A stretch of DNA of 64,000 nucleotides. Source: Methanococcoides sp. (GTDB lineage Archaea; Halobacteriota; Methanosarcinia; Methanosarcinales; Methanosarcinaceae). How positions within the stretch are numbered: the first letter of the stretch is position 1; each line of letters starts with the position of its first letter. The stretch is from assembly GCA_021108185.1 (NCBI GenBank), contig JAIORJ010000204.1, positions 1 to 64,000 of the forward strand, read 5' to 3'. The notes beneath the pieces are model-generated. The model had not been told where the DNA came from. It did not search any database and saw only the letters and a list, made by a program, of their open reading frames with translations. Shown in pieces: positions 1-64,000 of this stretch. Both the position numbers and the translations under genes were made by a program.

Positions 1-317
1 GCTTCCATGGCCTTTTCAGCCTTATATTCCTGAACAAAACCAAGAACAATAACAAAAGCAATTAAAAAGATGATGACACCAAAGTTCACAACCTCGTCTA
101 TCATAAGAGAGATCACAGCCGCTGCCAAAAGTACCCAGACGATAAAATTGGTGAGCTGCCTTAACAGTACTTTTACAGGTGTGATTCTCACTTTTTCCTG
201 AAGCTCATTAAACCCTGATATCTGAAGCCTTTTTGTCACATCTGTCTCAGAAAGACCTGATCTGGAACTATCCACTTCAGCAAAAACAGACTCAATATCA
301 GCATTTTCATACCCCAA
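1..317 (-). CDS. P-type cation-transporting ATPase, N-terminal part (cut by window edge)
   Basis: Reading the minus strand from 317 to 1 gives about 105 residues without a stop. They match the start of P2-type (Ca2+/PacL-like) ATPases: a soluble cation-ATPase N-domain (GLSETDVTKRL, then GFNELQEK), followed by two membrane helices (IVWVLLAAAVISLMI and VIIFLIAFVIVLGFVQE) and the conserved YKAEKAMEA stretch that leads into the actuator domain. The start is taken as TTG at 315-317 with a GGAG ribosome site about ten bases upstream; a GTG five codons earlier is an alternative. An in-frame TAA lies just above that. The phosphorylation motif and ion-binding helices are outside the window, so the transported ion cannot be judged. 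It is transcribed away from the FMN-binding pseudogene. Confidence 0.85.
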   Translation of the reverse strand, partial: MGYENADIESVFAEVDSSRSGLSETDVTKRLQISGFNELQEKVRITPVKVLLRQLTNFIVWVLLAAAVISLMIDEVVNFGVIIFLIAFVIVLGFVQEYKAEKAME

Positions 318-557
318 TGAAACACACACTCCAAATTAAATATGTTACAATAGTATTTCTTGATTTGCCATCAGTTTCAAAAATGAGCTCACAACATCCC
401 CACCAATGTCCATTTAGGTAAAGCTAAATAACTGTACAGACAATTTTCTTTTACCACTAATGGAACATCTTACTATTGTGGAGGTACTACTATGACATGT
501 GACTTAGAGATCAAAGAAAGGATCAGTGAATACCTGAAAAAACACCCATACGTGAAC

Positions 558-700
558 TACCCCACGCTTACGCATGAGGCTTCCTGCTTCATTCTTTGAA
601 CTATCGTTCACAAGTCCACAGGCTCTTCCCCTCGTTCCGAAGGTGTCAAATGATTAGTAGATTTTGTTTTTGAAGTGCAAACTTCTTGACATTGATTGCA
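558..700 (-). ncRNA. candidate omega RNA (TnpB guide RNA) at the right end
   Basis: Established for TnpB elements: the guide RNA overlaps the tnpB 3' end and the right end, with the guide reading into flanking DNA. Here the last tnpB codons and 558-645 are conserved-looking right-end sequence ending GGGGTA, directly followed by host sequence GTTCACGTATGGG on the minus strand, which would be the guide. The 5' limit is a guess and no RNA fold was computed. Confidence 0.4.
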
Positions 701-1764
701 GCATTGATATCCCTGTCATGTTCTGTATTACATTCAGGACAGCACCAATCTCTATCTTTCAAAGTCATTTTATTGTTGTAATATCCACAAACATTACACA
801 ATTTCGAAGATGGCTCGAATTGACCTATCTTCAATAGTGTCTTTCCATACAATTCGGCTTTATATTCGAGTTGTCGGAAAAACTCACTCCATGAAACATC
901 ACTGATTGCTTGTGCAAGACAATGATTTTTTAACATACCTGAAACATTCAAGGATTCTACTGCAATTGCTTGGTTCTCGCTTATGAGTTTAGAAGTAGTT
1001 TTGTGCAGGAAGTCCATTCTCTGATTTCGTATTTTTTCGTGAATTTTTGCCACGGTATGCCTTGATCTATTTCTGTTATTTGAACCTTTTTGTTTCTTAC
1101 TCATCCGTTTTTGTAAGATTTTCATTCTATCAATGCTGTTTTTAAGATGTTTAGGATTGTCAATCTTTTCACCATTGGAAAGTATAGCGAAATGAGTAAG
1201 TCCAACATCTATCCCCAAAGTTGAATTTTCGTTGAATGATTGCTTTTCAGGCAATTCTTTTTCATCATCTGCAAGAAAACTGATGTAGTATTTTCCAGTA
1301 GGAGTTCTGGATACCGTAGCGGTTTTTAATTTACCTTCAAATTTCCTATGCAATTTTGCCTTTATTGGTTGCTTTATTTTTGGAAGTTTGATTGTATTAG
1401 TTTCAAAATCCACTGAATAATGTTGTGGTATCTGGAATGATTGTATGGGATTTTTCCTTGACTTGAAATTAGGAAATCCTTTTTTCTCCCTGAAAAAACG
1501 AGTGAAAGCAGATTCGAGATTGATGAGTGCATTTAGTAATGATTGAGAATTGACTTCTTTTAACCATTCATTGTTTGGTTTCAGGTCATGAACAAGTCGA
1601 TGCTGTAATTCAAATCTCGATAAGTGTTCTTTATCAACTTCATACGCTTTGTTCTTCTGCTCTAGTGCCCAGTTATACGTAAACCTACATGCACCAATAT
1701 GTTTTACAAGAATCTCGTTTTGAGATTCCGTGGGGTACAGTCGGTATTTATAGGCTTTAAGCAT
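646..1764 (-). CDS. tnpB: TnpB, RNA-guided nuclease/transposon accessory protein
   Basis: This 372-residue protein has every hallmark of TnpB/IS1341 OrfB. There is an N-terminal OrfB helix-turn-helix-like domain (KAYKYRLYPTESQ, then CRFTYNWALE). RuvC-I is GIDVGLTHFAIL with the aspartate near residue 186, and RuvC-II is AVESLNVSGM with the glutamate near 270. A zinc ribbon CNVCGYY...CPEC precedes RuvC-III DRDINAAINV. The three acidic residues and four cysteines are intact and there is no internal stop, so it could be active. Known biology: TnpB is guided by an RNA from the element's 3' end to cut DNA next to a short motif and promotes element retention. ATG at 1762-1764 is preferred to the TTG one codon earlier. 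It lies inside the split flavin-binding gene, opposite to it. Confidence 0.93.
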   Translation of the reverse strand: MLKAYKYRLYPTESQNEILVKHIGACRFTYNWALEQKNKAYEVDKEHLSRFELQHRLVHDLKPNNEWLKEVNSQSLLNALINLESAFTRFFREKKGFPNFKSRKNPIQSFQIPQHYSVDFETNTIKLPKIKQPIKAKLHRKFEGKLKTATVSRTPTGKYYISFLADDEKELPEKQSFNENSTLGIDVGLTHFAILSNGEKIDNPKHLKNSIDRMKILQKRMSKKQKGSNNRNRSRHTVAKIHEKIRNQRMDFLHKTTSKLISENQAIAVESLNVSGMLKNHCLAQAISDVSWSEFFRQLEYKAELYGKTLLKIGQFEPSSKLCNVCGYYNNKMTLKDRDWCCPECNTEHDRDINAAINVKKFALQKQNLLII

Positions 1765-2273
1765 CAATGTACTATATGTTTTAACAATATATCAATGTTT
1801 TGTAAAATAATGTTGTATGCGGATAGTATGCCTTTCACCCCCATCTTACGAAAGGGGGACTTCTCGGCTAAAAGTTAAACCTTGCAACCATCAGCCCGGA
1901 AGGAAGACCAATGGCCCACAGCATGGCTTTTGCATCAGCCGGCCCGGTCGTTTATTTCGGAACAGGGAAGACCACAAGGAAATTCCGTAATATCGAACAG
2001 AACCCAAACGTCGCATTCACAGTCGATGAAGACGGATCTGATGTGATGAACATCACAGGTATTCAAATGGAAGGCAAAGCATCATTTGTGACAGATGAAG
2101 CAGAATTAGGGCAGATATTCCAGTTGATGTTAGAAAAATTCCCGTTCATGAAGGAACTACCAAAGAACCCGAACAATGTAATTATAAAAGTAGAGCCAAC
2201 AAAAGCTTTCTTCCTTGACTACGCCGTTGAGTTCGGATTCAGGTACGAAGTCGATTTCTGACTTCGCACCCTA

Positions 2274-2284
2274 TCTTTTTTATT
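2274..2284 (+). terminator. T-rich terminator after the flavin-binding gene
   Basis: An uninterrupted T run with a single A follows the TGA of the split gene by about a dozen bases. Archaeal transcription commonly stops at such oligo-T tracts. No hairpin is needed or seen. Confidence 0.4.
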
Positions 2285-2320
2285 TTGAGCTTATCCTACC
2301 GACAAAACTGAGATGTCCGA

Positions 2321-3616
2321 TCAGCAGCCGCTTTCCTTGCGTTCTGTGATATCCTGGATAACTCCCTGATAATCGGTCACTTTACCCTCATTATCCCGCT
2401 GTATGAAAGTTTGTTCTTCCACCCACCTTATATCGCCTGAGCGGGTCAATATGCGATATTCCTTTACGAACATCTTTCCCCCTTCCTGGCATATATCCGA
2501 AAGTTCGAGCTGAACCTCAGGAAGGTCATCAGCATGGATAATGTTCCCATAAAGAAGGTCACCCGAGAGGAAATCATCCACATCATAGCCAAACTGGGTG
2601 ATATTATCCGACACAAACTCCACCGGCCATAGCTCCTTTTCATCATCCTCACCGGCCTTCCAGAGAAAAGCGACCACCGGGCTATGATTTACGATCGTCT
2701 CAAGTGCCTGTTTCCTTGAAAGGAGGTCATTCTGCTTTACCAGAGCCTCATCCAGTGCGATCTCACTCAACTTTTGTTTTGTGATATCCTGTACAATCCC
2801 CTGGAAATGTGTTACATTGCCGTTCACATCTCTTTTGATGAAGGTCTTCTCATTGACCCACAGCAGTTCCCCTTCCTTTGTCAATAAACGATACTCCTGG
2901 ACATAATCATCATATCCTTCCCTGGACCTCTGGTCAAGCTCGTCTTTAACAGCATTATAATCGTCCGGATGTATCAGATCCCCATAGACGATCCTTCCAA
3001 GCACGAAATCCTCTGCACTATACCCAAGTCTTGAAACATTGGCAGAAGCATAATCAGCCGGCCAGAACTCTTCCGCCCTCCAAAGGAAGACCATCGTAGA
3101 ACTATTGTTGATGATATCCTCAAGGTCCTTCTGCTCCCTCAATGCTTTCTCACACAGCATTTCATTGTTCTTCTGATCAGTAATATCAAAAATAGTACCC
3201 TGATAATGGGTCACATTACCATTCTCGTCCCGCTGGAGATATGTCCTTTCATCGACCCAGCGAATATCACCTGATGCCAGGACGATACGGTATTCCTGAT
3301 CAAAGAAGCTCTTACCTTCCACACGACTTTTTTCGAGGGACAGTTCAACTCGCTCCAGATCTTCCCCATAGACAATATCAGCATAAAGAAGCCTTCCTGA
3401 AATGAAATCCTCCACAGTATAACCTAACTGGGTTACGTTTGCAGAAACATATTCCACTGGCCACTTTTCCTCAGGAGTGTTATCTGCGGTCCATAAAAAG
3501 GCAATAACAGGACTATGATCTATTATATTTTCAAGTATTTCCTTCCTGTCAAGAACCTTTTCCAAAGGACTTTTCCCCGATCTGCTGCCAGTTTCTTTCG
3601 ATATGTTTGATCCCAT
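2321..3616 (-). CDS. Triple PAS/PAC sensor protein without output domain
   Basis: The 431 residues consist almost entirely of three PAS-PAC units (about 30-150, 165-285 and 300-425). Each has the same skeleton: a start like SPVIAFLW, then YVSANVTQLGY, a D-F-SG-LLYGDI stretch, EYRI/EYRLLT and an ending like VTHYQGTIFDITDQK. These are PAS_3-type folds. No histidine kinase, GGDEF, HTH or receiver follows, and there is no membrane segment, so it is likely a soluble sensor that works through a partner or by dimerisation. The three copies are similar enough to suggest internal duplication. Start ATG at 3614-3616 has a GGGGGC ribosome site. It lies 56 bases from the antiporter gene on the same strand but downstream of it. 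Ligand unknown. Confidence 0.85.
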   Translation of the reverse strand: MGSNISKETGSRSGKSPLEKVLDRKEILENIIDHSPVIAFLWTADNTPEEKWPVEYVSANVTQLGYTVEDFISGRLLYADIVYGEDLERVELSLEKSRVEGKSFFDQEYRIVLASGDIRWVDERTYLQRDENGNVTHYQGTIFDITDQKNNEMLCEKALREQKDLEDIINNSSTMVFLWRAEEFWPADYASANVSRLGYSAEDFVLGRIVYGDLIHPDDYNAVKDELDQRSREGYDDYVQEYRLLTKEGELLWVNEKTFIKRDVNGNVTHFQGIVQDITKQKLSEIALDEALVKQNDLLSRKQALETIVNHSPVVAFLWKAGEDDEKELWPVEFVSDNITQFGYDVDDFLSGDLLYGNIIHADDLPEVQLELSDICQEGGKMFVKEYRILTRSGDIRWVEEQTFIQRDNEGKVTDYQGVIQDITERKESGC

Positions 3617-3672
3617 ACATAGCCCCCAATTTTAATGATCAACTTCTTTAATAACTTATTAGACGGATGAGT

Positions 3673-4845
3673 TTAAGTATTGTTCGAATTTGCCCTGTTT
3701 TTGAACTGAATGGCCTTCTTAAGGAGTACCGGCGAAACGAAAATTGAGACCGCCACCATCAAGACAATTGCTGAGAACACTTCATCCCCTATTATCCCCA
3801 TCTCTTTTCCAATAGAGATCAATACAAGTTCCACCCCTGCCCTCGGCATGACACCAAATCCGAATATAAGACTATCATAATTATCAAAACCTATCAAGCG
3901 ACTTCCCAGAAAGCCCCCTATCAGTTTTCCTAAAAGAGCAAGTACAACAACAAGCACGGAGAAGAGGCCTATTGTTTGTAAACTAGCAATATTAAGGGAT
4001 ATTCCAATAAATGCAAAGAAAATGGGAACAAAAATACCATAAGCAAGCCCTGTAACCTTACTTTGCACATGCTCGATCTTCGCATGGGGAACATCCGAGA
4101 GCATAACCCCTCCAATGAACGCACCTATCACAGCATGAAGGCCGAAAACCTCTGCAAGGTACGCAGAGAAAAGGGCGATCACTATAACAAAAGCAAAGAT
4201 AGATTCCTTGACATGCATCTTATGGATCTGATCAAAGAGTCTGGAAAATGCCCATTTCCTTAAGGAGAACATGATCGCCACGAAGGCAATCATCTTCAAC
4301 AATATTATTAGAACCTGCAACCCGGAGGGGAATTGTTCGTAGGTTGCCATGGTCACTACAATAGAAAGAAGAAAGATCCCTATGATATCATCAAATATAG
4401 CTGATGTCAGCATCATGGAACCTGGTTTGCTCGAAAGGTAATCCATGTCAATCAGAGTTCTGACGACCACACCGATACTTGTCGGACTGAAAGCAACTCC
4501 TATAAAGATGCTTTCAAGGACACTTAAATGAAAATACACACCAATTGCCGCTCCAAAAGAGAAAGCAACAATTATCTGAACTACTGTAACAATAGAAGCT
4601 TTCGCCGAGGACTCTTTCAGATCACGAAGATGGACTTCCTTGTAACCTGCTGTGAACAGAAGGAAGATTGCACCCATTTCAGCCAGGAACTTAAGTATTT
4701 CCGATTCCTGATGTATCAGAAGTATCCCGAGCACCATACCGGAAAGCAGTTCCCCAAGAATTGAAGGAAAACCTGCCCTTTCAAATATTTCACCAAAAAG
4801 CTTAGCCAGTAGAAGTATGAGCAAGATATGAAGAAGAACCTCCAT
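3673..4845 (-). CDS. Cation:proton antiporter, CPA2 (KefB/NapA-like) membrane domain
   Basis: A 390-residue, very hydrophobic protein with about 11-12 membrane helices and the CPA2 features: LLAKLFGEIFERAGFPSILGELLSG near the N-terminus, FSPTSIGVVVRTL, and the FDDIIG acidic pair about residue 150 expected in the ion-binding core. It lacks C-terminal TrkA-N/RCK domains. The ATG directly follows the TGA of the CBS-domain gene at 4846 (TGAATG), so the two are translationally coupled. The CBS protein may therefore be the regulatory subunit. Ion specificity (Na+ or K+) cannot be told from sequence alone. Confidence 0.9.
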   Translation of the reverse strand: MEVLLHILLILLLAKLFGEIFERAGFPSILGELLSGMVLGILLIHQESEILKFLAEMGAIFLLFTAGYKEVHLRDLKESSAKASIVTVVQIIVAFSFGAAIGVYFHLSVLESIFIGVAFSPTSIGVVVRTLIDMDYLSSKPGSMMLTSAIFDDIIGIFLLSIVVTMATYEQFPSGLQVLIILLKMIAFVAIMFSLRKWAFSRLFDQIHKMHVKESIFAFVIVIALFSAYLAEVFGLHAVIGAFIGGVMLSDVPHAKIEHVQSKVTGLAYGIFVPIFFAFIGISLNIASLQTIGLFSVLVVVLALLGKLIGGFLGSRLIGFDNYDSLIFGFGVMPRAGVELVLISIGKEMGIIGDEVFSAIVLMVAVSIFVSPVLLKKAIQFKNRANSNNT

Positions 4846-5337
4846 TCAATCCGAGCCCCTTAATTTATACACTTCCTTTATAAGATCGGGTTTACAGATA
4901 ATACCAACCAATTTTCCGTCTTCAACGATACAAAAACGATCGATCTTATGCTTGAGCATCATATCCGCTGCAGTACAAAGGTGTTCATCCGGAGATATTG
5001 ACACCGGGTGGGGGACCATAATGGCTTTTGCAGTATCACCCTGAAAAACAACTGCATTCAAGTGTGTGTGTTCTGATCTGGGAGCCCTGTGTACAAGAAG
5101 GATCTTCAATATAGTATCCTGATCGATCGTTCCCACAAGAATATTATCTTCATTTACGACCGGATATGTGTGAAAATGATATTTGTCAAAGGTTTCAAGG
5201 ATCTGGTCTATACTATCATTTTCTGAAATTGTTACAAGGTCCTTTGTCATAAAATTTTTTATGAACATCTCACTGCACCTTTCTGCAAATGACCGCTCAC
5301 TCCGAATGCGATCTTCATCCCCATCATTATCAACCAC
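4846..5337 (-). CDS. Two-CBS-domain protein coupled to the antiporter
   Basis: Up to 163 residues with a pair of CBS motifs: NFMTKDLVTISENDSID...VGTIDQDTIL and AIMVPHPVSISPDEHLC...VGIICKPDL. CBS pairs (Bateman modules) bind adenine nucleotides and regulate partner proteins. Two starts are possible: GTG at 5335-5337 behind GGGGGC, or ATG at 5266-5268 behind AGGTG with seven-base spacing. The second gives the usual short lead before the first CBS motif and may be the true one. The stop touches the antiporter ATG, which suggests control of that transporter. Confidence 0.85.
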   Translation of the reverse strand: MVDNDGDEDRIRSERSFAERCSEMFIKNFMTKDLVTISENDSIDQILETFDKYHFHTYPVVNEDNILVGTIDQDTILKILLVHRAPRSEHTHLNAVVFQGDTAKAIMVPHPVSISPDEHLCTAADMMLKHKIDRFCIVEDGKLVGIICKPDLIKEVYKLRGSD

Positions 5338-5483
5338 AGCTTTAAGCCCCCTTCAAAGCTATTTTTGTAAAAAGAATATTACAATAAAAAAAAGGGAGGT
5401 CATCTTACAAATATTGACCCCATTAGAAAAGGACGAAGAACACAAATTCTTGAAAAAAAGAAAAGAGAAAATAATAAAGAAGC

Positions 5484-6806
5484 TTAGATACCCAGCTCTT
5501 CCCTGTCAGAATTTACAAGAGATAACTGTATAGCTATGCCACTGCTTTCAGCATATTCGTCAATACGTTTGACAGCATGATCGATCATCCCACCTGAGGT
5601 CAGTATCATAGATCTCTTGCCACAAAGTGCCATAAGGATGGACTTATCAATGACACCTGATGTTATTTGAAGATCGAGAAGATGCTTTTCCGCAAGGCTC
5701 TTGCTCTTCTTGCCCATGGCTCCAATAGTATCGATATCCTCTTCAGCCAGTATCCTCTTGAAAGGACCCGCATCATATTTGTCCATATCATAGATGAATA
5801 TTCCACCGGACTTGATACCATGCCGTGTCATTTCTGCAATCGCATGCCCTTCCGGATGGATGTGAAGCACCTTTGCATTGACTGCTTCATAGGGGCTGTT
5901 TATCGCATATTCACCATATAATATGCCAAGGTTCACAACATCGCCTTCCTTGACATCAGGAGAAACTTCTATCCACATAAGCTCAGGTGGTTTAAGGGAA
6001 TGGACAAGTTCAGGAACACTTGTAGGAAACTTGTTACGAGTTGCAAGGTTCCTTCTCTCAAGTTCATTGTATATTTCAAGTGTACGGGGTTGCCTTAAAT
6101 TTGCTTTTTTCAAAAGTTCCATGTCTTTGAAAACATCTTCAGGAGCACCTTCCCCGATAATATTACCCTCGTTCATGAAATAAACATAATCTGCCCAACT
6201 GTATGCAAGTTCCACATCATGAGTAGAAATTATCATAGTGGTGTTGTTTTGATTCAACTCATTCAACAGATCAAGGATCTCATCCGCACCCACAGGATCG
6301 AGGTTTGCAAGAGGCTCATCAAGGATCATTACCTCAGGTTCCATTGAGCAAACACCTGCAATTGCCACTCTCTTTTTCTGTCCACCACTTAAATGATGAG
6401 GAGGCTTGTTCCTGAATTCGGTTATTCCTATGTATTCAAGGGTTTTTTCCACAAGTTCATCAACTTCTTCTTTTGAATGGCCCAGATTAGTAGGTCCAAA
6501 GCCTACATCCTGATAGACCGTGGGGGCAAATATCTGGTCGTCTGAGTTCTGGAAGACGATGCCAACACTTTTGCGTATCTCACGCAGGGACTTAGAATCA
6601 TATTCCATGGGTTTCCCATGAAAGTGAACAGTTCCCTCTTTTGGCTTAAGGGTTCCATTGAGCAGCATGAAAAGGGTTGATTTGCCAGAACCGTTCTTCC
6701 CGACAAAGGCTATTTTCTTACCTTTTTTGATCTTTACATCAATACCTTTTAAAGCCTGTGTTCCATCATGGTAGGAATACTTCAAGCCTTTAGTTTCCAA
6801 TATCAT
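5484..6806 (-). CDS. cbiO: Cobalt/nickel ECF transporter ATPase CbiO with C-terminal extension
   Basis: Residues 1-270 are an ABC ATPase: Walker [12 protein letters not shown]-loop [10 protein letters not shown], signature [13 protein letters not shown], Walker [13 protein letters not shown] and switch STHDVEL, with the CbiO-type [13 protein letters not shown] start. It powers cobalt uptake with CbiQ, CbiM and CbiN. At 440 residues it is longer than usual CbiO (about 280). The extra 165 residues ([13 protein letters not shown] onward, ending [10 protein letters not shown]) are not a second ATPase; I do not recognise them as a characterised domain. It is the last gene of cbiMNQO, 19 bases after cbiQ. 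Confidence 0.93.
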
Positions 6807-6825
6807 TTTATTACCTCAACAGACC

Positions 6826-7608
6826 TTAAAATATAGAATAAAATCTCGTTAAATACCACAATGCCAATACCACAGCAAAATAAGTACAGGTCAAGACGAG
6901 CTCATTAGCTCTGATCGGTCTTTTTTCCTCAAAGAAAATAAGTTTGCCATCATAACATCGGGCACTCATGGAAATGAATATCTTTTCTCCCTGTTCCCAC
7001 GACCTTATGAAAAGGGTTGTGGAAAGCATTGCAAGTGAAGTCAGGGAAGTACGCCAGTCCTTGTAACCAAGCCTGACCGTCTGTGCATACTTGATACCCC
7101 ATGCAACTTCGAGGAAGACAAAGATGTAACGGTACATCATCATGGATATTTCAATAAAAGAATCCGGCAATCTCGTTGCTTTAAGAACTGAGAATAGTTC
7201 CACCATCGGAGTGGTCAGTGAAAGGAAGAACAGGCAGGACATGCCGCCGAGTGTTCTCGAAAACACTAACAATGCCATTTCAAGACCGCCGGTGTTCACT
7301 CCCAGATGGTAACTAAAAATATCAAATCCAAGGAGTTCATTACCTGAACCGAAGAAGAAGGCTATGATAACAACACTTAATAATACGAAAACAGCAGGTG
7401 CAGACAAGAGTGTTAGATAAAATTTAAACGAAGTCTTCCCAAAATGAACCGTTGCAAAGCTCATACACAATGCTATAGCAAAAGGTGGAATAAAAGACTG
7501 TGAGGAAACTCCTACAAGAACACCAAACATAACAATGGCTATCTTAAGCCAGTTGTTACGATACCTTAGGGGACTCACAAGTGCATAATCATCAAGAATA
7601 TTTGTCAT
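6826..7608 (-). CDS. cbiQ: Cobalt ECF transporter T component CbiQ
   Basis: The 260-residue integral membrane protein has five to six helices and the CbiQ cytoplasmic coupling motif: an arginine-containing segment ATRLPDSFIEISMMMYRY followed by SMSARCYDG, which contact the ATPase. It is the energy-coupling transmembrane subunit between CbiO and CbiM. It sits between cbiN (105-base gap) and cbiO (19-base gap) on the same strand, in the usual operon order. Confidence 0.93.
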   Translation of the reverse strand: MTNILDDYALVSPLRYRNNWLKIAIVMFGVLVGVSSQSFIPPFAIALCMSFATVHFGKTSFKFYLTLLSAPAVFVLLSVVIIAFFFGSGNELLGFDIFSYHLGVNTGGLEMALLVFSRTLGGMSCLFFLSLTTPMVELFSVLKATRLPDSFIEISMMMYRYIFVFLEVAWGIKYAQTVRLGYKDWRTSLTSLAMLSTTLFIRSWEQGEKIFISMSARCYDGKLIFFEEKRPIRANELVLTCTYFAVVLALWYLTRFYSIF

Positions 7609-7713
7609 ATTATGTTCACACCGTTACATTCGTTTTGTGTTTCTCCTTAGAGAAGAAAGAACTAAAATAAAAATGAATCCCTAAGAAAAAAGGAAGGAGG
7701 GGAAAGAACAGTC

Positions 7714-8013
7714 TTAATTGGACTGCCCTTTACCTTTGTAGTAACCGAAGAAATATCCAATAACCAATGCACCGAACGCTGCTTGAAGTCCAAAGAGCAG
7801 GCTTTCAGTTTCTCCGCCTGGTGGCTCGAATTTAATAGAGTTTATCCATGAGTCTTCTGTCCATGGCACGTAATCGCTGTTAATTTCTGCAATTGCATCT
7901 CCAGCCTGACCATCGGCACCACCAAACTCAGAGTCCGGATTTGCTGCCAGTCCATACATGAATGATGCTACGAACAGTACTGCTATTACTCCAAATATGA
8001 TCTCGCCTTTCAC
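7714..8013 (-). CDS. cbiN: Cobalt ECF transporter small subunit CbiN (archaeal type)
   Basis: A 99-residue protein with two membrane helices (FGVIAVLFVASFMYGL and LLFGLQAAFGALVIGYFFGYY) around an extracytoplasmic loop containing the PDSEFGGADGQA segment, the pattern of CbiN/PDGLE-type subunits. Its ATG overlaps the cbiM stop by four bases (ATGA at 8010-8013), so translation is coupled. CbiN assists metal loading into CbiM. Confidence 0.88.
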   Translation of the reverse strand: MKGEIIFGVIAVLFVASFMYGLAANPDSEFGGADGQAGDAIAEINSDYVPWTEDSWINSIKFEPPGGETESLLFGLQAAFGALVIGYFFGYYKGKGQSN

Positions 8014-8705
8014 TGACCTGCCCCCTTGATCTTATTGAGAGCTGATTCTGTGATAACTTTAAGCTCTACAAGAGCATCGCTCTTGACCTGTATCACGTAT
8101 TTGAAGATCAGAGCTGTCAATGCACCCTCCATGATAGCCAGAGGCACCTGGGTTGTAGCAAATATCAGCAAGAACGCTTTAAGTGAAGCAGCTACTCCGC
8201 CTACTTCTGCCGGGAATGCCAGCGCAAGTTGCGTGGCTGTCACGACATATGTTGCCCAATCCGCAAATGCTGTGGCAAGGAAGACAACAACATAGAAATT
8301 GATGTTCGCTTTCATGCCTGCTTTATAGATCACATATGCAAAGACAGGACCAATGATGCCCATTGATGCAACGTTCGCCCCAAGTGTCGTAAGACCACCG
8401 TGAGCAATGAAGATCGCCTGGTAAAGCAGAACGATAGTACTCAGGACCGCTGTAACAGCAGGACCAAAGAGGATAGCTGCCATTCCGGTACCTGTCGGAT
8501 GGGATGAACTGCCCGTGACAGATGGCATCTTCAAAGATGAAAGTACGAAGATGAATGCTCCCGCTACCGCCAATAATGGTAATAGCTCGCGCTTTTCAGA
8601 TACAAGCTTGTTAAGCCTGTACATACCGAAGAATATTATCGGTATAGAGAACACAAACCACAGTTGCCACCATGGTGATGGCAAGAATCCCTCGAATATA
8701 TGCAT
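8010..8705 (-). CDS. cbiM: Cobalt ECF transporter substrate-binding subunit CbiM
   Basis: The 231-residue membrane protein starts MHIFEGFLPSPWW. In CbiM/NikM the free N-terminal Met-His is part of the metal site, so ATG at 8703-8705 is chosen over the in-frame GTG three codons upstream; that GTG is part of the GGAGTG ribosome site. Further family marks are SSHPTGTGMAAILFGP and FQAIFIAHGGLTTLGANV-like loops (here YQAIFIAHGG). It heads the cbiMNQO operon behind a TATA box at 8771-8780. Cobalt rather than nickel is inferred from the neighbouring cbiD and cbiE. Confidence 0.95.
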   Translation of the reverse strand: MHIFEGFLPSPWWQLWFVFSIPIIFFGMYRLNKLVSEKRELLPLLAVAGAFIFVLSSLKMPSVTGSSSHPTGTGMAAILFGPAVTAVLSTIVLLYQAIFIAHGGLTTLGANVASMGIIGPVFAYVIYKAGMKANINFYVVVFLATAFADWATYVVTATQLALAFPAEVGGVAASLKAFLLIFATTQVPLAIMEGALTALIFKYVIQVKSDALVELKVITESALNKIKGAGQ

Positions 8706-8770
8706 TATTAACACTCCATTTCCGATTTAAATCAAGATAACTTGAATAAGACATAGGTAAAACGGAAGAG

Positions 8771-8780
8771 TTATATAAAT
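8771..8780 (-). promoter_or_regulatory. TATA box of cbiMNQO
   Basis: On the minus strand the sequence reads ATTTATATAA, about 65-75 bases before the cbiM ATG. Just upstream is a short GCTAT-AG-ATAGC inverted repeat (about 8782-8793) that could bind a metal or cobalamin regulator; this is inference. Confidence 0.5.
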
Positions 8781-8840
8781 AGCTATAGATAGCAGATGTT
8801 AGTACTTTGGATAATATAGTCTTAAGTCAACGTCAAAAGC

Positions 8841-9422
8841 TCATCTCACAACAACTACACAATGCAGCACTGACATCGCCTTTGGTGGCTCATCTATAGT
8901 ACCCCCTGCAATGCGTTCTTCGGGATAACCAAAGTTCTCGCACACATAGAGCTTGGCATCAACACCCATTTCTTTAAGCACTTCGGCCACTTCCGCCACT
9001 CCAAAAGTTTCTGCGGGAAGCATGAAGATATCCTTGCCCAGTTCAATTTCCTGAATAAATGCTTTTTTTGCGGGAGCAGGATCTCTGCCATGTGCTGTTA
9101 TTGCAGTGATGTTGGAAAGGCTGACACCTAAACGTGAACATGCGACCTGTATAGAAGAGATGCCCGGAATTATCCTGTCGCCTTCTCTTGCAAATTTACC
9201 AAGCCCTGAGAACATGGGGTCGCCGGTGGATAGAACAACAGCATCTTCTGGCAGCTCATTCAAAGCCTTGTAGTCCTTAATAAGATGGGGTTCGCCTTCA
9301 ATATATGGCTCTGCAAGTTCAAGAGAGCGCTTTGAACCATAGACTACCGAAGCATTACGTATAGCTTCGATGGCCTCCAATGTCAGCATGTTCGGTCCGA
9401 CACCGACACCCGCGATTATCAT
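8841..9422 (-). CDS. cbiE: Cobalt-precorrin-7 C5-methyltransferase CbiE
   Basis: A 193-residue SAM-dependent tetrapyrrole methyltransferase with [15 protein letters not shown] at the start, [11 protein letters not shown] (glycine loop) and [14 protein letters not shown]. This is CbiE, which methylates C5 in the anaerobic cobalamin pathway. It is not fused to CbiT, the C15-methyltransferase/decarboxylase, and CbiT is not in the window. Its ATG overlaps the cbiD stop by four bases, showing co-translation. Confidence 0.92.
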
Positions 9423-10456
9423 TCTTGTTCCCCGCTGTCCATGAGAACTGTGCCGTCCCTATCCACGACCACAATTCGTGCACCTTTGCCCTTTTCGACT
9501 GTCTTTTCAAAGGCGCGCCTGATGTGTTCCCCTTGAGGCTCCACTTCGATCATCTCTGAGACAGTAGCAAAACCACTGTCCTTGAGCATATCAGGGTCCC
9601 CCCATTTAAGGACAAGACCAGGAAGACCACAGATAGCCACCTTACCAGTAGCCGATTCCATAAATTCGGAGATGCGGCTGCCTGCAAGAACTACTGTGTA
9701 GTCCGGGAAAAGCATTGTAGAATAGCGAATACCGATACGACCTGTTGTAAGAACCACTTTTGCAGCATCACGTATGAGGTCACTCTTCATCTCACCAAGA
9801 TGATCGTTCCAGGGTTCAACGAAACCTGTTGTTCCAAGGATAGAGATACCGCCTTCAACCCCTATACGACTGTTCAGAGTCTGCTTTGCTATCTCAGCAC
9901 CTCTGGGCAGAGAGATCTCCACACTGGCACCCTTGATACCTATCTCTTCCACAGCTTCCGCAACAGCCTCCATTATCTGCTGCATTGGTCTAGGATTGAT
10001 AGCAGGATAGCCTTTTTTTGACTGAAGACCGCCTCTTGTAACGATACCTATACCTTCGCCTGCGGTTATAGTGATCTTGTCCGACTCCACTGCCCTTGCC
10101 ACGAACTCAAGCCCGCGGGTAATATCGGACTCATGGTCGTTCTTCAATTTAACTGCCACAGCATGCCCATCCTTTGCTTTCACATCCATGTGGGCACGAA
10201 GTCCCACAGGTGTCGGGACAGACACATGATCTATCTCTTTCTTGAGTGACAACACCGCCGCCTTGGCAGCAACAGTTGCAGTGGTACCTGTGGTATACCC
10301 TCGTTTCAGAATAGAGCCATCACTAAGAACCACCAGCATACCGCTCATTATACCTTCTTCAAGCTCATCGCCGGGTATATTTGATCTATTGATCCACTCT
10401 TGCGGGACCTTTGATTTATTAACTGGATCGATAATTGACATTGACAGTAATTCCAT
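9419..10456 (-). CDS. cbiD: Cobalt-precorrin-5B C1-methyltransferase CbiD
   Basis: The 345 residues show CbiD marks: [38 protein letters not shown] and [13 protein letters not shown]. It methylates C1 of cobalt-precorrin-5B in anaerobic corrin ring contraction. The N-terminal 40 residues ([20 protein letters not shown]) are poorly conserved in general, so the start is uncertain; an ATG five codons in is an alternative. It follows mutL by 39 bases and overlaps cbiE, so it may be co-transcribed with mutSL. Confidence 0.93.
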
Positions 10457-10495
10457 ATTAGTTGGTTATAAAAGTTACTGATAAAAACATAACAC

Positions 10496-12307
10496 TTATC
10501 CTGTCCTCTTGAACAATTTGTCAAGTTCACCTTTTGTAAATGAGATCACGGTCGGACGCCCATGAGGACATGTGTATGGATTCTCAGCCATGTCCAGCTG
10601 TTTAAGCAGGTTCTCCATCTGCTCCATACTGCAACCTGCTCCTGCCTTTATAGCTGCACGACACGCCATGGTCTTGCAGAGACTATCGAACATGCCTGTA
10701 TCCCTCTTCACCTTGCCGCTGGAAAGCACATCCATGATGATGTCATGAATCAGTTCGGTGTTCTCCAGCTTTCCAAGAAGGGAAGGAATTGATGTCACAA
10801 CATAACTGTTAGGACCGAATTCGGATATCGCAAATCCCATCTCTTCAAGAACGGGGATATACTCATCCAAAAGCACCTTTTCCTTAGAAGTCAGGTCGAG
10901 CATCACAGGAGTGATAAGCTCCTGCCAGCCAGAACTGTTGCCATCCCGTATCTGTTCATACATCACCCTCTCATGGGCAGCATGCTGATCGACTATCATA
11001 AGCCCGTCCTCAAGCTCCACGATTATGTAAAGCTCATTTACCTGCCCTACTATTCTCGCTTTATCAAGACCAGTAGATACTCTGTAGGGCTTCTTTTCCG
11101 TCTTTGAAATTACCCTTTCCGAGCGTTTCAAACGTTTTTCAGTATCCCTTGCACTGGCATGATAAGGCTCATCTGCTTCCTTTGCTAACGGAATGCTCAC
11201 ACTTTCACTCGCAGAATATAGGATCTCAGTCCCGGTCTTGCCCTTATCACTGAAAACAGCCTGTACCGGTTTGTTTTCCGGCAAAGAGACCTTTGGGACC
11301 AGATCGTCCGCCTTCAAAGCGTTCTCAACAGCAAGAATGACCGCATCAGAGACCTCACGTTCATGGCTGAGTCTCACATACCTTTTTGCAGGATGCACAT
11401 TGACATCTACCTCACGCAGATCAAGTTCCAGATCAAGAACTGCGACCGGATAGCGTCCTTTCGGGATTAGGTTGTAATATCCAAGCCTCACAGCATTACT
11501 TATGCTCGTTGAGGATACACCTCTGCCATTTATGAAGAAGAACTGCTGGTCAGTGCCGCTGCGGGTAACTTCCGGTTTGGAGACATAACCTGAGATGTTC
11601 ACAATATCCGATTTGAACTCCACAGGAACTATCTTCTTTGCAATATCGACCCCGAGAAGATGGATGATACTATCGAGAACATTGCCGGATGTCGGGGAAC
11701 GCACAAGGACCTTCCCGTCACTGATCAGAGTAAAAGAGATTTCAGGATGCCCGAATGCATGCCTTGTAACGATATCGGTTATGTGTGCAAGCTCTGTTCG
11801 CAGACTTTTGAGATACTTCTTCCTTGCCGGGGTGTTGTAAAAAAGGGATTCCACAGATATACTTGTACCCGGAGCAGCACCCACTTCCACCACATTCTCC
11901 ACCGTCCCTCCGCTTATAACTACCTTTGTGCCAGCGATCTCCTCCTTTTGACGGGTCGTCAGATAGACCTTGGCCACCGCCGCAATGGAAGAAAGGGCCT
12001 CACCCCTGAACCCGAGGGTCAGGACCTCCTCAAGGTCCTCGATTTGAATTATTTTGCTGGTGGCATGTTTCGTAAAAGCAAGGACCGCATCCTCACGAGG
12101 CATTCCGCTCCCATTGTCAGTAACAGTGATCAGCTCGGTCCCGGCAGCCACAACCTCCACCCGAATCTCAGTGGCCCCTGCATCTATAGCATTGTCCACA
12201 AGTTCCTTGACCACCGAAGCAGGACGCTCGATGACCTCGCCTGCTGCTATCTTATTGATAGTCGCCTCATCAAGAACACGTATCTTACCGCCCTTATCCT
12301 CGCTCAT
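10496..12307 (-). CDS. mutL: DNA mismatch repair protein MutL
   Basis: This 603-residue protein has a GHKL ATPase domain (INKIAAGEVIERPASVVKELVDNAIDAG, DNGSGM, GFRGEALSSI) and a C-terminal dimerisation domain with DQHAAHERVMYEQ and CPHGRPTVISF. DQHAAHERVMYE is the endonuclease metal site typical of nicking MutL proteins, unlike E. coli MutL. ATG at 12305-12307 is chosen: it follows the mutS stop by one base, while an upstream in-frame start would lie inside mutS. MutL acts with MutS in mismatch correction. Confidence 0.96.
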   Translation of the reverse strand: MSEDKGGKIRVLDEATINKIAAGEVIERPASVVKELVDNAIDAGATEIRVEVVAAGTELITVTDNGSGMPREDAVLAFTKHATSKIIQIEDLEEVLTLGFRGEALSSIAAVAKVYLTTRQKEEIAGTKVVISGGTVENVVEVGAAPGTSISVESLFYNTPARKKYLKSLRTELAHITDIVTRHAFGHPEISFTLISDGKVLVRSPTSGNVLDSIIHLLGVDIAKKIVPVEFKSDIVNISGYVSKPEVTRSGTDQQFFFINGRGVSSTSISNAVRLGYYNLIPKGRYPVAVLDLELDLREVDVNVHPAKRYVRLSHEREVSDAVILAVENALKADDLVPKVSLPENKPVQAVFSDKGKTGTEILYSASESVSIPLAKEADEPYHASARDTEKRLKRSERVISKTEKKPYRVSTGLDKARIVGQVNELYIIVELEDGLMIVDQHAAHERVMYEQIRDGNSSGWQELITPVMLDLTSKEKVLLDEYIPVLEEMGFAISEFGPNSYVVTSIPSLLGKLENTELIHDIIMDVLSSGKVKRDTGMFDSLCKTMACRAAIKAGAGCSMEQMENLLKQLDMAENPYTCPHGRPTVISFTKGELDKLFKRTG

Positions 12308-12308
12308 C

Positions 12309-14972
12309 TTATTTTCCGCCCTTACCTGCCTTTTTCTGCAATTCACTTAACTTGTTCAGTGCCTCGATGGGAGTCATACTATTGACATCAAGCCCTTTCA
12401 GCTCCTCAACAACAGGATCAGGATCAGCTACAGGTGCAGAAGAGCCCTCCGGATCGAAAAGCATCAACTGGGTGTATTGTGCCGACTTCTTTTTCCTACC
12501 CCTCTTCGAATCGCTTTCCTTGCTGATGGCACTTTCATCTTCAATATCCTGTAGGACCTCCTTCGCCCTCTGTGTCACCTTGTGCGGCACACCTGCAAGC
12601 CTTGCAACATGGATACCATAGCTCTTATCAGTGGCACCGGGTACGATCTTTCGAAGGAAAACAAGATCATCGCCATCTTCCTTCACCGCGATATGATAGT
12701 TCTTCACCCTTTTCAAACTGGAAGAGATGTTGGTAAGCTGATGGTAATGGGTCGCAAAAAGGGAGCGTACCCCGACCCTGCCCTTATTGTGGATATACTC
12801 GACCACAGCCTTTGCGATACTATAACCATCATAAGTGCTCGTACCCCTACCGATCTCATCAAGGAGCACAAGGCTCTTCGGGGTCGCATTGTTCAGTATA
12901 TTGGCAAGCTCCACCATCTCCACCATGAAGGTACTCTGCCCGCTTGCAAGGTCATCAAAAGCACCAACCCTTGTGAAGACCCTGTCCACAATGCCTATGG
13001 AAGCATGGGAAGCCGGAACAAAGGAACCTGCCTGTGCCATTATAACGATAAGGGAGACCTGACGCATATAAGTGGATTTACCCGCCATGTTAGGCCCTGT
13101 TACCAAAAGGAACTGCTCATCCACACAATCCATTTCCGTATCATTGGGCACGAAACCGCCACGTACGGTTTTCTCTACCACCGGGTGTCTGCCTTCACGG
13201 ATCAATATCTTGCAATCGGAGGTTATGTTAGGTCTTACAAAATTATTGTTAACCGCAACTTCCGCAAGGCTTGCAGTACAATCCAGCTGCCCGATCAAAA
13301 CAGCGATCCTCTGCATATCCGATGCATGGGAAGCGATATTAGAAGTTATCTCAGTGAACAGTTCATTCTCAAGCGCTGTTATCTTCTCGTCTGCGGAAAG
13401 GATGACACCTTCCCATTCCTTGAGCTCTGGAGTATAGAACCTTTCAGCATTCCGCATTGTCTGCTTTCTAATATAATCATCAGGTATCTGTGCGATGTTG
13501 GATTTTGTGATCTCGATGTAGTAGCCGAATACTCTATTGTAGCCGACCTTAAGCGATTTTATACCTGTCCTGTCACGTTCCTTCTGCTGGAACGAAGCGA
13601 TCCAGGTCTTTCCGCCAGTGGACATACCCTTAAGCTCATCCAGTTTCTCATTGTAGCCGGACCTGATCATGCCCCCTTCCCGCACACTTACAGGAGGCTC
13701 ATCCACGATGGCATCGTCGATAAGCTTCACGATATTTTCGAGCTGGTCGAACTCAAGAAGGCCATCCCTGATATTTCTGAGCATCTCACATCCGGGATCA
13801 TCACCCATACTTTCGACTATCTGCGGCACTGAACCCAGGGACCTTTTCAAAGCGATAAGATCCCGGGCGTTCGAATTACCGTAAACTACCCTGCCTATGA
13901 GACGTTCTATGTCCTTCACAAAGGACAGATGAGAGCGGACATCGAACCTCAGCATGGTATCATTTGCCAGACATTCCAGCGCATCCAGCCTGTGATCGAT
14001 GGAATCGACATTGATGAGGGGCTTTAAAAGCCATTTCTGAAGTAACCTGCCACCCATCGGCGTTTTGGTATCATCGAGCACCTTCAATATGGAAGTATCG
14101 TTCCCTTCCCCTCGCACGTTCTTGACTATCTCCAGATTTCTCAGGGTGATCGAGTCAAGCATCATGAACTCAGAATCCGAATAGGTGCTCAGCTCACTTA
14201 CATGCCCCAGTTCCCTCATCTGTGTGGTGAACGCATAATCAAGTGCAGCTCCTGCAGAAGATGTGGCGTAGGGCAGACCGGCACAGCCCATTCCTTCGAG
14301 TGTGGAGACATTGAAATGCCTTTCAAGAAGCTTCCTCGAAGAATCAATGTCAAAAGCCTCATCCTTGAACTCATGTACCAGCACATTAAGCTCCTTCAAC
14401 CTTTCAACAAGCCTTTCATCAGAGAACATCGTCCGTGAGATTATACACTCTGAAGGTCGCATCCGTGCAGCCTCACTGGCTATCCTGTCATAAGGAGGCG
14501 TATCAGCAAACTGTGTGGTCAGGAACTCGCCTGTAGAAACATCCAGAAATGAGACACCGTAATCCCCATCTCCACCTGAAATTGACATGAGGTAATTATT
14601 GGACGGGTCCGTGAACATCGAAGTATCAATGGCAGTACCGGGCGTTACGACCCTGACAACCCCACGCTTGATAATCCCCTTTGCTTTTTTAGGGTCTTCA
14701 AGCTGCTCACAGATAGCTACTTTGTAGCCTTTCTTTACCAAACGCGGCAGGTAATTATCGAGAGCATGATAGGGGATACCTGCAAGGGGCATTTTCTCAC
14801 CCTCAATGTCCTTGCCCCGCGTTGTAAGTGTTATCTCAAGTTCTTTTGCAATGGTCTTTGCATCCTCTCCAAAGGATTCATAGAAATCCCCCATCCTGAA
14901 GAAAATAAGGGCATCACTATGTTGCTTCTTTGCATCATAGTATTGTTTCATTGCAGGTGTTAGTTTGATCAT
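12309..14972 (-). CDS. mutS: DNA mismatch recognition protein MutS
   Basis: The 887-residue MutS1 is complete: the mismatch-reading F-x-E motif in FFRMGDFYESFGEDA, connector, lever and clamp domains, and an ABC ATPase with Walker A TGPNMAGKSTYMRQ, STFMVEM, LVLLDEIGRGTSTYDG and ATHYH. It closely follows the bacterial MutS1 pattern; mesophilic methanogens are known to have acquired mutSL from bacteria. ATG has a GGAG ribosome site five bases upstream. The gene heads a run with mutL, cbiD and cbiE. Confidence 0.97.
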   Translation of the reverse strand: MIKLTPAMKQYYDAKKQHSDALIFFRMGDFYESFGEDAKTIAKELEITLTTRGKDIEGEKMPLAGIPYHALDNYLPRLVKKGYKVAICEQLEDPKKAKGIIKRGVVRVVTPGTAIDTSMFTDPSNNYLMSISGGDGDYGVSFLDVSTGEFLTTQFADTPPYDRIASEAARMRPSECIISRTMFSDERLVERLKELNVLVHEFKDEAFDIDSSRKLLERHFNVSTLEGMGCAGLPYATSSAGAALDYAFTTQMRELGHVSELSTYSDSEFMMLDSITLRNLEIVKNVRGEGNDTSILKVLDDTKTPMGGRLLQKWLLKPLINVDSIDHRLDALECLANDTMLRFDVRSHLSFVKDIERLIGRVVYGNSNARDLIALKRSLGSVPQIVESMGDDPGCEMLRNIRDGLLEFDQLENIVKLIDDAIVDEPPVSVREGGMIRSGYNEKLDELKGMSTGGKTWIASFQQKERDRTGIKSLKVGYNRVFGYYIEITKSNIAQIPDDYIRKQTMRNAERFYTPELKEWEGVILSADEKITALENELFTEITSNIASHASDMQRIAVLIGQLDCTASLAEVAVNNNFVRPNITSDCKILIREGRHPVVEKTVRGGFVPNDTEMDCVDEQFLLVTGPNMAGKSTYMRQVSLIVIMAQAGSFVPASHASIGIVDRVFTRVGAFDDLASGQSTFMVEMVELANILNNATPKSLVLLDEIGRGTSTYDGYSIAKAVVEYIHNKGRVGVRSLFATHYHQLTNISSSLKRVKNYHIAVKEDGDDLVFLRKIVPGATDKSYGIHVARLAGVPHKVTQRAKEVLQDIEDESAISKESDSKRGRKKKSAQYTQLMLFDPEGSSAPVADPDPVVEELKGLDVNSMTPIEALNKLSELQKKAGKGGK

Positions 14973-15072
14973 TCTTGCTCCGCGGTGAATTGGGCAGGGG
15001 AATTTATGAGTTTGTTGGTATTCTCACTATCCGACTGTAAAATTTCACCAAATGTTCATAAGAAAATGAGAC

Positions 15073-15483
15073 TTATCCCAATTTCTGCATCAATATGTAA
15101 CCCATCCCTGAAGTGAATACAGGCATTCCCAAATACCTCATCCCTATATCAGTGAAATACTGAGTGACCGTCATCGGGAAGAAGCCACTATAGACCATAC
15201 CCAGATCTATCGAAAGATTTACGACAAGCCATACAGTACCAAGAAGCACGCCTTCTCTAACATAGTCCGTTTCGACACCTTCAAAATACTTTATAGCAAG
15301 CACAACGCCGACAAACCCACCAATTACTATCATGATGGACTTGAAGAAAGTCTCTCCGACCAGGAAATTTCCGTTCCTATCCACAAATGCAAAGGATACT
15401 ATGAAAGGTATCAGCCAGACAATCAATCCAAAAAGGAACATCTTCAGATATTTGTTCAATTCTACAGACCCCCTTAATATCAT
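15073..15483 (-). CDS. Small four-helix membrane protein, unknown function
   Basis: A 136-residue hydrophobic protein with four predicted membrane helices (MFLFGLIVWLIPFIVSFAF, SIMIVIGGFVGVVLAI, GVLLGTVWLVVNLSIDLGM and a C-terminal one). I recognise no catalytic motif. Similar small proteins of this architecture are common in methanogens and bacteria. It stands alone between mutS and the histidine kinase, on the same strand. Confidence 0.7.
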   Translation of the reverse strand: MILRGSVELNKYLKMFLFGLIVWLIPFIVSFAFVDRNGNFLVGETFFKSIMIVIGGFVGVVLAIKYFEGVETDYVREGVLLGTVWLVVNLSIDLGMVYSGFFPMTVTQYFTDIGMRYLGMPVFTSGMGYILMQKLG

Positions 15484-15766
15484 TTATTGTTCAATATTAA
15501 TTACCTTTTGCCGATACTATATAATAGCTCCCGGTTTTTGCTCTGTGGAAACCATCTTATCTGAATTCAACTGATAGGCTATGAATTTAATAAAAAGAAA
15601 TTTCTGTGCATGTCTCCATCACAAGAAGTAAATTGTGTTCTGACTGTGTGCAAAAAAGTATAGATATTAAGTGAAAAAGGAGAAATGTATTGATACACAA
15701 CCTTGACAGGCATGCCAAAGTCGTGTGTCTAATTATAGTGAGGATATCTACAAAGCTCAAAAAATA

Positions 15767-17257
15767 TTATTCAATATATGGCTGTTCTTCATATTGTGTT
15801 GGGCTTGTAGGGATTGTAAATGAAAATGTAGATCCATTTCCAACTTCGCTTTTTACCTGAATGTTCCCACCATGCATTTCAATATACTTTTTGACTAAAG
15901 CAAGTCCTTTGCCAGTCCCACCATATTTTCGGGCAGAGGATGAATCAAGTTGATAAAATGGAGCAAATATTAATTCTTGATCAGTGTCGGAAATTCCGAC
16001 ACCATTGTCTGAAATGAAGAAATGTATTATATCATCATGCTTTTTGGCCATAATGGATATGTTCCCGTTTGCAGGTGTGAATTTAATTGCATTATCTAGA
16101 AGATGGTACAGAACCTGTACTAATTTCGTTCTATCAGCATTTAGTTCAATATAATTACCCTCAATATTTTCTTCGATATCGATAAATTTCTTTGTTGCTT
16201 TAGCCTGTACTAAAAGTTTTGATTCAGCCATTATCTGGCCTAGATTTGTTCTTTCGGGGTAAAACTCTATTTTACCGAGTTCAATTTTAGAAAGATCAAG
16301 GAATCCATTGACTAATTCTAAGAGGCGCTGCTCACTTTTTAAAATATTATCGAGATATCTGGATTGTTGTTCATTCAGGTCTCCAGCAACTTTGGAATCC
16401 AATAACTGTGAAAAACCAATTATTGAATTAAGAGGAGTTCGCAGTTCATGACTCACGTTAGACAGGAAATCTGATTTGATGCGATTTAATTCATCTGCTT
16501 CTCTTTTTGCTTGCAATAGCTTTCTTGCCTTTTTGCGTTCTGCTATATCTCTTATGATTAAAAGTTTGTTATATTGGTTCTTGTGAAAGAATGAACTTAC
16601 ACTAATTTCTACAGGTGTCTCAGTGCCATTCTTATGAATTACATTAACTTCCAATAGTGTTTGGTCGTTGGCTGCTCTTTTATCTTTTATCAAAGCTAAC
16701 TCTTTTTTGGTGCTTACTATGTCTTCAATACACAATTTCAATAGCTCATCTTCGTTATAACCTAATATTTTTGTGGATATTTTATTCGTATTTAGAATAG
16801 TGCCATCGGATCCTATCACACATATTAAGTCATTACTGCTATCAAAGATATTCGATAAATTTTGATTAGAGTTGGCTAATTCCAGAGATTCTTTCTCTGC
16901 TAGAGCATACAGATCATAGGAAAGACCAGAAACCATAATCAATAAAATCACAGCTGTTAGGAATAGCTCATCGAACTCAAACGCTTCATATGCGCGAAAA
17001 TAATACATCAGATATTCAAACAGATCTAACCTTGTAGAAAGGACACCCGTTACTACTGTTAAGAATAGAATGATCAATAAATGCCGATAAACCTTATGAG
17101 ACAGATCTGATGTTCCCACTAAAATTCCCCACTTCAATGAATTTAAAAAGTTTACTAAACTTTTATTGGTTAATCCGACAATATTATAGTAATAATATAC
17201 TTCATCTGATATATAGAATACTCCTTTGATTTTTTGTACTTTAGTATCATGCATCAA
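15767..17257 (-). CDS. Membrane-anchored PAS histidine kinase
   Basis: The 496 residues comprise an N-terminal segment with two membrane helices (about 57-75 and 97-115), a PAS domain (about 135-245, FDSSNDLICVIGSDGTILNTN), a HisKA domain with the phospho-acceptor in SHELRTPLNSIIGFSQ, and an ATPase with N box LLDNAIKFT, G1 DNGVGISD and G2 YGGTGKGLALVKKY. It should autophosphorylate on the H-box histidine. No receiver domain is fused and no response regulator gene is adjacent, so the target is unknown. The short first 55 residues are unusual, and a later start cannot be excluded. Confidence 0.9.
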   Translation of the reverse strand: MMHDTKVQKIKGVFYISDEVYYYYNIVGLTNKSLVNFLNSLKWGILVGTSDLSHKVYRHLLIILFLTVVTGVLSTRLDLFEYLMYYFRAYEAFEFDELFLTAVILLIMVSGLSYDLYALAEKESLELANSNQNLSNIFDSSNDLICVIGSDGTILNTNKISTKILGYNEDELLKLCIEDIVSTKKELALIKDKRAANDQTLLEVNVIHKNGTETPVEISVSSFFHKNQYNKLLIIRDIAERKKARKLLQAKREADELNRIKSDFLSNVSHELRTPLNSIIGFSQLLDSKVAGDLNEQQSRYLDNILKSEQRLLELVNGFLDLSKIELGKIEFYPERTNLGQIMAESKLLVQAKATKKFIDIEENIEGNYIELNADRTKLVQVLYHLLDNAIKFTPANGNISIMAKKHDDIIHFFISDNGVGISDTDQELIFAPFYQLDSSSARKYGGTGKGLALVKKYIEMHGGNIQVKSEVGNGSTFSFTIPTSPTQYEEQPYIE

Positions 17258-17548
17258 CTTTAGTTTTAAAAGAGACTGCTTTTTTCTTTATGTATTTCAA
17301 GCCCTTCACTGTCAAAATAACAGCAGATCATTCCAGGATAAATCAAGTACTATCCATAGATTGTCTTAAGACCTATATTCAGAAGTGTGACCATTGAAAG
17401 CAATGTTCTCGGAATTGCTTCCATACTGACGATTTCTTGAAGAACTCTGAAAGGATCATCTTCCCAGGCGTTGTCTGATAACCTGTTTCCTGAAGGACCT
17501 GACCTTGAACAAAAAAAAGAAAAAATGAGAGATAGAATATATCTCCCA

Positions 17549-20500
17549 TCAAACAACGGTCACGTTCATACCCTTAACCTCAGCCTTCACCTCCGGACTA
17601 TAGTATGAATACGCACTGCTCTCCTGCACTATCGCCTTTACCGGGAACATTGCCCTCATATTCAACGAGAACTCCATTTCCTCTCCAGGCATCATCTCAT
17701 CGATGTAAAGGATGACCTTGCGACCGGCTATTTCGTATCGGGTGATAGTCCCGCCTTCCTTGAGGGCTTCGAGACTGGACCCTACCGGAGTGAAGCCTGT
17801 GGGTACTGCAATATCCACTATCATCATTCCGCTGGACTCAACGACACCTCTGATACCAGGCATACCATTGTATTTCAGGCGAACATCGACCTTTACGACA
17901 TCATCGACTTCCACATCTGTTGAATCGTACTCAACATCAAGCTCGATCTGTTCGTGCTCGATGATCTCAGGCAGGATCACATTGAACCTTCTGACAAGCT
18001 GATAGTTCAGCTCACCGGTCCCGGAAAGCTCCATCTCGATAACTTCAACGCCTTCTGGAACTTCAATGATGTTCACAACATCGTAGTTCTCGGAAGTTAT
18101 CCTAAGGCCCTTGAGTTCCACTCCATCCCCGCTGACAGAAACAGTGGCATCCACATCCCTTCCGGCAACCGCTGCTGCCGTCATCAATGCCCTGAAGGCC
18201 ATGACAGTATCCTGCGTGCTTGAAAAACCGCCATTGGAATTACGCTGGGCTGCTATCCATTTCAATGATGAGCTTGCCCTTGGGTCATTCGTTTCGATCA
18301 ACGCAAGTGTGGCATAGGCTGTGGTTTCCACGTTCTTGCTCGAGACAGGATGGAAACCATAACCACCATACTCGTAAGGCTCAGGCAGGACATCATCGTA
18401 TCCCCAATACACGCCATTTTCATCCTCTTTTGCCAGCTCAAGCAGTTTCTCCATTGCCTCGTCTGCCCTGTCGCTCTCAAGTTTTTGAAGAGCAAGGGTA
18501 CCTATGGCAAGAGCGTATGGATCGTCCTGCTTATCAATTTCCGCTTCCAGATAGCTGCGGGCGTCTTCCATCACCTGAGGAGCAGCATGCCCATATTCAT
18601 CGAGTGCCAGCGTCACATAGGACGTAAGGGCATAAGTGCCGCTCACACCTCCCATCATATCCTCATGGATAACAAAGCCGACAGCCTCCCATGAACCGTC
18701 CTCCTTCTGGTGTGAACCTATCCACTCCGCTGCTTCCCTTACAACATTCTCATCGATGGTCGTCAGGTCCCTGGCACCACTGAACTGGGAAAGCACAAAG
18801 GAGGTCAGCCACAGGCTTCCTTCCCCATCGCTCTCTCCAAAAGCAGAGAAAGAACCATCGGCATGCCTGAAAGTGAGCTCTCTCTGATATCCGGTAGTGA
18901 TGAACGTCAATGCTTTAGCCTGTACCTCGGGATTCTGCTGACCGGTGGCCTTGAGATAGCGCAGCACCTCGACATCGGTGGAGAACAACATCATGTTCTG
19001 TTCACCACATCCGTAAGGCATACCCAGCAGATCATCGACTCCGCTGATGGTCTGGGCTACGATGCTTGGCGTAAAGCTCAGTATCACTTTTTCAGAATCC
19101 AGTACTATGGCATCAGGCAGTGTTGCATCCAGCTCAACGGTACCGTTCTTAAGGATACCATTATCCACTATCTCTCTGGTGACCCCTTCAGCCTCAACAA
19201 TGATCGTCTTACGGATCGCATCCGCTTTTTCAGTGGTCTGTCCTGTCAGTTCAACTGTCTGCACCCCAACCCTGGTAGGACGAATAGTGAAACTTACATG
19301 GGTCACACTATTGGCATCCACGTTCACCTCAACGACATCATCTCCCACCAGCTCGAACCATTCTGCACCGGAAAGTGTCAGCTTCACGTTCTGAGACTTA
19401 TCGAGATAGTTGTACACCTGTACCTGAACAGGGAATTCCTCGCCACGAATAACAGCATAAGGCAGATCAGGGTCGATAAAGAAATCCTGGAATACCGTAA
19501 GTCCTGCTTCGGATATTCCGATGCCCTCAGGACCTGATGATACTGCATGAAGTCTCCATTTAGTGATAGAGTCAGGCGCATTCAGATCAAGGGTTGCCAG
19601 CCCGTCATCATCGGTAAGAATGTCGGGCATCCATATCCATGTTTCAGGGAAGAACTGGCGTACTCGCTCCACTTCCGCAAGCTTCTCGCCTGATTCTGCT
19701 TCATCGTCCATTGCAGCTTCTTCCATTGGCATCTCCATTACAGCTTCGTCCATGACCATACCATCAAGTTCAAGGACTGCTCCTGCGAAATCAACAAACC
19801 TCACATCTTCATTGGTTTGTGATCTTGGTATCTCAAGGCTGCCGGATGCCAGCACTATCATCCCGGCATCATCAAGGACATCATAAGCAGTTGTTTGGTA
19901 TCCAAAATATTGAGGATGCGCTTCGACCTGAGGTTCCATAAAGCGAATTTCAAGCTCATCGAAAACCTGTTTCAAATTCAGCCTGCCCTCGCTCAATGCA
20001 TATACGGATTCGTCCACAATGGAGAGTCCTATCATGGACTTCGAGCCTGCATCCAGCTCAACGGAAACAGCATCACCTGGTGCCACCGTGTCCTTATCGA
20101 ATCCTGTGGAAAGGTCTACCTGCGTACTGAACTTGACATCGAATGGCAGGCTGTCGGCGGAAACCTCATTGTTCGGATTTATCAGATATGCAACGACCTT
20201 CGCCGAAGGGCTCATCTGTGGTGTGACCGGGATGTTTATCTGAGTTTCATCACTTGTCGCAGAATAAACTGTCCTTCCATTTGCGAAAACATCATAGAAT
20301 ACCGTTCCCTGGTTAGTTGAATAGACCTTGAAAGAGATCACATCCCCGACTTCCGGTATGCCTTCGCTTACCTGGCTCAAATGCAGGAAGCTGGCACTTG
20401 GGGAATAGACCGAATTCAATGTACTAGTAACTTCAACTTTCTCAGAGGCAGCAGATAGTTCGACACTCACAGCATCTTCGGGTATCTCTAACGTTACCAG

Positions 20501-21781
20501 AGCAACGCCATTCTCTGTTGTGTAGGTCTTTTTACTCTCGTCGTAGTTGTAATTGTCATCTCTGAAATTGGAAACAAGGGTTATCTCTTTTTCAAGGGGT
20601 TCTCCTCCCGGATCCTTTGTTACAAGAAGGACCTGAAGAGGCATTCCCGGTTTGATGGAATTGGATTCCGGGATCATCTGCAATATGAACGGATGCTGTG
20701 CTATGCTCAACAGTTCGGTACTTTCTTCACTATTCCCACCGGTGTCGGTCACTGTCACATTCAGCATGACACTGCCCTGCCCTCCGGCTCCAAAGGTGCC
20801 TGCCACATATCCAACAGCAGGAAGTACAAATTCCACATTTCCGTCTTTAAGAGCAGCAGTGGACGTTGAGTATTCTTCCCAGACACCTACGTATCTGGAA
20901 GCCTTTACCTCAACGGTACCTTCAACAATCTTTCCAAAAAAATAGTTAGCAGAGACTGTGCCTGTAATAGGTTCATCGGCAAGGAACCAGCTTTTTTCAG
21001 TGGAGGTTTCGAGGTCGAACTTGGGGAGGACATATTTCTCCACCCTGATATCGACTTCAGACATAGAGCTACCTGATATCGCTTTCACTTTCCATGTTCC
21101 AAGGTTCAATTCGGAGGCAAGCGGAAGGTCGAAGTAGGCAACCCCATACTCATTGGTAACAAGATTATCCTTGAAGATCTTCACCCCTTTCGCATCAGCT
21201 ATCTCAACGGTGGTGTTCTGAACGACAGGAACGAGATTATTGTTCAGGCTGAGAAGACGTACATGTATGATCTGCCCGGGTTTGTAGATAGGTTTGTCCG
21301 TTTCAATGAATATCGGATTATTCTGCACCACCTTAACAGTTGTAGTAAAACCACTTTTAGCACCAGAAGGTGTTGCGGTCAGTGTGTAACTTCCCTCATC
21401 GACATCCGGTACTTCGAACTTCGCCACACTGTTACCAGATTCGGAGGTGGCCGCCTTTACCAATGGTACTATCTCGCCTAATGCACTGGTGAGAGTATAT
21501 TCAACACCCCTGCTAACCGGTTCATCATCAAGAAAAGCAGACATAGTTACAGAACTTTCCCCGCCTGAGAACAGTGCTTTTGGTACAAGCAGCAGATATT
21601 CGTCCTCTTCGGAATAAGTTCCTCCCTCATCATAGGAGAGCGCTTCATTGGAAGAAGTTTGAGCTTGTCTCTCGTCCTGCCCGATACATCCTGCCAGCAG
21701 AATGCATGATAGCAAGACCAGTAAACAGAATCCTTTTTTTGTAACCCCGATATATTTCATCTTGACACTACCTTTGTTCAA
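17549..21781 (-). CDS. Alpha-2-macroglobulin-family lipoprotein with thioester
   Basis: The 1410-residue protein begins with a lipoprotein signal (KKGFCLLVLLSCILLAGC, lipobox Cys at 32) and so is likely anchored outside the cell. Family marks follow in order: an MG2-type domain (IFIETDKPIYKPGQIIHVRLL, about 130-155), several beta-sandwich domains, an acidic Met-rich stretch (about 675-705), the A2M segment (ETWIWMPDILTDDDGLATLDLNAPD), thioester motif PYGCGEQNM with the Cys near 925, an alpha-alpha toroid TED and a C-terminal receptor-binding-like domain. Known members trap proteases by covalent thioester capture. The Met/Glu-rich stretch sits where a bait region would be. No penicillin-binding partner gene is adjacent. 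An ATG seven codons in is an alternative start. Confidence 0.93.
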   Translation of the reverse strand: MNKGSVKMKYIGVTKKGFCLLVLLSCILLAGCIGQDERQAQTSSNEALSYDEGGTYSEEDEYLLLVPKALFSGGESSVTMSAFLDDEPVSRGVEYTLTSALGEIVPLVKAATSESGNSVAKFEVPDVDEGSYTLTATPSGAKSGFTTTVKVVQNNPIFIETDKPIYKPGQIIHVRLLSLNNNLVPVVQNTTVEIADAKGVKIFKDNLVTNEYGVAYFDLPLASELNLGTWKVKAISGSSMSEVDIRVEKYVLPKFDLETSTEKSWFLADEPITGTVSANYFFGKIVEGTVEVKASRYVGVWEEYSTSTAALKDGNVEFVLPAVGYVAGTFGAGGQGSVMLNVTVTDTGGNSEESTELLSIAQHPFILQMIPESNSIKPGMPLQVLLVTKDPGGEPLEKEITLVSNFRDDNYNYDESKKTYTTENGVALVTLEIPEDAVSVELSAASEKVEVTSTLNSVYSPSASFLHLSQVSEGIPEVGDVISFKVYSTNQGTVFYDVFANGRTVYSATSDETQINIPVTPQMSPSAKVVAYLINPNNEVSADSLPFDVKFSTQVDLSTGFDKDTVAPGDAVSVELDAGSKSMIGLSIVDESVYALSEGRLNLKQVFDELEIRFMEPQVEAHPQYFGYQTTAYDVLDDAGMIVLASGSLEIPRSQTNEDVRFVDFAGAVLELDGMVMDEAVMEMPMEEAAMDDEAESGEKLAEVERVRQFFPETWIWMPDILTDDDGLATLDLNAPDSITKWRLHAVSSGPEGIGISEAGLTVFQDFFIDPDLPYAVIRGEEFPVQVQVYNYLDKSQNVKLTLSGAEWFELVGDDVVEVNVDANSVTHVSFTIRPTRVGVQTVELTGQTTEKADAIRKTIIVEAEGVTREIVDNGILKNGTVELDATLPDAIVLDSEKVILSFTPSIVAQTISGVDDLLGMPYGCGEQNMMLFSTDVEVLRYLKATGQQNPEVQAKALTFITTGYQRELTFRHADGSFSAFGESDGEGSLWLTSFVLSQFSGARDLTTIDENVVREAAEWIGSHQKEDGSWEAVGFVIHEDMMGGVSGTYALTSYVTLALDEYGHAAPQVMEDARSYLEAEIDKQDDPYALAIGTLALQKLESDRADEAMEKLLELAKEDENGVYWGYDDVLPEPYEYGGYGFHPVSSKNVETTAYATLALIETNDPRASSSLKWIAAQRNSNGGFSSTQDTVMAFRALMTAAAVAGRDVDATVSVSGDGVELKGLRITSENYDVVNIIEVPEGVEVIEMELSGTGELNYQLVRRFNVILPEIIEHEQIELDVEYDSTDVEVDDVVKVDVRLKYNGMPGIRGVVESSGMMIVDIAVPTGFTPVGSSLEALKEGGTITRYEIAGRKVILYIDEMMPGEEMEFSLNMRAMFPVKAIVQESSAYSYYSPEVKAEVKGMNVTVV

Positions 21782-21841
21782 TTATTTTTTTTATATGTAA
21801 GAAGAAGATTGTTGCCAATTGCGTATAAACTTAGCTTAAAC

Positions 21842-21876
21842 TTCGAAACTGTTCGAACCTATGGTTATATAAAAAA
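21842..21876 (-). promoter_or_regulatory. Promoter of the macroglobulin gene with paired TTCGAA boxes
   Basis: A TATA element (TTTTTTATATAACC on the minus strand, about 21864-21877) is followed toward the gene by two TTCGAA palindromes at 21842-21847 and 21852-21857, ten bases apart, so on the same helix face. They sit near the expected transcription start and look like a repressor site; the regulator is unknown. Confidence 0.45.
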
Positions 21877-21929
21877 TGTCAATATCAAAAAAGAGAACCT
21901 CCGGCAGCAATGCCGGAAAAAATGAGAAA

Positions 21930-22490
21930 TCAGTCAAGTAAGTGAATACCTGCCTGTTTTGCCTGCTCCATCAGTTCCGTATCCTTTCTCACAGAACCCG
22001 GCAGGTCATATCCAGCTGCAACAAGCCTATCTGTGACCGTCATACCAAAGAACAGCTTCAGGATATTTCCGAACTCATCAAAGACGTTCTCATACGTCGA
22101 TCCGTTAGAATCTCCCTGTGCCCTTACGAGAACAGCGTTCTTCCCCACAGGTAACCTTGGTTTAAGCTCTGCATCCACAAGAGCATAGCAGCGATCCAAA
22201 AATGAGCGCATCTGTCCGGTGAACTGATCGAAATAGATAGGAGAACCAAACACAAAAGCATCCGCTTCTTCCAGCTTCTTGTAAACGTCCGTCATGTCAT
22301 CCTTGAGCTTGCAATCAGCCATCACATTACAAAGCCCGCATCCCTGACAAGCCCTGAAATCCAGGTCATTGATGTAAATGGTCTCTGTTTCAGCACCCTT
22401 CTCTACTGCCCCTTCAAGCACTTTCTGTACAACTACATCCGTGTTACCGTTCTTACGCGGACTTCCTACAATAGCTAATACTTTCATCAT
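21930..22490 (-). CDS. Iron-sulfur flavoprotein (Isf-like NADPH-dependent FMN reductase fold)
   Basis: The 186-residue flavodoxin-fold protein starts KVLAIVGSPRKNGNTDV (FMN phosphate loop) and has a compact cysteine motif ACQGCGLCNVMADC (CxxCxxCx5C), which holds a 4Fe-4S cluster in Isf proteins of methanogens. GSPIYFDQFTGQMRSFLDR is the second flavin-contacting loop. Isf homodimers pass electrons from ferredoxin to FMN and can reduce O2 or H2O2. The SD AGGATG precedes the tandem ATG. It is a single-gene unit. Confidence 0.9.
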   Translation of the reverse strand: MMKVLAIVGSPRKNGNTDVVVQKVLEGAVEKGAETETIYINDLDFRACQGCGLCNVMADCKLKDDMTDVYKKLEEADAFVFGSPIYFDQFTGQMRSFLDRCYALVDAELKPRLPVGKNAVLVRAQGDSNGSTYENVFDEFGNILKLFFGMTVTDRLVAAGYDLPGSVRKDTELMEQAKQAGIHLLD

Positions 22491-22613
22491 TTCACATCCT
22501 TAGAATAAATATGGATGATGGTTATTTTTAAAGTTATCTAAAGAGTTGGAAATTTGGGGATTGTTGAGAGAAACAATCCTGATATTTTGAAGCAGGAGAT
22601 GAGATAATTTTAT

Positions 22614-22856
22614 ATGCTAGAATTCAACTTAAAAGATGTGGGGTTCAGAAACATGGGGTTTGATCAAAGAATTGATTCAAGAATTGTCGAGCTAGTAAGC
22701 AAGAATCAAAAAAATATTAACATATTAGTTATTCTTTTGTTCATAATGATGGTAGGAACAATAATAGCATCAAATATTAATCCGATATATACACCTATGG
22801 GGACGCTGGGAGGGCTTATTTTTGGCCTGAATATAACATACCATATTTTCCAATGA
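22614..22856 (+). CDS. Small two-helix membrane protein, unknown
   Basis: An 80-residue frame with a charged N-terminal half (FDQRIDSRIVELVSKNQKN) and two hydrophobic segments (INILVILLFIMMVGTIIAS and GTLGGLIFGLNITYHIF). A GGAG lies about 15 bases before the ATG, which is far. Composition looks protein-like, but there is no motif to identify it. Confidence 0.45.
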   Translation: MLEFNLKDVGFRNMGFDQRIDSRIVELVSKNQKNINILVILLFIMMVGTIIASNINPIYTPMGTLGGLIFGLNITYHIFQ

Positions 22857-23235
22857 TATGATGGATTTACCCTACTTCTCTATACTTTTTTAAAATTAAT
22901 GTATTATTCGAGCAAATAATTAAATTTTTAGAAAAATGGTATTTCTGTCTTTGATTCGGTTGTGCACATAACTCATACCAACTCGTAAACTTTTTACTTA
23001 ATATATATACTCCGATTTTTTGTACAAGGGATTAGATTTGAATCCACAAATCCATCCAGGTCTTAATCTTAATCTCTCTTTTAATTTTGTTAAACTTAGT
23101 AAAGATATCAAGCTCAAAAACGTCGCAACTTCTCTTATTTTCATTATTTTGCCCACTTTAAGCTCGTTACTTCTAATAAAATTAAAATATAACAAGATCA
23201 TTGTCATTTTCAACATCAAATATCGGAACACACCA
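22857..23235. other. AT-rich gene-poor interval
   Basis: No convincing gene start here. ATATATATAC at 23001-23010 may be the TATA box of the small gene at 23236. A longer in-frame reading from a TTG at 23020 would begin only about 10 bases after this TATA box and is not favoured. Confidence 0.4.
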
Positions 23236-23412
23236 ATGCCCAACAAAAAAGAAACCGAAGAAGAGCCATGTGAGCTGACCGAAGAAGAACTTGATGAACT
23301 TCTGATCAAAACTGCAAAAAAGGAGATAAGGTCCGATTACAGACGCAGTCTCGGATGTGAGAGTAGCCGTAGATGTATGGATACGAAAAGCTCGTCCTCA
23401 AAGAAAAAGTGA
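23236..23412 (+). CDS. Small charged protein, unknown
   Basis: A 58-residue product beginning MPNKKETEEEPCELTEEELDEL and ending in a serine/lysine tail. It has an acidic helical first half and a basic second half with two cysteines (LGCESSRRC). No known family recognised. It ends nine bases before the stop of the convergent ABC permease gene. The ribosome site is weak (CGGAAC). Confidence 0.4.
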   Translation: MPNKKETEEEPCELTEEELDELLIKTAKKEIRSDYRRSLGCESSRRCMDTKSSSSKKK

Positions 23413-23421
23413 GATAAGATC

Positions 23422-24213
23422 TCAGATTACCAGCCTTTTCTTCATCAGATTTACCGAGATCACGAAAACTATTGCGCAAACGACCAGTATCCACAGGAGA
23501 TTTGTCAGCAGGAACCAGCCCGGTGTTCCGAAGGTCAGTGCCCTTATTATGATCACAACATGTGTCAGTGGCAATATTGCCAGTGCGATGTACTGGACGA
23601 TCTCAGGCAGTACGTTCAGGGGGAAGAACGTTCCGCTAAAAAGGAACATCGGCGTGATGAAAAGCAGTATGGGATAATTGATGGACATTATGTTCGGGGT
23701 GACTGCCGCGATGCACATTCCAAGGGATGCGAAGAGCAGGCCTGCAAGGAAGGCGAAGGGGATAATCAGCAGTGAATGGGGAAAAGTGATCAGTCCGAAC
23801 AATGCGATCACAGGAAGCATCAATGTGGCACTTATGGTGCTTCGGGTGGCACCCCACAGCAGTTCTCCGATTATAACATCCTCGATGCTTAAAGGGGTTG
23901 CAATGATGGCATCGAAGGTCTTCTGGTAGTACATCCTCACATAAGAGCCATAGCTGCACTCGAAAAAAGCACCATACATCACAGAGACCGAGATCAGTGC
24001 CGGAGCTATGAACTTTGCATAGGGCACACCGTCTATCTCCTCAATGAACAGGCCCAAACCGAAGCCCATGGCAAAAAGGTAGAGCAAAGGCTCAATGAAC
24101 GGAGGCAGGAAATTCAATTTGACGTTCTTCATGAAAACATCCTTATTACGCCGCCAGACCTTGAACGCTCCAGATGTTAATTCCGGGGGTTTGAAATACA
24201 TACCTATGTCCAT
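23422..24213 (-). CDS. ABC-2 type exporter permease
   Basis: The 263-residue membrane protein has six helices and the ABC-2 permease pattern: an N-terminal cytoplasmic amphipathic stretch, IAPALISVSVMYGAFFECSYGSYVRM, then TPLSIEDVIIGELLWGATRS and the FSGTFFPLNVLPEIVQYIALAILPLTH signature. It forms an exporter with the ATPase encoded four bases upstream. Substrate unknown; NodJ/DrrB-like permeases of this type export lipids, polysaccharides or drugs. Confidence 0.92.
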   Translation of the reverse strand: MDIGMYFKPPELTSGAFKVWRRNKDVFMKNVKLNFLPPFIEPLLYLFAMGFGLGLFIEEIDGVPYAKFIAPALISVSVMYGAFFECSYGSYVRMYYQKTFDAIIATPLSIEDVIIGELLWGATRSTISATLMLPVIALFGLITFPHSLLIIPFAFLAGLLFASLGMCIAAVTPNIMSINYPILLFITPMFLFSGTFFPLNVLPEIVQYIALAILPLTHVVIIIRALTFGTPGWFLLTNLLWILVVCAIVFVISVNLMKKRLVI

Positions 24214-24217
24214 CTTC

Positions 24218-25126
24218 TCACTCCCTGAGCTTCCTTCCCGTCAATTTCAGGAAAACATCTTCAAGTGTCGCAGTGCGGGCAGTGACACTTGTCAATTTAC
24301 ATTCCGACAAAAGATGGTCGGTTACCTCCTGCGGCTTATCAGTATATATCTGGATCTCATCCCCGAGCACCTCATAGTTTGCCTGATGAACATCAAGGCA
24401 GGAGATGATATTAGGATCATTATCGGTCTCGACTATTGCAGAGCCAATGTGTTCCTGGATGAGATCAGTGGGGCTGCCCTCAACGAGTATCTTCCCATTG
24501 TCCATGATGACAAGCCTGTCACATAATTGAGAGGCCTCTTCAAGATAATGTGTTGTGAGCACGATCGTAACACCCTGCTTTTTGAGACCTTTGAGCTTGT
24601 CCCACATCAGATGTCTTGACTGCGGGTCAAGTCCCACCGTCGGTTCATCGAGTATCAGCAACCTTGGTCTGTTTATCAGTGCCCTTGCAAGCACAAGTCG
24701 CCTTTTCAGACCACCTGAAAGCGAATCGGTCATGGTATCCCGTCTTTCTTCCAGATGCACGAACTCAAGGAGTTCGTCAACTCTTTTTTTAGCCTCATCC
24801 TCGGGGATGTCGAAGTAACGCGAGAAGATCAAAAGGTTCTCATAGACCGTAAAGTCAGGATCGAGATTGTTCTCCTGAGGAACAACGCCCATCTTGAACT
24901 TGATCTCCCGCTGATGAACGTTAACATCCATCCCAAAGACCTCCAGTGTACCCGATGTCATTGGGGAGATACACTGTATCATACGCATGGTGGTTGTCTT
25001 GCCCGCACCATTGGGTCCCAGAAAGCCGAACAGCTCCCCTTCATCAACAGAAAAAGCAACACTATCTACAGCCGTGAACTCGCCAAATTCTTTCCTGACA
25101 TCCTTGCCTACGATAACTGGAGGAAT
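24218..25126 (-). CDS. ABC exporter ATPase, apparently started at AUU
   Basis: From ATT at 25124-25126 the frame gives 302 residues: PPVIVGKDVRKEFGEFTAVD, Walker A GPNGAGKTTT (37-46), Q-loop VVPQENNLDPDF, signature LSGGLKRRLVLARALI, Walker B LLILDEPTVGLD and a C-terminal DrrA-type extension. The frame above Walker A has no ATG, GTG or TTG before a TGA at 25133-25135. The first ATG (24988) lies after Walker A and would give a dead protein. A GGTGAT ribosome site at 25132-25137 sits five bases from ATT, so initiation at AUU (or the preceding AUC) is the simplest reading. The alternative is a mutated start or sequence error. Confidence 0.85.
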   Translation of the reverse strand: MPPVIVGKDVRKEFGEFTAVDSVAFSVDEGELFGFLGPNGAGKTTTMRMIQCISPMTSGTLEVFGMDVNVHQREIKFKMGVVPQENNLDPDFTVYENLLIFSRYFDIPEDEAKKRVDELLEFVHLEERRDTMTDSLSGGLKRRLVLARALINRPRLLILDEPTVGLDPQSRHLMWDKLKGLKKQGVTIVLTTHYLEEASQLCDRLVIMDNGKILVEGSPTDLIQEHIGSAIVETDNDPNIISCLDVHQANYEVLGDEIQIYTDKPQEVTDHLLSECKLTSVTARTATLEDVFLKLTGRKLRE

Positions 25127-25459
25127 GATATATCACCAATCTTTTCTTTGAATAATTATTGGATTGAGAACTGATATATGTTTTCTTATTTTTCGAACCA
25201 TTTTTTGCAACAGCAAGTTCCCTTTGAGATCAGCCTAGCAAAGGCCAACGAACCAAAACACCTTTTCCATACTTGATCTTGATAAAAAGTATATCAGATA
25301 CAGTGCAATGGAAATTGGGGGGTGATAGTGCTCAATTTGTTCGTTGGACTGATAGTGCTGACGAGAGCTGCATTTGGATTTTAAATTATGAACAATTAAC
25401 TTCTGCTTCAGTAGAAAAATTTCAATACTTTTATAACTGTTAAAACTGTTTTTGAAATT
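25127..25459. other. Divergent intergenic region with a repeated TGATAGTGCT
   Basis: Lies between the ABC ATPase and the helical-repeat membrane protein. TGATAGTGCT occurs at about 25323-25332 and again at 25351-25360. After GGGGGGTGATA a GTG opens an 18-codon hydrophobic frame (MLNLFVGLIVLTRAAFGF), too short to claim as a gene. Confidence 0.3.
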
Positions 25460-26962
25460 ATGCATAAACAATGGCAAGATATATTGAAATTTCTGAATGA
25501 ACCGAAATGGCCTAACAGAATTACATTTTACATCTTATTTTTTGCCTGCGTTAGCTTGGCTTTTATTTTACCAATCATACTAATGTCAACCTTTTTCCCG
25601 GGCTACAGTTTCCTGCACAACGGAATGAATCACGATAATGCCCGATACATGCTCAGTGCACTGATACAGAGTCTGGCAGCAGTAGTTGCAATTGTTGTCA
25701 CCCTGAGTCTGGTAGCAATCCAACTTTCAGCCCAGTCATATTCATCAAGGGTGATAGATGTATACAGAAAAACTCCTGACATCTGGATACTGATATCAAT
25801 TTATACAACAAACATCTTTTTTGGATTAGCCACAATAAAGATAATTGGAACCAATACCTTACCACCAAACGGACTTTTTAGTCTTGAATTTTTTATTTTT
25901 ATCGCTTATTTTATGGGATTTTTTGCTTTTATTTGTCTGATACCGTATATTTGGAACACTCTTGCATTAGTGAATCCTTCCACAGTTGTCCAACTGCTTA
26001 CAAAAGACATTACTGAACAAAAAATCCTGAAAATTGTGGATAAAAGAGAGACTACACTTGATGAAAACGATCCATTGCTACCGATTATTGATATTATTAC
26101 CGGCTCCATGATGAAATATGATTATGCAACTGTGAGAACCGGAGCAAATGCCATCGTGAACCTAGCGAGTAAAATATTAAGCGAGGAGCATGAAAAAGAA
26201 ATTACAGAACATGTCTCTACTCATTTAAAAAGAGTTAGCATGTTAGCTCTAAAAAGAGACGATGAGGAGTCTTTTGAGATTGTAATGGATAGCTTCACCA
26301 AAATTGCAAATAATACGGTTAAAAATGGTTTGGAAGAGACAACTAAATCTCTTGTTGGAATGTTGAGACAAATTGGGGAACTTGCGCTAGCCGATCAAAA
26401 CTATTTGGTTATTTTTTTAGTTGACACGCTGGAAAAACTAGGAGTGAAGACAGGAGAGAAAGAACAAAAATCTGCGACTTCCAGCGTGATTTCGGCATTA
26501 AATACTTTTAGCCAGTATGGTAGCTTTAAGGGTGTAGATTCAAGCATAATTCGTGCATTAGATAAGGTTAGTCAGAATGCAATAGACAATAAATGGTGCA
26601 TGGAAACTGAAGAAATAATTCGTGCGTTGACGCATATTGAGGAAAAGGCAATACAAAATAAATCTGAGTGGGATATTGAAAGCATAATTTATGTCTCAGT
26701 GAAAATTGGCGAGAGATCAATACAAAATGATTGTAAAAATTCTGCAAATTTCGCATTATTGCTACTAGAAAAGATAGGTCGAGAAATAGTACAAAATGGG
26801 TGGGATGATACCACAGGAAATGTTGTTGATGCATTGAGTAGAATTGGGAAAAAGGCAGTAGAAAATGGATGGTACGACATAACAGAAAAAACAGATCGAG
26901 CTGTTGCCACTATCAAACAAAAACAGAATGAATTAGATGATAAACAATCAAAGTCCGCTTGA
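25460..26962 (+). CDS. DUF2254-like membrane protein with C-terminal helical repeats
   Basis: The 500-residue protein starts with four membrane helices (ITFYILFFACVSLAFILPIIL; ALIQSLAAVVAIVVTLSLVAIQ; IWILISIYTTNIFFGLATI; FFIFIAYFMGFFAFICLIP). The pattern SAQSYSSRVIDVYRKTP resembles DUF2254 proteins. From about residue 200 it turns soluble and shows 34-38-residue helical repeats, clearest at the end (ALDKVSQNAIDNKW, ALTHIEEKAIQNK, LLEKIGREIVQNGW, ALSRIGKKAVENGW). These suggest an alpha-solenoid on the cytoplasmic side. Function unknown. The gene at 29660 has a similar plan. Confidence 0.75.
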   Translation: MHKQWQDILKFLNEPKWPNRITFYILFFACVSLAFILPIILMSTFFPGYSFLHNGMNHDNARYMLSALIQSLAAVVAIVVTLSLVAIQLSAQSYSSRVIDVYRKTPDIWILISIYTTNIFFGLATIKIIGTNTLPPNGLFSLEFFIFIAYFMGFFAFICLIPYIWNTLALVNPSTVVQLLTKDITEQKILKIVDKRETTLDENDPLLPIIDIITGSMMKYDYATVRTGANAIVNLASKILSEEHEKEITEHVSTHLKRVSMLALKRDDEESFEIVMDSFTKIANNTVKNGLEETTKSLVGMLRQIGELALADQNYLVIFLVDTLEKLGVKTGEKEQKSATSSVISALNTFSQYGSFKGVDSSIIRALDKVSQNAIDNKWCMETEEIIRALTHIEEKAIQNKSEWDIESIIYVSVKIGERSIQNDCKNSANFALLLLEKIGREIVQNGWDDTTGNVVDALSRIGKKAVENGWYDITEKTDRAVATIKQKQNELDDKQSKSA

Positions 26963-27006
26963 GAGAAGCGAAAAGGACTCGTACTCAAAAAATGAGATTG
27001 TATGAT

Positions 27007-27080
27007 GGGGCTGCGGAGATTTGAACTCCAGTCGCAAGACCCCCAGCCTTGCAGGATGGACCAGGCTACCCTACAGCCCC
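27007..27080 (-). tRNA. tRNA-Pro (anticodon GGG)
   Basis: The minus strand folds as a 74-base tRNA: acceptor GGGGCTG/CAGCCCC, D-arm containing GGTAGCCTGGTCC, anticodon stem CAAGG/TCTTG with loop CTGGGGG (anticodon GGG at the loop centre), and T-arm TGGAG TTCAAAT CTCCG. No CCA is encoded, so it is added after transcription. No intron is seen. A TATA box lies about 30 bases upstream. Confidence 0.95.
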
Positions 27081-27106
27081 ACGGGGTCGATTAATAGTAA
27101 GCACTT

Positions 27107-27118
27107 TCAGTATATGAT
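27107..27118 (-). promoter_or_regulatory. TATA box of tRNA-Pro
   Basis: The minus strand reads ATCATATACTGA, centred about 30 bases before the mature tRNA 5' end, the normal distance for an archaeal stable RNA promoter. Confidence 0.5.
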
Positions 27119-27158
27119 TCTTTCTGAAAAATGAAGTGAAATGGGTTAAATTAAGGCT

Positions 27159-27875
27159 TTAAGCCTGCTCCCATTGCTCGTATGCGTCAACGATCTCCTT
27201 TCCTTCGAGGAAGACCAGACCATGCAGTTTAGCATACTCCTTTGCATCTTCTTTTGACAATGCTCTGCCGTTGGAATCATCCAGCATCTCACAAACCACC
27301 ATTGCAGGAACCACATCTGCCATCTTTGCGATGGCAATGGAAAGTTCGGTCTGGCCTTTGCGATCATGGACCAGACGATCGGCTGCACGCAAAAGAGCAA
27401 CGTGACCGGGTGTCCTGAATTCAGAACCAAAACTTACATCCTCGCCTTTCATGCACCTTTCCGTGATATTCGAGAGCTCGTTAATTGTCAAGGCCCTGTC
27501 ATTGTCAGGAATGCCTGTGCGTGTTTTCCTGTGGTTCACCCATATGGAAAATGAGGAACGGTTGTCGTAAGCAAGATCTCCGCCTTTCTCAACAGTGTTT
27601 CCAAGAGCAGGATTGGACCTTGCTTCATCACGAAGAACATCGGATATGAAGGGAAGGCCAAGCTTTTTTGAATTTTCACTATCAATAGCCACGCAAATAA
27701 GTCCGCCGCCATCTCTGCGCATCCAGCGCACGTCATCAGGAGTCACAGAAGAAGCGGTAATTACAAAATCGGTTTCACCCTCTCTGCTATCTGAATCGTA
27801 AATAAAGAACATTTCCCCGTTCTGTGCGGCCTTTATCGCATTCTTGATATTATCAGTGTAATTTTCGTTTGTCAT
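27159..27875 (-). CDS. ribB: 3,4-dihydroxy-2-butanone 4-phosphate synthase
   Basis: This 238-residue enzyme makes the four-carbon unit of riboflavin from ribulose 5-phosphate. Marks: IYDSDSREGETDFVITAS with the acidic metal site, DGGGLICVAI, and a C-terminal FGSEFRTPGHVALLRAADRL with the catalytic histidine. The first ATG after the ribK TGA (27873-27875) is chosen; its GAGTGAT ribosome site overlaps the ribK stop, so translation is coupled to ribK. No GTP cyclohydrolase domain is fused, as is normal in archaea. Confidence 0.95.
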   Translation of the reverse strand: MTNENYTDNIKNAIKAAQNGEMFFIYDSDSREGETDFVITASSVTPDDVRWMRRDGGGLICVAIDSENSKKLGLPFISDVLRDEARSNPALGNTVEKGGDLAYDNRSSFSIWVNHRKTRTGIPDNDRALTINELSNITERCMKGEDVSFGSEFRTPGHVALLRAADRLVHDRKGQTELSIAIAKMADVVPAMVVCEMLDDSNGRALSKEDAKEYAKLHGLVFLEGKEIVDAYEQWEQA

Positions 27876-27879
27876 AGGA

Positions 27880-28551
27880 TCACTCACATGCACTGCGGTC
27901 TTCGATCGTAATCTTCACTTCATCCCCGTCATTCAGTTCTAAGGTCTTACGAAGATGAACAGGGGATATTATCTCCAGCAGATCGTGGGGGTAATGGCTA
28001 CGTTCAGGGGTCACAACGGCTCCCCTCACTCCTTCCACCTCCACAAAATAACAATTACAGCCTCCAAAAGTGCGCTGTCCGTCAGTAAAACCGGATATCG
28101 AAATGATATTTTTCAGGCTTTTCCTTTTCAGTATGTCCGCACTGTGACTGGTAAGCCTGACATTGAGAGTACCCGGATAAGGCTTAAAACCCAGCTTTTC
28201 TTCGAACTGTGATCCGTATCCATCCTGAGCAATGTAATACTGCCCTTCCCCAAGACCCGTTATCACATTACCATAGAGCTCAACTTTATCTTCATCGCCA
28301 CAGAAGATGTGCTTATAATCACTGAACTCACTCTCAAGCCATGCACGCCCCTCTTCCGTAATGGATATCATCTGGCCTTCAGGAATGATCAGGCGATCGA
28401 TCAAACCCTCTTCCTCAAGCTGTTTTAGTATCCTTGCGGCTGTTTTAGAACCTGTGGAAGTGTATCTGGTGAACTCACTCGATGATATCTTTACAGGTTT
28501 CTTAAGTGCGCCCAGAAGAGCCAGATGTTTCAAAGAGTTGATGCGATGCAT
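27880..28551 (-). CDS. ribK: CTP-dependent riboflavin kinase with N-terminal winged helix (RbkR type)
   Basis: Of 223 residues, about 1-80 are a winged-helix DNA-binding domain (LKHLALLGALKKPVKISSSEFTRY, ARILKQLEEEGLIDR). The rest is the archaeal riboflavin kinase: GLGEGQYYIAQDGYGSQF, PYPGTLNVRL (nucleotide and flavin loop) and GFTDGQRTFGGCNCYFV. Fused proteins of this kind are known as RbkR, both kinase and repressor of riboflavin genes. ATG at 28549-28551 is chosen because it has an AAGGT site, and because an upstream start would begin inside the tandem operator at 28577-28606. It is followed by ribB with coupled translation, suggesting autoregulation. Confidence 0.92.
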   Translation of the reverse strand: MHRINSLKHLALLGALKKPVKISSSEFTRYTSTGSKTAARILKQLEEEGLIDRLIIPEGQMISITEEGRAWLESEFSDYKHIFCGDEDKVELYGNVITGLGEGQYYIAQDGYGSQFEEKLGFKPYPGTLNVRLTSHSADILKRKSLKNIISISGFTDGQRTFGGCNCYFVEVEGVRGAVVTPERSHYPHDLLEIISPVHLRKTLELNDGDEVKITIEDRSACE

Positions 28552-28576
28552 TTTTGGTACCTTTTTGTTATCCTGC

Positions 28577-28606
28577 CTCAAATATGAGATGCATCTCAAA
28601 TATGAG
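28577..28606. promoter_or_regulatory. Tandem palindromic operator of ribK-ribB
   Basis: CTCAAATATGAG occurs twice, at 28577-28588 and 28595-28606. Each is an inverted repeat (CTCA-AATA-TGAG), and the join forms a further perfect palindrome GAGATGCATCTC (28586-28597). It lies 26 bases before the ribK ATG, at the expected transcription start. Binding by RibK's own winged helix is inferred from the known RbkR family. Confidence 0.7.
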
Positions 28607-28750
28607 ACGCACGAAAATAAAGCTTTCGATTAATGTATAGTCATTATTCGGAATGATTTATATTATAATAAAGAGATTTGTTTTCAGGTTCCTACGAAAT
28701 ATATAATAACGGAACACAAACTCATGATATTGATATGATAAGAGGGCTGA

Positions 28751-29629
28751 ATGATCAACAGATGGAACAGGGATTCGGAAAACCGTTCAGAATGTGAGGG
28801 GTGGCGTTCATACCTGTACAAATACATCTTCGAAGCCAGTACCCCTATTGGAAAATACTTTGACATAACCCTTATAATAACGATCGTTCTGAGCGTTCTA
28901 GTCGTCATGCTGGACAGTGTTCATTCAATAAGCTCAGTTCATCACCAAAAGCTCTACATGGCGGAAATAATCTTCACCATCCTTTTTACAATTGAATATT
29001 TACTGAGGATGATATGTGTAAAAAGCAAGGTCCGCTATGCCACCAGTTTCTTTGGGATCATCGATCTTCTGGCCATCGTACCAACCTATCTTAGTCTGTT
29101 CCTTCCCGGAAGCCAATACCTGCTGATAATCAGAGTGCTACGCTTGCTCAGGATATTCAGGGTGCTTAAACTTGTCCAGTACCTCTCAGAGGCCGATATG
29201 CTGGTACAGGCTCTTAAAGACAGCAGCAAAAAGATAACAGTTTTTACATTCACTGTCCTGAACCTTGTAATAATATTAGGTTCCCTGATGTATGTCATTG
29301 AAGGGGAGCAACACGGATTTACCAGTATCCCACGAAGTGTCTTCTGGGCTATAACAACACTGACAACTGTGGGATACGGTGATCTCGTGCCGGTTACGCC
29401 ACTAGGACAGGCAATGGCATCCGTTGTTATGTTACTCGGTTATTCCATAATAGCGGTTCCCACTGGCATCATTACCCATTCTATTATAAACACCAGCATG
29501 GCAGCCAGACCTATAATCATATCTGAAAAAACGAAGGACGTTGCTCTTAACATAGCCTGTCACAATTGCGGATTGCAGGGGCATGATACTGATGCTTTTT
29601 TCTGCAAGAGCTGTGGCGCAAAACTATAA
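28751..29629 (+). CDS. Voltage-gated potassium channel with C-terminal zinc ribbon
   Basis: The 292-residue protein has the six-helix Kv plan. S4 carries regularly spaced arginines (LLIIRVLRLLRIFRVLKLVQ, about 124-143). The pore follows (SVFWAITTLTTVGYGDLVP) with the selectivity filter TVGYGD, then S6 (VMLLGYSIIAVPTGI). The tail is unusual: after S6 there is a short linker and a two-CxxC zinc ribbon (CHNCGLQGHDTDAFFCKSCGAKL) at the C-terminus instead of an RCK domain. It should conduct K+ when the membrane is depolarised. The next gene starts 30 bases downstream. Confidence 0.93.
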   Translation: MINRWNRDSENRSECEGWRSYLYKYIFEASTPIGKYFDITLIITIVLSVLVVMLDSVHSISSVHHQKLYMAEIIFTILFTIEYLLRMICVKSKVRYATSFFGIIDLLAIVPTYLSLFLPGSQYLLIIRVLRLLRIFRVLKLVQYLSEADMLVQALKDSSKKITVFTFTVLNLVIILGSLMYVIEGEQHGFTSIPRSVFWAITTLTTVGYGDLVPVTPLGQAMASVVMLLGYSIIAVPTGIITHSIINTSMAARPIIISEKTKDVALNIACHNCGLQGHDTDAFFCKSCGAKL

Positions 29630-29659
29630 GAATAATATTAAATTCAACCAGTGATAAAA

Positions 29660-31240
29660 ATGGATATATTAATTACCACGATCATCGATAGTTTAATTGT
29701 CATCGGTCTTACCGCCGGCATTCTTTTTTTTGATATTCTCATACGAAAAAGTCTCAAGATGGACCTTTCCCAAGCCGCTCCAGATCTTACAATGGCCGCA
29801 TTCGCAATTCAAATATCTGTTATAGCAGCGCTTCTGATATCCGATGTCACACCCGACATTGCAGCCGATTCGATCATTCTTGTCTTTTTTGCTTTCCTTT
29901 GGGTAATGACAATATGGCAAAGCTCAAAAAGAAGAACAATGAATCACAATCTTTCGTTCACAATTGGTTCAGTAGCATTTGCGGTCTCGGCATCCCATCT
30001 CATGAACCTTTATGACCCTATCATATTCAGCGTGGTCGTAGCAATTGCAACCGTTCTGGGATATGTGGCAGCAGCCATTACAAGGAACCTCTACAACGAA
30101 AAAATAGTACGTAGATTTGAAGAAATGATGGGGAAGATCACCTCATACGACCTTATCGAAGCTTCATCAAAACACAGTGCCAGAGATGTCGATGATCCTC
30201 TTTCAGCTGCTGTTGACAGTATCAGATGTGCAATTCGGAACAATGATGAGGACATCTTCAAAAAAGGATTATACAAGATAACCATTACAGCAAAGAATCT
30301 CATGACAGGTGGTAGGGACACTACTGCCATTGCAAAACATATGAATTCCCATTTGCTCGAGATGGGCTTTATTGCGACCTCAAGAGACGAAAATGCGACA
30401 AAATGTGTTGTTCGTTCGATCGGTGTTATCGGAAAGGCCGCTTCAAATCACGGAAGCCAGGATGGAGCCGTGCAATCATTAAGATCATTGACGTCCCTTT
30501 TCGATGTTGTAAAAGGAACAGCTTCAACCCAACTAAACCAACAATTTGTAAGCTCCATAGGGGATATCATAGAAGCTGCTGCCGGATCGAGACAGGAAGA
30601 AGCGGTCGAAAAAGGGTTGTTGCTCCTCAAAGATATTGGCAACAATGCAACCTTTGCACAGGACACTTCAACCATGATAGCCGTAATAAAACAGTTGCTG
30701 GAACTGGCGAGAATATCAACAAGATATGAGCGCGCAAATTACAGTCGTCTTATAGTTCTCACAATGCGGGATATCGGTATTCGTTTTATTCAAGAAAAAA
30801 CTCAGGAAGGACAGGACGGTTTCAAAAAATTGGTGGGTTCTTTGCGTAGCATGGGAAAGTTCTTCGACCAGAAAGATGCACTGGAAGTCATCCGGACAAT
30901 GCAGGACCTTGGTGTGATAGCTGCACGTGATTATCGTGAAGAGGAATTGTTACATGTCATTCATGAACTGAACGATGTGGGCCTTGCTGCTCTTAAAAAT
31001 GACTCTGAGGAACTGATGCAACAGACCGTTGTTTCAATGAAGGATATCTGTCTTGCTGCAATGCGTTCAGAACTTGAGGTACCTGTGAAGACCATTGCGA
31101 AACTTTTTTCCAGAATGGGAAAACAAGAACAGTTTGCCGTTATTGTCCAGGATGCTGTCATGGATATAGGCGAGCATCGCACTCATGACGATACATTCTA
31201 CATCCTTTTTTTGCGAACATATGAAGGTACAGGGGAGTGA
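29660..31240 (+). CDS. Membrane protein with long alpha-helical repeat domain, unknown
   Basis: Five N-terminal membrane helices cover about 1-150 (IIDSLIVIGLTAGILFF, FAIQISVIAALLIS, SIILVFFAFLWVMTIW and others). They are followed by about 370 residues of amphipathic helices in units of roughly 36-40 residues (ATKCVVRSIGVIGKAAS; LLLLKDIGNNATFAQD; VIRTMQDLGVIAARD; VVSMKDICLAAMRS), suggesting an alpha-solenoid. ATG 29660 is preferred to GTG 29651 because the GTG is part of the GTGAT ribosome site. It may be co-transcribed with the K+ channel 30 bases upstream. Its last codons are duplicated downstream at 31917. Confidence 0.75.
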   Translation: MDILITTIIDSLIVIGLTAGILFFDILIRKSLKMDLSQAAPDLTMAAFAIQISVIAALLISDVTPDIAADSIILVFFAFLWVMTIWQSSKRRTMNHNLSFTIGSVAFAVSASHLMNLYDPIIFSVVVAIATVLGYVAAAITRNLYNEKIVRRFEEMMGKITSYDLIEASSKHSARDVDDPLSAAVDSIRCAIRNNDEDIFKKGLYKITITAKNLMTGGRDTTAIAKHMNSHLLEMGFIATSRDENATKCVVRSIGVIGKAASNHGSQDGAVQSLRSLTSLFDVVKGTASTQLNQQFVSSIGDIIEAAAGSRQEEAVEKGLLLLKDIGNNATFAQDTSTMIAVIKQLLELARISTRYERANYSRLIVLTMRDIGIRFIQEKTQEGQDGFKKLVGSLRSMGKFFDQKDALEVIRTMQDLGVIAARDYREEELLHVIHELNDVGLAALKNDSEELMQQTVVSMKDICLAAMRSELEVPVKTIAKLFSRMGKQEQFAVIVQDAVMDIGEHRTHDDTFYILFLRTYEGTGE

Positions 31241-31267
31241 ACTTTCTAAATAGAAGAGTATATGTAT
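31129..31267 (+). repeat. Segmental duplication, copy A
   Basis: This stretch encodes the last 37 residues of the helical-repeat protein plus 27 bases past its stop. It recurs at 31917-32053 with about a dozen substitutions and two one-base gaps by eye. Confidence 0.9.
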
Positions 31268-31358
31268 AATGCATTGCAAATATTTCGAATCCAAAGTGAA
31301 GTTGTTACTAATATATTTCTGTATTTATATGTAATATCTTCAAAAAGGAGAAAGCTGC

Positions 31359-31805
31359 ATGAAAAAAATGATCACGTTGATACTAGTGTTTGTAATAGCA
31401 GTATTGAGTTCCGGATGTACGGATTCCGGAACCATGAGCAAATACGACATTTACATTCAATTGTACAACAATGATGTAGAAGAATATAATCCTGTTATAA
31501 ATGAACTTATTGAAAAACAGGAAAACTACACTGCTGCATATGAAGCTTACATTAATGCATCTGATAAGGATGCGAAAGAAAATGAACTCGATGAAGCATT
31601 GGATCAACTGATAACTGCAGAGAATAATTACAGATCCACTGCAGACAATATATACAGGCATCTTAACGAATTTGAATCCTTTATAATATCCAATGAAGAT
31701 ACGCTTGAACGCAAAGGTGTTGACACAGTTCAGCTTAAAGCGGATATTCAAGCTTGGAAAGAAGAGATCAGATACAACCTCGACCAGTTCCAGTTGAATT
31801 TGTGA
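31359..31805 (+). CDS. Small secreted lipoprotein, unknown
   Basis: A 148-residue protein with a lipoprotein signal (MKKMITLILVFVIAVLSSGC, lipobox SSGC with Cys at 20). The acidic, mostly helical mature part is probably coiled-coil (NELIEKQENYTAAYEAYINA, ELDEALDQLITAENNYRS). It has a GGAG ribosome site (AAAGGAGAAAGCTGC). It stands between the two copies of the 139-base duplication. No enzymatic motif; likely a surface structural or binding protein. Confidence 0.75.
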   Translation: MKKMITLILVFVIAVLSSGCTDSGTMSKYDIYIQLYNNDVEEYNPVINELIEKQENYTAAYEAYINASDKDAKENELDEALDQLITAENNYRSTADNIYRHLNEFESFIISNEDTLERKGVDTVQLKADIQAWKEEIRYNLDQFQLNL

Positions 31806-31916
31806 AGATGGCAGCCATCATTGCGGATGGATGGTAATTCTTTGCATTTTAACCAAAGACTACACTGTATTTTAATAGAAGATCACTCTGGACATGCTCC
31901 ACTTGGGAGATTCAGG

Positions 31917-32053
31917 ACAGTTTGCCGTTATTGTCCAGGATGCTTTCATTGATATGGGTGAGCCTCAAACCCATGATGATAATTCTACATCCTTTTTTTG
32001 TGAACTATGAAGGTACAGGTGAGTGAACTTTCTAAATGGAAGAGTATATGTAT
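31917..32053 (+). pseudogene. Duplicated 3' fragment of the helical-repeat gene (copy B)
   Basis: A copy of 31129-31267, including QFAVIVQDA-coding sequence and the downstream GTGAACTTTCTAAAT. One-base gaps relative to copy A break the frame, and there is no start or upstream coding part, so it is a dead fragment. It implies that this locus once held a second copy of the helical-repeat gene end, with loss of the rest. The flanking 31806-31916 contains no gene. Confidence 0.85.
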
Positions 32054-32088
32054 TGTAATAGTAAATCTCAAATATGGGGAAAAGAGTC

Positions 32089-32196
32089 ATGAAGGAAAAA
32101 TCTATCCGTTTAGGAAGACTACTAGCTTTAACATTAAGCGGATTCATAGCCGGATGGTCACTACGAGGATTATTATTTTACTATGGATACCAGTAA
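32089..32196 (+). CDS. Possible 35-residue membrane microprotein
   Basis: ATG at 32089 behind GGGGAAAAGAG opens MKEKSIRLGRLLALTLSGFIAGWS..., a basic N-terminus followed by one hydrophobic segment, ending TAA at 32196. It directly follows duplicated copy B. Short length makes this tentative. Confidence 0.35.
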   Translation: MKEKSIRLGRLLALTLSGFIAGWSLRGLLFYYGYQ

Positions 32197-32455
32197 TCGA
32201 AATCACTCGTTTTTTTCAATTTGGTTGTGCACCTATATTTAATGGTCAAATTCCAAATATTTGTTGATGGAAGTTTTACCAAAAGAATGAAAATCCTATG
32301 GAACTCTTTTTAAAATCGTTTTATTTTGATAACCAAAATGACAATATCTTTCAAATTCTTCCTTATAAATCTACTATCTATCGCTATGGACACAACATAT
32401 ATGTATTGTAATTGTATTGTAATTCATACTAAAATTCAATCATGTAGGTGTTGTA
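32197..32455. promoter_or_regulatory. ftr upstream region with TATA box
   Basis: An AT-rich region. ACATATATGT at 32395-32404 is a plausible TATA box about 50-60 bases before the ftr ATG. TATATGTATTGTAAT at 32398-32412 also occurs exactly at 32045-32059, at the end of duplicated copy B. AGGTG precedes the ATG by five bases. Confidence 0.5.
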
Positions 32456-33349
32456 ATGGAACTAAATGGAGTAGAGATCGAAGATACATTTGCAGAGGCA
32501 TTCCCAATCAAAATTTCACGAATACTGATCACAGCCGCAACAAAGCGCTGGGCAACTGTTGCAGCACAGGAAGCAACAGGATTCGGAACATCAGTCATTG
32601 GATGTCCTGCTGAAGCCGGTATTGAGAAGTACGCGGATGCAAGTGAGACACCAGATGGCAGACCAGGTGTTTACATACAGTTATGCACCTTCGGATTCAA
32701 GTCACTTGAAGAACAGCTTTTATCGCGTGTCGGTCAGTGTATACTCACAGCACCAACAACCGCAGTGTTCAATGGACTTCCAGATGCTGAGAAGCAGTTC
32801 GATACTGGACGCAAGCTCAAATACTTCGCAGATGGAACAGAGTCTGAGACAGAAGTTGGCGGTCGCAAGATGCACGTTATCCCAATGATGGAGGGTGACT
32901 TCCTTGTCGAGGACACAATCGGTGCAGTAACCGCTATTGCAGGTGGTAACTTCTTCATCTTCGGTGACACACAGATGACAACACTTACCGCAGCAGAGAA
33001 CGCAGTCGATGCAATCGGAGCTGTTGATGGTACCATCACACCATTCCCAGGCGGAATCGTAGCAAGCGGTTCAAAGGCAGGCGCAAACAAGTACAAGTTC
33101 CTCAAAGCAACTGCAAATGAGAAGTTCTGCCCAAGCATCAAGGACAAGGTAGAAGGCTCAGAGATCCCTGCAGACGTTAACTGTGTCTATGAGATCGTTA
33201 TCAATGGTCTTGACTTCGAATCCATTGCAAAAGCAACCGAGATGGGAATCAGAGCAGCTGTTGCTGTTCCTGGTATCAAGAAGATCACCGCAGGAAACTA
33301 CGGCGGAAGTCTCGGACCACACAAGTTCAACCTTCATGACCTTTTCTAA
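32456..33349 (+). CDS. ftr: Formylmethanofuran:tetrahydromethanopterin formyltransferase
   Basis: This 297-residue protein is full length for Ftr and strongly conserved: MELNGVEIEDTFAEAFPIKI, CPAEAGIEKYA, ETPDGRPGVYIQ, APTTAVFNGLPDAEKQF, GGNFFIFGDTQMT and GGIVASGSKAGANKYKFLKA. It transfers the formyl group between methanofuran and tetrahydromethanopterin. In methylotrophic methanogens it runs mainly in the oxidative direction. Cytoplasmic homotetramer in known cases. It is acidic and uses well-adapted codons, as expected for a highly expressed gene, and has its own promoter. Confidence 0.97.
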   Translation: MELNGVEIEDTFAEAFPIKISRILITAATKRWATVAAQEATGFGTSVIGCPAEAGIEKYADASETPDGRPGVYIQLCTFGFKSLEEQLLSRVGQCILTAPTTAVFNGLPDAEKQFDTGRKLKYFADGTESETEVGGRKMHVIPMMEGDFLVEDTIGAVTAIAGGNFFIFGDTQMTTLTAAENAVDAIGAVDGTITPFPGGIVASGSKAGANKYKFLKATANEKFCPSIKDKVEGSEIPADVNCVYEIVINGLDFESIAKATEMGIRAAVAVPGIKKITAGNYGGSLGPHKFNLHDLF

Positions 33350-33359
33350 GGTCAACCAT

Positions 33360-33377
33360 TTTTATTTTCTTTTTTTA
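33360..33377 (+). terminator. T-rich terminator after ftr
   Basis: Two T runs (TTTTTATTTTCTTTTTTTA region) begin about ten bases after the ftr stop, typical of archaeal intrinsic termination. Confidence 0.5.
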
Positions 33378-33449
33378 TGTCCTGTTCGTTTATAATTTCC
33401 GTTCATAATGTTCTATAATATCTATTCCTACTGATATCAGGCTGATAGT

Positions 33450-34040
33450 ATGCAAGAATATCTACACTCCACAGAGATAATTGACTGGGAACACCCCAAA
33501 ATTCAAAAGCTTGCAAAGGAGCTTGCATTGGAAGCTGAGGGTCCTGTTGAAATTACAAAAAGGTGTTTTGAATGGGTAAGGGATGAGATATATCACAGTC
33601 ATGACTATTGTTTGAACCCTATCACCCTGAAAGCTTCCGAGGTCCTGGAAGCGGGAACAGGTTACTGTTATGCTAAAAGTCACCTTCTGGCAGCTTTGCT
33701 CAGGGCAAATGGAATTCCCGCCGGATTATGTTATCAACGTCTTAGCAGGGATGAGAATGGAGAACCATTTTGCCTCCATGGCCTGAATGCTGTCTATCTG
33801 CCGGACATCGGTTGGTACCGTATCGATGCCAGAGGAAACAAAAAAAGTGTGAATGCTCAATATGCTCCACCTGAAGAGATGCTCGCCTATGAGATAAAAG
33901 TAGAAGGTGAAGCCGACCTGCCGGAGATATGGGCAGACCCACTACCCGTTATAGTCGATCTTCTGACAGTATATGACAACTATGAAGATGTCTGGGAAAA
34001 TCTGCCGGATATTCCATTGATTAAGCAGACGAAGAAATGA
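33450..34040 (+). CDS. Transglutaminase-like cysteine protease-fold protein
   Basis: The 196 residues carry the transglutaminase-core triad: Cys in AGTGYCYAKSHLLAALLRANGIPAG, His in LHGLNAVYL and Asp in WYRIDARG. This fold catalyses amide hydrolysis or transfer. No signal peptide or membrane segment, so likely cytoplasmic. Substrate unknown. It is a single-gene unit between ftr and the convergent TraB gene. Confidence 0.9.
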   Translation: MQEYLHSTEIIDWEHPKIQKLAKELALEAEGPVEITKRCFEWVRDEIYHSHDYCLNPITLKASEVLEAGTGYCYAKSHLLAALLRANGIPAGLCYQRLSRDENGEPFCLHGLNAVYLPDIGWYRIDARGNKKSVNAQYAPPEEMLAYEIKVEGEADLPEIWADPLPVIVDLLTVYDNYEDVWENLPDIPLIKQTKK

Positions 34041-34111
34041 CAACAATAATGAAAATAAAAAAAATTAAATGATGGTTGGATAGATCGAAAAATGATCTAT
34101 CATTAAACCTT

Positions 34112-35494
34112 TTACAAACCTATCACTGACAGACCTGCACTGATTATATCTCTTGGATCGAGACCTGTTATCTGTACCATCACATAGACACCAAGGAAGG
34201 TCCCTATGGTACTTCCGACATTAGCAAGTGCGGCTACAAAGACAACTCTGAAGAAATTGTTCTTCTGAAGCTCTTTGAAGCTTTCAAGTTTTACCATTTC
34301 TTTCAGATCAGCGGTAGTTGGACTCCTTTGTTTAGCTTCCATAAGACCTGCAAACCATCCGGCGGCCATCATTGGATTCAGGGAGGTCAACCATGCTACA
34401 AGAAATGCAGTAATAACTGAGTATGGATGACCTTTTGCAAGAGCAGCCCCTGTCGCACTGAGAACACCGTTGATAATGAACCACCAGCCAAATGCCAAAA
34501 GCAAAAGTTCAATAGGTGTTCCTGACATGATGATCAAAATGAATGTTGCAATAGCTATTCCCACTATTCCGATACCAATTATCTTCATGAAGCTGAACCG
34601 TTTTTGAGGCAATTCCGTCAGTGAAGAAACAGGAGGTAGGGACTTCGGGTCCTTAAGGTATCTTTCAACTCCCTGCTTGTGGCCTGCACCTAATACTGCT
34701 ATTATCTTCTTGTTGCCACCATTGGCAAGTCTTAAAAGATTTCCTGCAATATAGGCATCCCTTTCATCAATGAGCACGGTAGCCGCATTCGGGGAAGCTT
34801 TTCGAAGCTCATTAATAAGCGTCGTTACCATGTCCTGATCAGTAATATTATCAATATCTATATTCTTGGAGCCGCCAATTCCCAGAGCTGAAGAAACAAG
34901 TGCAACTAGCATATTGAACTTTTCAAAGATGCTCATCTTGCTCCAGAAACGCTGCAATGTAAGCTGTATATCACGGTCAACAAGCGCGACCTTGGCCCCA
35001 TTGGCTTCTGCTACATCGATTGCAGTTATCATTTCAGCACCTGGCTGAACTCCCATCTCATTGCCGATCTTCTTCTGTACGTATGCCAAAAGCAGGTGCA
35101 CCAGGAAGTAATAGATCTTTCCGCCACTCAGGATATCCTTTATGGGAAGGTCTGAATCTTTTACCTCCCCTTTAAGCGAATCATATCTGCCTTGGCAGAG
35201 CTCGACTGCCACAATATCCGGCTTTTCATTTTCAATAGCGCTTGTTACTTCATTGACGCTCTTCTCTGAAACATGGGCTGTACCCACGATTATTATTTCA
35301 GAAGGCTTTGCTTTGACAGGATCAACTCTTTCCGTTGAAACAAGGGAAGGTGTCTGTGAAAAAGTAGCACCTCCATTTCCGGAATAAGCTGAGCCTGAAC
35401 CTATATCGTAATTATAACCAGAAGCAGCAATACGGGAATCGGTCATCAACTGACTTTCCTTTAACTGTACTTCTTTATCTATCGAACTTTCCAT
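34112..35494 (-). CDS. TraB/PrgY-family membrane protein
   Basis: The 460-residue protein has a divergent first 65 residues, then the TraB domain: IIVGTAHVSEKSVNEV (GTAH motif), VAVELCQGRYDSL and ERDAYIAGNLL...VLGAGHKQG. The C-terminal third has four to five membrane helices (IGIVGIAIATFILII onward). In enterococci TraB/PrgY reduces peptide pheromone activity; the archaeal role is unknown, and a metal-dependent protease activity has been proposed from the conserved GxxH and E residues. It follows the site-2 protease gene by eight bases, so the pair may act together in membrane proteolysis. Confidence 0.9.
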   Translation of the reverse strand: MESSIDKEVQLKESQLMTDSRIAASGYNYDIGSGSAYSGNGGATFSQTPSLVSTERVDPVKAKPSEIIIVGTAHVSEKSVNEVTSAIENEKPDIVAVELCQGRYDSLKGEVKDSDLPIKDILSGGKIYYFLVHLLLAYVQKKIGNEMGVQPGAEMITAIDVAEANGAKVALVDRDIQLTLQRFWSKMSIFEKFNMLVALVSSALGIGGSKNIDIDNITDQDMVTTLINELRKASPNAATVLIDERDAYIAGNLLRLANGGNKKIIAVLGAGHKQGVERYLKDPKSLPPVSSLTELPQKRFSFMKIIGIGIVGIAIATFILIIMSGTPIELLLLAFGWWFIINGVLSATGAALAKGHPYSVITAFLVAWLTSLNPMMAAGWFAGLMEAKQRSPTTADLKEMVKLESFKELQKNNFFRVVFVAALANVGSTIGTFLGVYVMVQITGLDPRDIISAGLSVIGL

Positions 35495-35502
35495 TGTTCA
35501 CA

Positions 35503-36606
35503 TCACTCGTTCAATAATGTCATAGTATGCATCAGATCGGTCCTGGAAAGAATACCTGCCACAGAACCATCTTCATCTATCACCAATACCCTACCGATGT
35601 TGTTTAAACTCATCAGCTTGAAAGCATCGGAAGCAGTCGCCTCTAATGGAATCGTCACTACATTATGTGTCATTAGATCGGATACCAACACACTGTAACG
35701 TTCCAGAGGTATTACCCTGCGCACATCTGTAAACGTTATAATACCTTTTAAAGTATTATGTTCCATCACTGGATAGCCCATGTGTTTTTTTTCGAACATG
35801 AATTGTGTTAGTTCATCAATTGTCATGGAAGGTTCGACAGAAATAACCTCTTTTGACATAACATCCTTAACAGATATTTTTTCAAGTATGATCGTAACAG
35901 CTGTAGATCTGTCTTCTCCGGATGCACCCATGTAAACAAATATTGCAATAAATATAAGCCAGGGATTCCAGGGGCTCGAGACCAATCCCAGAAAACCGAG
36001 AAGTAAAGCAAACATTTTACCTACAGATGCTGCTGTGTGAGTTGCCTGTATATAACTCATCTTTCTTGCAAACCATGCTCGAAGGATACGTCCTCCGTCC
36101 ATTGGAAATGCCGGTAGCAGATTGAATATACCAAGAACTATGTTGATGGAACCGAGCATTTGTATGATCCTGAAAACAACATTATCTCCAAATGTAGCAA
36201 ACGTATCAGCCAGAACAAAATTGAGCAGGAGCAGTGATGTACCTATAATGAAACTTACAAGAGGACCTGCAAACGCCATTTTTGCTTCCTGAGAAGGATC
36301 CCTTGGGATCTCTTCCATTGAAGAGACACCACCTATCAGGAACAAAGTGATATCTGTTATCTTAACGCCATATTTTTGTGCCAGATATGAATGCCCCAAC
36401 TCGTGAAGGACCACACATACGAAAAGAAGAACTGTTGTCACAAATGCAAGCAAGTATCCTAGAGATACCGGTTGAATATCACTAAAGCCAAAAGGTGCAG
36501 GATTGGCCGCAAATATAAATGCAAAAACTGGCAGCACCAATAGGAATGTGATATGTATTTTGATAGGAATACCAATAATAGTCCCAATTTTGAAAGAATT
36601 TTGCAT
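35503..36606 (-). CDS. Site-2 protease (M50) with CBS pair
   Basis: A 367-residue intramembrane zinc metalloprotease. Helix TTVLLFVCVVLHELGHSYLA carries HELGH, and LPAFPMDGGRILRA supplies the third zinc ligand (NLLPAFPMDGG). After six helices, two CBS motifs follow (VKDVMSKEVISVEPSMTIDE and VSDLMTHNVVTIPLEATASD), the known S2P-CBS group in which nucleotide binding is thought to gate activity. It is transcribed with the TraB gene from a TATA box at 36656-36668. Confidence 0.94.
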   Translation of the reverse strand: MQNSFKIGTIIGIPIKIHITFLLVLPVFAFIFAANPAPFGFSDIQPVSLGYLLAFVTTVLLFVCVVLHELGHSYLAQKYGVKITDITLFLIGGVSSMEEIPRDPSQEAKMAFAGPLVSFIIGTSLLLLNFVLADTFATFGDNVVFRIIQMLGSINIVLGIFNLLPAFPMDGGRILRAWFARKMSYIQATHTAASVGKMFALLLGFLGLVSSPWNPWLIFIAIFVYMGASGEDRSTAVTIILEKISVKDVMSKEVISVEPSMTIDELTQFMFEKKHMGYPVMEHNTLKGIITFTDVRRVIPLERYSVLVSDLMTHNVVTIPLEATASDAFKLMSLNNIGRVLVIDEDGSVAGILSRTDLMHTMTLLNE

Positions 36607-36655
36607 GACTAAATTCTCATCTTTATGATATTTAGTACTATCTGGTTGTTTTCAT

Positions 36656-36668
36656 AATTTATATAATG
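36656..36668 (-). promoter_or_regulatory. TATA box of the site-2 protease/TraB operon
   Basis: The minus strand reads CATTATATAAATT, about 50-60 bases before the protease ATG. The rest of the gap to mfnA (36669-36890) shows nothing definite. Confidence 0.5.
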
Positions 36669-36890
36669 GTATTTCTGTTGATGTTTACCATTGAAGGGTC
36701 TAAATTTGCCTTACAGAATACTTTCACCCCGCTTGGCTCAACTGTATATATGCTCAGATCATAGGTAGTATTATACACGGATTCCGGTGGTACACGTCTT
36801 TACAAGTTTCAAGGCTAGGTATCATCGATTCATCCCCTCATCCGTGAAAAAATAAAAAACGATATTGAAAAACGATTATTTTAAATTTTT

Positions 36891-38030
36891 TTACTTAACC
36901 GCTTTTGCAAGGTCCTTCAAAAATAGTTCTATCGTTTCATTTTTGATGTGAGGCATTATAACGATCCTAAGAGCACGGGGATCACGTGTAATAGATACAT
37001 GCCATCCATGTTCATCAAGCAATTTTTTTCTCACAAGATCAGCTTCAGGAACATCCAATGCAACAATATTCAAAACCGGATCGATGACAGTACCTATACC
37101 TAGTTTATCTGCACCTTCAACCAATTTTTTTGTGACAGACATACAGTCTGAAACAACTTTTTTGTAACCTTCTCTTCCAAGATGTTTCATGACAGCATAA
37201 GTTGAAGCCACTGCTGCACCACTTCGAGTTCCTGTTAGTGAATATTGTTTATTGACGCTTAAATAAGGTGTGTGTATCTCAAGACATTCAAAATATTCAG
37301 GTTCTTTGAACAAGAGACCACCTGAAGGGATAGTGCTAAGAGCCATTTTATGAGGATCTATTGTCATTGAAGTTACGCCTTCAAGTTTAAAATCATATGT
37401 ATAATCAAGATCCATAAAAGGAATTACAAAACCACCAAATGCTGCATCGACGTGCAAAAAAATATCTTTTTCAATAGCTATCTCTGATAATTCATTGATG
37501 GGATCAAGCTGGCCGAATTCTGTGGTACCTGCAATACCAACAAGACCAATTGTGTTTTTATCAATAAGTGAACTTACAGAATCCAGGTCAACTTTAAGCA
37601 AATTATCAAGAGAAGCTTTTCTAATCTCGATACCTGAAAGGTTTGCAACTTTATCGAATGAAAAATGAGCTGATTGAGGCATTATGATATTAGCCTTTGA
37701 AATATCACGCCGAAAATTTGTCATTGACCTTATTGCTTGTATATTAGATTCGGTTCCTCCGGTTGTTATATACCCAGCTTTTTCAGGAGAATTTTTGTGA
37801 TGCAACATTTCTCCAAACATACCAAGAACTTGTCTTTCAAGATCGAATGTACCAGGGAAAAGACCTGGATCTCCCATATTTGACTCTATGAATTGTGTAT
37901 GTGCTAAAACTGCAATTTCATGTGGATAAGTACACATTGAACTTAGAACACGCTCATAACTTGTATCAGCGGATTTGGCTTTTTTAAGAAATGCTAATAT
38001 TTCTTCTTTTGTTTTGCCGTTTTCTTCCAT
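36891..38030 (-). CDS. mfnA: L-tyrosine/L-aspartate decarboxylase MfnA
   Basis: The 379-residue PLP enzyme of decarboxylase group II has [13 protein letters not shown] and the cofactor lysine in [16 protein letters not shown]. The [13 protein letters not shown]-type loop is present as [15 protein letters not shown]. In methanogens MfnA makes tyramine for methanofuran; it can also decarboxylate aspartate to beta-alanine for CoA. Length and motifs are normal. It borders the replication origin and is transcribed away from it. Confidence 0.93.
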
Positions 38031-38315
38031 GAATTCTCAAGCTAATTACATACAACCTGTTTAAAATGATTGTGTTAAAATGTTCAAAAAATAGAGATGA
38101 ATATAGTTAATTCATAGATGAAGTTCTAAAATTTCGAATTTATTAATTCTTACGAATAACATTTTAATTTTATTAAAGTTATGATGAACAAAATAAAGAA
38201 CACAAAAAATATTAAATTAAATTATGGAACAAAATTTCAGGAAATAATTATGTGGCTTTATTTTAATGTTTAAATTTTTACAGAATTTTACTAAACTTAA
38301 ACTTGAGGAACTCTA

Positions 38316-38343
38316 GGGGTCACCCCATTGTTTCGACTGGAAC
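38316..38343 (-). promoter_or_regulatory. Origin recognition box 1
   Basis: The minus strand reads GTTCCAGTCGAAACAATGGG and continues GTGACCCC. It is the left-hand box, inverted relative to the others. Confidence 0.75.
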
Positions 38344-38468
38344 ATTTTAGTCAATTTTGGGAATTTGTTTCTAAACTTCTGGAAAGGTTTATTAACTATT
38401 AATTATATCTTTACAACACCTTCTTTTTTTAGTATTATAAAAAATATATCTCTTATTTTTTTTCTGCA

Positions 38469-38492
38469 CTCCAGTCGAAACCATAGGGTCAC
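38469..38492 (+). promoter_or_regulatory. Origin recognition box 2
   Basis: CTCCAGTCGAAACCATAGGG, then TCAC. It shares CCAGTCGAAAC and the G-string with box 1 in inverted orientation across the AT-rich stretch. Confidence 0.75.
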
Positions 38493-38505
38493 TGTTCTTT
38501 ATATA

Positions 38506-38529
38506 GTTTCCAAGGGAAACAAAGGGGTC
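38506..38529 (+). promoter_or_regulatory. Origin recognition box 3
   Basis: GTTTCCAAGGGAAACAAAGG, then GGTC. This is the closest to the general archaeal ORB form, TTTCC..GGAAAC followed by GGGGT. Confidence 0.75.
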
Positions 38530-38643
38530 TACTTCCAGAAGAAGTCTTTTTAACGTTTTTTGTTATAAAGCAGTTAATAAAAATTTTTTTAAAATAATTC
38601 GCTTGAACTTGTTCTACAAATTATATAGATAATTTTATAATAA

Positions 38644-38666
38644 ATTCCAGCCGAAACAAGGGGGTT
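38644..38666 (+). promoter_or_regulatory. Origin recognition box 4
   Basis: ATTCCAGCCGAAACAAGGGG, then GTT. A weaker fifth candidate on the minus strand (TTTCCAGTTGATGCAATG) lies at 38695-38715. Confidence 0.7.
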
Positions 38667-39070
38667 TTAACCATAAATCTTAATAAGGTCCACTTCCATT
38701 GCATCAACTGGAAATAATAAAGTTCACAAATTTTGGTTTTAAGATTTTAAAAAGTAATTTGTAATGCTCTGAAAAAATGGTATCTAAAGGTTTATTATGA
38801 TAATATTATGGGGTCATAAAAGAAAATCTTTGTTTGTAACTCTTTTTCTGCATTATTTATATTGTTTTTTGGTCTTAAGTTCATAAAAAAGTTTTAAGAC
38901 AAAAGTAATATCTTGAAAATTTAAATCGTTATTAATACATTAAAGGTATCTGAAAAAATTCCATTTAACATTCACTAAAAATTGGATTGTTTATTATGAT
39001 CTTGTCGTTAGAATAAATGTTGTTTCATAATTATTATTAATAAGTCTAAACTTATTGGAAGGTTCAAAAT

Positions 39071-40306
39071 ATGGAGAATAAATCATTAGGTGGATTATTT
39101 GAAGATTTATTGCAGAGTGAATCACTCTTTAAAAATAAGGAAGTTTTGAGACCTTCTTACACACCTGCCTCACTACCTCACAGAACCGAACAGGTAAACA
39201 ATCTTGCTACTATCCTTGTTTCTGCACTTAGGGGAGATACTCCATCAAATATTTTGATTTACGGGAAAACAGGTACAGGTAAAACAGCTGTTGCACGATA
39301 TGTTGGTATCGAACTAGAGAGGAAAAGTGAAGATCTGGATGTTCCATGTTCTGTACTCTATCTTAATTGTGAGGTTATCGATACACAATATAGGTTATTG
39401 GCAAATCTTGCTAAGCAGTTTGGTGAAGATATTCCAATGACAGGATGGCCTACCGATCAAGTATTTTCAAAATTCAAAGAAGCGATCGATTCTAAAAAGC
39501 AGGTTATAATGATCATTCTGGATGAGATCGATAAACTTGTGAAAAAGGGAGATGATGTTCTTTACAATCTTTCTCGTATAAACACCGATCTTAAAAATGC
39601 AAAGCTCAGTATGATAGGTATATCAAATGACCTCAAATTTACAGATTTTCTCGATCCAAGGGTAAAAAGTTCACTTGGAGAAGAAGAGATTATTTTCCCA
39701 CCATACGATGCTGAACAGATAAGCGATATCCTAAAACAAAGAGCAGCTATTGCATACAAGGATGATGTTCTTGACGAAATGGTCATTCCTTTGTGTTCTG
39801 CTTTTGCAGCACAGGAACATGGTGATGCAAGACGTGCACTGGATCTTCTAAGAGTCGCAGGTGAGCTTGCTGAACGTGATAACCAGGGTCATGTAGCGGA
39901 AGAGAATGTCAGAAGAGCTCAGGAAAAGATCGAGATCGATCGTGTCGTTGAAGTGGTCAGGACACTTCCGACACAATCAAAACTGTCCCTTTATAGTGTA
40001 ATGGTCCTGAGGGATAACGGACACAGAAATGTTACTACAGGAGAGGTCTACAACGTTTACCGTCAGTTATGTTTAAGTGTAGATATGGATATCCTGACAC
40101 AAAGAAGGGTCACTGATCTTATATCTGAACTGGATATGCTTGGTATTCTCAATGCAGTCGTAGTCAGTAAAGGACGTTATGGAAGGACAAAGGAAATAGT
40201 ATTGAGTGTTCCTATCGAAAGTACCAGGCGTGTTCTTCTGGAAGATTACAGGTTAGGAATGCTTGCAGACTTCAAACCAGTGATCACAGCACAGATGCAT
40301 CTGTGA
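39071..40306 (+). CDS. cdc6: Orc1/Cdc6 replication initiator
   Basis: This 411-residue AAA+ protein has Walker A IYGKTGTGKTAVARYV, Walker B VIMIILDEIDKL, sensor 1 MIGISNDLKF, sensor 2 GDARRALDLLRVAGELA and a C-terminal winged helix (about 310-411) that binds origin boxes. It initiates replication by binding the boxes immediately upstream and recruiting MCM. The ribosome site is GGAAGG. The adjacent boxes suggest it also controls its own promoter. Confidence 0.97.
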   Translation: MENKSLGGLFEDLLQSESLFKNKEVLRPSYTPASLPHRTEQVNNLATILVSALRGDTPSNILIYGKTGTGKTAVARYVGIELERKSEDLDVPCSVLYLNCEVIDTQYRLLANLAKQFGEDIPMTGWPTDQVFSKFKEAIDSKKQVIMIILDEIDKLVKKGDDVLYNLSRINTDLKNAKLSMIGISNDLKFTDFLDPRVKSSLGEEEIIFPPYDAEQISDILKQRAAIAYKDDVLDEMVIPLCSAFAAQEHGDARRALDLLRVAGELAERDNQGHVAEENVRRAQEKIEIDRVVEVVRTLPTQSKLSLYSVMVLRDNGHRNVTTGEVYNVYRQLCLSVDMDILTQRRVTDLISELDMLGILNAVVVSKGRYGRTKEIVLSVPIESTRRVLLEDYRLGMLADFKPVITAQMHL

Positions 40307-40356
40307 TGCATCAATTTTTAATTTGTTGTAAAAAAAGTGAAAAAATATAAGGATAT

Positions 40357-40911
40357 TTAGGATATGAGCAGTCTCAGATGACCCAGATATGGTATTCTGA
40401 ACTGTGCTGTTCCTATTATCCATTCTTCTTTAATAGGTTCATTATAGCTTATCTGGCCTTGCTGATCAAAATAGATGTTCGTTCTTATATTGTCACCTTT
40501 TGTGATATAACCACTGTGAGGAGCAGCAGGACCGTTAATCCACATAGGTTCTCCCTCTTCTACATAGTACATAGCCCGATGTATGATAGGTGTAACTCCT
40601 TCCTGACCATAAGGGCGGTATAGAATAACATCACCCTGCATTTTAAATGAAATATGTTCTGTAGAAGTATCCTGATTGGTTATTATCTGTGTCCGATCAA
40701 TACTTTTTATGAAAATAATGTCACCTATCTGCATATGTGGTTCCATGCTGCCGGATTCAACCGCAACCATAGGTGTCCACATTCCAAAAACGATCTGTGA
40801 GATCACTGCAAAAGCCAGTACAGCCAGAAGTACGGATGCAAGATCTCTTGTAATAGAGATCCAGAAATTCTCACTTGTTCTAAATGTGTGAAATGATTCT
40901 TGTAAGGTCAT
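40357..40911 (-). CDS. Signal peptidase I (archaeal/ER type)
   Basis: A 184-residue protein with one N-terminal membrane helix (DLASVLLAVLAFAVISQIVF) and the catalytic serine in VAVESGSMEPHM. Box with IGDIIFIKS, then IIHRAMYYVEEGE with the histidine that replaces the bacterial lysine in SEC11-type enzymes, and the KGDNIRTN box. It cleaves secretory signal peptides outside the membrane. It is convergent with orc1/cdc6. Confidence 0.92.
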   Translation of the reverse strand: MTLQESFHTFRTSENFWISITRDLASVLLAVLAFAVISQIVFGMWTPMVAVESGSMEPHMQIGDIIFIKSIDRTQIITNQDTSTEHISFKMQGDVILYRPYGQEGVTPIIHRAMYYVEEGEPMWINGPAAPHSGYITKGDNIRTNIYFDQQGQISYNEPIKEEWIIGTAQFRIPYLGHLRLLIS

Positions 40912-41112
40912 ATTGATCCAAAAGAAGAAAGTATCTGATTGGTTAAAAGAATATTGTATTTAGGCCTTATCTATTATCTTCGTACGTAGCATTTTTATTT
41001 GTAGGAATGCTTTTGTTACCACGACTCAAATTTTGCTCATGGATATTCGTAGTTTCGTCAACTTCGATCTGAGCTTCAATTTCAGTTCTATCATTTCATT
41101 TCAGGCCATATT

Positions 41113-42738
41113 ATGAAAGAGATCAAGGCGCAGGAAGTTTTTTTGGAAGCGGGTTATCAGATAAGCCCTAAAGCTGTGGAAATGATCACCTCACATAGTG
41201 CACCAAATGACCTTATTTCCTATATACTCGAAAATGTGGATGAATCCCTTTTTGTCATTGAAGCTGAACATATTGATATTGAGAGTTTTGAAAAAGAATA
41301 TCCGGACCTTCCAAAGGAATGTCTTGATGAGGTACCGTGTTCCAATGATACTTCAACATCTCAAGTATCCTCAGTTCCTTCGACCCGATCTTCTGCACGG
41401 TCTTCAATATCCTCAACACCTTCTCCAACATCATCTTCAGCCACTTTACGAGATGAAAGATGTTTTAGTGACTCCAACGAGCAGGTGAACAATATCAATA
41501 TCATGTCTGACATTACAGATATGTCGACCTGTGTTGGTGAGTACATGGAATTTGTCCAGTATTTCAGGAACCGTTACACTAAACTGAGTAATATCATACG
41601 TGGAAGGGTCACCGCCCGACCTATTGAAAGCCTTAACAAGAACCGGAAACAAAGTAGCGGCATAAAGCGTGGAGGCGGTGGGGATTATAATGAGGCATCT
41701 ATCATAGGGATGGTGTCTGAGATAAGGACCACTGCCAATGGTCACAAGATGCTACAATTGGAAGACCCCACAGGTTCATTTCCGGTGCTGGTGCATCAGG
41801 CGGAAAAGGACCTGTTCGAGGAAGCGAGCAAACTCGTTCTCGATGAGGTCATCGGTATAACCGGCTCAATGACCAATGATGGTAGTCTTCTGATCGCGAA
41901 AAAGCTGGTATTTCCAGACCTTCCCAATATCCCTAACAGGAGAGAAGGTACCTGGGGCAAAGCGATCTTCACATCAGATATCCATGTAGGTAGCTCTACT
42001 TTTCTTGAGGAAGAGTGGTGCGGTTTTCTTGATTTCCTTAATGGCAGGACCGATAATGAGCAGCTGAAAAAAATGTCTGAGGAAATACGTTTTCTTGTGG
42101 TTGCAGGTGATCTTGTTGATGGTATTGGCATATTCCCGGGACAGGAACATGAGCTTGATATACTTGATGTTTATGACCAGTATAGAAAAGCTGCTGAGTA
42201 TTTCGATCAGGTACCTGAACATATAAAGATTATCATTTCTCCCGGTAACCACGATGCGGTCAGGCAGGCAGAACCCCAGCCACGTTTTCCGGAGCGTATC
42301 ACTTCCCTTTTTTCTGACAGGATAACGTTTGTGGGAAATCCTGCACTTGTCGACCTTGATGGTGTCAAGGTCCTGATGTATCATGGACGTTCCATAGATG
42401 ATCTGGTAGCATCTGTTCCGGGAGTTTCCTATCAGGAACCTGAAAAAGCTATGGCGGAAATGGTAAAAAGAAGACATCTTTCCCCAATATATGGGAGCAG
42501 GGTTTCCATTGCACCGGAAAAACAGGACCATTTCGTCATTGACCCGGTACCCGATATACTGCATTGTGGTCATGTACATACTATTGGTGTTGGCAATTAC
42601 AAGAGTGTCCTTCTTATAAATTCAGGCACATGGCAGTCTCAAACAGAGTTCCAGAAAAGGGTTAATTTAATGCCTACTCCTGCAAAGGTTCCGGTGGTGG
42701 ACCTATCTACTCTCAGGACAACCCTTCTTCAGTTCTAA
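41113..42738 (+). CDS. DNA polymerase D small subunit DP1 (exonuclease)
   Basis: The 541 residues show an N-terminal helical domain (about 1-75), a Ser/Thr-rich linker (about 80-120), an OB fold (VSEIRTTANGHKMLQLEDPTG), and a calcineurin-like phosphoesterase core with FTSDIHVGSST, VAGDLVDGIG, SPGNHDAV, MYHGRSIDD and HCGHVHTIG. It is the proofreading 3'-5' exonuclease and partner of DP2, which is not in the window. Length is normal for methanogens. Confidence 0.95.
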   Translation: MKEIKAQEVFLEAGYQISPKAVEMITSHSAPNDLISYILENVDESLFVIEAEHIDIESFEKEYPDLPKECLDEVPCSNDTSTSQVSSVPSTRSSARSSISSTPSPTSSSATLRDERCFSDSNEQVNNINIMSDITDMSTCVGEYMEFVQYFRNRYTKLSNIIRGRVTARPIESLNKNRKQSSGIKRGGGGDYNEASIIGMVSEIRTTANGHKMLQLEDPTGSFPVLVHQAEKDLFEEASKLVLDEVIGITGSMTNDGSLLIAKKLVFPDLPNIPNRREGTWGKAIFTSDIHVGSSTFLEEEWCGFLDFLNGRTDNEQLKKMSEEIRFLVVAGDLVDGIGIFPGQEHELDILDVYDQYRKAAEYFDQVPEHIKIIISPGNHDAVRQAEPQPRFPERITSLFSDRITFVGNPALVDLDGVKVLMYHGRSIDDLVASVPGVSYQEPEKAMAEMVKRRHLSPIYGSRVSIAPEKQDHFVIDPVPDILHCGHVHTIGVGNYKSVLLINSGTWQSQTEFQKRVNLMPTPAKVPVVDLSTLRTTLLQF

Positions 42739-42817
42739 TAATTTTATTAGAATATATGAGGAAAAATTTAAGCTATCTTTCTATTTCCGATTACTATATA
42801 TACTGCAAAAAGGAAGT

Positions 42818-43777
42818 ATGCATCAAATGTCTTTAAAAGATAAGGAAGATCTGATGGTCCTTCCTGAGATAACTGATTTTGAAAGTTTGCTAAAAAAGCA
42901 AAAGTACAGTCTTGCAGGCACTCATTCAGCTGTTAAGACATGTCTTTGGCTTAGCCGTTCAATAAAAGATCAAGGTGACTGTTATAAGTCAAAGTTCTAT
43001 GGCATAACCTCTCATTGTTGTTTACAAATGACACCCACACTGAGATGCAATCAGCGTTGTTTACATTGCTGGAGGCCTACTGAGGTCGAAGTATCTCTTC
43101 CAAATAATTGGGATTCTCCAGTGGAAATAGTGGGGTCATCAATAAAGGCCCAGCGAAAATTGATCACAGGATTTGGACATTCAGCACCAAGAGAGCGCTG
43201 GATAGAAGCCAATGAACCAAAACATGTCGCTATCTCTCTTTCAGGTGAACCTACATTGTATCCGTATCTTCCTGAACTTGTAGAAGAGTATGAAAGCCAG
43301 GGATTCAGTACATTTGTTGTAAGTAATGGTACTGTTCCTGAAATGATGGAAAGGATAGAACCTTCACAGCTTTACATGAGCCTGGATGCGCCTGACAAAG
43401 AGACGTATGAAAAGGTTTGTTTACCGAAATCTCCCGCACTGTGGGATAAGATCAACAGGTCTCTTGAGATCCTTGGAACAAAAAGCAACAGGAAGGCTAT
43501 TCGCATAACACTTGTCAAAGGTGTGAATATGTTTGACGCGGCAGGTTATGCCCGACTTATTGAAAAGGCAGACCCGGATTACATTGAGGTCAAGGCGTAT
43601 ATGCATCTGGGCTATTCTAGAGGCCGTCTTCCACGTGAAGCCATGCCTGCACACGATGAGGTTCTGGAATTTGCAAAAGAGATCGCTGGTCACATTGGAT
43701 ACAGTGTTGCAGATGATGTGGAAGTTAGCCGTATAGTTCTGCTCTCGAAAGACGGAAAAGTTTCAGATCTTGAGTAA
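42818..43777 (+). CDS. taw1: 4-demethylwyosine synthase (TYW1/Taw1), radical SAM
   Basis: A 319-residue radical SAM enzyme with MTPTLRCNQRCLHCWRP (CxxxCxxCW cluster motif), EPKHVAISLSGEPTLYPYL and VSNGTVPEMM. It builds the tricyclic base of wyosine at G37 of tRNA-Phe using pyruvate. The N-terminal extra cysteines (CLWLSRSIK, ITSHCCLQM) may hold a second cluster, as in known Taw1. AAAAGGAAG precedes the ATG closely; the ATG at the fourth codon is also possible. Confidence 0.95.
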   Translation: MHQMSLKDKEDLMVLPEITDFESLLKKQKYSLAGTHSAVKTCLWLSRSIKDQGDCYKSKFYGITSHCCLQMTPTLRCNQRCLHCWRPTEVEVSLPNNWDSPVEIVGSSIKAQRKLITGFGHSAPRERWIEANEPKHVAISLSGEPTLYPYLPELVEEYESQGFSTFVVSNGTVPEMMERIEPSQLYMSLDAPDKETYEKVCLPKSPALWDKINRSLEILGTKSNRKAIRITLVKGVNMFDAAGYARLIEKADPDYIEVKAYMHLGYSRGRLPREAMPAHDEVLEFAKEIAGHIGYSVADDVEVSRIVLLSKDGKVSDLE

Positions 43778-43943
43778 AATTCAGACAAAGGTTATGTAAC
43801 CAGTCATAACCTATATTTATATCCTTGTTCACATAGGTACACCTGTATAGCTAATAGCATCAATGTTCAATGTAGAACATAATCATCAGGTTGCAAGCTG
43901 CAACTATAATTCCGATTGATCCTAATTATGGAGTATTCCTACA

Positions 43944-45188
43944 ATGGCTGAACAATCTTCACATCAGAAATACGAGTTTAAAAAGAAACTGGAATCGTTA
44001 AGGGGAAAAAAAGGTCGTGGTACCGAACTTATTTCTCTGTACATACCTCCTGATAAACAGATCTCAGATGTTGTATCACAGCTTAGGAACGAACATAGCC
44101 AGGCTTCCAATATCAAATCCAAGCTCACCAAGACCAATGTGCAGGGAGCCATCGATTCTATTATGTCAAGGCTCAGGTATGGTACAGTTCCGGAGAACGG
44201 GATCGTATATTTTACTGGTGCGGTAGATGTTGGTGCGAACAAGACCAACATGGAGACCACCATTGTTGAGCCACCACAACCCATTATCACTTACAGATAT
44301 CACTGCGATTCCTCCTTTTTCCTTACCCCATTGGAAGAGATGTTGAAGGAAGCAAAGACCTATGGTCTGCTTGTATTGGACAGGCGTGAAGCTACGGTAG
44401 GACTTCTCACAGGTAAACAGATAGAAGCATTCCGAAAACTTACTTCCACTGTACCCGGGAAACAGAGAAAAGGTGGTCAGAGTGCTCACAGGTTCCAGCA
44501 ATTGAGACTTATTGCCATACATGATTTCTACAAACGCATTGGAGATGCTGCAAGTGAGGTCTTCCTTGCAGTGGACCAGAAAGATTTCGAAGGCGTGCTT
44601 ATAGGTGGTCCGTCACCCACAAAGGAAGAGTTCGAATCAGGTAATTTCTTCCACCATGAGATCGAGAAGAAGGTCCTTGGGCTTTTTGATGTCGCATACA
44701 CCGATGAATCCGGTCTTCCCGAACTCGTGAATGCTGCGGGCGAGAGACTTGAAGACCTTGATCTCATGGTTGAAAAGAAGCTGATGCAACAGTTCTTCAG
44801 GGAATTGGTATCAGATTCCGGCAAAGCGACCTATGGTGAGGATAATGTTCGTGAGAACCTAATAATAGGTGCTGTGGACATATTGCTGATATCCGAGGAC
44901 CTCAGAGCTGTAAGGGAAACTGTCAAGTGTACTTCTTGTGATTATGAGAAGAAGACCAGCCGTGATTTCAAGCCCGGGGACAGCAGTTCTCCTACTGGCA
45001 ACTGCCCGAAATGTGGTTCTTATCTTGAGATCACTGAAAAGGTGGATGTCGTTGATCAACTGTCTGAGATATGTGACCAAATGGGCACAAGGGTGGAGTT
45101 CATATCCACTGATTTCGAGGAAGGTTCACAACTGTTGAAAGCTTTTGGCGGCGTTGTAGCGATATTGCGCTTCAACACAGGTATCTGA
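43944..45188 (+). CDS. prf1: Peptide chain release factor aRF1
   Basis: The 414-residue protein has NIKSKLTKTN (the NIKS stop-codon reading motif, near residue 56), KGGQSAHRFQQLR (the GGQ motif that releases the peptide), and a C-terminal domain with a zinc-ribbon-like insert (CTSCDYEKK...CPKCGSYLEI). It recognises all three stop codons in archaea and therefore competes with pyrrolysyl-tRNA at UAG. This is relevant to the RNA ligase gene in this window. It precedes argS by 20 bases. Confidence 0.97.
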   Translation: MAEQSSHQKYEFKKKLESLRGKKGRGTELISLYIPPDKQISDVVSQLRNEHSQASNIKSKLTKTNVQGAIDSIMSRLRYGTVPENGIVYFTGAVDVGANKTNMETTIVEPPQPIITYRYHCDSSFFLTPLEEMLKEAKTYGLLVLDRREATVGLLTGKQIEAFRKLTSTVPGKQRKGGQSAHRFQQLRLIAIHDFYKRIGDAASEVFLAVDQKDFEGVLIGGPSPTKEEFESGNFFHHEIEKKVLGLFDVAYTDESGLPELVNAAGERLEDLDLMVEKKLMQQFFRELVSDSGKATYGEDNVRENLIIGAVDILLISEDLRAVRETVKCTSCDYEKKTSRDFKPGDSSSPTGNCPKCGSYLEITEKVDVVDQLSEICDQMGTRVEFISTDFEEGSQLLKAFGGVVAILRFNTGI

Positions 45189-45208
45189 GTTAATTAAAGG
45201 TGATCATC

Positions 45209-46912
45209 TTGTTTTTGAATTTTATAGATCAGGTTACAAGTATACTGAACGATGCTGTCAGGTCAGCAGGTTTTGAAGCAGACGATATGGAGCTTGGTCC
45301 TTCACAGCACGCAGACCTATCTTCAAGAATAGCATTCAGGTTAGCTTCTGTTGCAAAGCAGAGCCCGAAGGATGTTGCTGAGAAGATAGCAGGCGAAATT
45401 GTGATACCTAAAGACTCTTTCGTAGAGAAAGTTGAGGCATTGGGCCCCTATTTGAATATCTGGGCAAGCCGTAATTTCATTGAGGGCACAGTTCTGGCGA
45501 TAAGGGAGCAAAAGGAAGCCTTTGGGGGCAATTTCTCTGAGGGCAGGATATTGCTCGAGCACACTTCAGCCAATCCTAATGGTCCGCTCCATGTGGGTCA
45601 CATAAGGAATTCAATAATCGGTGATACTCTCGGGCGTATTCTCAAACGTGCAGGGTATGATGTGGAACTTCAATATTACGTTAATGATATGGGTCGTCAG
45701 ATAGCAATAGTCTCCTGGGCCCTTGGCCATTTCGAGTTTGATGAGAGCTCCAAGCCTGACCATGCCATTGCGGATGTTTATATAAAAGCAAATGCGGAGC
45801 TCAATGCTCATCCTGAAAAGGTCGCTGAGATCGACAAGCTCATGCAGCTTGTTGAAAAAGGGGATGCAGCTACCATCGAAACTTTCGATAAGGCTGTCGG
45901 TCTGGCAGTTTCCGGCATCAAGGAAACGCTCAAGAAGATGAATGTGGCACATGACGAGTTCCCGAAGGAATCCAGTTTCATCAGGTCCGGCGATGTTTCA
46001 AGGATAGTTGAAGAGATAAAGGCCACAGGTCGCACAGAGATCGACAACGGTGCACTTGTTGTAGATCTTAAGGACTACGGATTTGAAAAGACACTGGTGA
46101 TACAGCGTACGGACGGCACATCCCTTTACACCACACGTGATCTTGCATATCATGAATGGAAAGGCGAACGTGCGGACAGGATCATCGATGTGTTCGGAGC
46201 AGACCATAAATTGATATCCGGTCAGCTCAAGGCCACACTCAATGCAATAGGCAAGAAAGAGCCTGAATTCGTTATCTTTGAATTCGTATCCCTTCCGGAA
46301 GGCTCAATGAGCACAAGAAGTGGTAAGTTCATCAGTGCTGATGAACTACTGGACCAGATAAAGACACAGGCGTATAAAGAAGTGGACAAGCGCCGCCCGG
46401 AGATGCCTGATGATTTCAAGGCAGATGTGGCTGAGATCGTGGGAATTGGTGCGGTGAGATACGATATCGTAAAAGTATCACCTGAAAAATCCACAGTGTT
46501 CGACTGGAAAGAAGCCCTTGACTTTGAAAAACAGGGTGGGCCATTTATTCAGTACTCACATGCACGTGCATGTAGCATTCTCCAGAAAGCTAAGGATGAA
46601 GGTCTTTGGAAGCCGGAAGAACCTATCAATGTTGCTCTTCTTGTGGAAGATTCTGAAGTTTCTCTCATTAAGAAAATGGCAATGTTCGACAACATGCTCG
46701 ATCAATGTGCAAAAGAGCTCAGACCTCACACGTTCGCTATCTATGCAAGAGAACTTGCCGATGCGTTCAACCAGTTCTACCGCTTTGTATCTGTCTTGAA
46801 TGCAGAGGATGAACAATTACGTTCAAGCCGTATTGCTCTGGTGGATTGTGCAAGAATGGTTCTTGCCAATACTCTGGACACTCTTGGATTGGGCGCACCT
46901 GAATCCATGTAA
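45209..46912 (+). CDS. argS: Arginyl-tRNA synthetase
   Basis: The 567-residue class I synthetase has the N-terminal Add1 domain, SANPNGPLHVGHIRNSIIGD with HVGH as the HIGH motif, YYVNDMGRQIA, RTDGTSLYTTRDLAYH and a C-terminal DALR anticodon domain (FIQYSHARACSIL onward). TTG at 45209 is chosen as start because GGTGAT lies just upstream and the resulting MFLNF start suits the family; the GTG at 45200 is part of the ribosome site. A normal-length, essential enzyme. Confidence 0.96.
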   Translation: MFLNFIDQVTSILNDAVRSAGFEADDMELGPSQHADLSSRIAFRLASVAKQSPKDVAEKIAGEIVIPKDSFVEKVEALGPYLNIWASRNFIEGTVLAIREQKEAFGGNFSEGRILLEHTSANPNGPLHVGHIRNSIIGDTLGRILKRAGYDVELQYYVNDMGRQIAIVSWALGHFEFDESSKPDHAIADVYIKANAELNAHPEKVAEIDKLMQLVEKGDAATIETFDKAVGLAVSGIKETLKKMNVAHDEFPKESSFIRSGDVSRIVEEIKATGRTEIDNGALVVDLKDYGFEKTLVIQRTDGTSLYTTRDLAYHEWKGERADRIIDVFGADHKLISGQLKATLNAIGKKEPEFVIFEFVSLPEGSMSTRSGKFISADELLDQIKTQAYKEVDKRRPEMPDDFKADVAEIVGIGAVRYDIVKVSPEKSTVFDWKEALDFEKQGGPFIQYSHARACSILQKAKDEGLWKPEEPINVALLVEDSEVSLIKKMAMFDNMLDQCAKELRPHTFAIYARELADAFNQFYRFVSVLNAEDEQLRSSRIALVDCARMVLANTLDTLGLGAPESM

Positions 46913-46966
46913 GTATTGCAGGAATGGATGTAGATCAACAAAAATGAGATAGACGGAGAATGAAGA

Positions 46967-47248
46967 ATGGAATTATATTTGTACATTCTCCTGTATCTGT
47001 TTTTAGTGAACACATACTCTTTCTGGCTTATGTTCTCTGACAAGAGAAAGGCTATCAAGGACAAGTACAGGATACCTGAAAAGAAGCTGTTCAGGTGGGC
47101 TATACTTGGAGGTAGTATTGGTTCTATCCTTGGTATGGAAGCCTTCAGGCACAAAACGAGACATCCGACCTTTAAGATAGGTATGCCTCTGATATTGATA
47201 GTGGAAGGTTACCTTTTTGTTGAGTATGTTCTTCCATTTTTGACATGA
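46967..47248 (+). CDS. DUF1294 membrane protein
   Basis: The 93 residues have DUF1294 form: helix LYILLYLFLVNTYSFWLMFSD, then DKRKAIKDKYRIPEKKLFRWAILGGSIGSILGM, HKTRHPTFKIGMPLI and a final helix. The RxPExxL and GGxxG...HKxxxxxF patterns are strictly kept in the family, whose function is unknown. GGAG lies eight bases before the ATG. It may be co-transcribed with argS (54-base gap). Confidence 0.9.
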   Translation: MELYLYILLYLFLVNTYSFWLMFSDKRKAIKDKYRIPEKKLFRWAILGGSIGSILGMEAFRHKTRHPTFKIGMPLILIVEGYLFVEYVLPFLT

Positions 47249-47300
47249 GCCTCTGTGATCCAAAAAGTGTTTTATAAAAAAAGAAGTTGATTACTTAATA

Positions 47301-47711
47301 ATGAAGATACGCATTGAAACTCCTAAGTTCAGTTTTTTCAAGTACCATAAAGTGGGAGATGAATACAAAAGAGTGTTCTTTTCCCCTATACCTACGATAT
47401 TCAATTATGGATTTATTGAAGATACAGTAGGTGCTGATGGGATGGAGGAAGATGCCATCGTTCTTGGTCCACTTCTTGTTCAGGGAACTCTTGTCAGACT
47501 TGACAATGCAGATGGTGTTGTGAAGTTCGTGGATGATTCTCTAAGAGATGATAAAAAACTGTTCTTTTCCGGCAGCAGTACATATTCTTCCATGCTTTTC
47601 AGGACATATTTCAGAACATACGCATTGTTCAAGCGTTTTCGCTATCTGATATTTGAAAGAAGGCTTGCAGAGTGCAGATTTGAAGGCATTGAACTGTTCG
47701 ATAAGGTCTAA
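47301..47711 (+). CDS. Pyrophosphatase-like small protein, probably non-catalytic
   Basis: The 136 residues include FSPIPTIFNYGFIEDTVGADGMEEDAIVLG, which looks like the active-site region of soluble family I inorganic pyrophosphatases (P-x-NYGFIP-T, then DGDPLDVLV). Here one key acidic position is changed (DGMEED) and the downstream DxxK-type metal motif is not evident. It is therefore likely a diverged paralogue. The C-terminal half is helical and basic (YFRTYALFKRFRYLIFERRL). The fold assignment is by eye and only moderately sure. Confidence 0.55.
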   Translation: MKIRIETPKFSFFKYHKVGDEYKRVFFSPIPTIFNYGFIEDTVGADGMEEDAIVLGPLLVQGTLVRLDNADGVVKFVDDSLRDDKKLFFSGSSTYSSMLFRTYFRTYALFKRFRYLIFERRLAECRFEGIELFDKV

Positions 47712-47806
47712 TAGCACTGATAATGCCGATATATAAAATAAGTAAAGACTAAAGAACATATCGAAGTATAAAAAAGTGAAAAAGATTAAGGGAGCAAGTT
47801 TCCCCC

Positions 47807-48841
47807 TCAAAGAATATCAATGGTCTGAAGATTCTTTATTTTGTTGCTAAAAGGTATGCCTTCCTGTTTGAGATGCTCCTTTATCGTGGTTTCAACGATC
47901 TTCACAAGTTCTTCCTTTTCCACATTCGTAACTGCTGAAAGGAACTTCAGGGTGCAATCCTTGCCTTTTGTTTCAAAGAACTCTATATTGGGTACACTTT
48001 CGGAAGATGTGATACTGGCTTTCATGAGGGTTTCAGGGTACTCCAGTGCCATCTTGATGTGACCAACAAAATCCGGATTGAGCTTTTTGATCTGTTCGCC
48101 AATGGAAGTTAGAACAGCGATGGCATATTTTTCTGCCTTTTGAGCTTCCAGTTCGCAGTCCTTGATCGTAAGTTCGCCGGAATAGGAGCTCACTTCGGAA
48201 GCTTCAATGGAATTTATGCTCTCCCTTACTTCCCTTTCCTTGCTCTGACCTGCCAGCAGGTCTATGAGCCTCTGGAACTTTTCATCGGCTTCCTTTGCAG
48301 AGAACTCGATAACTTCTGCTTCGGGATTGAGCCCTTCCAGGAAATTCCTGACCTCTGCGATCTTCTCTTTCTCTGCTATATCGACCTTGTTGATACAGAG
48401 GATATCGGCATCTTCTATCTGTGTCTGAATGAACTTGGGTGTCTGCTTTATTTCCGTATTGAACCTTGTTCCATCCACAATGTTGACGATAGGTGCAAAG
48501 CTTAAGTTCTCGATCTTCATCAGTGCAATATCGTCCTTTATCTGTCTTGGGAAAGCGATACCTGTAGGTTCGATGATAATGACATCCGGATGGAATTCAT
48601 CGGAAAGGTTGCTCAAAGTGTATTCCATGCTTATCTTGAGCGTGCAGCAGATACACCCGCTTGTGAGTTCTTCCGTAACGATACCGGTACTTGAAAGGGT
48701 ATCACCGTCAAGGCCTATCTCGCCTATCTCGTTCACTATTATTGCTATCTTGTGTCCTGTATCGCTAAGATGTTTTCCAAGCTTCAACAGAGTAGTGGTT
48801 TTGCCGCTTCCGAGAAAGCCGCCTATTATCATTATTTTCAA
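47807..48841 (-). CDS. CobW/CobW-like G3E GTPase (metal chaperone)
   Basis: The 344-residue P-loop GTPase has Walker A GGFLGSGKTTTLLKL, switch GEIGLDG, the metal-binding ELTSGCICCTL (CxCC), Walker B VIIIEPTG and the base motif INKVD. G3E proteins deliver metals (Zn, Co, Ni) to enzymes. Start TTG at 48839-48841 is supported by GGTGA five bases upstream; ATG comes three codons later. It is divergent from the MetE-like gene across a 168-base intergenic region, suggesting service to that enzyme or to corrinoid metabolism. Confidence 0.92.
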   Translation of the reverse strand: MKIMIIGGFLGSGKTTTLLKLGKHLSDTGHKIAIIVNEIGEIGLDGDTLSSTGIVTEELTSGCICCTLKISMEYTLSNLSDEFHPDVIIIEPTGIAFPRQIKDDIALMKIENLSFAPIVNIVDGTRFNTEIKQTPKFIQTQIEDADILCINKVDIAEKEKIAEVRNFLEGLNPEAEVIEFSAKEADEKFQRLIDLLAGQSKEREVRESINSIEASEVSSYSGELTIKDCELEAQKAEKYAIAVLTSIGEQIKKLNPDFVGHIKMALEYPETLMKASITSSESVPNIEFFETKGKDCTLKFLSAVTNVEKEELVKIVETTIKEHLKQEGIPFSNKIKNLQTIDIL

Positions 48842-49009
48842 TTATTTCACCAGCGGGAAAATGATACATTTTAAAAGATAATTGTTTAAGATCAAGACTG
48901 GCTTTAAACTTGTGAGTCTTTACTTATAAATCTTGCAGATATCCGGAGAGATAGGAGATGATATTCTCATTTCGCTACTATTATAAATGATACTTACAGT
49001 AGAGTAGCT
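48842..49009. promoter_or_regulatory. Divergent promoters of the CobW GTPase and MetE-like genes
   Basis: On the plus strand CTATTATAAATGATA (about 48976-48990) lies roughly 25 bases before the MetE-like ATG, implying a very short leader. On the minus strand ATTTATAAGT (about 48922-48933) is placed for the GTPase gene. Confidence 0.5.
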
Positions 49010-50050
49010 ATGACAGACCTGATCTTTGATGATATTGGAAGTTTTCCGTTACCGGAAGGTGTAACGAAAGAGTGGATGGCGAACGCCTTCTCAAAAAGGG
49101 ATAGTGATGAGCAGCTCTTCAATATCATAGGATCAGCATTCAAACAGAAATTAGATGCAGGTGTGCAGGTCGCAACATATCCGCAGTTCCAGGACATGAA
49201 CGAGCAGTTCCTGTCCATAATCAAGGACCCGGAGTGTGTGGAAGAGCCTTTCAAGGTCAAAGAGGACAGTGCGCGCATCCTCGAGCTTGATATTTTGGAG
49301 AAGACTGCCGCACAATACAAAGAGGAGACAGGCGACAAGCCGGATGTCCGCGTGTGCGTGACAGGTCCTCTTGAGCTTTATCTCAAGGATTTCGGGGGAA
49401 CCCAATATACCGACATCCTGGATACGCTTGCAGTCAGCATTGATCGTTTTATCAGTAAGGCCATCAAGTCCGCAAAGAACTTCAACATCAGAACGGTGTC
49501 CATCGATGAGCCAAGTATAGGTATCAATCCACAGGTAATGTTCGAAGATGCTGAACTGGTGAAAGCTTTGAGCCTTTCTACCGCCTATGCAGGCAAACAG
49601 GATGTAGATGTAGAGATCCATTTACATTCACCATTGCATTACAAGATCGCATGTGACACTCCGAGTATCAATGTAATAGGTGTGGAATCAGCAGCCAATC
49701 CTTCCTATCTTGACCTTATAGACAAAAAAGTGCTTGAAGACACGGATTCTTTCCTTCGTGTAGGTATCGCAAGGACCGATATTTTCAATCTTGCTTCCGT
49801 TCTGAACGAGAAATACAATACAAATGTCTGGAAAGACACCCAGTATCTGCCTGAGATCGTAACAGAAATGGAAACCCCGGAGATCATTGCAAAACGCCTT
49901 GAAAATGCCCATTCCATATTTGGGGACCGCATAAAATATGTTGGTCCGGACTGTGGAGTTGGCTCATGGCCTACACAGGAGATCGCCTGTCAGTTGCTGA
50001 GCAATGTTGAAGAAGGTATCAGTATTTTCCAGAACAAGCATTTGTCCTAA
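49010..50050 (+). CDS. MetE-like cobalamin-independent methionine synthase family methyltransferase
   Basis: The 346 residues correspond to the C-terminal catalytic barrel of MetE only: DIGSFPLP at the start, SIDEPSIG (about 164-171) and GPDCGVGSWPTQE with Cys 315. Zinc ligands in MetE are H, C, E and C; here His 204 or 206 (HLHSPLH), Glu 226 (GVESAAN) and Cys 315 fit, but the second ligand is His rather than Cys. Archaeal short MetE proteins use methyl-corrinoid proteins, not folate, as donor. Whether it makes methionine or methylates another thiol is open. Confidence 0.82.
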   Translation: MTDLIFDDIGSFPLPEGVTKEWMANAFSKRDSDEQLFNIIGSAFKQKLDAGVQVATYPQFQDMNEQFLSIIKDPECVEEPFKVKEDSARILELDILEKTAAQYKEETGDKPDVRVCVTGPLELYLKDFGGTQYTDILDTLAVSIDRFISKAIKSAKNFNIRTVSIDEPSIGINPQVMFEDAELVKALSLSTAYAGKQDVDVEIHLHSPLHYKIACDTPSINVIGVESAANPSYLDLIDKKVLEDTDSFLRVGIARTDIFNLASVLNEKYNTNVWKDTQYLPEIVTEMETPEIIAKRLENAHSIFGDRIKYVGPDCGVGSWPTQEIACQLLSNVEEGISIFQNKHLS

Positions 50051-50261
50051 ACGAAAAAAAGTGCAGGAGCATGCAGCTACCTGCAAAAATGTTGATATCT
50101 TCATTGAAGGCAGTCAGTGACAATTTTTATTTGTTTGATCCATCTATTGTAAACAGTAACTTATTAATGTAATTAAATACTAATTTAGTTATTAATTAAC
50201 GACGAGTTTAACATATTGACAATTTGGGTTATAATAATTTATTATTAATTGGGGTTTATTT

Positions 50262-51005
50262 ATGAGAATACCATCTGGAATTGAAGGTTTGGACGAAATA
50301 ATTCAGGGCGGACTTGTTACTGATCGTGTTTATCTTTTGAGTGGACCTCCTGGAGGCGGAAAGACTACCTTTGGTATGCAATTTCTTGCACAAGGAGCTA
50401 CCTTTGGAGAAGTCGGTCTTTATGTGACACTTCTCGAAAGCCCGCAGAATGTCATCAATGATATGTCTAATTATGCAATGAACGTGGCAACTCTAATAAA
50501 GATGAAAAAGCTGCTTTTCGCTGACCTTGGTCCAAGAATGGAATACGGTTACATTGATGAGCTTCATGAGGTCATCAACTCGGACTATGAAGTAGGTTAT
50601 TCATCTGTCGAAGGGGAAGCACCATCACCAGCTATGGTCTTCAAGGAAATTGCAGCATATGTTTCAGAGTATAATGTAAAGAGACTTGTAATAGATTCAA
50701 TGTCAGCCATACGCTTTAGTACAAAAGATCACTCCCTGGAAGAAAAGGAAATGGGACGCTTCATCAGGAATCTTAAGAACCTTGGGTGTACGACGATCAT
50801 TCTTTCTGAAATGACCGATCCTAATGCCTATTCTACTGAACAGTTTGCAGCGCATGGTGTGTTATTCCTTCATAATTTCCTTTATGGAAAGAGAATGACC
50901 CGGGCATTACAGGTCATTAAGATGCGTGGTACAAAACATCATTGTGATATGATGGAAGTTGAATTCACTGATAAGGGTCTGGCTGTAAGATCTGTTCTTG
51001 TATAA
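50262..51005 (+). CDS. KaiC-like RecA-family ATPase
   Basis: The 247-residue single KaiC domain has GIEGLDEIIQGGL, Walker A SGPPGGGKTTFGMQFL, Walker B VKRLVIDSMSAIRF, and a C-terminal VIKMRGTKHHCDMMEVEFTDKGL (the RGTxH motif common in archaeal KaiC-like proteins). Such proteins couple ATP hydrolysis to signalling, often with a small partner. The stop is three bases before the reading frame of the next gene, so the two form a unit. Function unknown. Confidence 0.88.
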   Translation: MRIPSGIEGLDEIIQGGLVTDRVYLLSGPPGGGKTTFGMQFLAQGATFGEVGLYVTLLESPQNVINDMSNYAMNVATLIKMKKLLFADLGPRMEYGYIDELHEVINSDYEVGYSSVEGEAPSPAMVFKEIAAYVSEYNVKRLVIDSMSAIRFSTKDHSLEEKEMGRFIRNLKNLGCTTIILSEMTDPNAYSTEQFAAHGVLFLHNFLYGKRMTRALQVIKMRGTKHHCDMMEVEFTDKGLAVRSVLV

Positions 51006-51017
51006 AGAGTGCTGAAA

Positions 51018-51503
51018 ATGGATCTTTTAAAAAATAGGAAGGACAAACTTACACTTGCTGAGCTTAAGAAAGCCGAGCTTGAAGATAAATCTTATAACCT
51101 TGGATTAGAGGTAGGCTATAACAAACACTCCGAGATCGGCTGGGTCAAGGAGAACCTGGTGAAGCTGGAAACCCTTTCAAAAAGCCTTGGTCTTGGAGAT
51201 GTTATCTCTGCTCAATACCTTTATGGTAAACAGCAAGGGGCTCTTGCCAGAGAGAAAGGGCTTAAGATCGATGCTTTTCAGAAAGCAGAACAGAATGAAG
51301 GAACTTCTGCAACAATAGATCTGATCGCCGGACCAAAAAAAGAGTTTGATACAGGATTTCGAGACCATTCTTCAAACGATGAATTGTTCGGCTATGTTGA
51401 CCGCCATAAATTCCTTAGTACTCCTGAATGTACTTCCTTGACAAAAGCTATTGACCGCCCTACGAGCATGGATGGTTTCAAACCATTGAGGCTGAAAAAA
51501 TAA
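51018..51503 (+). CDS. Partner protein of the KaiC-like ATPase, unknown
   Basis: A 161-residue soluble, charged protein, beginning MDLLKNRKDKLTLAELKKAELEDKS, with a central helical region (GWVKENLVKLETLSKSLGLGD, then YLYGKQQGALAREKG). No recognised motif. ATG 51018 is preferred; GTG 51009 is possible, and GAGTG serves as ribosome site. The tight link to the KaiC-like gene suggests a shared role. Confidence 0.65.
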   Translation: MDLLKNRKDKLTLAELKKAELEDKSYNLGLEVGYNKHSEIGWVKENLVKLETLSKSLGLGDVISAQYLYGKQQGALAREKGLKIDAFQKAEQNEGTSATIDLIAGPKKEFDTGFRDHSSNDELFGYVDRHKFLSTPECTSLTKAIDRPTSMDGFKPLRLKK

Positions 51504-51526
51504 AAGTAGCAAAGATCTGACACACT

Positions 51527-51946
51527 ATGCCTCATCTTTCAGAAGAACTCATAGCTCCCTGTGGCATGAACTGTGGGACATGCATTGCTTTTTTTGGTCA
51601 TACGATGAGTGGGGGCAAAAGAAAAAAGAGATGCCAAGGGTGCAGAGCAGAAAACAAAAGTTGTGCTTTTCTAAAAAAGAAATGTAAAAAATTAGATAAG
51701 AACAATATAAATTATTGTTATGAGTGCGAGTCCTTCCCTTGCGAGCACCTCAAAATACTTGATGAGCATTACCGTAAAAGGTACAATATCAGCCTGATAG
51801 ACAATCTCATCTCCATCAAAGAGAAGGGCATGGACTTTTTTTTAAGATCACAGGAAGACGAATGGAAATGTCCGGAATGTGGTGAAATAATGTGTTGTCA
51901 TAATTACACATGTTTCAACTGCGGTTTCAAGAGACCAAAGAACTGA
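51527..51946 (+). CDS. DUF3795-type cysteine-rich protein with zinc ribbon
   Basis: The 139 residues contain about 18 cysteines: APCGMNCGTCIAFFG, RCQGCRAENKSCAFLKKKCKK, YCYECESFPCEHL and a C-terminal CPECGEIMCCHNYTCFNCGF ribbon. This is the DUF3795 pattern and probably binds zinc or an Fe-S cluster. Function unknown. It is convergent with the EF-Tu-like gene. Confidence 0.85.
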   Translation: MPHLSEELIAPCGMNCGTCIAFFGHTMSGGKRKKRCQGCRAENKSCAFLKKKCKKLDKNNINYCYECESFPCEHLKILDEHYRKRYNISLIDNLISIKEKGMDFFLRSQEDEWKCPECGEIMCCHNYTCFNCGFKRPKN

Positions 51947-51994
51947 AACTGCGAATTAATGGAAAGAACAGTTGTTAAAAAAAGAAATGTGGTT

Positions 51995-53032
51995 TTAGGC
52001 TATGTAGCCATATCCCACAAATCTCTGTTTATCATCCAGATTACAGATTATGAACCTGTCAGATCCATTGTAAGCCAGTAATCTCGATCCTGAGAGAGTA
52101 AGCACACATTCAGCATCTGTTGCAGTCCTCTCAACTTCCTCTCCGTTGACGAGGATCTTTTCAATTCGCATTGGGGCTGACTGCAAACCTACGAAGATAT
52201 GAGGGACATCTCCTACTGCAAAGCCCTTTGAGAAGGGTGTGAAATGACATTTGAGTGTAAGGTCCTCTGTAACTTCTTCCTTTTGTGAGAGTACAAAACC
52301 TCTCTCAACATCCTTTGATTGCACGTTCTTGAGTGCAAGTCCAACTCTTGCACCTGCTGGTGCACTCTTTGCATCTACATCATGCAGCTGAATGGAACGG
52401 ATCTCTATCTGCTTATCACTTGGGAAAGCTATCAGTTTATCCTTTGCATTGATGGTTCCCTGGTCCACAACACCAAGAACAACACATCCGATACCAGTAA
52501 CATTGAAGGTCTGGTCGACGACCACACGTGCTGGAAGCTCGTTCAATTCTTCAAGCTCTTTATCGACAACCTCGCCAAGATCGAATATCATTTCCTTGAG
52601 CTCTTCCATTCCCTCAAAGGATGTTGTGGAAACAGAAATATATTCCCAGTTCTCAAGAGCTGTTCCTGTTGTTAATTTCGTTATCTTCTCCTTCAGTTCA
52701 TCAATGGCAAAAGGATAGCTTGTATCTGATTTTGTCAGAACGATGATGCCGTGCTTATAGCCCAGAAGGTCGAGTGCAATGATACACTCTCCTGAATAAA
52801 GATCAAGTCCTTCAGGAGGTATGCACAGAACTGCAATGTCCGAAAGGTTTAAACCAGCCATCATCGGCTTGATAGCTGTAGGATATCCTGTTGCATCGAT
52901 AGTTGTCAGAACTTTTCCGCTCTTGGCAAAATCGTACATTGTAAAATCTGCTACGGTTCCCTTCTTCCCTAATTTTGCAGCAAGGGTTGTCTTTCCGCTT
53001 TTTTCGCTTCCGATGATAGTTATTTTTGTCAT
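51995..53032 (-). CDS. EF-Tu/SelB-like translational GTPase with altered motifs
   Basis: The 345 residues comprise a GTPase-like domain (about 1-175) and two beta-barrel domains (VDQTFNVTGIGCVVLGVVDQG is domain 2; LKCHFTPFSKGFAVGD and onward domain 3). G1 is GSEKSGKTTL. G3 is DATGYP, where the DxPGH catalytic His of true factors is replaced. G4 is LTKSD in place of NKxD. The effector region is also short. It may be a weak GTPase or a regulator that binds tRNA or metals. Its short G domain and altered motifs set it apart from canonical EF1A. GTGAT precedes the ATG. Confidence 0.8.
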   Translation of the reverse strand: MTKITIIGSEKSGKTTLAAKLGKKGTVADFTMYDFAKSGKVLTTIDATGYPTAIKPMMAGLNLSDIAVLCIPPEGLDLYSGECIIALDLLGYKHGIIVLTKSDTSYPFAIDELKEKITKLTTGTALENWEYISVSTTSFEGMEELKEMIFDLGEVVDKELEELNELPARVVVDQTFNVTGIGCVVLGVVDQGTINAKDKLIAFPSDKQIEIRSIQLHDVDAKSAPAGARVGLALKNVQSKDVERGFVLSQKEEVTEDLTLKCHFTPFSKGFAVGDVPHIFVGLQSAPMRIEKILVNGEEVERTATDAECVLTLSGSRLLAYNGSDRFIICNLDDKQRFVGYGYIA

Positions 53033-53089
53033 ATATTATCACACTTTTTGTGTACACAAATACTTATTGTGATATATGCTTTTTTGAGC

Positions 53090-54259
53090 TTACCATGTTT
53101 CTCCCTTCCACATGGAAAGCGTCTTATCATTGGTACTCTTGTTCAGCTTCCTGATCTTGACAATAAATTCATCACCTGCCACTTCCGGTTCACTGAAAAT
53201 GGCTTCCATGCCTTGCCGTCTTAAATATTCCTTGAACTTTGAAACGGTCTCAAGGCTTGATACCTTCATCTGAACTTCATCGGCTATACGGACACCATTT
53301 CCTATATTGATGATCGAATCTATCATGGGGTATAGTATGCTTCTGCCAAGTTGCAGGCAGCGCTTGTCTATATCATCCCCTGTCTCTTTCCACTCAACTG
53401 CTTGAAAACCTTCGCGCACTACCCTGGAGAACAGATAGTCCCTGCCGACGTCATTGTAGAACTTGAAAGCATGTTTCAGGTCTGCACAATTGCTTTGCGA
53501 ACAGGTATATTTTAAAGGTGCTATCTCCATCATGGGATCTTTGATAACAACGCCTTCGTGTTCTATCTTCCCAAGTTCCCTGATGATCTCACTTATCCTT
53601 AAGGGAGCTTCTTCCTTTGGGAATTCGCCAAAGAGCCTGACCTGTGTGAATCCGTATTCCTCTGCAAGCTGCCTTCGCTCATGAAGCGGAAGAGGAATGC
53701 CAGTATGTTTATGTCTGATATCGAAAACGAAAAGTTCAAGGGATTTGACATTGTATATCTTCTTTGGGATATAAGGATTGTCAGGACCCACCATCTCGCC
53801 GTGGAGTACAAGTTCCGGATGTTCTTCAAAAAAATCAATATCCAAAAACTTCTGTGCTCTTTCAGTAGAGTAAGGGCAGACATAACCTCCGCGGGTTATG
53901 GCAATGATCTTCCCGTCAACTGTAACGATGCGCACATTAAAACCGTTCATCTTCTCTTCGACACAGACTGTTTCGACATCAGAAAAGTGAGCTTCTATAG
54001 CAGGTTTTAACAGCATGGCCCGGTGTATCTTTGGAAATCCCATTATAAGTTCAAAACAGCCGTTCTTTTGCTACAGAACTGATCCGCTGTCAATATGAGA
54101 AATAGATGTATCAAAACGAAAAAGATGCTGATGTTCTCCCCAGAGCTGCAAAAGCTCACGCTTTTGTAATAATTTCTGGAGTTTGGAAAAGGGCAGGTCC
54201 AGATAATCTGCAGCTGCCCTCACATCCAATCTGATACGATCAGCATCATCAGGTCTCAT
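53090..54259 (-). CDS. Rnl3-family ATP-dependent RNA ligase with in-frame UAG (probable pyrrolysine)
   Basis: From ATG at 54257-54259 the frame runs 390 codons, interrupted only by TAG at 54071-54073 (codon 63). Upstream of it lies a family N-terminal domain (IRLDVRAAADYLDLPFSKL...HLFRFDTSISHIDSGSVL). Downstream, QKNGCFELIMGFPKIHRAM leads into the nucleotidyltransferase: catalytic Lys 103 in EEKMNGFNVR, then ELVLHGEMVG, ELFVFDIR and EGVVIKDP. The full length, 389, matches Rnl3/Pab1020-type ligases, while a start at the ATG nine codons after TAG would drop the N-terminal domain and has no ribosome site. In Methanosarcinaceae UAG can be read as pyrrolysine. A nonsense mutation is the alternative. 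Confidence 0.85.
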
Positions 54260-54263
54260 TCTT

Positions 54264-55040
54264 TCACTGTGCAAACGCACTAATAATGTTTCTTCTTGTA
54301 ATGAAACCTACCATATCTCCTTCAAGGTTCATTACCGGCAAACCACCGATCTTTTCCTTGAGCATCATCGCTGTAACATCCGACATCAGAGTGTTGGATT
54401 GTACGGTCTTGACACCTCTTTTCATAATATCTTCGACAATGAGGTTCTTAATACGCGAATCTTGCTGATTTCCAGAAACAATATCCCTGAAAGCACGCAT
54501 TGACTTAGCGATGTCCTGTTCAGTGACAATACCTACAAGTTTGCCATCCTCAATAACAGGGAACCTTCCAATATCTTCATCAAGGATTATGTGTCTGATA
54601 TGGCTGACCCTGTCTCCTGGATGTACGATTATAGGTTCCTTGGTCATTATTTCAGCAGCATAACCATCGATCTGACTATTGTTCAGCACTTCATTTGGTG
54701 TAACCCAACCGAGAACTTTCTCATTCTCGCTTACAATTATAATACCGCGGTTCTTTGCCATCAGTATAAGTGCATCATCCACGTCCATATCAGGCAGGAC
54801 CTTTACAAATTTATCTGAAACAGCGGTTGCTACATGGAGTGAAGATGCAGGTTTAGCTCCTTTCTTTCGTGTACCAAGTTCTTTAGTAAGACTTCTCATT
54901 GTAAGTATGCCGATAAGCTTATCGTCATGCTTTACCAAAAGTCGGCGTGTATCCTTCTTTTCCATAACATCAAGCGCATGGGATATCGTGTCTGCTTTAT
55001 CAATAGATATCGGTTCTACCATTATGTCCTTAACTTGCAT
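54264..55040 (-). CDS. Four-CBS-domain protein 1
   Basis: A 258-residue protein of four CBS motifs: [50 protein letters not shown] (with [20 protein letters not shown]) and [18 protein letters not shown]. There is no attached enzyme or transporter domain. Paired CBS motifs bind AMP, ATP, SAM or similar ligands. Start has GAGGTGA. It overlaps or abuts the RNA ligase start (stop at 54264, ligase ATG at 54259), so the ligase is probably in the same transcript. Confidence 0.92.
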
Positions 55041-55107
55041 ATCTTCTCACCTCTTTTATTTCGTGACGTCAGATCACTAATCTATCACAAATTTCTCAAA
55101 ATATCCA

Positions 55108-55947
55108 TCAAGCTGCTCTCATGATATCTGTCCTGCTGACAATACCGACGATCTCATCATTTTCAGCAATAGGGATACCTGTAATGTTCCTATCCACCAT
55201 GATCTTTGCAGCTTTTGTGATATCATCCCCAACATCCAGTACAGCAAATATGTCGCTCATTACATCCTCTGCCACAAGAGGGACAGTCTTGATATATCTG
55301 TATATTTTCTCACCAGCAGGCTCTGATTTTCTTGCCATCTTTATGTTCTTCGAAGGAAGTTCTCCCTCATTATCTGCAAGTACCTGAAGTGCAAGTTCTC
55401 TTGTCGTTATAATTCCAACCGCTTCCCCGGAATCATCTGTAACAATAAGCTTGCTGACATTGTTATTTTCCATTTCATCTATCACATGGTTGAGGGTGTG
55501 ATGCCTGTGAACAAAAATAGGATTTTCTGTCATGATCTCACCCAGATATTTCTTAACAGGGACCTCAGACATGTGGCGAATTATATCCACTCTTGTAACA
55601 ATACCCACAAGTTCTTCATTGTTGAGCACAGGGATGTTATTGATATCGTTATCTACCATCAATGCCGTTGCTTGAGGAACAGATGCATCTTTATAGATCG
55701 TAACAGGGTTTTCTGTCATTATCATCTTTACAGGAACCTTGTCAATAGGCCTTCGTCTCCACATTGGTTCTGCCTGGGCCAGGCGTCTTCCAAGATCGGA
55801 TTTAGTAACGATACCTACCATCTTGTTGCCTTCCGCGACAACAATTGTGCTTATCTTATGTCTAAGCATCAATTTCCTTGCATGTGACACAGGCTCTTCC
55901 GGTTCCATTACATATACCGGGGAACTCATGATGTCTGATACATTCAT
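55108..55947 (-). CDS. Four-CBS-domain protein 2
   Basis: The 279 residues hold four CBS motifs (DIMSSPVYVMEPEEPVSHA; MIMTENPVTIYKDASVPQA; EIMTENPIFVHRHHTLNH; DVMSDIFAVLDVGDDITKA), with a longer linker (about 195-215) between the third and fourth. The PVLNNEELVGIVTRVDI-type endings are intact in each. SD AGGAGGATGA is strong. It lies 67 bases before CBS protein 1 and 44 after CBS protein 3. Confidence 0.92.
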   Translation of the reverse strand: MNVSDIMSSPVYVMEPEEPVSHARKLMLRHKISTIVVAEGNKMVGIVTKSDLGRRLAQAEPMWRRRPIDKVPVKMIMTENPVTIYKDASVPQATALMVDNDINNIPVLNNEELVGIVTRVDIIRHMSEVPVKKYLGEIMTENPIFVHRHHTLNHVIDEMENNNVSKLIVTDDSGEAVGIITTRELALQVLADNEGELPSKNIKMARKSEPAGEKIYRYIKTVPLVAEDVMSDIFAVLDVGDDITKAAKIMVDRNITGIPIAENDEIVGIVSRTDIMRAA

Positions 55948-55991
55948 ATCTCATCCTCCTTTGTTTGTTAGTTATTCTGTGGAAATAAAAT

Positions 55992-56939
55992 TCATTCAGC
56001 TATTGCTCTTAGGATATCCCTCTCTGTGATTATACCACAAAGCTCTTCATTATCGATAACAGGCAGGGATCCAACACCATGTTTGAGCATGAGGCTGCTC
56101 GCTTCTCCGAGGTCTATATCAGAAGTGATCCATACTACATCCTTTGAGACCAATGAACTGATAGGAACATCCATTGCTTCATGGAAATTACCGGTGACCA
56201 AATTCTCAAATACCTCTCCGTTCCCTAAAAAGTTCATAATGGCCGATGCATTGACAACTCCTATGAGTATATCCTTCTTTACAACAGGAAGTCTTCTAAA
56301 GTTGTTCTTGACCATCACTTTAGCAGCATCTCCGATCTTCATATCAGCAGACGCCTTTTCCACCTTTTTGCTCATGTGACCGGCAACTGACATATTAGTT
56401 GGAAGTCCGCTTGCAAACGTTAAGAAGTCCTTCTCAGTGCATATTCCACAAACATGATCTGTGCTATCAACTACAGGCAAGCTTCCTATGTTGTGCTTCA
56501 GCATGAGCTCAAAGGCTTCCTTGATATTGCCAGTGCTATGAATGGACACTACGTGGGGTTGCATTATCGAACTTATATCAGCGTTGATAGCAGCCAGTAA
56601 GTTCCCTTTGTATTTATTTTCAATAAGTTGGCTCTTATCTCCCCCAAGGAAATCGATTATGTCAAAAGATGTAATGATACCTTCAATTTTGTTTGTGCCA
56701 GCGTTTGTGATAGGAATATGCCTGAACTTCCTTTCTGTCATTATCTTGATGGCATCAATGATCTTTGTTGTAGGCGGGATAGTAATAACATGCTTAGTTG
56801 CCACAGACATAATATCCCCTTCATGCTCTGATATCTTCGCATGGAAATCGAAAGCCCTCTTATCCATTGTTTCATTGGTAGCAAACTGAACAGGATCCTT
56901 TTTCATGCTACCCACAGGGCCGTTGTTTTGAAGTTTCAT
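55992..56939 (-). CDS. Four-CBS-domain protein 3
   Basis: A 315-residue protein with an unconserved N-terminal tail (about 1-40) and four CBS motifs (IMSVATKHVITIPPTTK; SIMQPHVVSIHSTGNIK; HMSKKVEKASADMKIGD; LVSKDVVWITSDIDLGE). ATG at 56937-56939 is chosen: AAGGAGGATAAA immediately precedes it, while an in-frame TTG lies upstream of that site. The second motif has GICTEKDF in place of the usual GIVTxxD. Confidence 0.9.
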   Translation of the reverse strand: MKLQNNGPVGSMKKDPVQFATNETMDKRAFDFHAKISEHEGDIMSVATKHVITIPPTTKIIDAIKIMTERKFRHIPITNAGTNKIEGIITSFDIIDFLGGDKSQLIENKYKGNLLAAINADISSIMQPHVVSIHSTGNIKEAFELMLKHNIGSLPVVDSTDHVCGICTEKDFLTFASGLPTNMSVAGHMSKKVEKASADMKIGDAAKVMVKNNFRRLPVVKKDILIGVVNASAIMNFLGNGEVFENLVTGNFHEAMDVPISSLVSKDVVWITSDIDLGEASSLMLKHGVGSLPVIDNEELCGIITERDILRAIAE

Positions 56940-57116
56940 TTTATCCTCCTTATTTTTTTCCAATAATTAAGTATTCGATAGGCTGTACGAATTTTGGAAT
57001 AAACAAAAAGCCATCCAAAAATATTGAAAGGTCTGTGGTTACAGTCCTAATTGTTTAATTTTTATTTCTTGATAGATTCGCCTCAGTTATGCTAGGTCAT
57101 AAAGCAGAACAAACAC

Positions 57117-57893
57117 TCATAAAGAAGCACGCAGTATATCGGTCCGGGCCACTATTCCTGTTACTTTCCCATCATCAACAACCGTCAGTCTTCCGATATC
57201 ATAATGGAGCATCTTTTCAATACACTCTTTTACACTGGTGTCAGAAGCCACTGTATAGGCAGGAGTTGACATTATCTGTTCAACTGGCGGAACATCTTTG
57301 GATTGTGTTTGATTTTTCTCACTAATGGCTGGCCTGACAAATCCGGATTTTATGATATCCCTTATAGTTACCATGCCCTGAAGTTCATGAGCATTGGTGA
57401 CCACAGGTAGACCGGAACAATTCGATGTAAGTAGGATCGGCCAGATTTTTGTAAGAATATCCTGTGGGTTACAGCTAATGACATCAGTTGTCATGACATC
57501 AGCTGCAACTTTGGTATTTACTTTATGAGATCCGATATTCGCAAGAATATCTGAATTGCTTACCATTCCGACTATCTCTTTATCAGTTTCAGAGGCCACT
57601 ACTGGACAGAGCCCGACACCTGATGCAATAATAAGTCTTGCAGCATCCATGATGTCTGTTTCTTGTGTTATAAGCGGACAATCATTCACGAATCCCTCAA
57701 TGGTTACATTGGAACGTGTGGATGTGATGTTGAGAATATCCTTATCTTTAAGAATACCAACCATCTTTCCGTTGGCATTGGTTACAGCAAGACCTCTAAG
57801 AAAATGGTCTCTAATTAACTGCCGTGCATATGTCATGTTGTCGTGCTCTTTCACACTAACAGCATCCTTGGACATAATCTCGTTGACTTTCAT
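57117..57893 (-). CDS. Four-CBS-domain protein 4
   Basis: The 258 residues begin MKVNEIMSKDAVSVKEHD and carry four CBS motifs (DCPLITQETDIMD; DVMTTDVISCNPQDILT; QIMSTPAYTVASDTSVKE, with the closing GIVARTDILRASL). ATG at 57891-57893 follows GGGGG; an in-frame TTG ten codons earlier has no ribosome site. The gap to CBS protein 3 is 177 bases, the largest in the cluster, and could hold a second promoter. Confidence 0.9.
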   Translation of the reverse strand: MKVNEIMSKDAVSVKEHDNMTYARQLIRDHFLRGLAVTNANGKMVGILKDKDILNITSTRSNVTIEGFVNDCPLITQETDIMDAARLIIASGVGLCPVVASETDKEIVGMVSNSDILANIGSHKVNTKVAADVMTTDVISCNPQDILTKIWPILLTSNCSGLPVVTNAHELQGMVTIRDIIKSGFVRPAISEKNQTQSKDVPPVEQIMSTPAYTVASDTSVKECIEKMLHYDIGRLTVVDDGKVTGIVARTDILRASL

Positions 57894-57944
57894 ATAAAAC
57901 CCCCGTTCATATGAATCAGACAAAGAAGCTTCATCTTCATCTGC

Positions 57945-58544
57945 TTATTCTTCTTCTTCTCTACAATCTTCGCATAGTATAAGACCGTTAAATTGATTTA
58001 GATCATCCACATGTGATCCGCACCTTTGACATACCCCCCTTTCAATGTCAATAGTTTCAACGACATCCTGCTCTCTATTTATCTCTATAAGGTCTTCCAG
58101 AATTGTATTCAGACCCGGAGCTACTGCAAGGATGTCCCTGTCGGTAACAAGTCCTACGATCGCCTTCCCATCGGTGACCGCAAGCCTTCGAATATGGAAT
58201 TTCACCATCATTTCAGATGCTTTAATGGCACCAGTGTTTGGTTTCACTGTTAGAATAGGTGATGACATTATTTCTTCAGCATTTACGGTGTGGGGCATGG
58301 CATCTTTTACCATTACCTTACATACCATATCTCTTTCAGTTATAATGCCTGTAGCTTCACCATATTTTGTGATGATGACGCTATCAATATTCTGTTCATC
58401 CATAGCCTTGGCTACTTCAAGAGCTGTGCTTGTCACGTCAAGGATAAAGACATCCTTAGTCATTATCTCATGAACGGTAACATCTTTCAGGGTCTCTTTG
58501 ATAGACCCGTCCGCCTCAATGTCCCCTTTGGTCACCAGGACCAT
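57945..58544 (-). CDS. Two-CBS-domain protein with C-terminal zinc ribbon (CBS protein 5)
   Basis: The 199 residues have two CBS motifs (HEIMTKDVFILDVTSTALE and EIMSSPILTVKPNTGAI, ending VGLVTDRDILAVAPG) and then a rubredoxin-like zinc ribbon (VCQRCGSHVDDLNQFNGLILCEDC). CBS plus zinc ribbon proteins are known in archaea. ATG at 58542-58544 is chosen, preceded by AGGAGGGTGAT, one of the strongest ribosome sites here. It is the first gene of the cluster, behind TATA 58612 and a palindromic operator. Confidence 0.92.
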   Translation of the reverse strand: MVLVTKGDIEADGSIKETLKDVTVHEIMTKDVFILDVTSTALEVAKAMDEQNIDSVIITKYGEATGIITERDMVCKVMVKDAMPHTVNAEEIMSSPILTVKPNTGAIKASEMMVKFHIRRLAVTDGKAIVGLVTDRDILAVAPGLNTILEDLIEINREQDVVETIDIERGVCQRCGSHVDDLNQFNGLILCEDCREEEE

Positions 58545-58566
58545 AAATATCACCCTCCTATGCTAC

Positions 58567-58590
58567 TAATTGAATTCCCACATTCAATTA
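58567..58590. promoter_or_regulatory. Palindromic operator of the CBS cluster
   Basis: A perfect nine-base inverted repeat, TAATTGAAT and ATTCAATTA, separated by TCCCAC. It sits about 22-45 bases downstream of the TATA box and 23 bases before the first CBS gene's ATG, covering the expected transcription start. It would suit a dimeric repressor. Confidence 0.6.
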
Positions 58591-58610
58591 CATAAAAGTT
58601 CTACTTTATA

Positions 58611-58620
58611 GCATATATAG
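58611..58620 (-). promoter_or_regulatory. TATA box of the CBS cluster
   Basis: The minus strand reads CTATATATGC, between the rpa stop and the palindrome, correctly placed for the CBS operon. Confidence 0.55.
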
Positions 58621-58630
58621 GTGTTCATTT

Positions 58631-59752
58631 TTACTTGATTGTTATTCTTGTACGGTTTCCTGCGCTTAGTTCTATATCCTCGTATCCGGACTTTGAGTAT
58701 GCATCAATTATTTCGATGGGTGTCTCAATGTCCAGTTCATCTACAAGAAGGGCATGATCTCCCCACAGGGCAACTCGAATACGGCCGGTATCATCAGATA
58801 CATAGATGTTTGAGACCATGTTGCTGGTTCCGTCATCCTTCTCGAACTCCCTCAGTTCTCCAAGACCGGAAACAAATCCTTTTATTGAATAGGATTCGCC
58901 GGGTATGATGTCAGCGATAGGTGTAAAGCTCTCTTTGTACTCTACATTTGCTTCGGTCTTTCTAAGAACACCATGGTTTCCGATTTGTACCTCAACCTGC
59001 TGGCTGAAATTATTTGTTCTTGCATATCCGTTGATTATCTCAACAGCATCATCAAGGTTCAGGGAAGTGGTGGAATCTACTTTTTCGTCCCACAGTGTCA
59101 CGCGTATCTTTCCGGTTTCGTCACCTATCAGTATGTTCATGACGCGCCCAGGGTTACCATCCTTTTTCTGGAAGTTCCTGACATCAGAGATATCCAGAAG
59201 TTTTCCTGAAATATTGATGTCGGACATACCGTCCTTTATATCAGCTATCTTCTGTGACTGCATGCTGACCTCTACTTTCTGGTCGGTCTGACGCATTAGG
59301 CCGTATTTGCCGATGTTTATCTCTGTTCCGGAATAGCCATCCTTTGCGTAACCTGTGATCTCCAGGGCATCTCCAACCTCGATGCTTCCGTCCTTAATGA
59401 TATCCGCACGGTCATCCCAGAGAGTGAGCTTTATGGAACCTGTTTCGTCTGCGACCTTAACAGTTCCCACTCTGCCAATGGTACCATCGTTGCGATTGAA
59501 TTCGCGTACATCAAGAATGGAAGTGACCTTTGCTACAAAGCTCACATTGCCTATATCAGCAGTTATATCTTTTATTTTGATGATATCTTTTACAGTATCT
59601 GTGACCCCAAGATCATGAGCAACAAGCATTGCTGCTGTCTTCATATCACAAAGACCGCTCATTTGGTCTACTTTTTCATCGACCCTCTTTCTAAAATCGT
59701 CTTCGCTGATAATGCCTCCAAGCTTATTGTAGATCTCAGTTATCTCGTCCAT
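58631..59752 (-). CDS. rpa: Replication protein A-like ssDNA-binding protein, three OB folds
   Basis: The 373-residue protein has an N-terminal helical part (about 1-60) and three similar OB folds, each with a line like DVREFNRNDGTIGRVGTVKVADETGSIKLTLWDD. The second has DVRNFQKKDGNPGRVMNILIGDETG and the third ELREFEKDDGTSNMVSNIYVSDDTG. It coats single-stranded DNA in replication and repair. There is no C-terminal zinc finger. ATG at 59750-59752 has AGGTG; the GTG three codons upstream overlaps that site. The promoter and leader lie in 59753-60007. Confidence 0.92.
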   Translation of the reverse strand: MDEITEIYNKLGGIISEDDFRKRVDEKVDQMSGLCDMKTAAMLVAHDLGVTDTVKDIIKIKDITADIGNVSFVAKVTSILDVREFNRNDGTIGRVGTVKVADETGSIKLTLWDDRADIIKDGSIEVGDALEITGYAKDGYSGTEINIGKYGLMRQTDQKVEVSMQSQKIADIKDGMSDINISGKLLDISDVRNFQKKDGNPGRVMNILIGDETGKIRVTLWDEKVDSTTSLNLDDAVEIINGYARTNNFSQQVEVQIGNHGVLRKTEANVEYKESFTPIADIIPGESYSIKGFVSGLGELREFEKDDGTSNMVSNIYVSDDTGRIRVALWGDHALLVDELDIETPIEIIDAYSKSGYEDIELSAGNRTRITIK

Positions 59753-60007
59753 TGATGACACCTGTAAATAGTATTAAAACGGGTCCATAAGAATTATCCA
59801 AAACTTATAGGAAAAAGATAGGCTGTTTCCTTGTTTTGTAATAGCATAGGCCTCGGGTAAGTTTAGTTCGATATGATATAACCCTAACGAAAGGTAGGTC
59901 ATACATTATCTTGCAGAAATCCGTTCTTATTTTCTATTATCCGCTTTCTGATACGTGGATGTAGATAAAGATATATTAAGTATAAAATGCATTTGCATTT
60001 AGATAGC

Positions 60008-60637
60008 ATGATTCGCAAGTGTAATGAGCATGGATACTTCAGGGGCGAGTTTTGTCCGGACTGTGGTGAGAGCGGAAGGTATGTACTGGACGATGAACGC
60101 GAAGAGCGTCTCGGAAGGTTCATCTCAGGCGCATTGAGGCACTTTCCCGATGATGTTGGACTCACTATGGACGAACAGGGCTGGGTCAATATGGACCTGC
60201 TCTGTGACATAATGGACCGCCGCTACAAATGGGCGACAAGGGAACGGCTTATTTCTCTGATTGAATCCGATCTGAAAACTAGGTATGAGATAAAGGGTTC
60301 CAAGATAAGGGCAAGATACGGTCATTCCGTTAATGTGGAATTGGACTATCTTGAAACTGAGCTTCCATATCTTTACTATGGTGTCAGTCAGGAAGAGGTT
60401 GACATGCTTCTTGATGCTGGTATTGCTCCCATGAGACAACGCTATGTACATCTTAGTACAAGTTATGGGAAAGCGATAGAATCAGCTTCGGTCCATACTG
60501 AGAATCCGGTAGTGCTTGAGGTCGATGTGGATGAGGCACAAGATGATGGATTGCATTTTATGTTGGTCAATGATGATATTGTGCTAACAGATGGTGTTCC
60601 ACCGGAATATCTTAGCGTCGTGGAAACTGAGGAATAA
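60008..60637 (+). CDS. kptA: RNA 2'-phosphotransferase KptA with N-terminal zinc ribbon
   Basis: The 209-residue protein begins with a zinc ribbon (IRKCNEHGYFRGEFCPDCGESGRYV). KptA/Tpt1 follows: RLGRFISGALRHFPDDVGLTMDEQGW, IRARYGHSVNV (Arg and His of the active site) and LYYGVSQEEVDMLL, where LYHGT is usual. It removes an internal 2'-phosphate using NAD+. In archaea its substrate is unclear, because archaeal tRNA splicing does not leave a 2'-phosphate. ATG 60008 is preferred because the TATA-like AGATATATTAAG at about 59967 would start transcription near 59995. It is convergent with rtcA. Confidence 0.9.
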   Translation: MIRKCNEHGYFRGEFCPDCGESGRYVLDDEREERLGRFISGALRHFPDDVGLTMDEQGWVNMDLLCDIMDRRYKWATRERLISLIESDLKTRYEIKGSKIRARYGHSVNVELDYLETELPYLYYGVSQEEVDMLLDAGIAPMRQRYVHLSTSYGKAIESASVHTENPVVLEVDVDEAQDDGLHFMLVNDDIVLTDGVPPEYLSVVETEE

Positions 60638-60649
60638 GCTTTTTGAAGC

Positions 60650-61645
60650 TTATTGAATTGAAATTTCCACTATACCTTTTCTTTTTTCGGTTTTGAACTT
60701 TATATCAAGGAATTTTTCTGTGACCCAGATGTTGGTCCTTGTATGGGGTGATATTTCTTTTACAGTAAAAGAACCACCTTCAGCAAGTCCGAGATAGGGG
60801 ATAAGCTGGTCTGCAAGATGAATGTCAACGGAAGAAGGGGTTAAAAGTTCATCCAGAAGGGATGTAGCAGCATCACCGCCTACCTTTTCTGCTGTTATTC
60901 CTCTTTTACCAGGCACAAAAGAGCCTTTCATTCCACAATATAAGGTTATTCCACTACCTGTGGATTGAAAGTCAGTACGGCATGTTTCTATTGAACATTC
61001 ATAGCCGGCATCTTCAAGAACAGCCTTTGCTTTGTCGGCCTGCCTCTGTGCAACATGGTCAGGCAGATTGGAGCAATGCGATATTCCACGAATGATCCCT
61101 CTTTCTTCTGAAAGCTCATGAGGCACTAAATGTGAAGGCTCGATCATTGCCTTAGCACTACCTCCACCACGCGGGTAGTATCCTCTTTTTAAAATATCGA
61201 TGTTGCATCGGTAGCCCATTTTCGAGAGGGCATTGAGTGTGACATTATTAAGATAATCGATACTTGGTGACCATGAAACATCAGTTCCCCCTTTTATGTC
61301 AAGTTTGACCTTAGTGTCAGAATAAGCAGCAATGGGCATTATGCATTGTAATAGTAAAGCTATACTTCCCGCAGTGCCGATATCAATGGTATAGTTACCC
61401 CCCCTTATTTCCTGTGGAAAGAATGCAATATCCGTAGAGCCGATCTTAACTCCTTCTACTTTTGCATCACACAATAAGGCCGCTGTTCCTATTGCTTTTA
61501 CATGTTGGGCTGAGAGTCCGGGGTTTGGCCGGTCTTTACGTATATTCTTTATGAATGTTGCTTTTCCCGTAACAGCAGAAAGTGCTATGGCATTTCTGAC
61601 TATCTGTCCGCCACCTTCTCCATAGGAACCATCGATATCGATCAT
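60650..61645 (-). CDS. rtcA: RNA 3'-terminal phosphate cyclase
   Basis: A 331-residue protein with DGSYGEGGGQIVRNAIALS (N-terminal GEGGGQ), RPNPGLSAQHV and RGYYPRGGGSAKAM. It converts RNA 3'-phosphate to a 2',3'-cyclic phosphate using ATP. The catalytic histidine would be in LADQLIPYLGLAEG...HTRTNIW. It shares four bases with the flavoprotein gene upstream (ATGA at 61642-61645), so it is translationally coupled to it, and it ends next to kptA. Confidence 0.95.
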   Translation of the reverse strand: MIDIDGSYGEGGGQIVRNAIALSAVTGKATFIKNIRKDRPNPGLSAQHVKAIGTAALLCDAKVEGVKIGSTDIAFFPQEIRGGNYTIDIGTAGSIALLLQCIMPIAAYSDTKVKLDIKGGTDVSWSPSIDYLNNVTLNALSKMGYRCNIDILKRGYYPRGGGSAKAMIEPSHLVPHELSEERGIIRGISHCSNLPDHVAQRQADKAKAVLEDAGYECSIETCRTDFQSTGSGITLYCGMKGSFVPGKRGITAEKVGGDAATSLLDELLTPSSVDIHLADQLIPYLGLAEGGSFTVKEISPHTRTNIWVTEKFLDIKFKTEKRKGIVEISIQ

Positions 61646-63003
61646 GTTCTTGCCTTTATTTTCCTGAAAGCGTCTTTAACTGCATACATAAGGGGATCCA
61701 CAACAGTAGATACCGGCGGTGCGTAACAGGTTTCAATTGAAAGCATTTCTTCAATTGTTGTCTTCTTCTTTATCATGAAAGCAAGACTGTCAATTCTTTC
61801 TTTTACACCGCTTTTTCCGATTATCTGTGCACCTGTAAGTCGATCATCACTGAAAATAAGCTTGATGTGGATATCACTGCTGCCTGGGTAGTAAGATGCT
61901 TTTGTCGTTCCTGTAGCGTAACCTGTGATTATGTCGATGTCTTCTGACCTTGCTCTTTTACTTGTAAGACCCACCGAGCCTATTAGGAGATCACCTGCAA
62001 CGTAGATACTGGGACCCAGAAGAGGTTTGAGTACGGTATCTTTCCCACAGATGTTGTTAGCCATTATCGTAGCCATATATCTTGCAGCAGGGGCGAGTTG
62101 GACAAGTGTTCTTTTGTTGGTGATAAAGTCTGTGATCTCACAACAATCTCCGCCTGCAAATATGTCGGTTGAAAAACCGCCGTCCACAAATGCCTGAAGG
62201 TGTTCGTTCACGATAATGCCTCCAAGTTCTCCTGTGGAAATACCTGCATTTTCTGCAAGCTCGACATCAGGTAATATTCCTGTGCTTATTATAACGATAT
62301 CCGCTGGTATTCGTTCTCCTGAAATTAGAACGTTCTCCACCCTTTCTTTCCCTTCGATGCTATCCGGTATATTGCCTGTAATGAGAGTTACACCGACAGA
62401 CTTGAGGTATTCTGAAACTATCTCTGCCATATCAGGATCTATCAGACGTGAGAGAATTGCAGGACCGCGGTTGATCAGTGTTGTGTCTATCCCTCTTTTT
62501 GCTATGCCGGCTGCGGTCTCAACACCTATTGCACCGGCACCGATGATGACCATGGTCTCAGCGGAAAGAAGTGCATTTTCTATTTTCATGCCGTCAGCAA
62601 GTGTTTGCAGGGTGAATACGCCATCCATTCCGATATATTTCTGTAAGGGCTGAGGTATCCGCTGTTTTCCACCGGTAGCGATGACAAGCTTATCGAACAA
62701 GATATCACAGTTCTCAAGCTCTATCGTTCTATTGGGAATATCTATTGACAGGGCCTCGGTTTCAAGTTCTATGTCTATCCCCATCTTATCAAAGAAGTCA
62801 GGAGTTTTGACAATAAGGGAATCAAAATCATTTACTTTGCCTGACAGTTTGAAAGGTATCCCACATTCACTGTATGATATGTGAGCATCCTTTGAAATGA
62901 CTATGATGGAAAGGCCCCTGCACCGCTTTACATGTGTAGCAGTAGTAAGCCCGGCAGCACCTCCGCCGATGATGGCAAGGTCATATTTTCTAATATCTTT
63001 CAT
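61642..63003 (-). CDS. Pyridine nucleotide-disulfide oxidoreductase (NADH oxidase/CoA-disulfide reductase-like)
   Basis: The 453-residue flavoprotein has an FAD motif DLAIIGGGAAGLTTATHV, the single redox cysteine in HISYSECGIPFKLSG (SxxxCGIP as in CoA-disulfide reductase and Nox), NAD motif VIIGAGAIGVETAAGIAKRG, STGILPDVELAENAGI, FAGGDCCEI and a C-terminal dimerisation domain. It probably uses NAD(P)H to reduce a low-molecular thiol-disulfide, oxygen or polysulfide; which one is not decidable here. The C-terminal rhodanese domain of some relatives is absent. Confidence 0.92.
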   Translation of the reverse strand: MKDIRKYDLAIIGGGAAGLTTATHVKRCRGLSIIVISKDAHISYSECGIPFKLSGKVNDFDSLIVKTPDFFDKMGIDIELETEALSIDIPNRTIELENCDILFDKLVIATGGKQRIPQPLQKYIGMDGVFTLQTLADGMKIENALLSAETMVIIGAGAIGVETAAGIAKRGIDTTLINRGPAILSRLIDPDMAEIVSEYLKSVGVTLITGNIPDSIEGKERVENVLISGERIPADIVIISTGILPDVELAENAGISTGELGGIIVNEHLQAFVDGGFSTDIFAGGDCCEITDFITNKRTLVQLAPAARYMATIMANNICGKDTVLKPLLGPSIYVAGDLLIGSVGLTSKRARSEDIDIITGYATGTTKASYYPGSSDIHIKLIFSDDRLTGAQIIGKSGVKERIDSLAFMIKKKTTIEEMLSIETCYAPPVSTVVDPLMYAVKDAFRKIKART

Positions 63004-64000
63004 AAAGATAATCTCAGATGCATGTTATTAGGGTTTTGGCATTTGATGAGAACCGTATATGATGAAGAACCGAGGATAGAACAGTAAGATAATTGACGAG
63101 CGAGTTTGGGGAGTGGGGGGTTATTGTAGTAAAAAATAATGTGTCCCGCTCGTCAGCGTCCCTATTATGTTATTATATTTAAACATGTTGATTTATTACG
63201 ATATTTTGGCTCTACATCAGACAAATTTAAACACGGTTATCGTGTTTGATTTTAGTGAATATACTGTGTTTATGGTGTGATCTTTATATTTTAAAGAGGA
63301 TGCTGTGATGTATTTAATTACATCTAATTTATAATACCATACTGATCCTTCAAATGGTTTTTCGAACACATTTTTGAAATCGTGGTGCAGAGGTATTTCA
63401 GAAATATCCAAAACCACAAAGTTATTAAAGTGTAAGGACTAATTAACCTATTGTGATTGGAATACTATCACACTAAAACTTAATTAATTTATCAAATATT
63501 CCATTGGGTGATTTATCCAATGGAAATAAACAGATTATCAAAATAAAATCTGGATCATTGTGGTTGCGCCATCACTTTATGCGCACCATTATCACATATT
63601 ACAAGCAGAAGGAGCAGTCGAGAGAGTCAGGCTTATTCATATTATAGGAATTGGACAAACGGCACTTTATAATTTGTGTCAATTGTCTATAGCTATTCAA
63701 AGGTTCGATATCAGCATACAGAATTATTCGCATTAACAGATGACACATCCATGTGCAATTGATGCACGAGGGGATTTTGGGATGTCTTATATATATGTGG
63801 ATTATCTGGAGAGTTGATGCCTTACTTGGTAGTTCAAACTATGGGGAATTTGTTTGAATTGATGGTCAATAGACAATATCTGACATAGTACATGCAGCCG
63901 AAAGGTCTTCTTTCTTCTACTCTTGAGAGCCTATTTTGTAGTATGCATATTTGGTCCTATTTTGTTAGTCTGTTTAAACGTAGATCCTGCCTAATATGGC
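63004..64000. other. Gene-poor terminal kilobase with two inverted repeats
   Basis: No gene I can support. TGACGAGCG (63094-63102) pairs with CGCTCGTCA (63147-63155), enclosing a G-rich stretch. TTCCATTGG (63499-63507) pairs with CCAATGGAA (63517-63525), a compact hairpin. TTATATATAT at about 63787-63797 is TATA-like and precedes a short frame from 63817 that has a TAG and runs on to the window edge. A frame from about 63557 (VVAPSLYAHHYHILQ) has no recognised match and may be a remnant. Confidence 0.4.
63499..63525. repeat. Nine-base-pair perfect hairpin
   Basis: Arms TTCCATTGG and CCAATGGAA around GTGATTTAT. No adjoining gene explains it. Confidence 0.6.

Follow-up and report, generated by a model that had tools for sequence, protein, structure and literature searches.

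Does the 1,040-bp gap between mfnA and orc1/cdc6 hold the replication origin of the chromosome on which it lies? The gap (75.7% AT) is part of the window, that is, the whole 64,000-nucleotide stretch of DNA analysed, which belongs to contig C7 of an assembly of 2.32 Mb in 230 contigs. It is bounded by mfnA (36891-38030, minus strand) on one side and by orc1/cdc6 (39071-40306, plus strand) on the other. The initial annotation had proposed a chromosomal replication origin here, and this proposal is supported by the layout of the initiator boxes, the neighbouring genes, conservation among relatives and nucleotide skew. We put at about 0.95 the probability that the locus is the chromosomal oriC of a Methanococcoides-type archaeon, with Orc1 on four origin recognition boxes (ORBs A to D), a duplex unwinding element (DUE) between A and B, and bidirectional forks.

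The origin is of the well-known Orc1/Cdc6-ORB kind (oriC1 type); what the locus adds to this kind is a dyad in the DUE and a conserved ORB embedded in a coding sequence. Genetic tools exist for some Methanosarcinaceae, and the locus provides a precise comparative origin target for this family. According to a 2014 review, Methanothermobacter thermautotrophicus was the only methanogen with an experimentally shown origin (PMC3984812).

Origin boxes upstream of orc1

The gene that directly follows the boxes, as the initial annotation had correctly placed it, encodes an initiator of the Orc1-1 type (411 aa), recognized as an ORC1-type DNA replication protein (NCBIfam NF001625, 712 bits versus a cutoff of 501) and 99-100% identical to its counterparts in Methanococcoides sp. 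SMBSF09, M. seepicolus and M. alaskense, which places the source among the Methanococcoides-type methanogens of the Methanosarcinaceae. The nearest solved structures are those of Sulfolobus Cdc6-1 (2qby_A) and Aeropyrum 2v1u (2v1u_A), and the wing and winged-helix segment (RRV...SELDM...GRYG) is nearly identical to that of the ORB-binding Sulfolobus Orc1-1 and Aeropyrum Orc1.

Searching the 64 kb with the pattern TTCCAGTCGAAACAANGGGGT and up to 3 mismatches yielded exactly 4 matches, compared with 0 in 100 dinucleotide shuffles, bearing out the earlier count of four boxes, one inverted relative to the other three. Box A, TTCCAGTCGAAACAATGGGGT, is the inverted one (38322-38342, minus strand, 32.0 bits), with its G-string directed away from the AT-rich zone, followed on the plus strand by boxes B (38469-38489, 28.5 bits), C, CCAAGGGAAAC (38508-38528, 30.0 bits; 39 bp start-to-start from B), and D (38645-38665, 27.1 bits). 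The bit scores come from a weight matrix trained on 64 boxes from other genera only, with which shuffled windows seldom reach 8 bits. When a looser pattern was applied to the whole assembly, the only perfect matches were three of these same boxes. The cluster is the only dense one found in the source assembly, and the same holds for the complete relative G005, which we take to be M. burtonii. The loose core CCAGYCGAAAC with 2 mismatches gave matches no commoner than expected by chance; the core by itself is therefore uninformative.

The boxes match the general archaeal motif TCCA...GAAA...GGGG. The form described at first reading, CCAG-CGAAAC followed by a G-string, holds in general, but not for box C, and its description as a lineage variant of the known ORB is only partly accurate. 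Most of the deviating letters occupy the degenerate central positions of the motif, which vary even within Methanococcoides (TC, TT, CC, GG, AA), and the box is not a form specific to this lineage. The same is seen against the motif of the predicted Methanomicrobia oriCs from DoriC / Ori-Finder 2, TCCA[GC]T[GT]GAAA[CT][AG]A[AT]GGGGT (PMC4164010), which the boxes resemble but from which they differ mainly at the degenerate centre and the spacer (TC, CC, GG). That published motif recovers boxes A to D with 1-3 mismatches, along with two extra sites, at 43117 and 61399 (PMC4164010; see below).

The layout, consisting of inverted A, the AT-rich stretch, B and C 39 bp apart, and then D, is conserved in all 11 Methanococcoides genomes, with 145-150 bp from A to B, C located 39 bp past B, and D ~137 bp further; box D is degenerate in some of the species. 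Within the genus, mean column agreement reaches 0.96-0.97 in boxes A and B, 0.85 in the DUE and 0.90 in the block after D, compared with 0.55-0.58 outside these elements. The 39-bp spacing between B and C recurs across several genera: of 51 sequences with a B/C pair, 40 show it; the remaining sequences, mainly from distant Methanoperedens-type genomes, show spacings of 32-40 bp, and in Methanosarcina and some distant lineages the pair is lost or rearranged. The fixed B-C pair is probably functional. The conserved block after D (38678-38713) ends in a dyad, TTCCATTGCATCAACTGGAA (38694-38713), which consists of ORB-like halves without the G-string and is itself largely conserved across the genus; this fifth element had been overlooked in the initial annotation.

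The AT-rich zone between the inverted boxes

The putative DUE, between the inverted boxes A and B (38343-38468), has an AT content of 0.786, compared with 0.802 in the C-D spacer and 0.581 in the window, and few 100-bp stretches in the 64 kb have a less stable duplex than these two spacers. The initial claim that the boxes flank an AT-rich stretch stands for 38343-38468, where two inverted ORBs, A on the minus strand and B on the plus strand, surround a candidate unwinding region, but not for the interval as a whole. The DUE is better conserved than its flanks.

Within the DUE, 7 bp from box B, lies an AT-rich inverted repeat, AAAAAATA-(7)-TATTTTTT (38439-38461), preceded by a T-tract (38424-38430). 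In Methanosarcinaceae, an A-tract and a T-tract linked by short arms are found directly 5' of box B, for instance AAAAATATG-TATTT-CATATTTTT in Methanohalophilus and AAAAAAACATT-AATA-AATGTTTTTT in genome G021, whereas Methanoperedens-type genomes tend toward a repeated GGTTTTT-type motif instead. Across 39 sequences reduced for similarity, hairpin energies are lower than those of dinucleotide shuffles (mean z -2.0, summed z -12.5). Genera vary in the four arm letters that lie inside the tracts, yet the arms remain complementary, with at least 5 distinct complementary arm sets. This covariation was scored on segments anchored on the A- and T-tracts, as a MAFFT alignment placed the hairpin segments out of register. 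Arm pairing was observed in 67 of 80 cells, compared with 46 obtained by shuffling; for the 14 unique arm pairs, 45 of 56 cells were paired, compared with 30 in shuffles (permutation p ~1e-5), with relatedness among the sequences partly remaining in this test.

The inverted repeat is probably functional: it may serve as the site of a dimeric protein, be extruded as a hairpin, or act as a bidirectional transcription insulator. That the T-tracts terminate transcription of an adjacent gene was rejected as the main explanation, mfnA and orc1 both diverging from the gap. The conserved T-tracts are consistent with what is described for Aeropyrum, whose Orc1 additionally binds single-stranded T-rich DNA of the DUE (PMC8287685).

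A close parallel to this arrangement is oriC1 of Haloarcula hispanica, where an inverted repeat likewise lies between two inverted ORBs; that repeat is G-rich and acts as an enhancer in a comparable place (PMC3936714), whereas the repeat described here is AT-rich, with A-tract/T-tract arms. Sulfolobus islandicus oriC1 (ORB3-DUE-ORB2 plus ucm; PMC12141716) also has inverted Orc1-1 boxes around a DUE, and this DUE contains another conserved motif. The element found here differs from that motif in being an inverted repeat with lineage-specific letters, and Sulfolobus, in addition, has three origins. The covarying repeat points to a further origin factor or DNA structure, parallel to the UBP/ucm pair recently found in Sulfolobus.

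In Sulfolobus, a single Orc1 binds each ORB with a defined polarity, inverted ORBs surround the DUE, MCM is recruited by Orc1-ATP, and the forks are bidirectional (PMC12141716). By analogy with this and with the work on Aeropyrum and haloarchaea, on which our model of Orc1 binding, MCM loading, melting and firing is based, Orc1 made from the adjacent gene would bind boxes A to D as oriented monomers, with A and B bracketing the DUE and both of their G-strings pointing outward. Orc1-ATP would then recruit MCM, the A/T-tract repeat beside box B would aid duplex opening, and two forks would depart in opposite directions.

Skew, gene context and other readings of the locus

Because the source assembly is fragmented, skew was computed on the nearest complete chromosome, that of G005 (2,575,032 bp), whose orc1 is 98% identical. 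The initial annotation had named a skew minimum elsewhere among the findings that would overturn the origin proposal, and the proposal withstands this test. In G005, the minimum of raw cumulative GC skew is at 1,821,305, inside the box cluster (1,821,028-1,821,371) and between boxes C and D, so that an extreme of a nucleotide disparity curve coincides with the boxes in the closest complete relative. When the 300-kb left/right skew contrast is computed at random positions, 0.1% of them give a larger value than this minimum. The extremes of the other disparities are ~1 kb (MK), 21 kb (AT) and 54 kb (RY) away from the cluster. The sequence records of several complete relatives are numbered from this orc1.

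Downstream of orc1, the window encodes signal peptidase I (40357-40911, minus strand) and the small subunit of DNA polymerase D, DP1 (41113-42738, plus strand). The order of orc1, signal peptidase and DNA polymerase subunit is that of haloarchaeal oriC1 (PMC4010727), with which the locus is syntenic. Upstream of its orc1, haloarchaeal oriC1, as described in Haloarcula hispanica, likewise has an AT-rich stretch enclosed by inverted ORBs that carry G-strings (PMC4010727, PMC3936714); the locus studied here differs in having three boxes after the DUE, two of them at the fixed 39-bp spacing.

That the origin is real yet dispensable, with most initiation being recombination-dependent as in Thermococcus kodakarensis, is an unlikely reading. 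The conserved origin and cdc6 of that archaeon can indeed be dispensable (PMC5663688), and the skew curves of G005 are noisy beyond ~900 kb from the origin. However, the local skew switch is clear and all of the elements are strongly conserved, which implies long-term use of the locus as a start site.

Every box lies upstream of orc1, and a conserved TATA-like element, CTTTATATA (38497-38505), is located inside the fixed 39-bp B-C interval. This element could be a putative orc1 promoter overlapped by box C, such that C-bound Orc1 could block it (autoregulation), or else a part of the origin. The boxes might then be mainly operators through which Orc1 regulates its own promoter, with replication beginning elsewhere. 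Against this, box A is ~750 bp upstream of orc1, past the conserved DUE; the skew minimum of G005 falls within the box cluster, and no other such cluster was found on that chromosome; and in S. islandicus, ORB mutation kills the origin while the level of Orc1-1 is unchanged (PMC12141716). We consider it very improbable that the boxes serve mainly as operators.

The source genome encodes two more Orc1/Cdc6 homologues, with 31-34% identity, as well as a fragment (G000:C44:5400-6548, G000:C10:13471-14523 and G000:C67:5449-5670). In the surroundings scanned, no ORB-like site scored at least 8 bits near these genes and the fragment, which therefore mark no second ORB-type origin. Orc1 homologues often travel on mobile elements and one of the extra copies is on a small contig, which might suggest that the locus served an integrated plasmid or virus and not the host chromosome as its origin, but core genes flank the locus on both sides, the locus is common to every close relative examined, the skew minimum falls on it, and a plasmid search with the origin sequence gave no match, leaving this reading a negligible probability.

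The DP1 gene is intact in the window, and its orthologue in G005 (C1:1823798-1825420) contains one in-frame TAG, at codon 366, in place of CAG. Because TAG is readable as pyrrolysine in Methanosarcinaceae, this codon may be read through rather than mark a broken gene. DP1 was reported in 2008 to be absent from M. burtonii (PMC2643942).

Initiator boxes outside the origin

The top-scoring site of the window (43115-43137, plus strand, 32.3 bits) is ~4 kb from the origin, within the coding sequence of the tRNA-wybutosine gene taw1 (42818-43777), which encodes radical SAM and wyosine-formation domains, and it is present in all 11 Methanococcoides genomes. The corresponding site was located in 47 genomes of the family with a pattern that constrains mostly amino acids, not synonymous sites. 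Among these genomes, the codons CCA and GAA are used in 47 and TCT in 46, and the whole box, including TGGGGTC, is found in 45. One more genus beyond this set also has the box, and its synonymous sites are frozen in nine genera. For comparison, GGG makes up 13% of Gly codons in G005, CCA 30% of Pro codons and TCT 20% of Ser codons. The third base of the Ile codon, which corresponds to a degenerate ORB position, is free to vary, and in a control motif ~20 codons upstream in taw1, nearly every synonymous site is variable (same 27 genomes). Between the window and one different genus, synonymous change affects 1 of 8 box codons (Ser, at the 3' edge), compared with 40 of 73 elsewhere. Such conservation of synonymous sites is a sign that the DNA itself is under selection.

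The distance between taw1 and orc1 is usually 3-6 kb and amounts to 42-60 kb in two genera; the box, therefore, need not adjoin the origin. No copy was found in the taw1 gene of Methanosarcina; matches to the codon pattern in this genus (TGGGATAAG...) are located elsewhere and were left out of the counts. A similar case of initiator boxes in a protein gene near oriC is the ORB and mini-ORBs that Thermococcales carry within their DP1 gene (cited in PMC2643942); the host gene here is taw1, and the conserved synonymous sites point to selection on DNA.

A second ORB-like site outside the gap (61398-61420, minus strand, 26.4 bits) is in the gene for RNA 3'-terminal phosphate cyclase and is matched in 7 of the 11 Methanococcoides genomes. 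In 70 genomes of the family, the exact ORB pattern occurs several times per genome, compared with 0-2 occurrences of a reversed control and thus well beyond chance, and Methanococcoides genomes carry 2-4 copies outside the origin, including an intergenic one ~135-155 kb upstream of it in several species. Initiator boxes conserved as DNA thus exist outside the origin, represented by the taw1 ORB and the scattered ORBs.

In Methanococcoides, these are single boxes only, no dense box cluster having been found outside the origin, and hence they were not classified as a titration region of the oriC2D or datA type. H. hispanica oriC2D, which titrates Cdc6E (PMC3936714), likewise has ORBs downstream of an initiator gene and outside the origin, but these form an intergenic cluster of 11, whereas the ORBs here are scattered singly, one of them in a coding sequence. 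By analogy with H. hispanica oriC2 (PMC3936714), the scattered ORBs may tune the supply of Orc1, and we regard them, together with the taw1 box and the DUE repeat, as candidate initiator-control sites. Tentatively, and with more doubt than confidence, we suggest that Methanosarcinaceae might use two new devices: a DUE dyad in which symmetry and not sequence is preserved, and which would be read by a dimeric factor or extruded as a hairpin, and single Orc1 boxes conserved at sites other than the origin, among them the one in taw1, which would adjust the supply of initiator or connect the origin region with genes related to translation. Should Orc1 bind the taw1 box and the scattered ORBs, they would constitute an archaeal datA-like control layer, including a site kept inside a protein gene.

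Two orthologous single intergenic ORBs, G000:C3:2649-2667 and G005:C1:1356745-1356763, are each followed ~150 bp further downstream by a histidine-kinase-like gene; Orc1 might also act there as a transcription regulator. A related genus with larger genomes has a conserved cluster of three ORBs on the same strand, with spacings of ~250 and 408 bp (G020:C1:3831210-3831886, G057:C23:7160-7836 and G063:C136:120-996). The G020 copy, in a complete genome, is ~380 kb from orc1, and the cluster is a possible second origin or titration cluster.

What the first reader, a model, noticed from the sequence alone, without database searches (positions are those of the whole stretch)
53090..54259. RNA ligase gene kept in frame across an internal UAG: probable pyrrolysine protein
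TAG at 54071-54073 interrupts a single reading frame whose two sides are both recognisable parts of an Rnl3 RNA ligase. The combined length fits the family, and no ribosome site precedes the next ATG. Members of this archaeal family use pyrrolysine at UAG, known mainly from methylamine methyltransferases; UAG in an RNA-processing enzyme near its N-terminal domain would be unusual. Read-through could tie ligase production to pyrrolysine supply, giving full-length and restarted forms.
Basis: partly seen in the sequence, partly recalled or inferred. Interest (0 to 1): 0.85.

Follow-up and report, generated by a model that had tools for sequence, protein, structure and literature searches.

The report
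RNA ligase gene with pyrrolysine codon
In this methane-making archaeon (a Methanococcoides species) an ordinary RNA-joining enzyme is read through a UAG codon, almost certainly with the rare amino acid pyrrolysine; the codon has persisted across most of the genus but sits at a variable site where other residues also serve, so it looks tolerated rather than essential.

Summary
Confirmed: an in-frame TAG (54071-54073, minus strand, codon 63) splits one Rnl3 RNA ligase frame (TIGR01209, 389 codons). It is no error or pseudogene. The same codon is TAG in 9 of 11 Methanococcoides genomes spanning two clades with saturated synonymous divergence, and the part after it evolves under strong purifying selection (dN/dS about 0.07-0.09). 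The other two genomes have CAG (M. alaskense) and TGC; sister genera mostly have Tyr (TAC/TAT), otherwise Cys, Val, Ile or Leu. The genome holds the full pyl set (tRNA-Pyl(CUA), pylS, B, C, D) and a TAG-bearing trimethylamine methyltransferase; TAG ends only 8 of 354 ORFs of 150 or more codons. Best reading: UAG is decoded as pyrrolysine, which replaced Tyr at a non-catalytic site in the genus ancestor and is tolerated, resembling the neutral case reported for tRNA-His guanylyltransferase of Methanosarcina acetivorans. The 'restarted form' is not supported: the next ATG is missing in 6 of 9 TAG-bearing genomes. Nothing shows control by pyrrolysine supply. Ligase: new member of a known kind, moderate interest. 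Noticed in passing, more striking: a histidine-kinase subfamily carries TAG at one fixed HATPase position in all 11 genomes and every close paralogue examined.

The parts
53090..54259 (-). Rnl3-family (Pab1020 / MthRnl type) ATP-dependent RNA ligase gene, 389 codons with one in-frame TAG, stop TAA
54071..54073 (-). in-frame TAG, codon 63, read as pyrrolysine (inferred)
   Evidence: TAG at this column in 9 of 11 genus genomes
54074..54259 (-). N-terminal 62 codons, conserved in the genus
53090..54070 (-). part after the TAG: nucleotidyltransferase domain (PF09414, catalytic Lys103 in EEKMNGFN) and C-terminal domain (PF18330); dN/dS about 0.07-0.09 between the two clades of the genus
54041..54043 (-). 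next in-frame ATG (proposed restart); not conserved among TAG-bearing relatives, no Shine-Dalgarno match
54264..55040 (-). CBS-domain-like protein gene ending 4 bases before the ligase ATG, likely same transcript (inferred)
   Evidence: the same gene end lies upstream in the genus genomes

Best explanation
The gene makes one full-length Rnl3 RNA ligase by decoding UAG at codon 63 with pyrrolysyl-tRNA(CUA). A TAC or TAT (Tyr) codon became TAG by one transversion in the ancestor of Methanococcoides, at a variable, non-catalytic position between the N-terminal segment and the nucleotidyltransferase domain. Because these cells decode UAG with pyrrolysine in general, the change was tolerated and has persisted; it was later replaced by Gln (CAG) in M. 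alaskense and by Cys (TGC) in another species. Shown: the codon, its conservation and replacements, purifying selection after it, the pyl genes. Inferred: pyrrolysine at the position, ligase activity, the Tyr-to-TAG direction, near-neutrality.
For: One TIGR01209 match across the TAG. TAG in 9 of 11 genus genomes, at one column. After the TAG, dN about 0.17 against dS over 2 (own versus M. vulcani and G001), dN/dS 0.07-0.09; before it, about 0.24-0.33 for own against three members of the other clade, so both sides are kept. Tree: the two clades of the genus are well separated and the fewest changes between TAG and sense are 3, one gain and two losses. pylS, B, C, D by NCBIfam and tRNA-Pyl with anticodon CUA in the same genome; pylS in all 11. 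Own trimethylamine methyltransferase has its TAG. TAG ends 8 of 354 ORFs of at least 150 codons in 484 kb of this genome. Other internal TAGs with homology on both sides: phosphoglycolate phosphatase and a histidine kinase. Variable residue at the site elsewhere.
Against: No protein data for this genome. UAG can also terminate in pyl archaea: a reporter in M. acetivorans gave 20-30% read-through (PMC2933860), and pylB here also ends in TAG just before pylC, so some ligase translation may stop at codon 62. Persistence in 9 of 11 genomes could also reflect weak selection for pyrrolysine, which was not tested against a fitted neutral rate. Another suppressor tRNA with a CUA anticodon was not excluded genome-wide.
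Confidence: 0.88

Rival explanations
1. Pyrrolysine at codon 63 has a selected role (stability, RNA binding or a link of ligase output to methylamine growth), so TAG is kept by selection.
For: TAG retained in both clades over saturated synonymous divergence, whereas TAG in phosphoglycolate phosphatase is private to this species and TAG in a MobA-like gene private to M. burtonii.
Against: Two independent replacements by Gln and Cys inside the genus, and Tyr, Val, Ile, Leu, Cys outside. With 9 of 11 rows alike the column is not unusually conserved: 274 of 386 columns are at least as constant. It is 40 residues before catalytic Lys103.
Confidence: 0.06
2. UAG terminates; the cell makes a 62-residue peptide and a separately started C-terminal ligase (ATG 54043 or Met82).
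For: Both downstream Met codons keep catalytic Lys103; UAG is partly a stop in pyl archaea (PMC2933860).
Against: ATG 54043 is absent in 6 of 9 TAG-bearing genomes and no Shine-Dalgarno match lies before either Met; the family is a single chain and the N-terminal part is under constraint.
Confidence: 0.04
3. Pseudogene or assembly error.
For: An in-frame stop codon by the standard code.
Against: The same TAG in nine assemblies, strong purifying selection after it, no other lesion.
Confidence: 0.01

Closest known systems
tRNA-His guanylyltransferase with in-frame UAG in Methanosarcina acetivorans (Heinemann et al. 2009, cited in PMC2933860 and PMC8211752)
   Same: RNA-processing enzyme, one in-frame amber codon, sense codon in relatives, explained by neutral evolution in a cell that decodes UAG generally
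   Different: That codon is reported in M. acetivorans only; here it is shared by 9 of 11 genomes of a genus and survives saturated synonymous divergence
Rnl3 RNA ligases: MthRnl (PDB 5d1o), Pab1020 (2vug), TIGR01209
   Same: Domain order, catalytic EEKMNG lysine motif, length
   Different: They have a sense codon (Tyr in 5d1o) at the site
Methylamine methyltransferases MtmB, MtbB, MttB
   Same: UAG decoded as pyrrolysine by pylTSBCD
   Different: There pyrrolysine activates the methyl group (PMC9842639) and is a conserved trait of each class; here it is replaceable and not at a catalytic motif
'Pyl code' archaea in which all TAG codons are read as pyrrolysine (Science 2025; recalled from memory, not held)
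   Same: Rare TAG, non-methyltransferase genes with internal TAG
   Different: Whether this ligase is in that paper's protein lists could not be checked

Membership tests
Rnl3 / TIGR01209 RNA ligase | full-length match above the curated cut-off | tested here: met
   381.6 bits against cut-off 136.9, model 6-373 of 375
Rnl3 / TIGR01209 RNA ligase | catalytic Lys motif and C-terminal ligase domain PF18330 | tested here: met
   K103 in EEKMNGFN (taken to correspond to K97 of MthRnl, PMC5599603), PF18330 E 3e-38
Rnl3 / TIGR01209 RNA ligase | RNA ligation or circularisation activity | not testable with these tools
   needs purified enzyme
pyrrolysine-containing protein | in-frame TAG with homologous protein on both sides | tested here: met
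pyrrolysine-containing protein | host has pylT, pylS and pylBCD | tested here: met
pyrrolysine-containing protein | pyrrolysine found in the protein | not testable with these tools
   mass spectrometry required
essential (methyltransferase-like) use of pyrrolysine | pyrrolysine kept in all members | tested here: not met
   CAG and TGC in two genus members, sense codons outside
UAG decoding with a downstream RNA element (PYLIS-like) | stable structure just after the UAG | tested here: not met
   fold no better than shuffles, z +0.67

The most novel reading that the evidence does not exclude
Pyrrolysine at codon 63 is selected for in the RNA ligase of most Methanococcoides, making RNA ligation depend on pyrrolysine supply, so that RNA processing is tied to methylamine-linked genetic decoding.
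Probability: 0.05. Interest if true: 0.75.

Novelty: new member of a known kind. Interest (0 to 1): 0.4.

Why it matters
It adds a well-supported non-methyltransferase pyrrolysine protein whose UAG is old on the scale of a genus, with sense-codon relatives inside that genus as natural controls. It supports the view that these archaea read UAG as an ordinary, rare sense codon, and it means that standard gene calling splits or drops this RNA ligase. It also led to a histidine-kinase subfamily whose UAG is constant, a better place to look for functional pyrrolysine outside methyltransferases.

Tried and rejected
RNA structure after the UAG: none beyond shuffles. AlphaFold model on seven sequences: poor (mean pLDDT 43), not used beyond a weak hint that residue 63 lies in a strand. 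A first stop-codon count with a codon-usage cut-off dropped too many genes and was replaced. Sigma-70 promoter scan is not suited to archaea and was ignored. Literature searches found no report of pyrrolysine in an RNA ligase (library limited to open papers); the Science 2025 paper and the 2009 PNAS paper are not held. Recent transfer of the ligase between clades: rejected, the two clades keep long separate branches.

Full report
What was checked. The frame 54259-53090 on the minus strand translates to 389 residues with a single TAG at codon 63, 54071-54073. It is one RNA ligase of the Rnl3 kind: TIGR01209 with 382 bits over residues 21-389, Pfam RNA_ligase and the Pab1020 C-terminal region, and as closest solved relative 5d1o (deposited as an ATP-dependent RNA ligase; MthRnl by my own knowledge), where the TAG column holds a tyrosine.

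Relatives. A search of 80 related genomes gave the ligase in 63. Loci from the named collection identify the genus as Methanococcoides (M. seepicolus, M. alaskense, M. vulcani); G005, a single contig of 2,575,032 bases, is M. burtonii by its length (own knowledge). In the genus 9 of 11 genomes, own included, have TAG at this column; M. alaskense has CAG and G007 has TGC. Members of other genera of the family have TAC or TAT in most cases, and TGC, GTA, ATC or CTG in others. The fewest changes on a protein tree built without this column are 3 for TAG against sense, one gain at the base of the genus and two losses. Parsimony does not give certainty about direction, but tyrosine codons on several branches outside fit TAC or TAT to TAG.

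Selection. Between own and M. vulcani or G001 the part after the TAG has dN about 0.17 and dS over 2, dN/dS 0.07-0.09; the 59-62 codons before it have dN/dS about 0.24-0.33 against M. vulcani, G001 and G010. Both halves are therefore kept as protein. An error or a decayed gene is excluded. With 9 of 11 rows alike the TAG column is not unusually constant: 274 of 386 columns are at least as conserved.

Decoding machinery. The own genome has tRNA-Pyl with anticodon CUA, PylS, PylB, PylC and PylD in one cluster, and all 11 genomes have PylS. The own trimethylamine methyltransferase carries its TAG. TAG is rare as an end codon: 8 of 354 ORFs of at least 150 codons in 484 kb. In the same sample other genes have TAG inside a recognisable protein: a phosphoglycolate phosphatase whose family match runs through the TAG and a histidine kinase with the TAG inside its HATPase domain. 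The phosphatase TAG is private to this species, and a TAG in a MobA-like gene is private to M. burtonii. The ligase TAG is thus older than these but not alone. UAG serves as sense and stop in pyl archaea according to PMC2933860, and pylB here also ends in TAG directly before the pylC start, so partial termination is possible.

Restart and control. The ATG ten codons after the TAG is present in three of nine TAG-bearing genomes; the next, Met82, is constant, but neither has a Shine-Dalgarno match. No stable RNA structure follows the UAG. The idea of a regulated short form is not supported. The ligase ATG starts 4 bases after the stop of a CBS-domain-like gene, and the end of a like gene lies upstream in the genus genomes.

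How it likely works. Pyrrolysyl-tRNA reads codon 63 and the ribosome makes one full-length ligase; the efficiency is unmeasured. The residue lies 40 positions before the catalytic lysine (K103, taken as equal to K97 of MthRnl, PMC5599603) and the position holds Tyr, Cys, Gln, Val, Ile or Leu in relatives, so no catalytic role is expected. This matches the neutral origin reported for tRNA-His guanylyltransferase of M. acetivorans (PMC2933860, PMC8211752), with the difference that the present codon is shared across a genus.

Limits. No protein evidence; the recent work on archaea that read all TAG codons as pyrrolysine could not be opened, and this ligase may be in its lists. The structure model was too poor to place the residue.

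In passing. A subfamily of PAS histidine kinases has TAG at one fixed place (mostly FTPENGC[I/V]-TAG) in all 11 genomes, and all 20 listed homologues at 61% identity or more have one TAG, while the sense relatives read in a sister genus have mostly lysine. Unlike the ligase there is no loss among them. An in-frame UAG in a histidine kinase of other Methanosarcinaceae was listed as a candidate before (PMC3639795). This deserves its own study.

Noticed in passing
L041 14000-16744 (+) (G000:C2), L117-L127, L133-L135, L141, L142, L144, L145: PAS histidine-kinase subfamily with TAG at one fixed position inside HATPase_c in all 11 Methanococcoides genomes and one TAG in every listed homologue of at least 61% identity; sense relatives in a sister genus mostly have Lys there. 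Candidate for functional pyrrolysine outside methyltransferases.
   Followed up: partly
L138, L139, L140: A second, separate histidine-kinase group has TAG at another HATPase position (EGG-TAG-[IV]MVR) in three genomes.
   Followed up: partly
L048 6467-7147 (+): Phosphoglycolate phosphatase with TAG at codon 206, family match continues past it; all 10 other genus genomes have a sense codon.
   Followed up: yes
L062 7125-7733 (-) (M. burtonii): MobA-like nucleotidyltransferase with TAG at codon 68, private to M. burtonii.
   Followed up: yes
L064 14240-15532 (-) (M. burtonii): 430-codon frame of unknown family with TAG at codon 151.
   Followed up: no
L034 1471-2865 (+) (G000:C44): Full-length MtmB homologue (464 aa, PF05369) without any in-frame TAG, so possibly a non-pyrrolysine member of the monomethylamine methyltransferase family.
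   Followed up: no
L032 5907-6968 (-): pylB ends in TAG directly before pylC; UAG here may serve as a stop or be read through 42 codons.
   Followed up: no
window 54264-58553: Tandem row of about five genes that look like CBS-domain proteins directly upstream of the ligase on the same strand.
   Followed up: no
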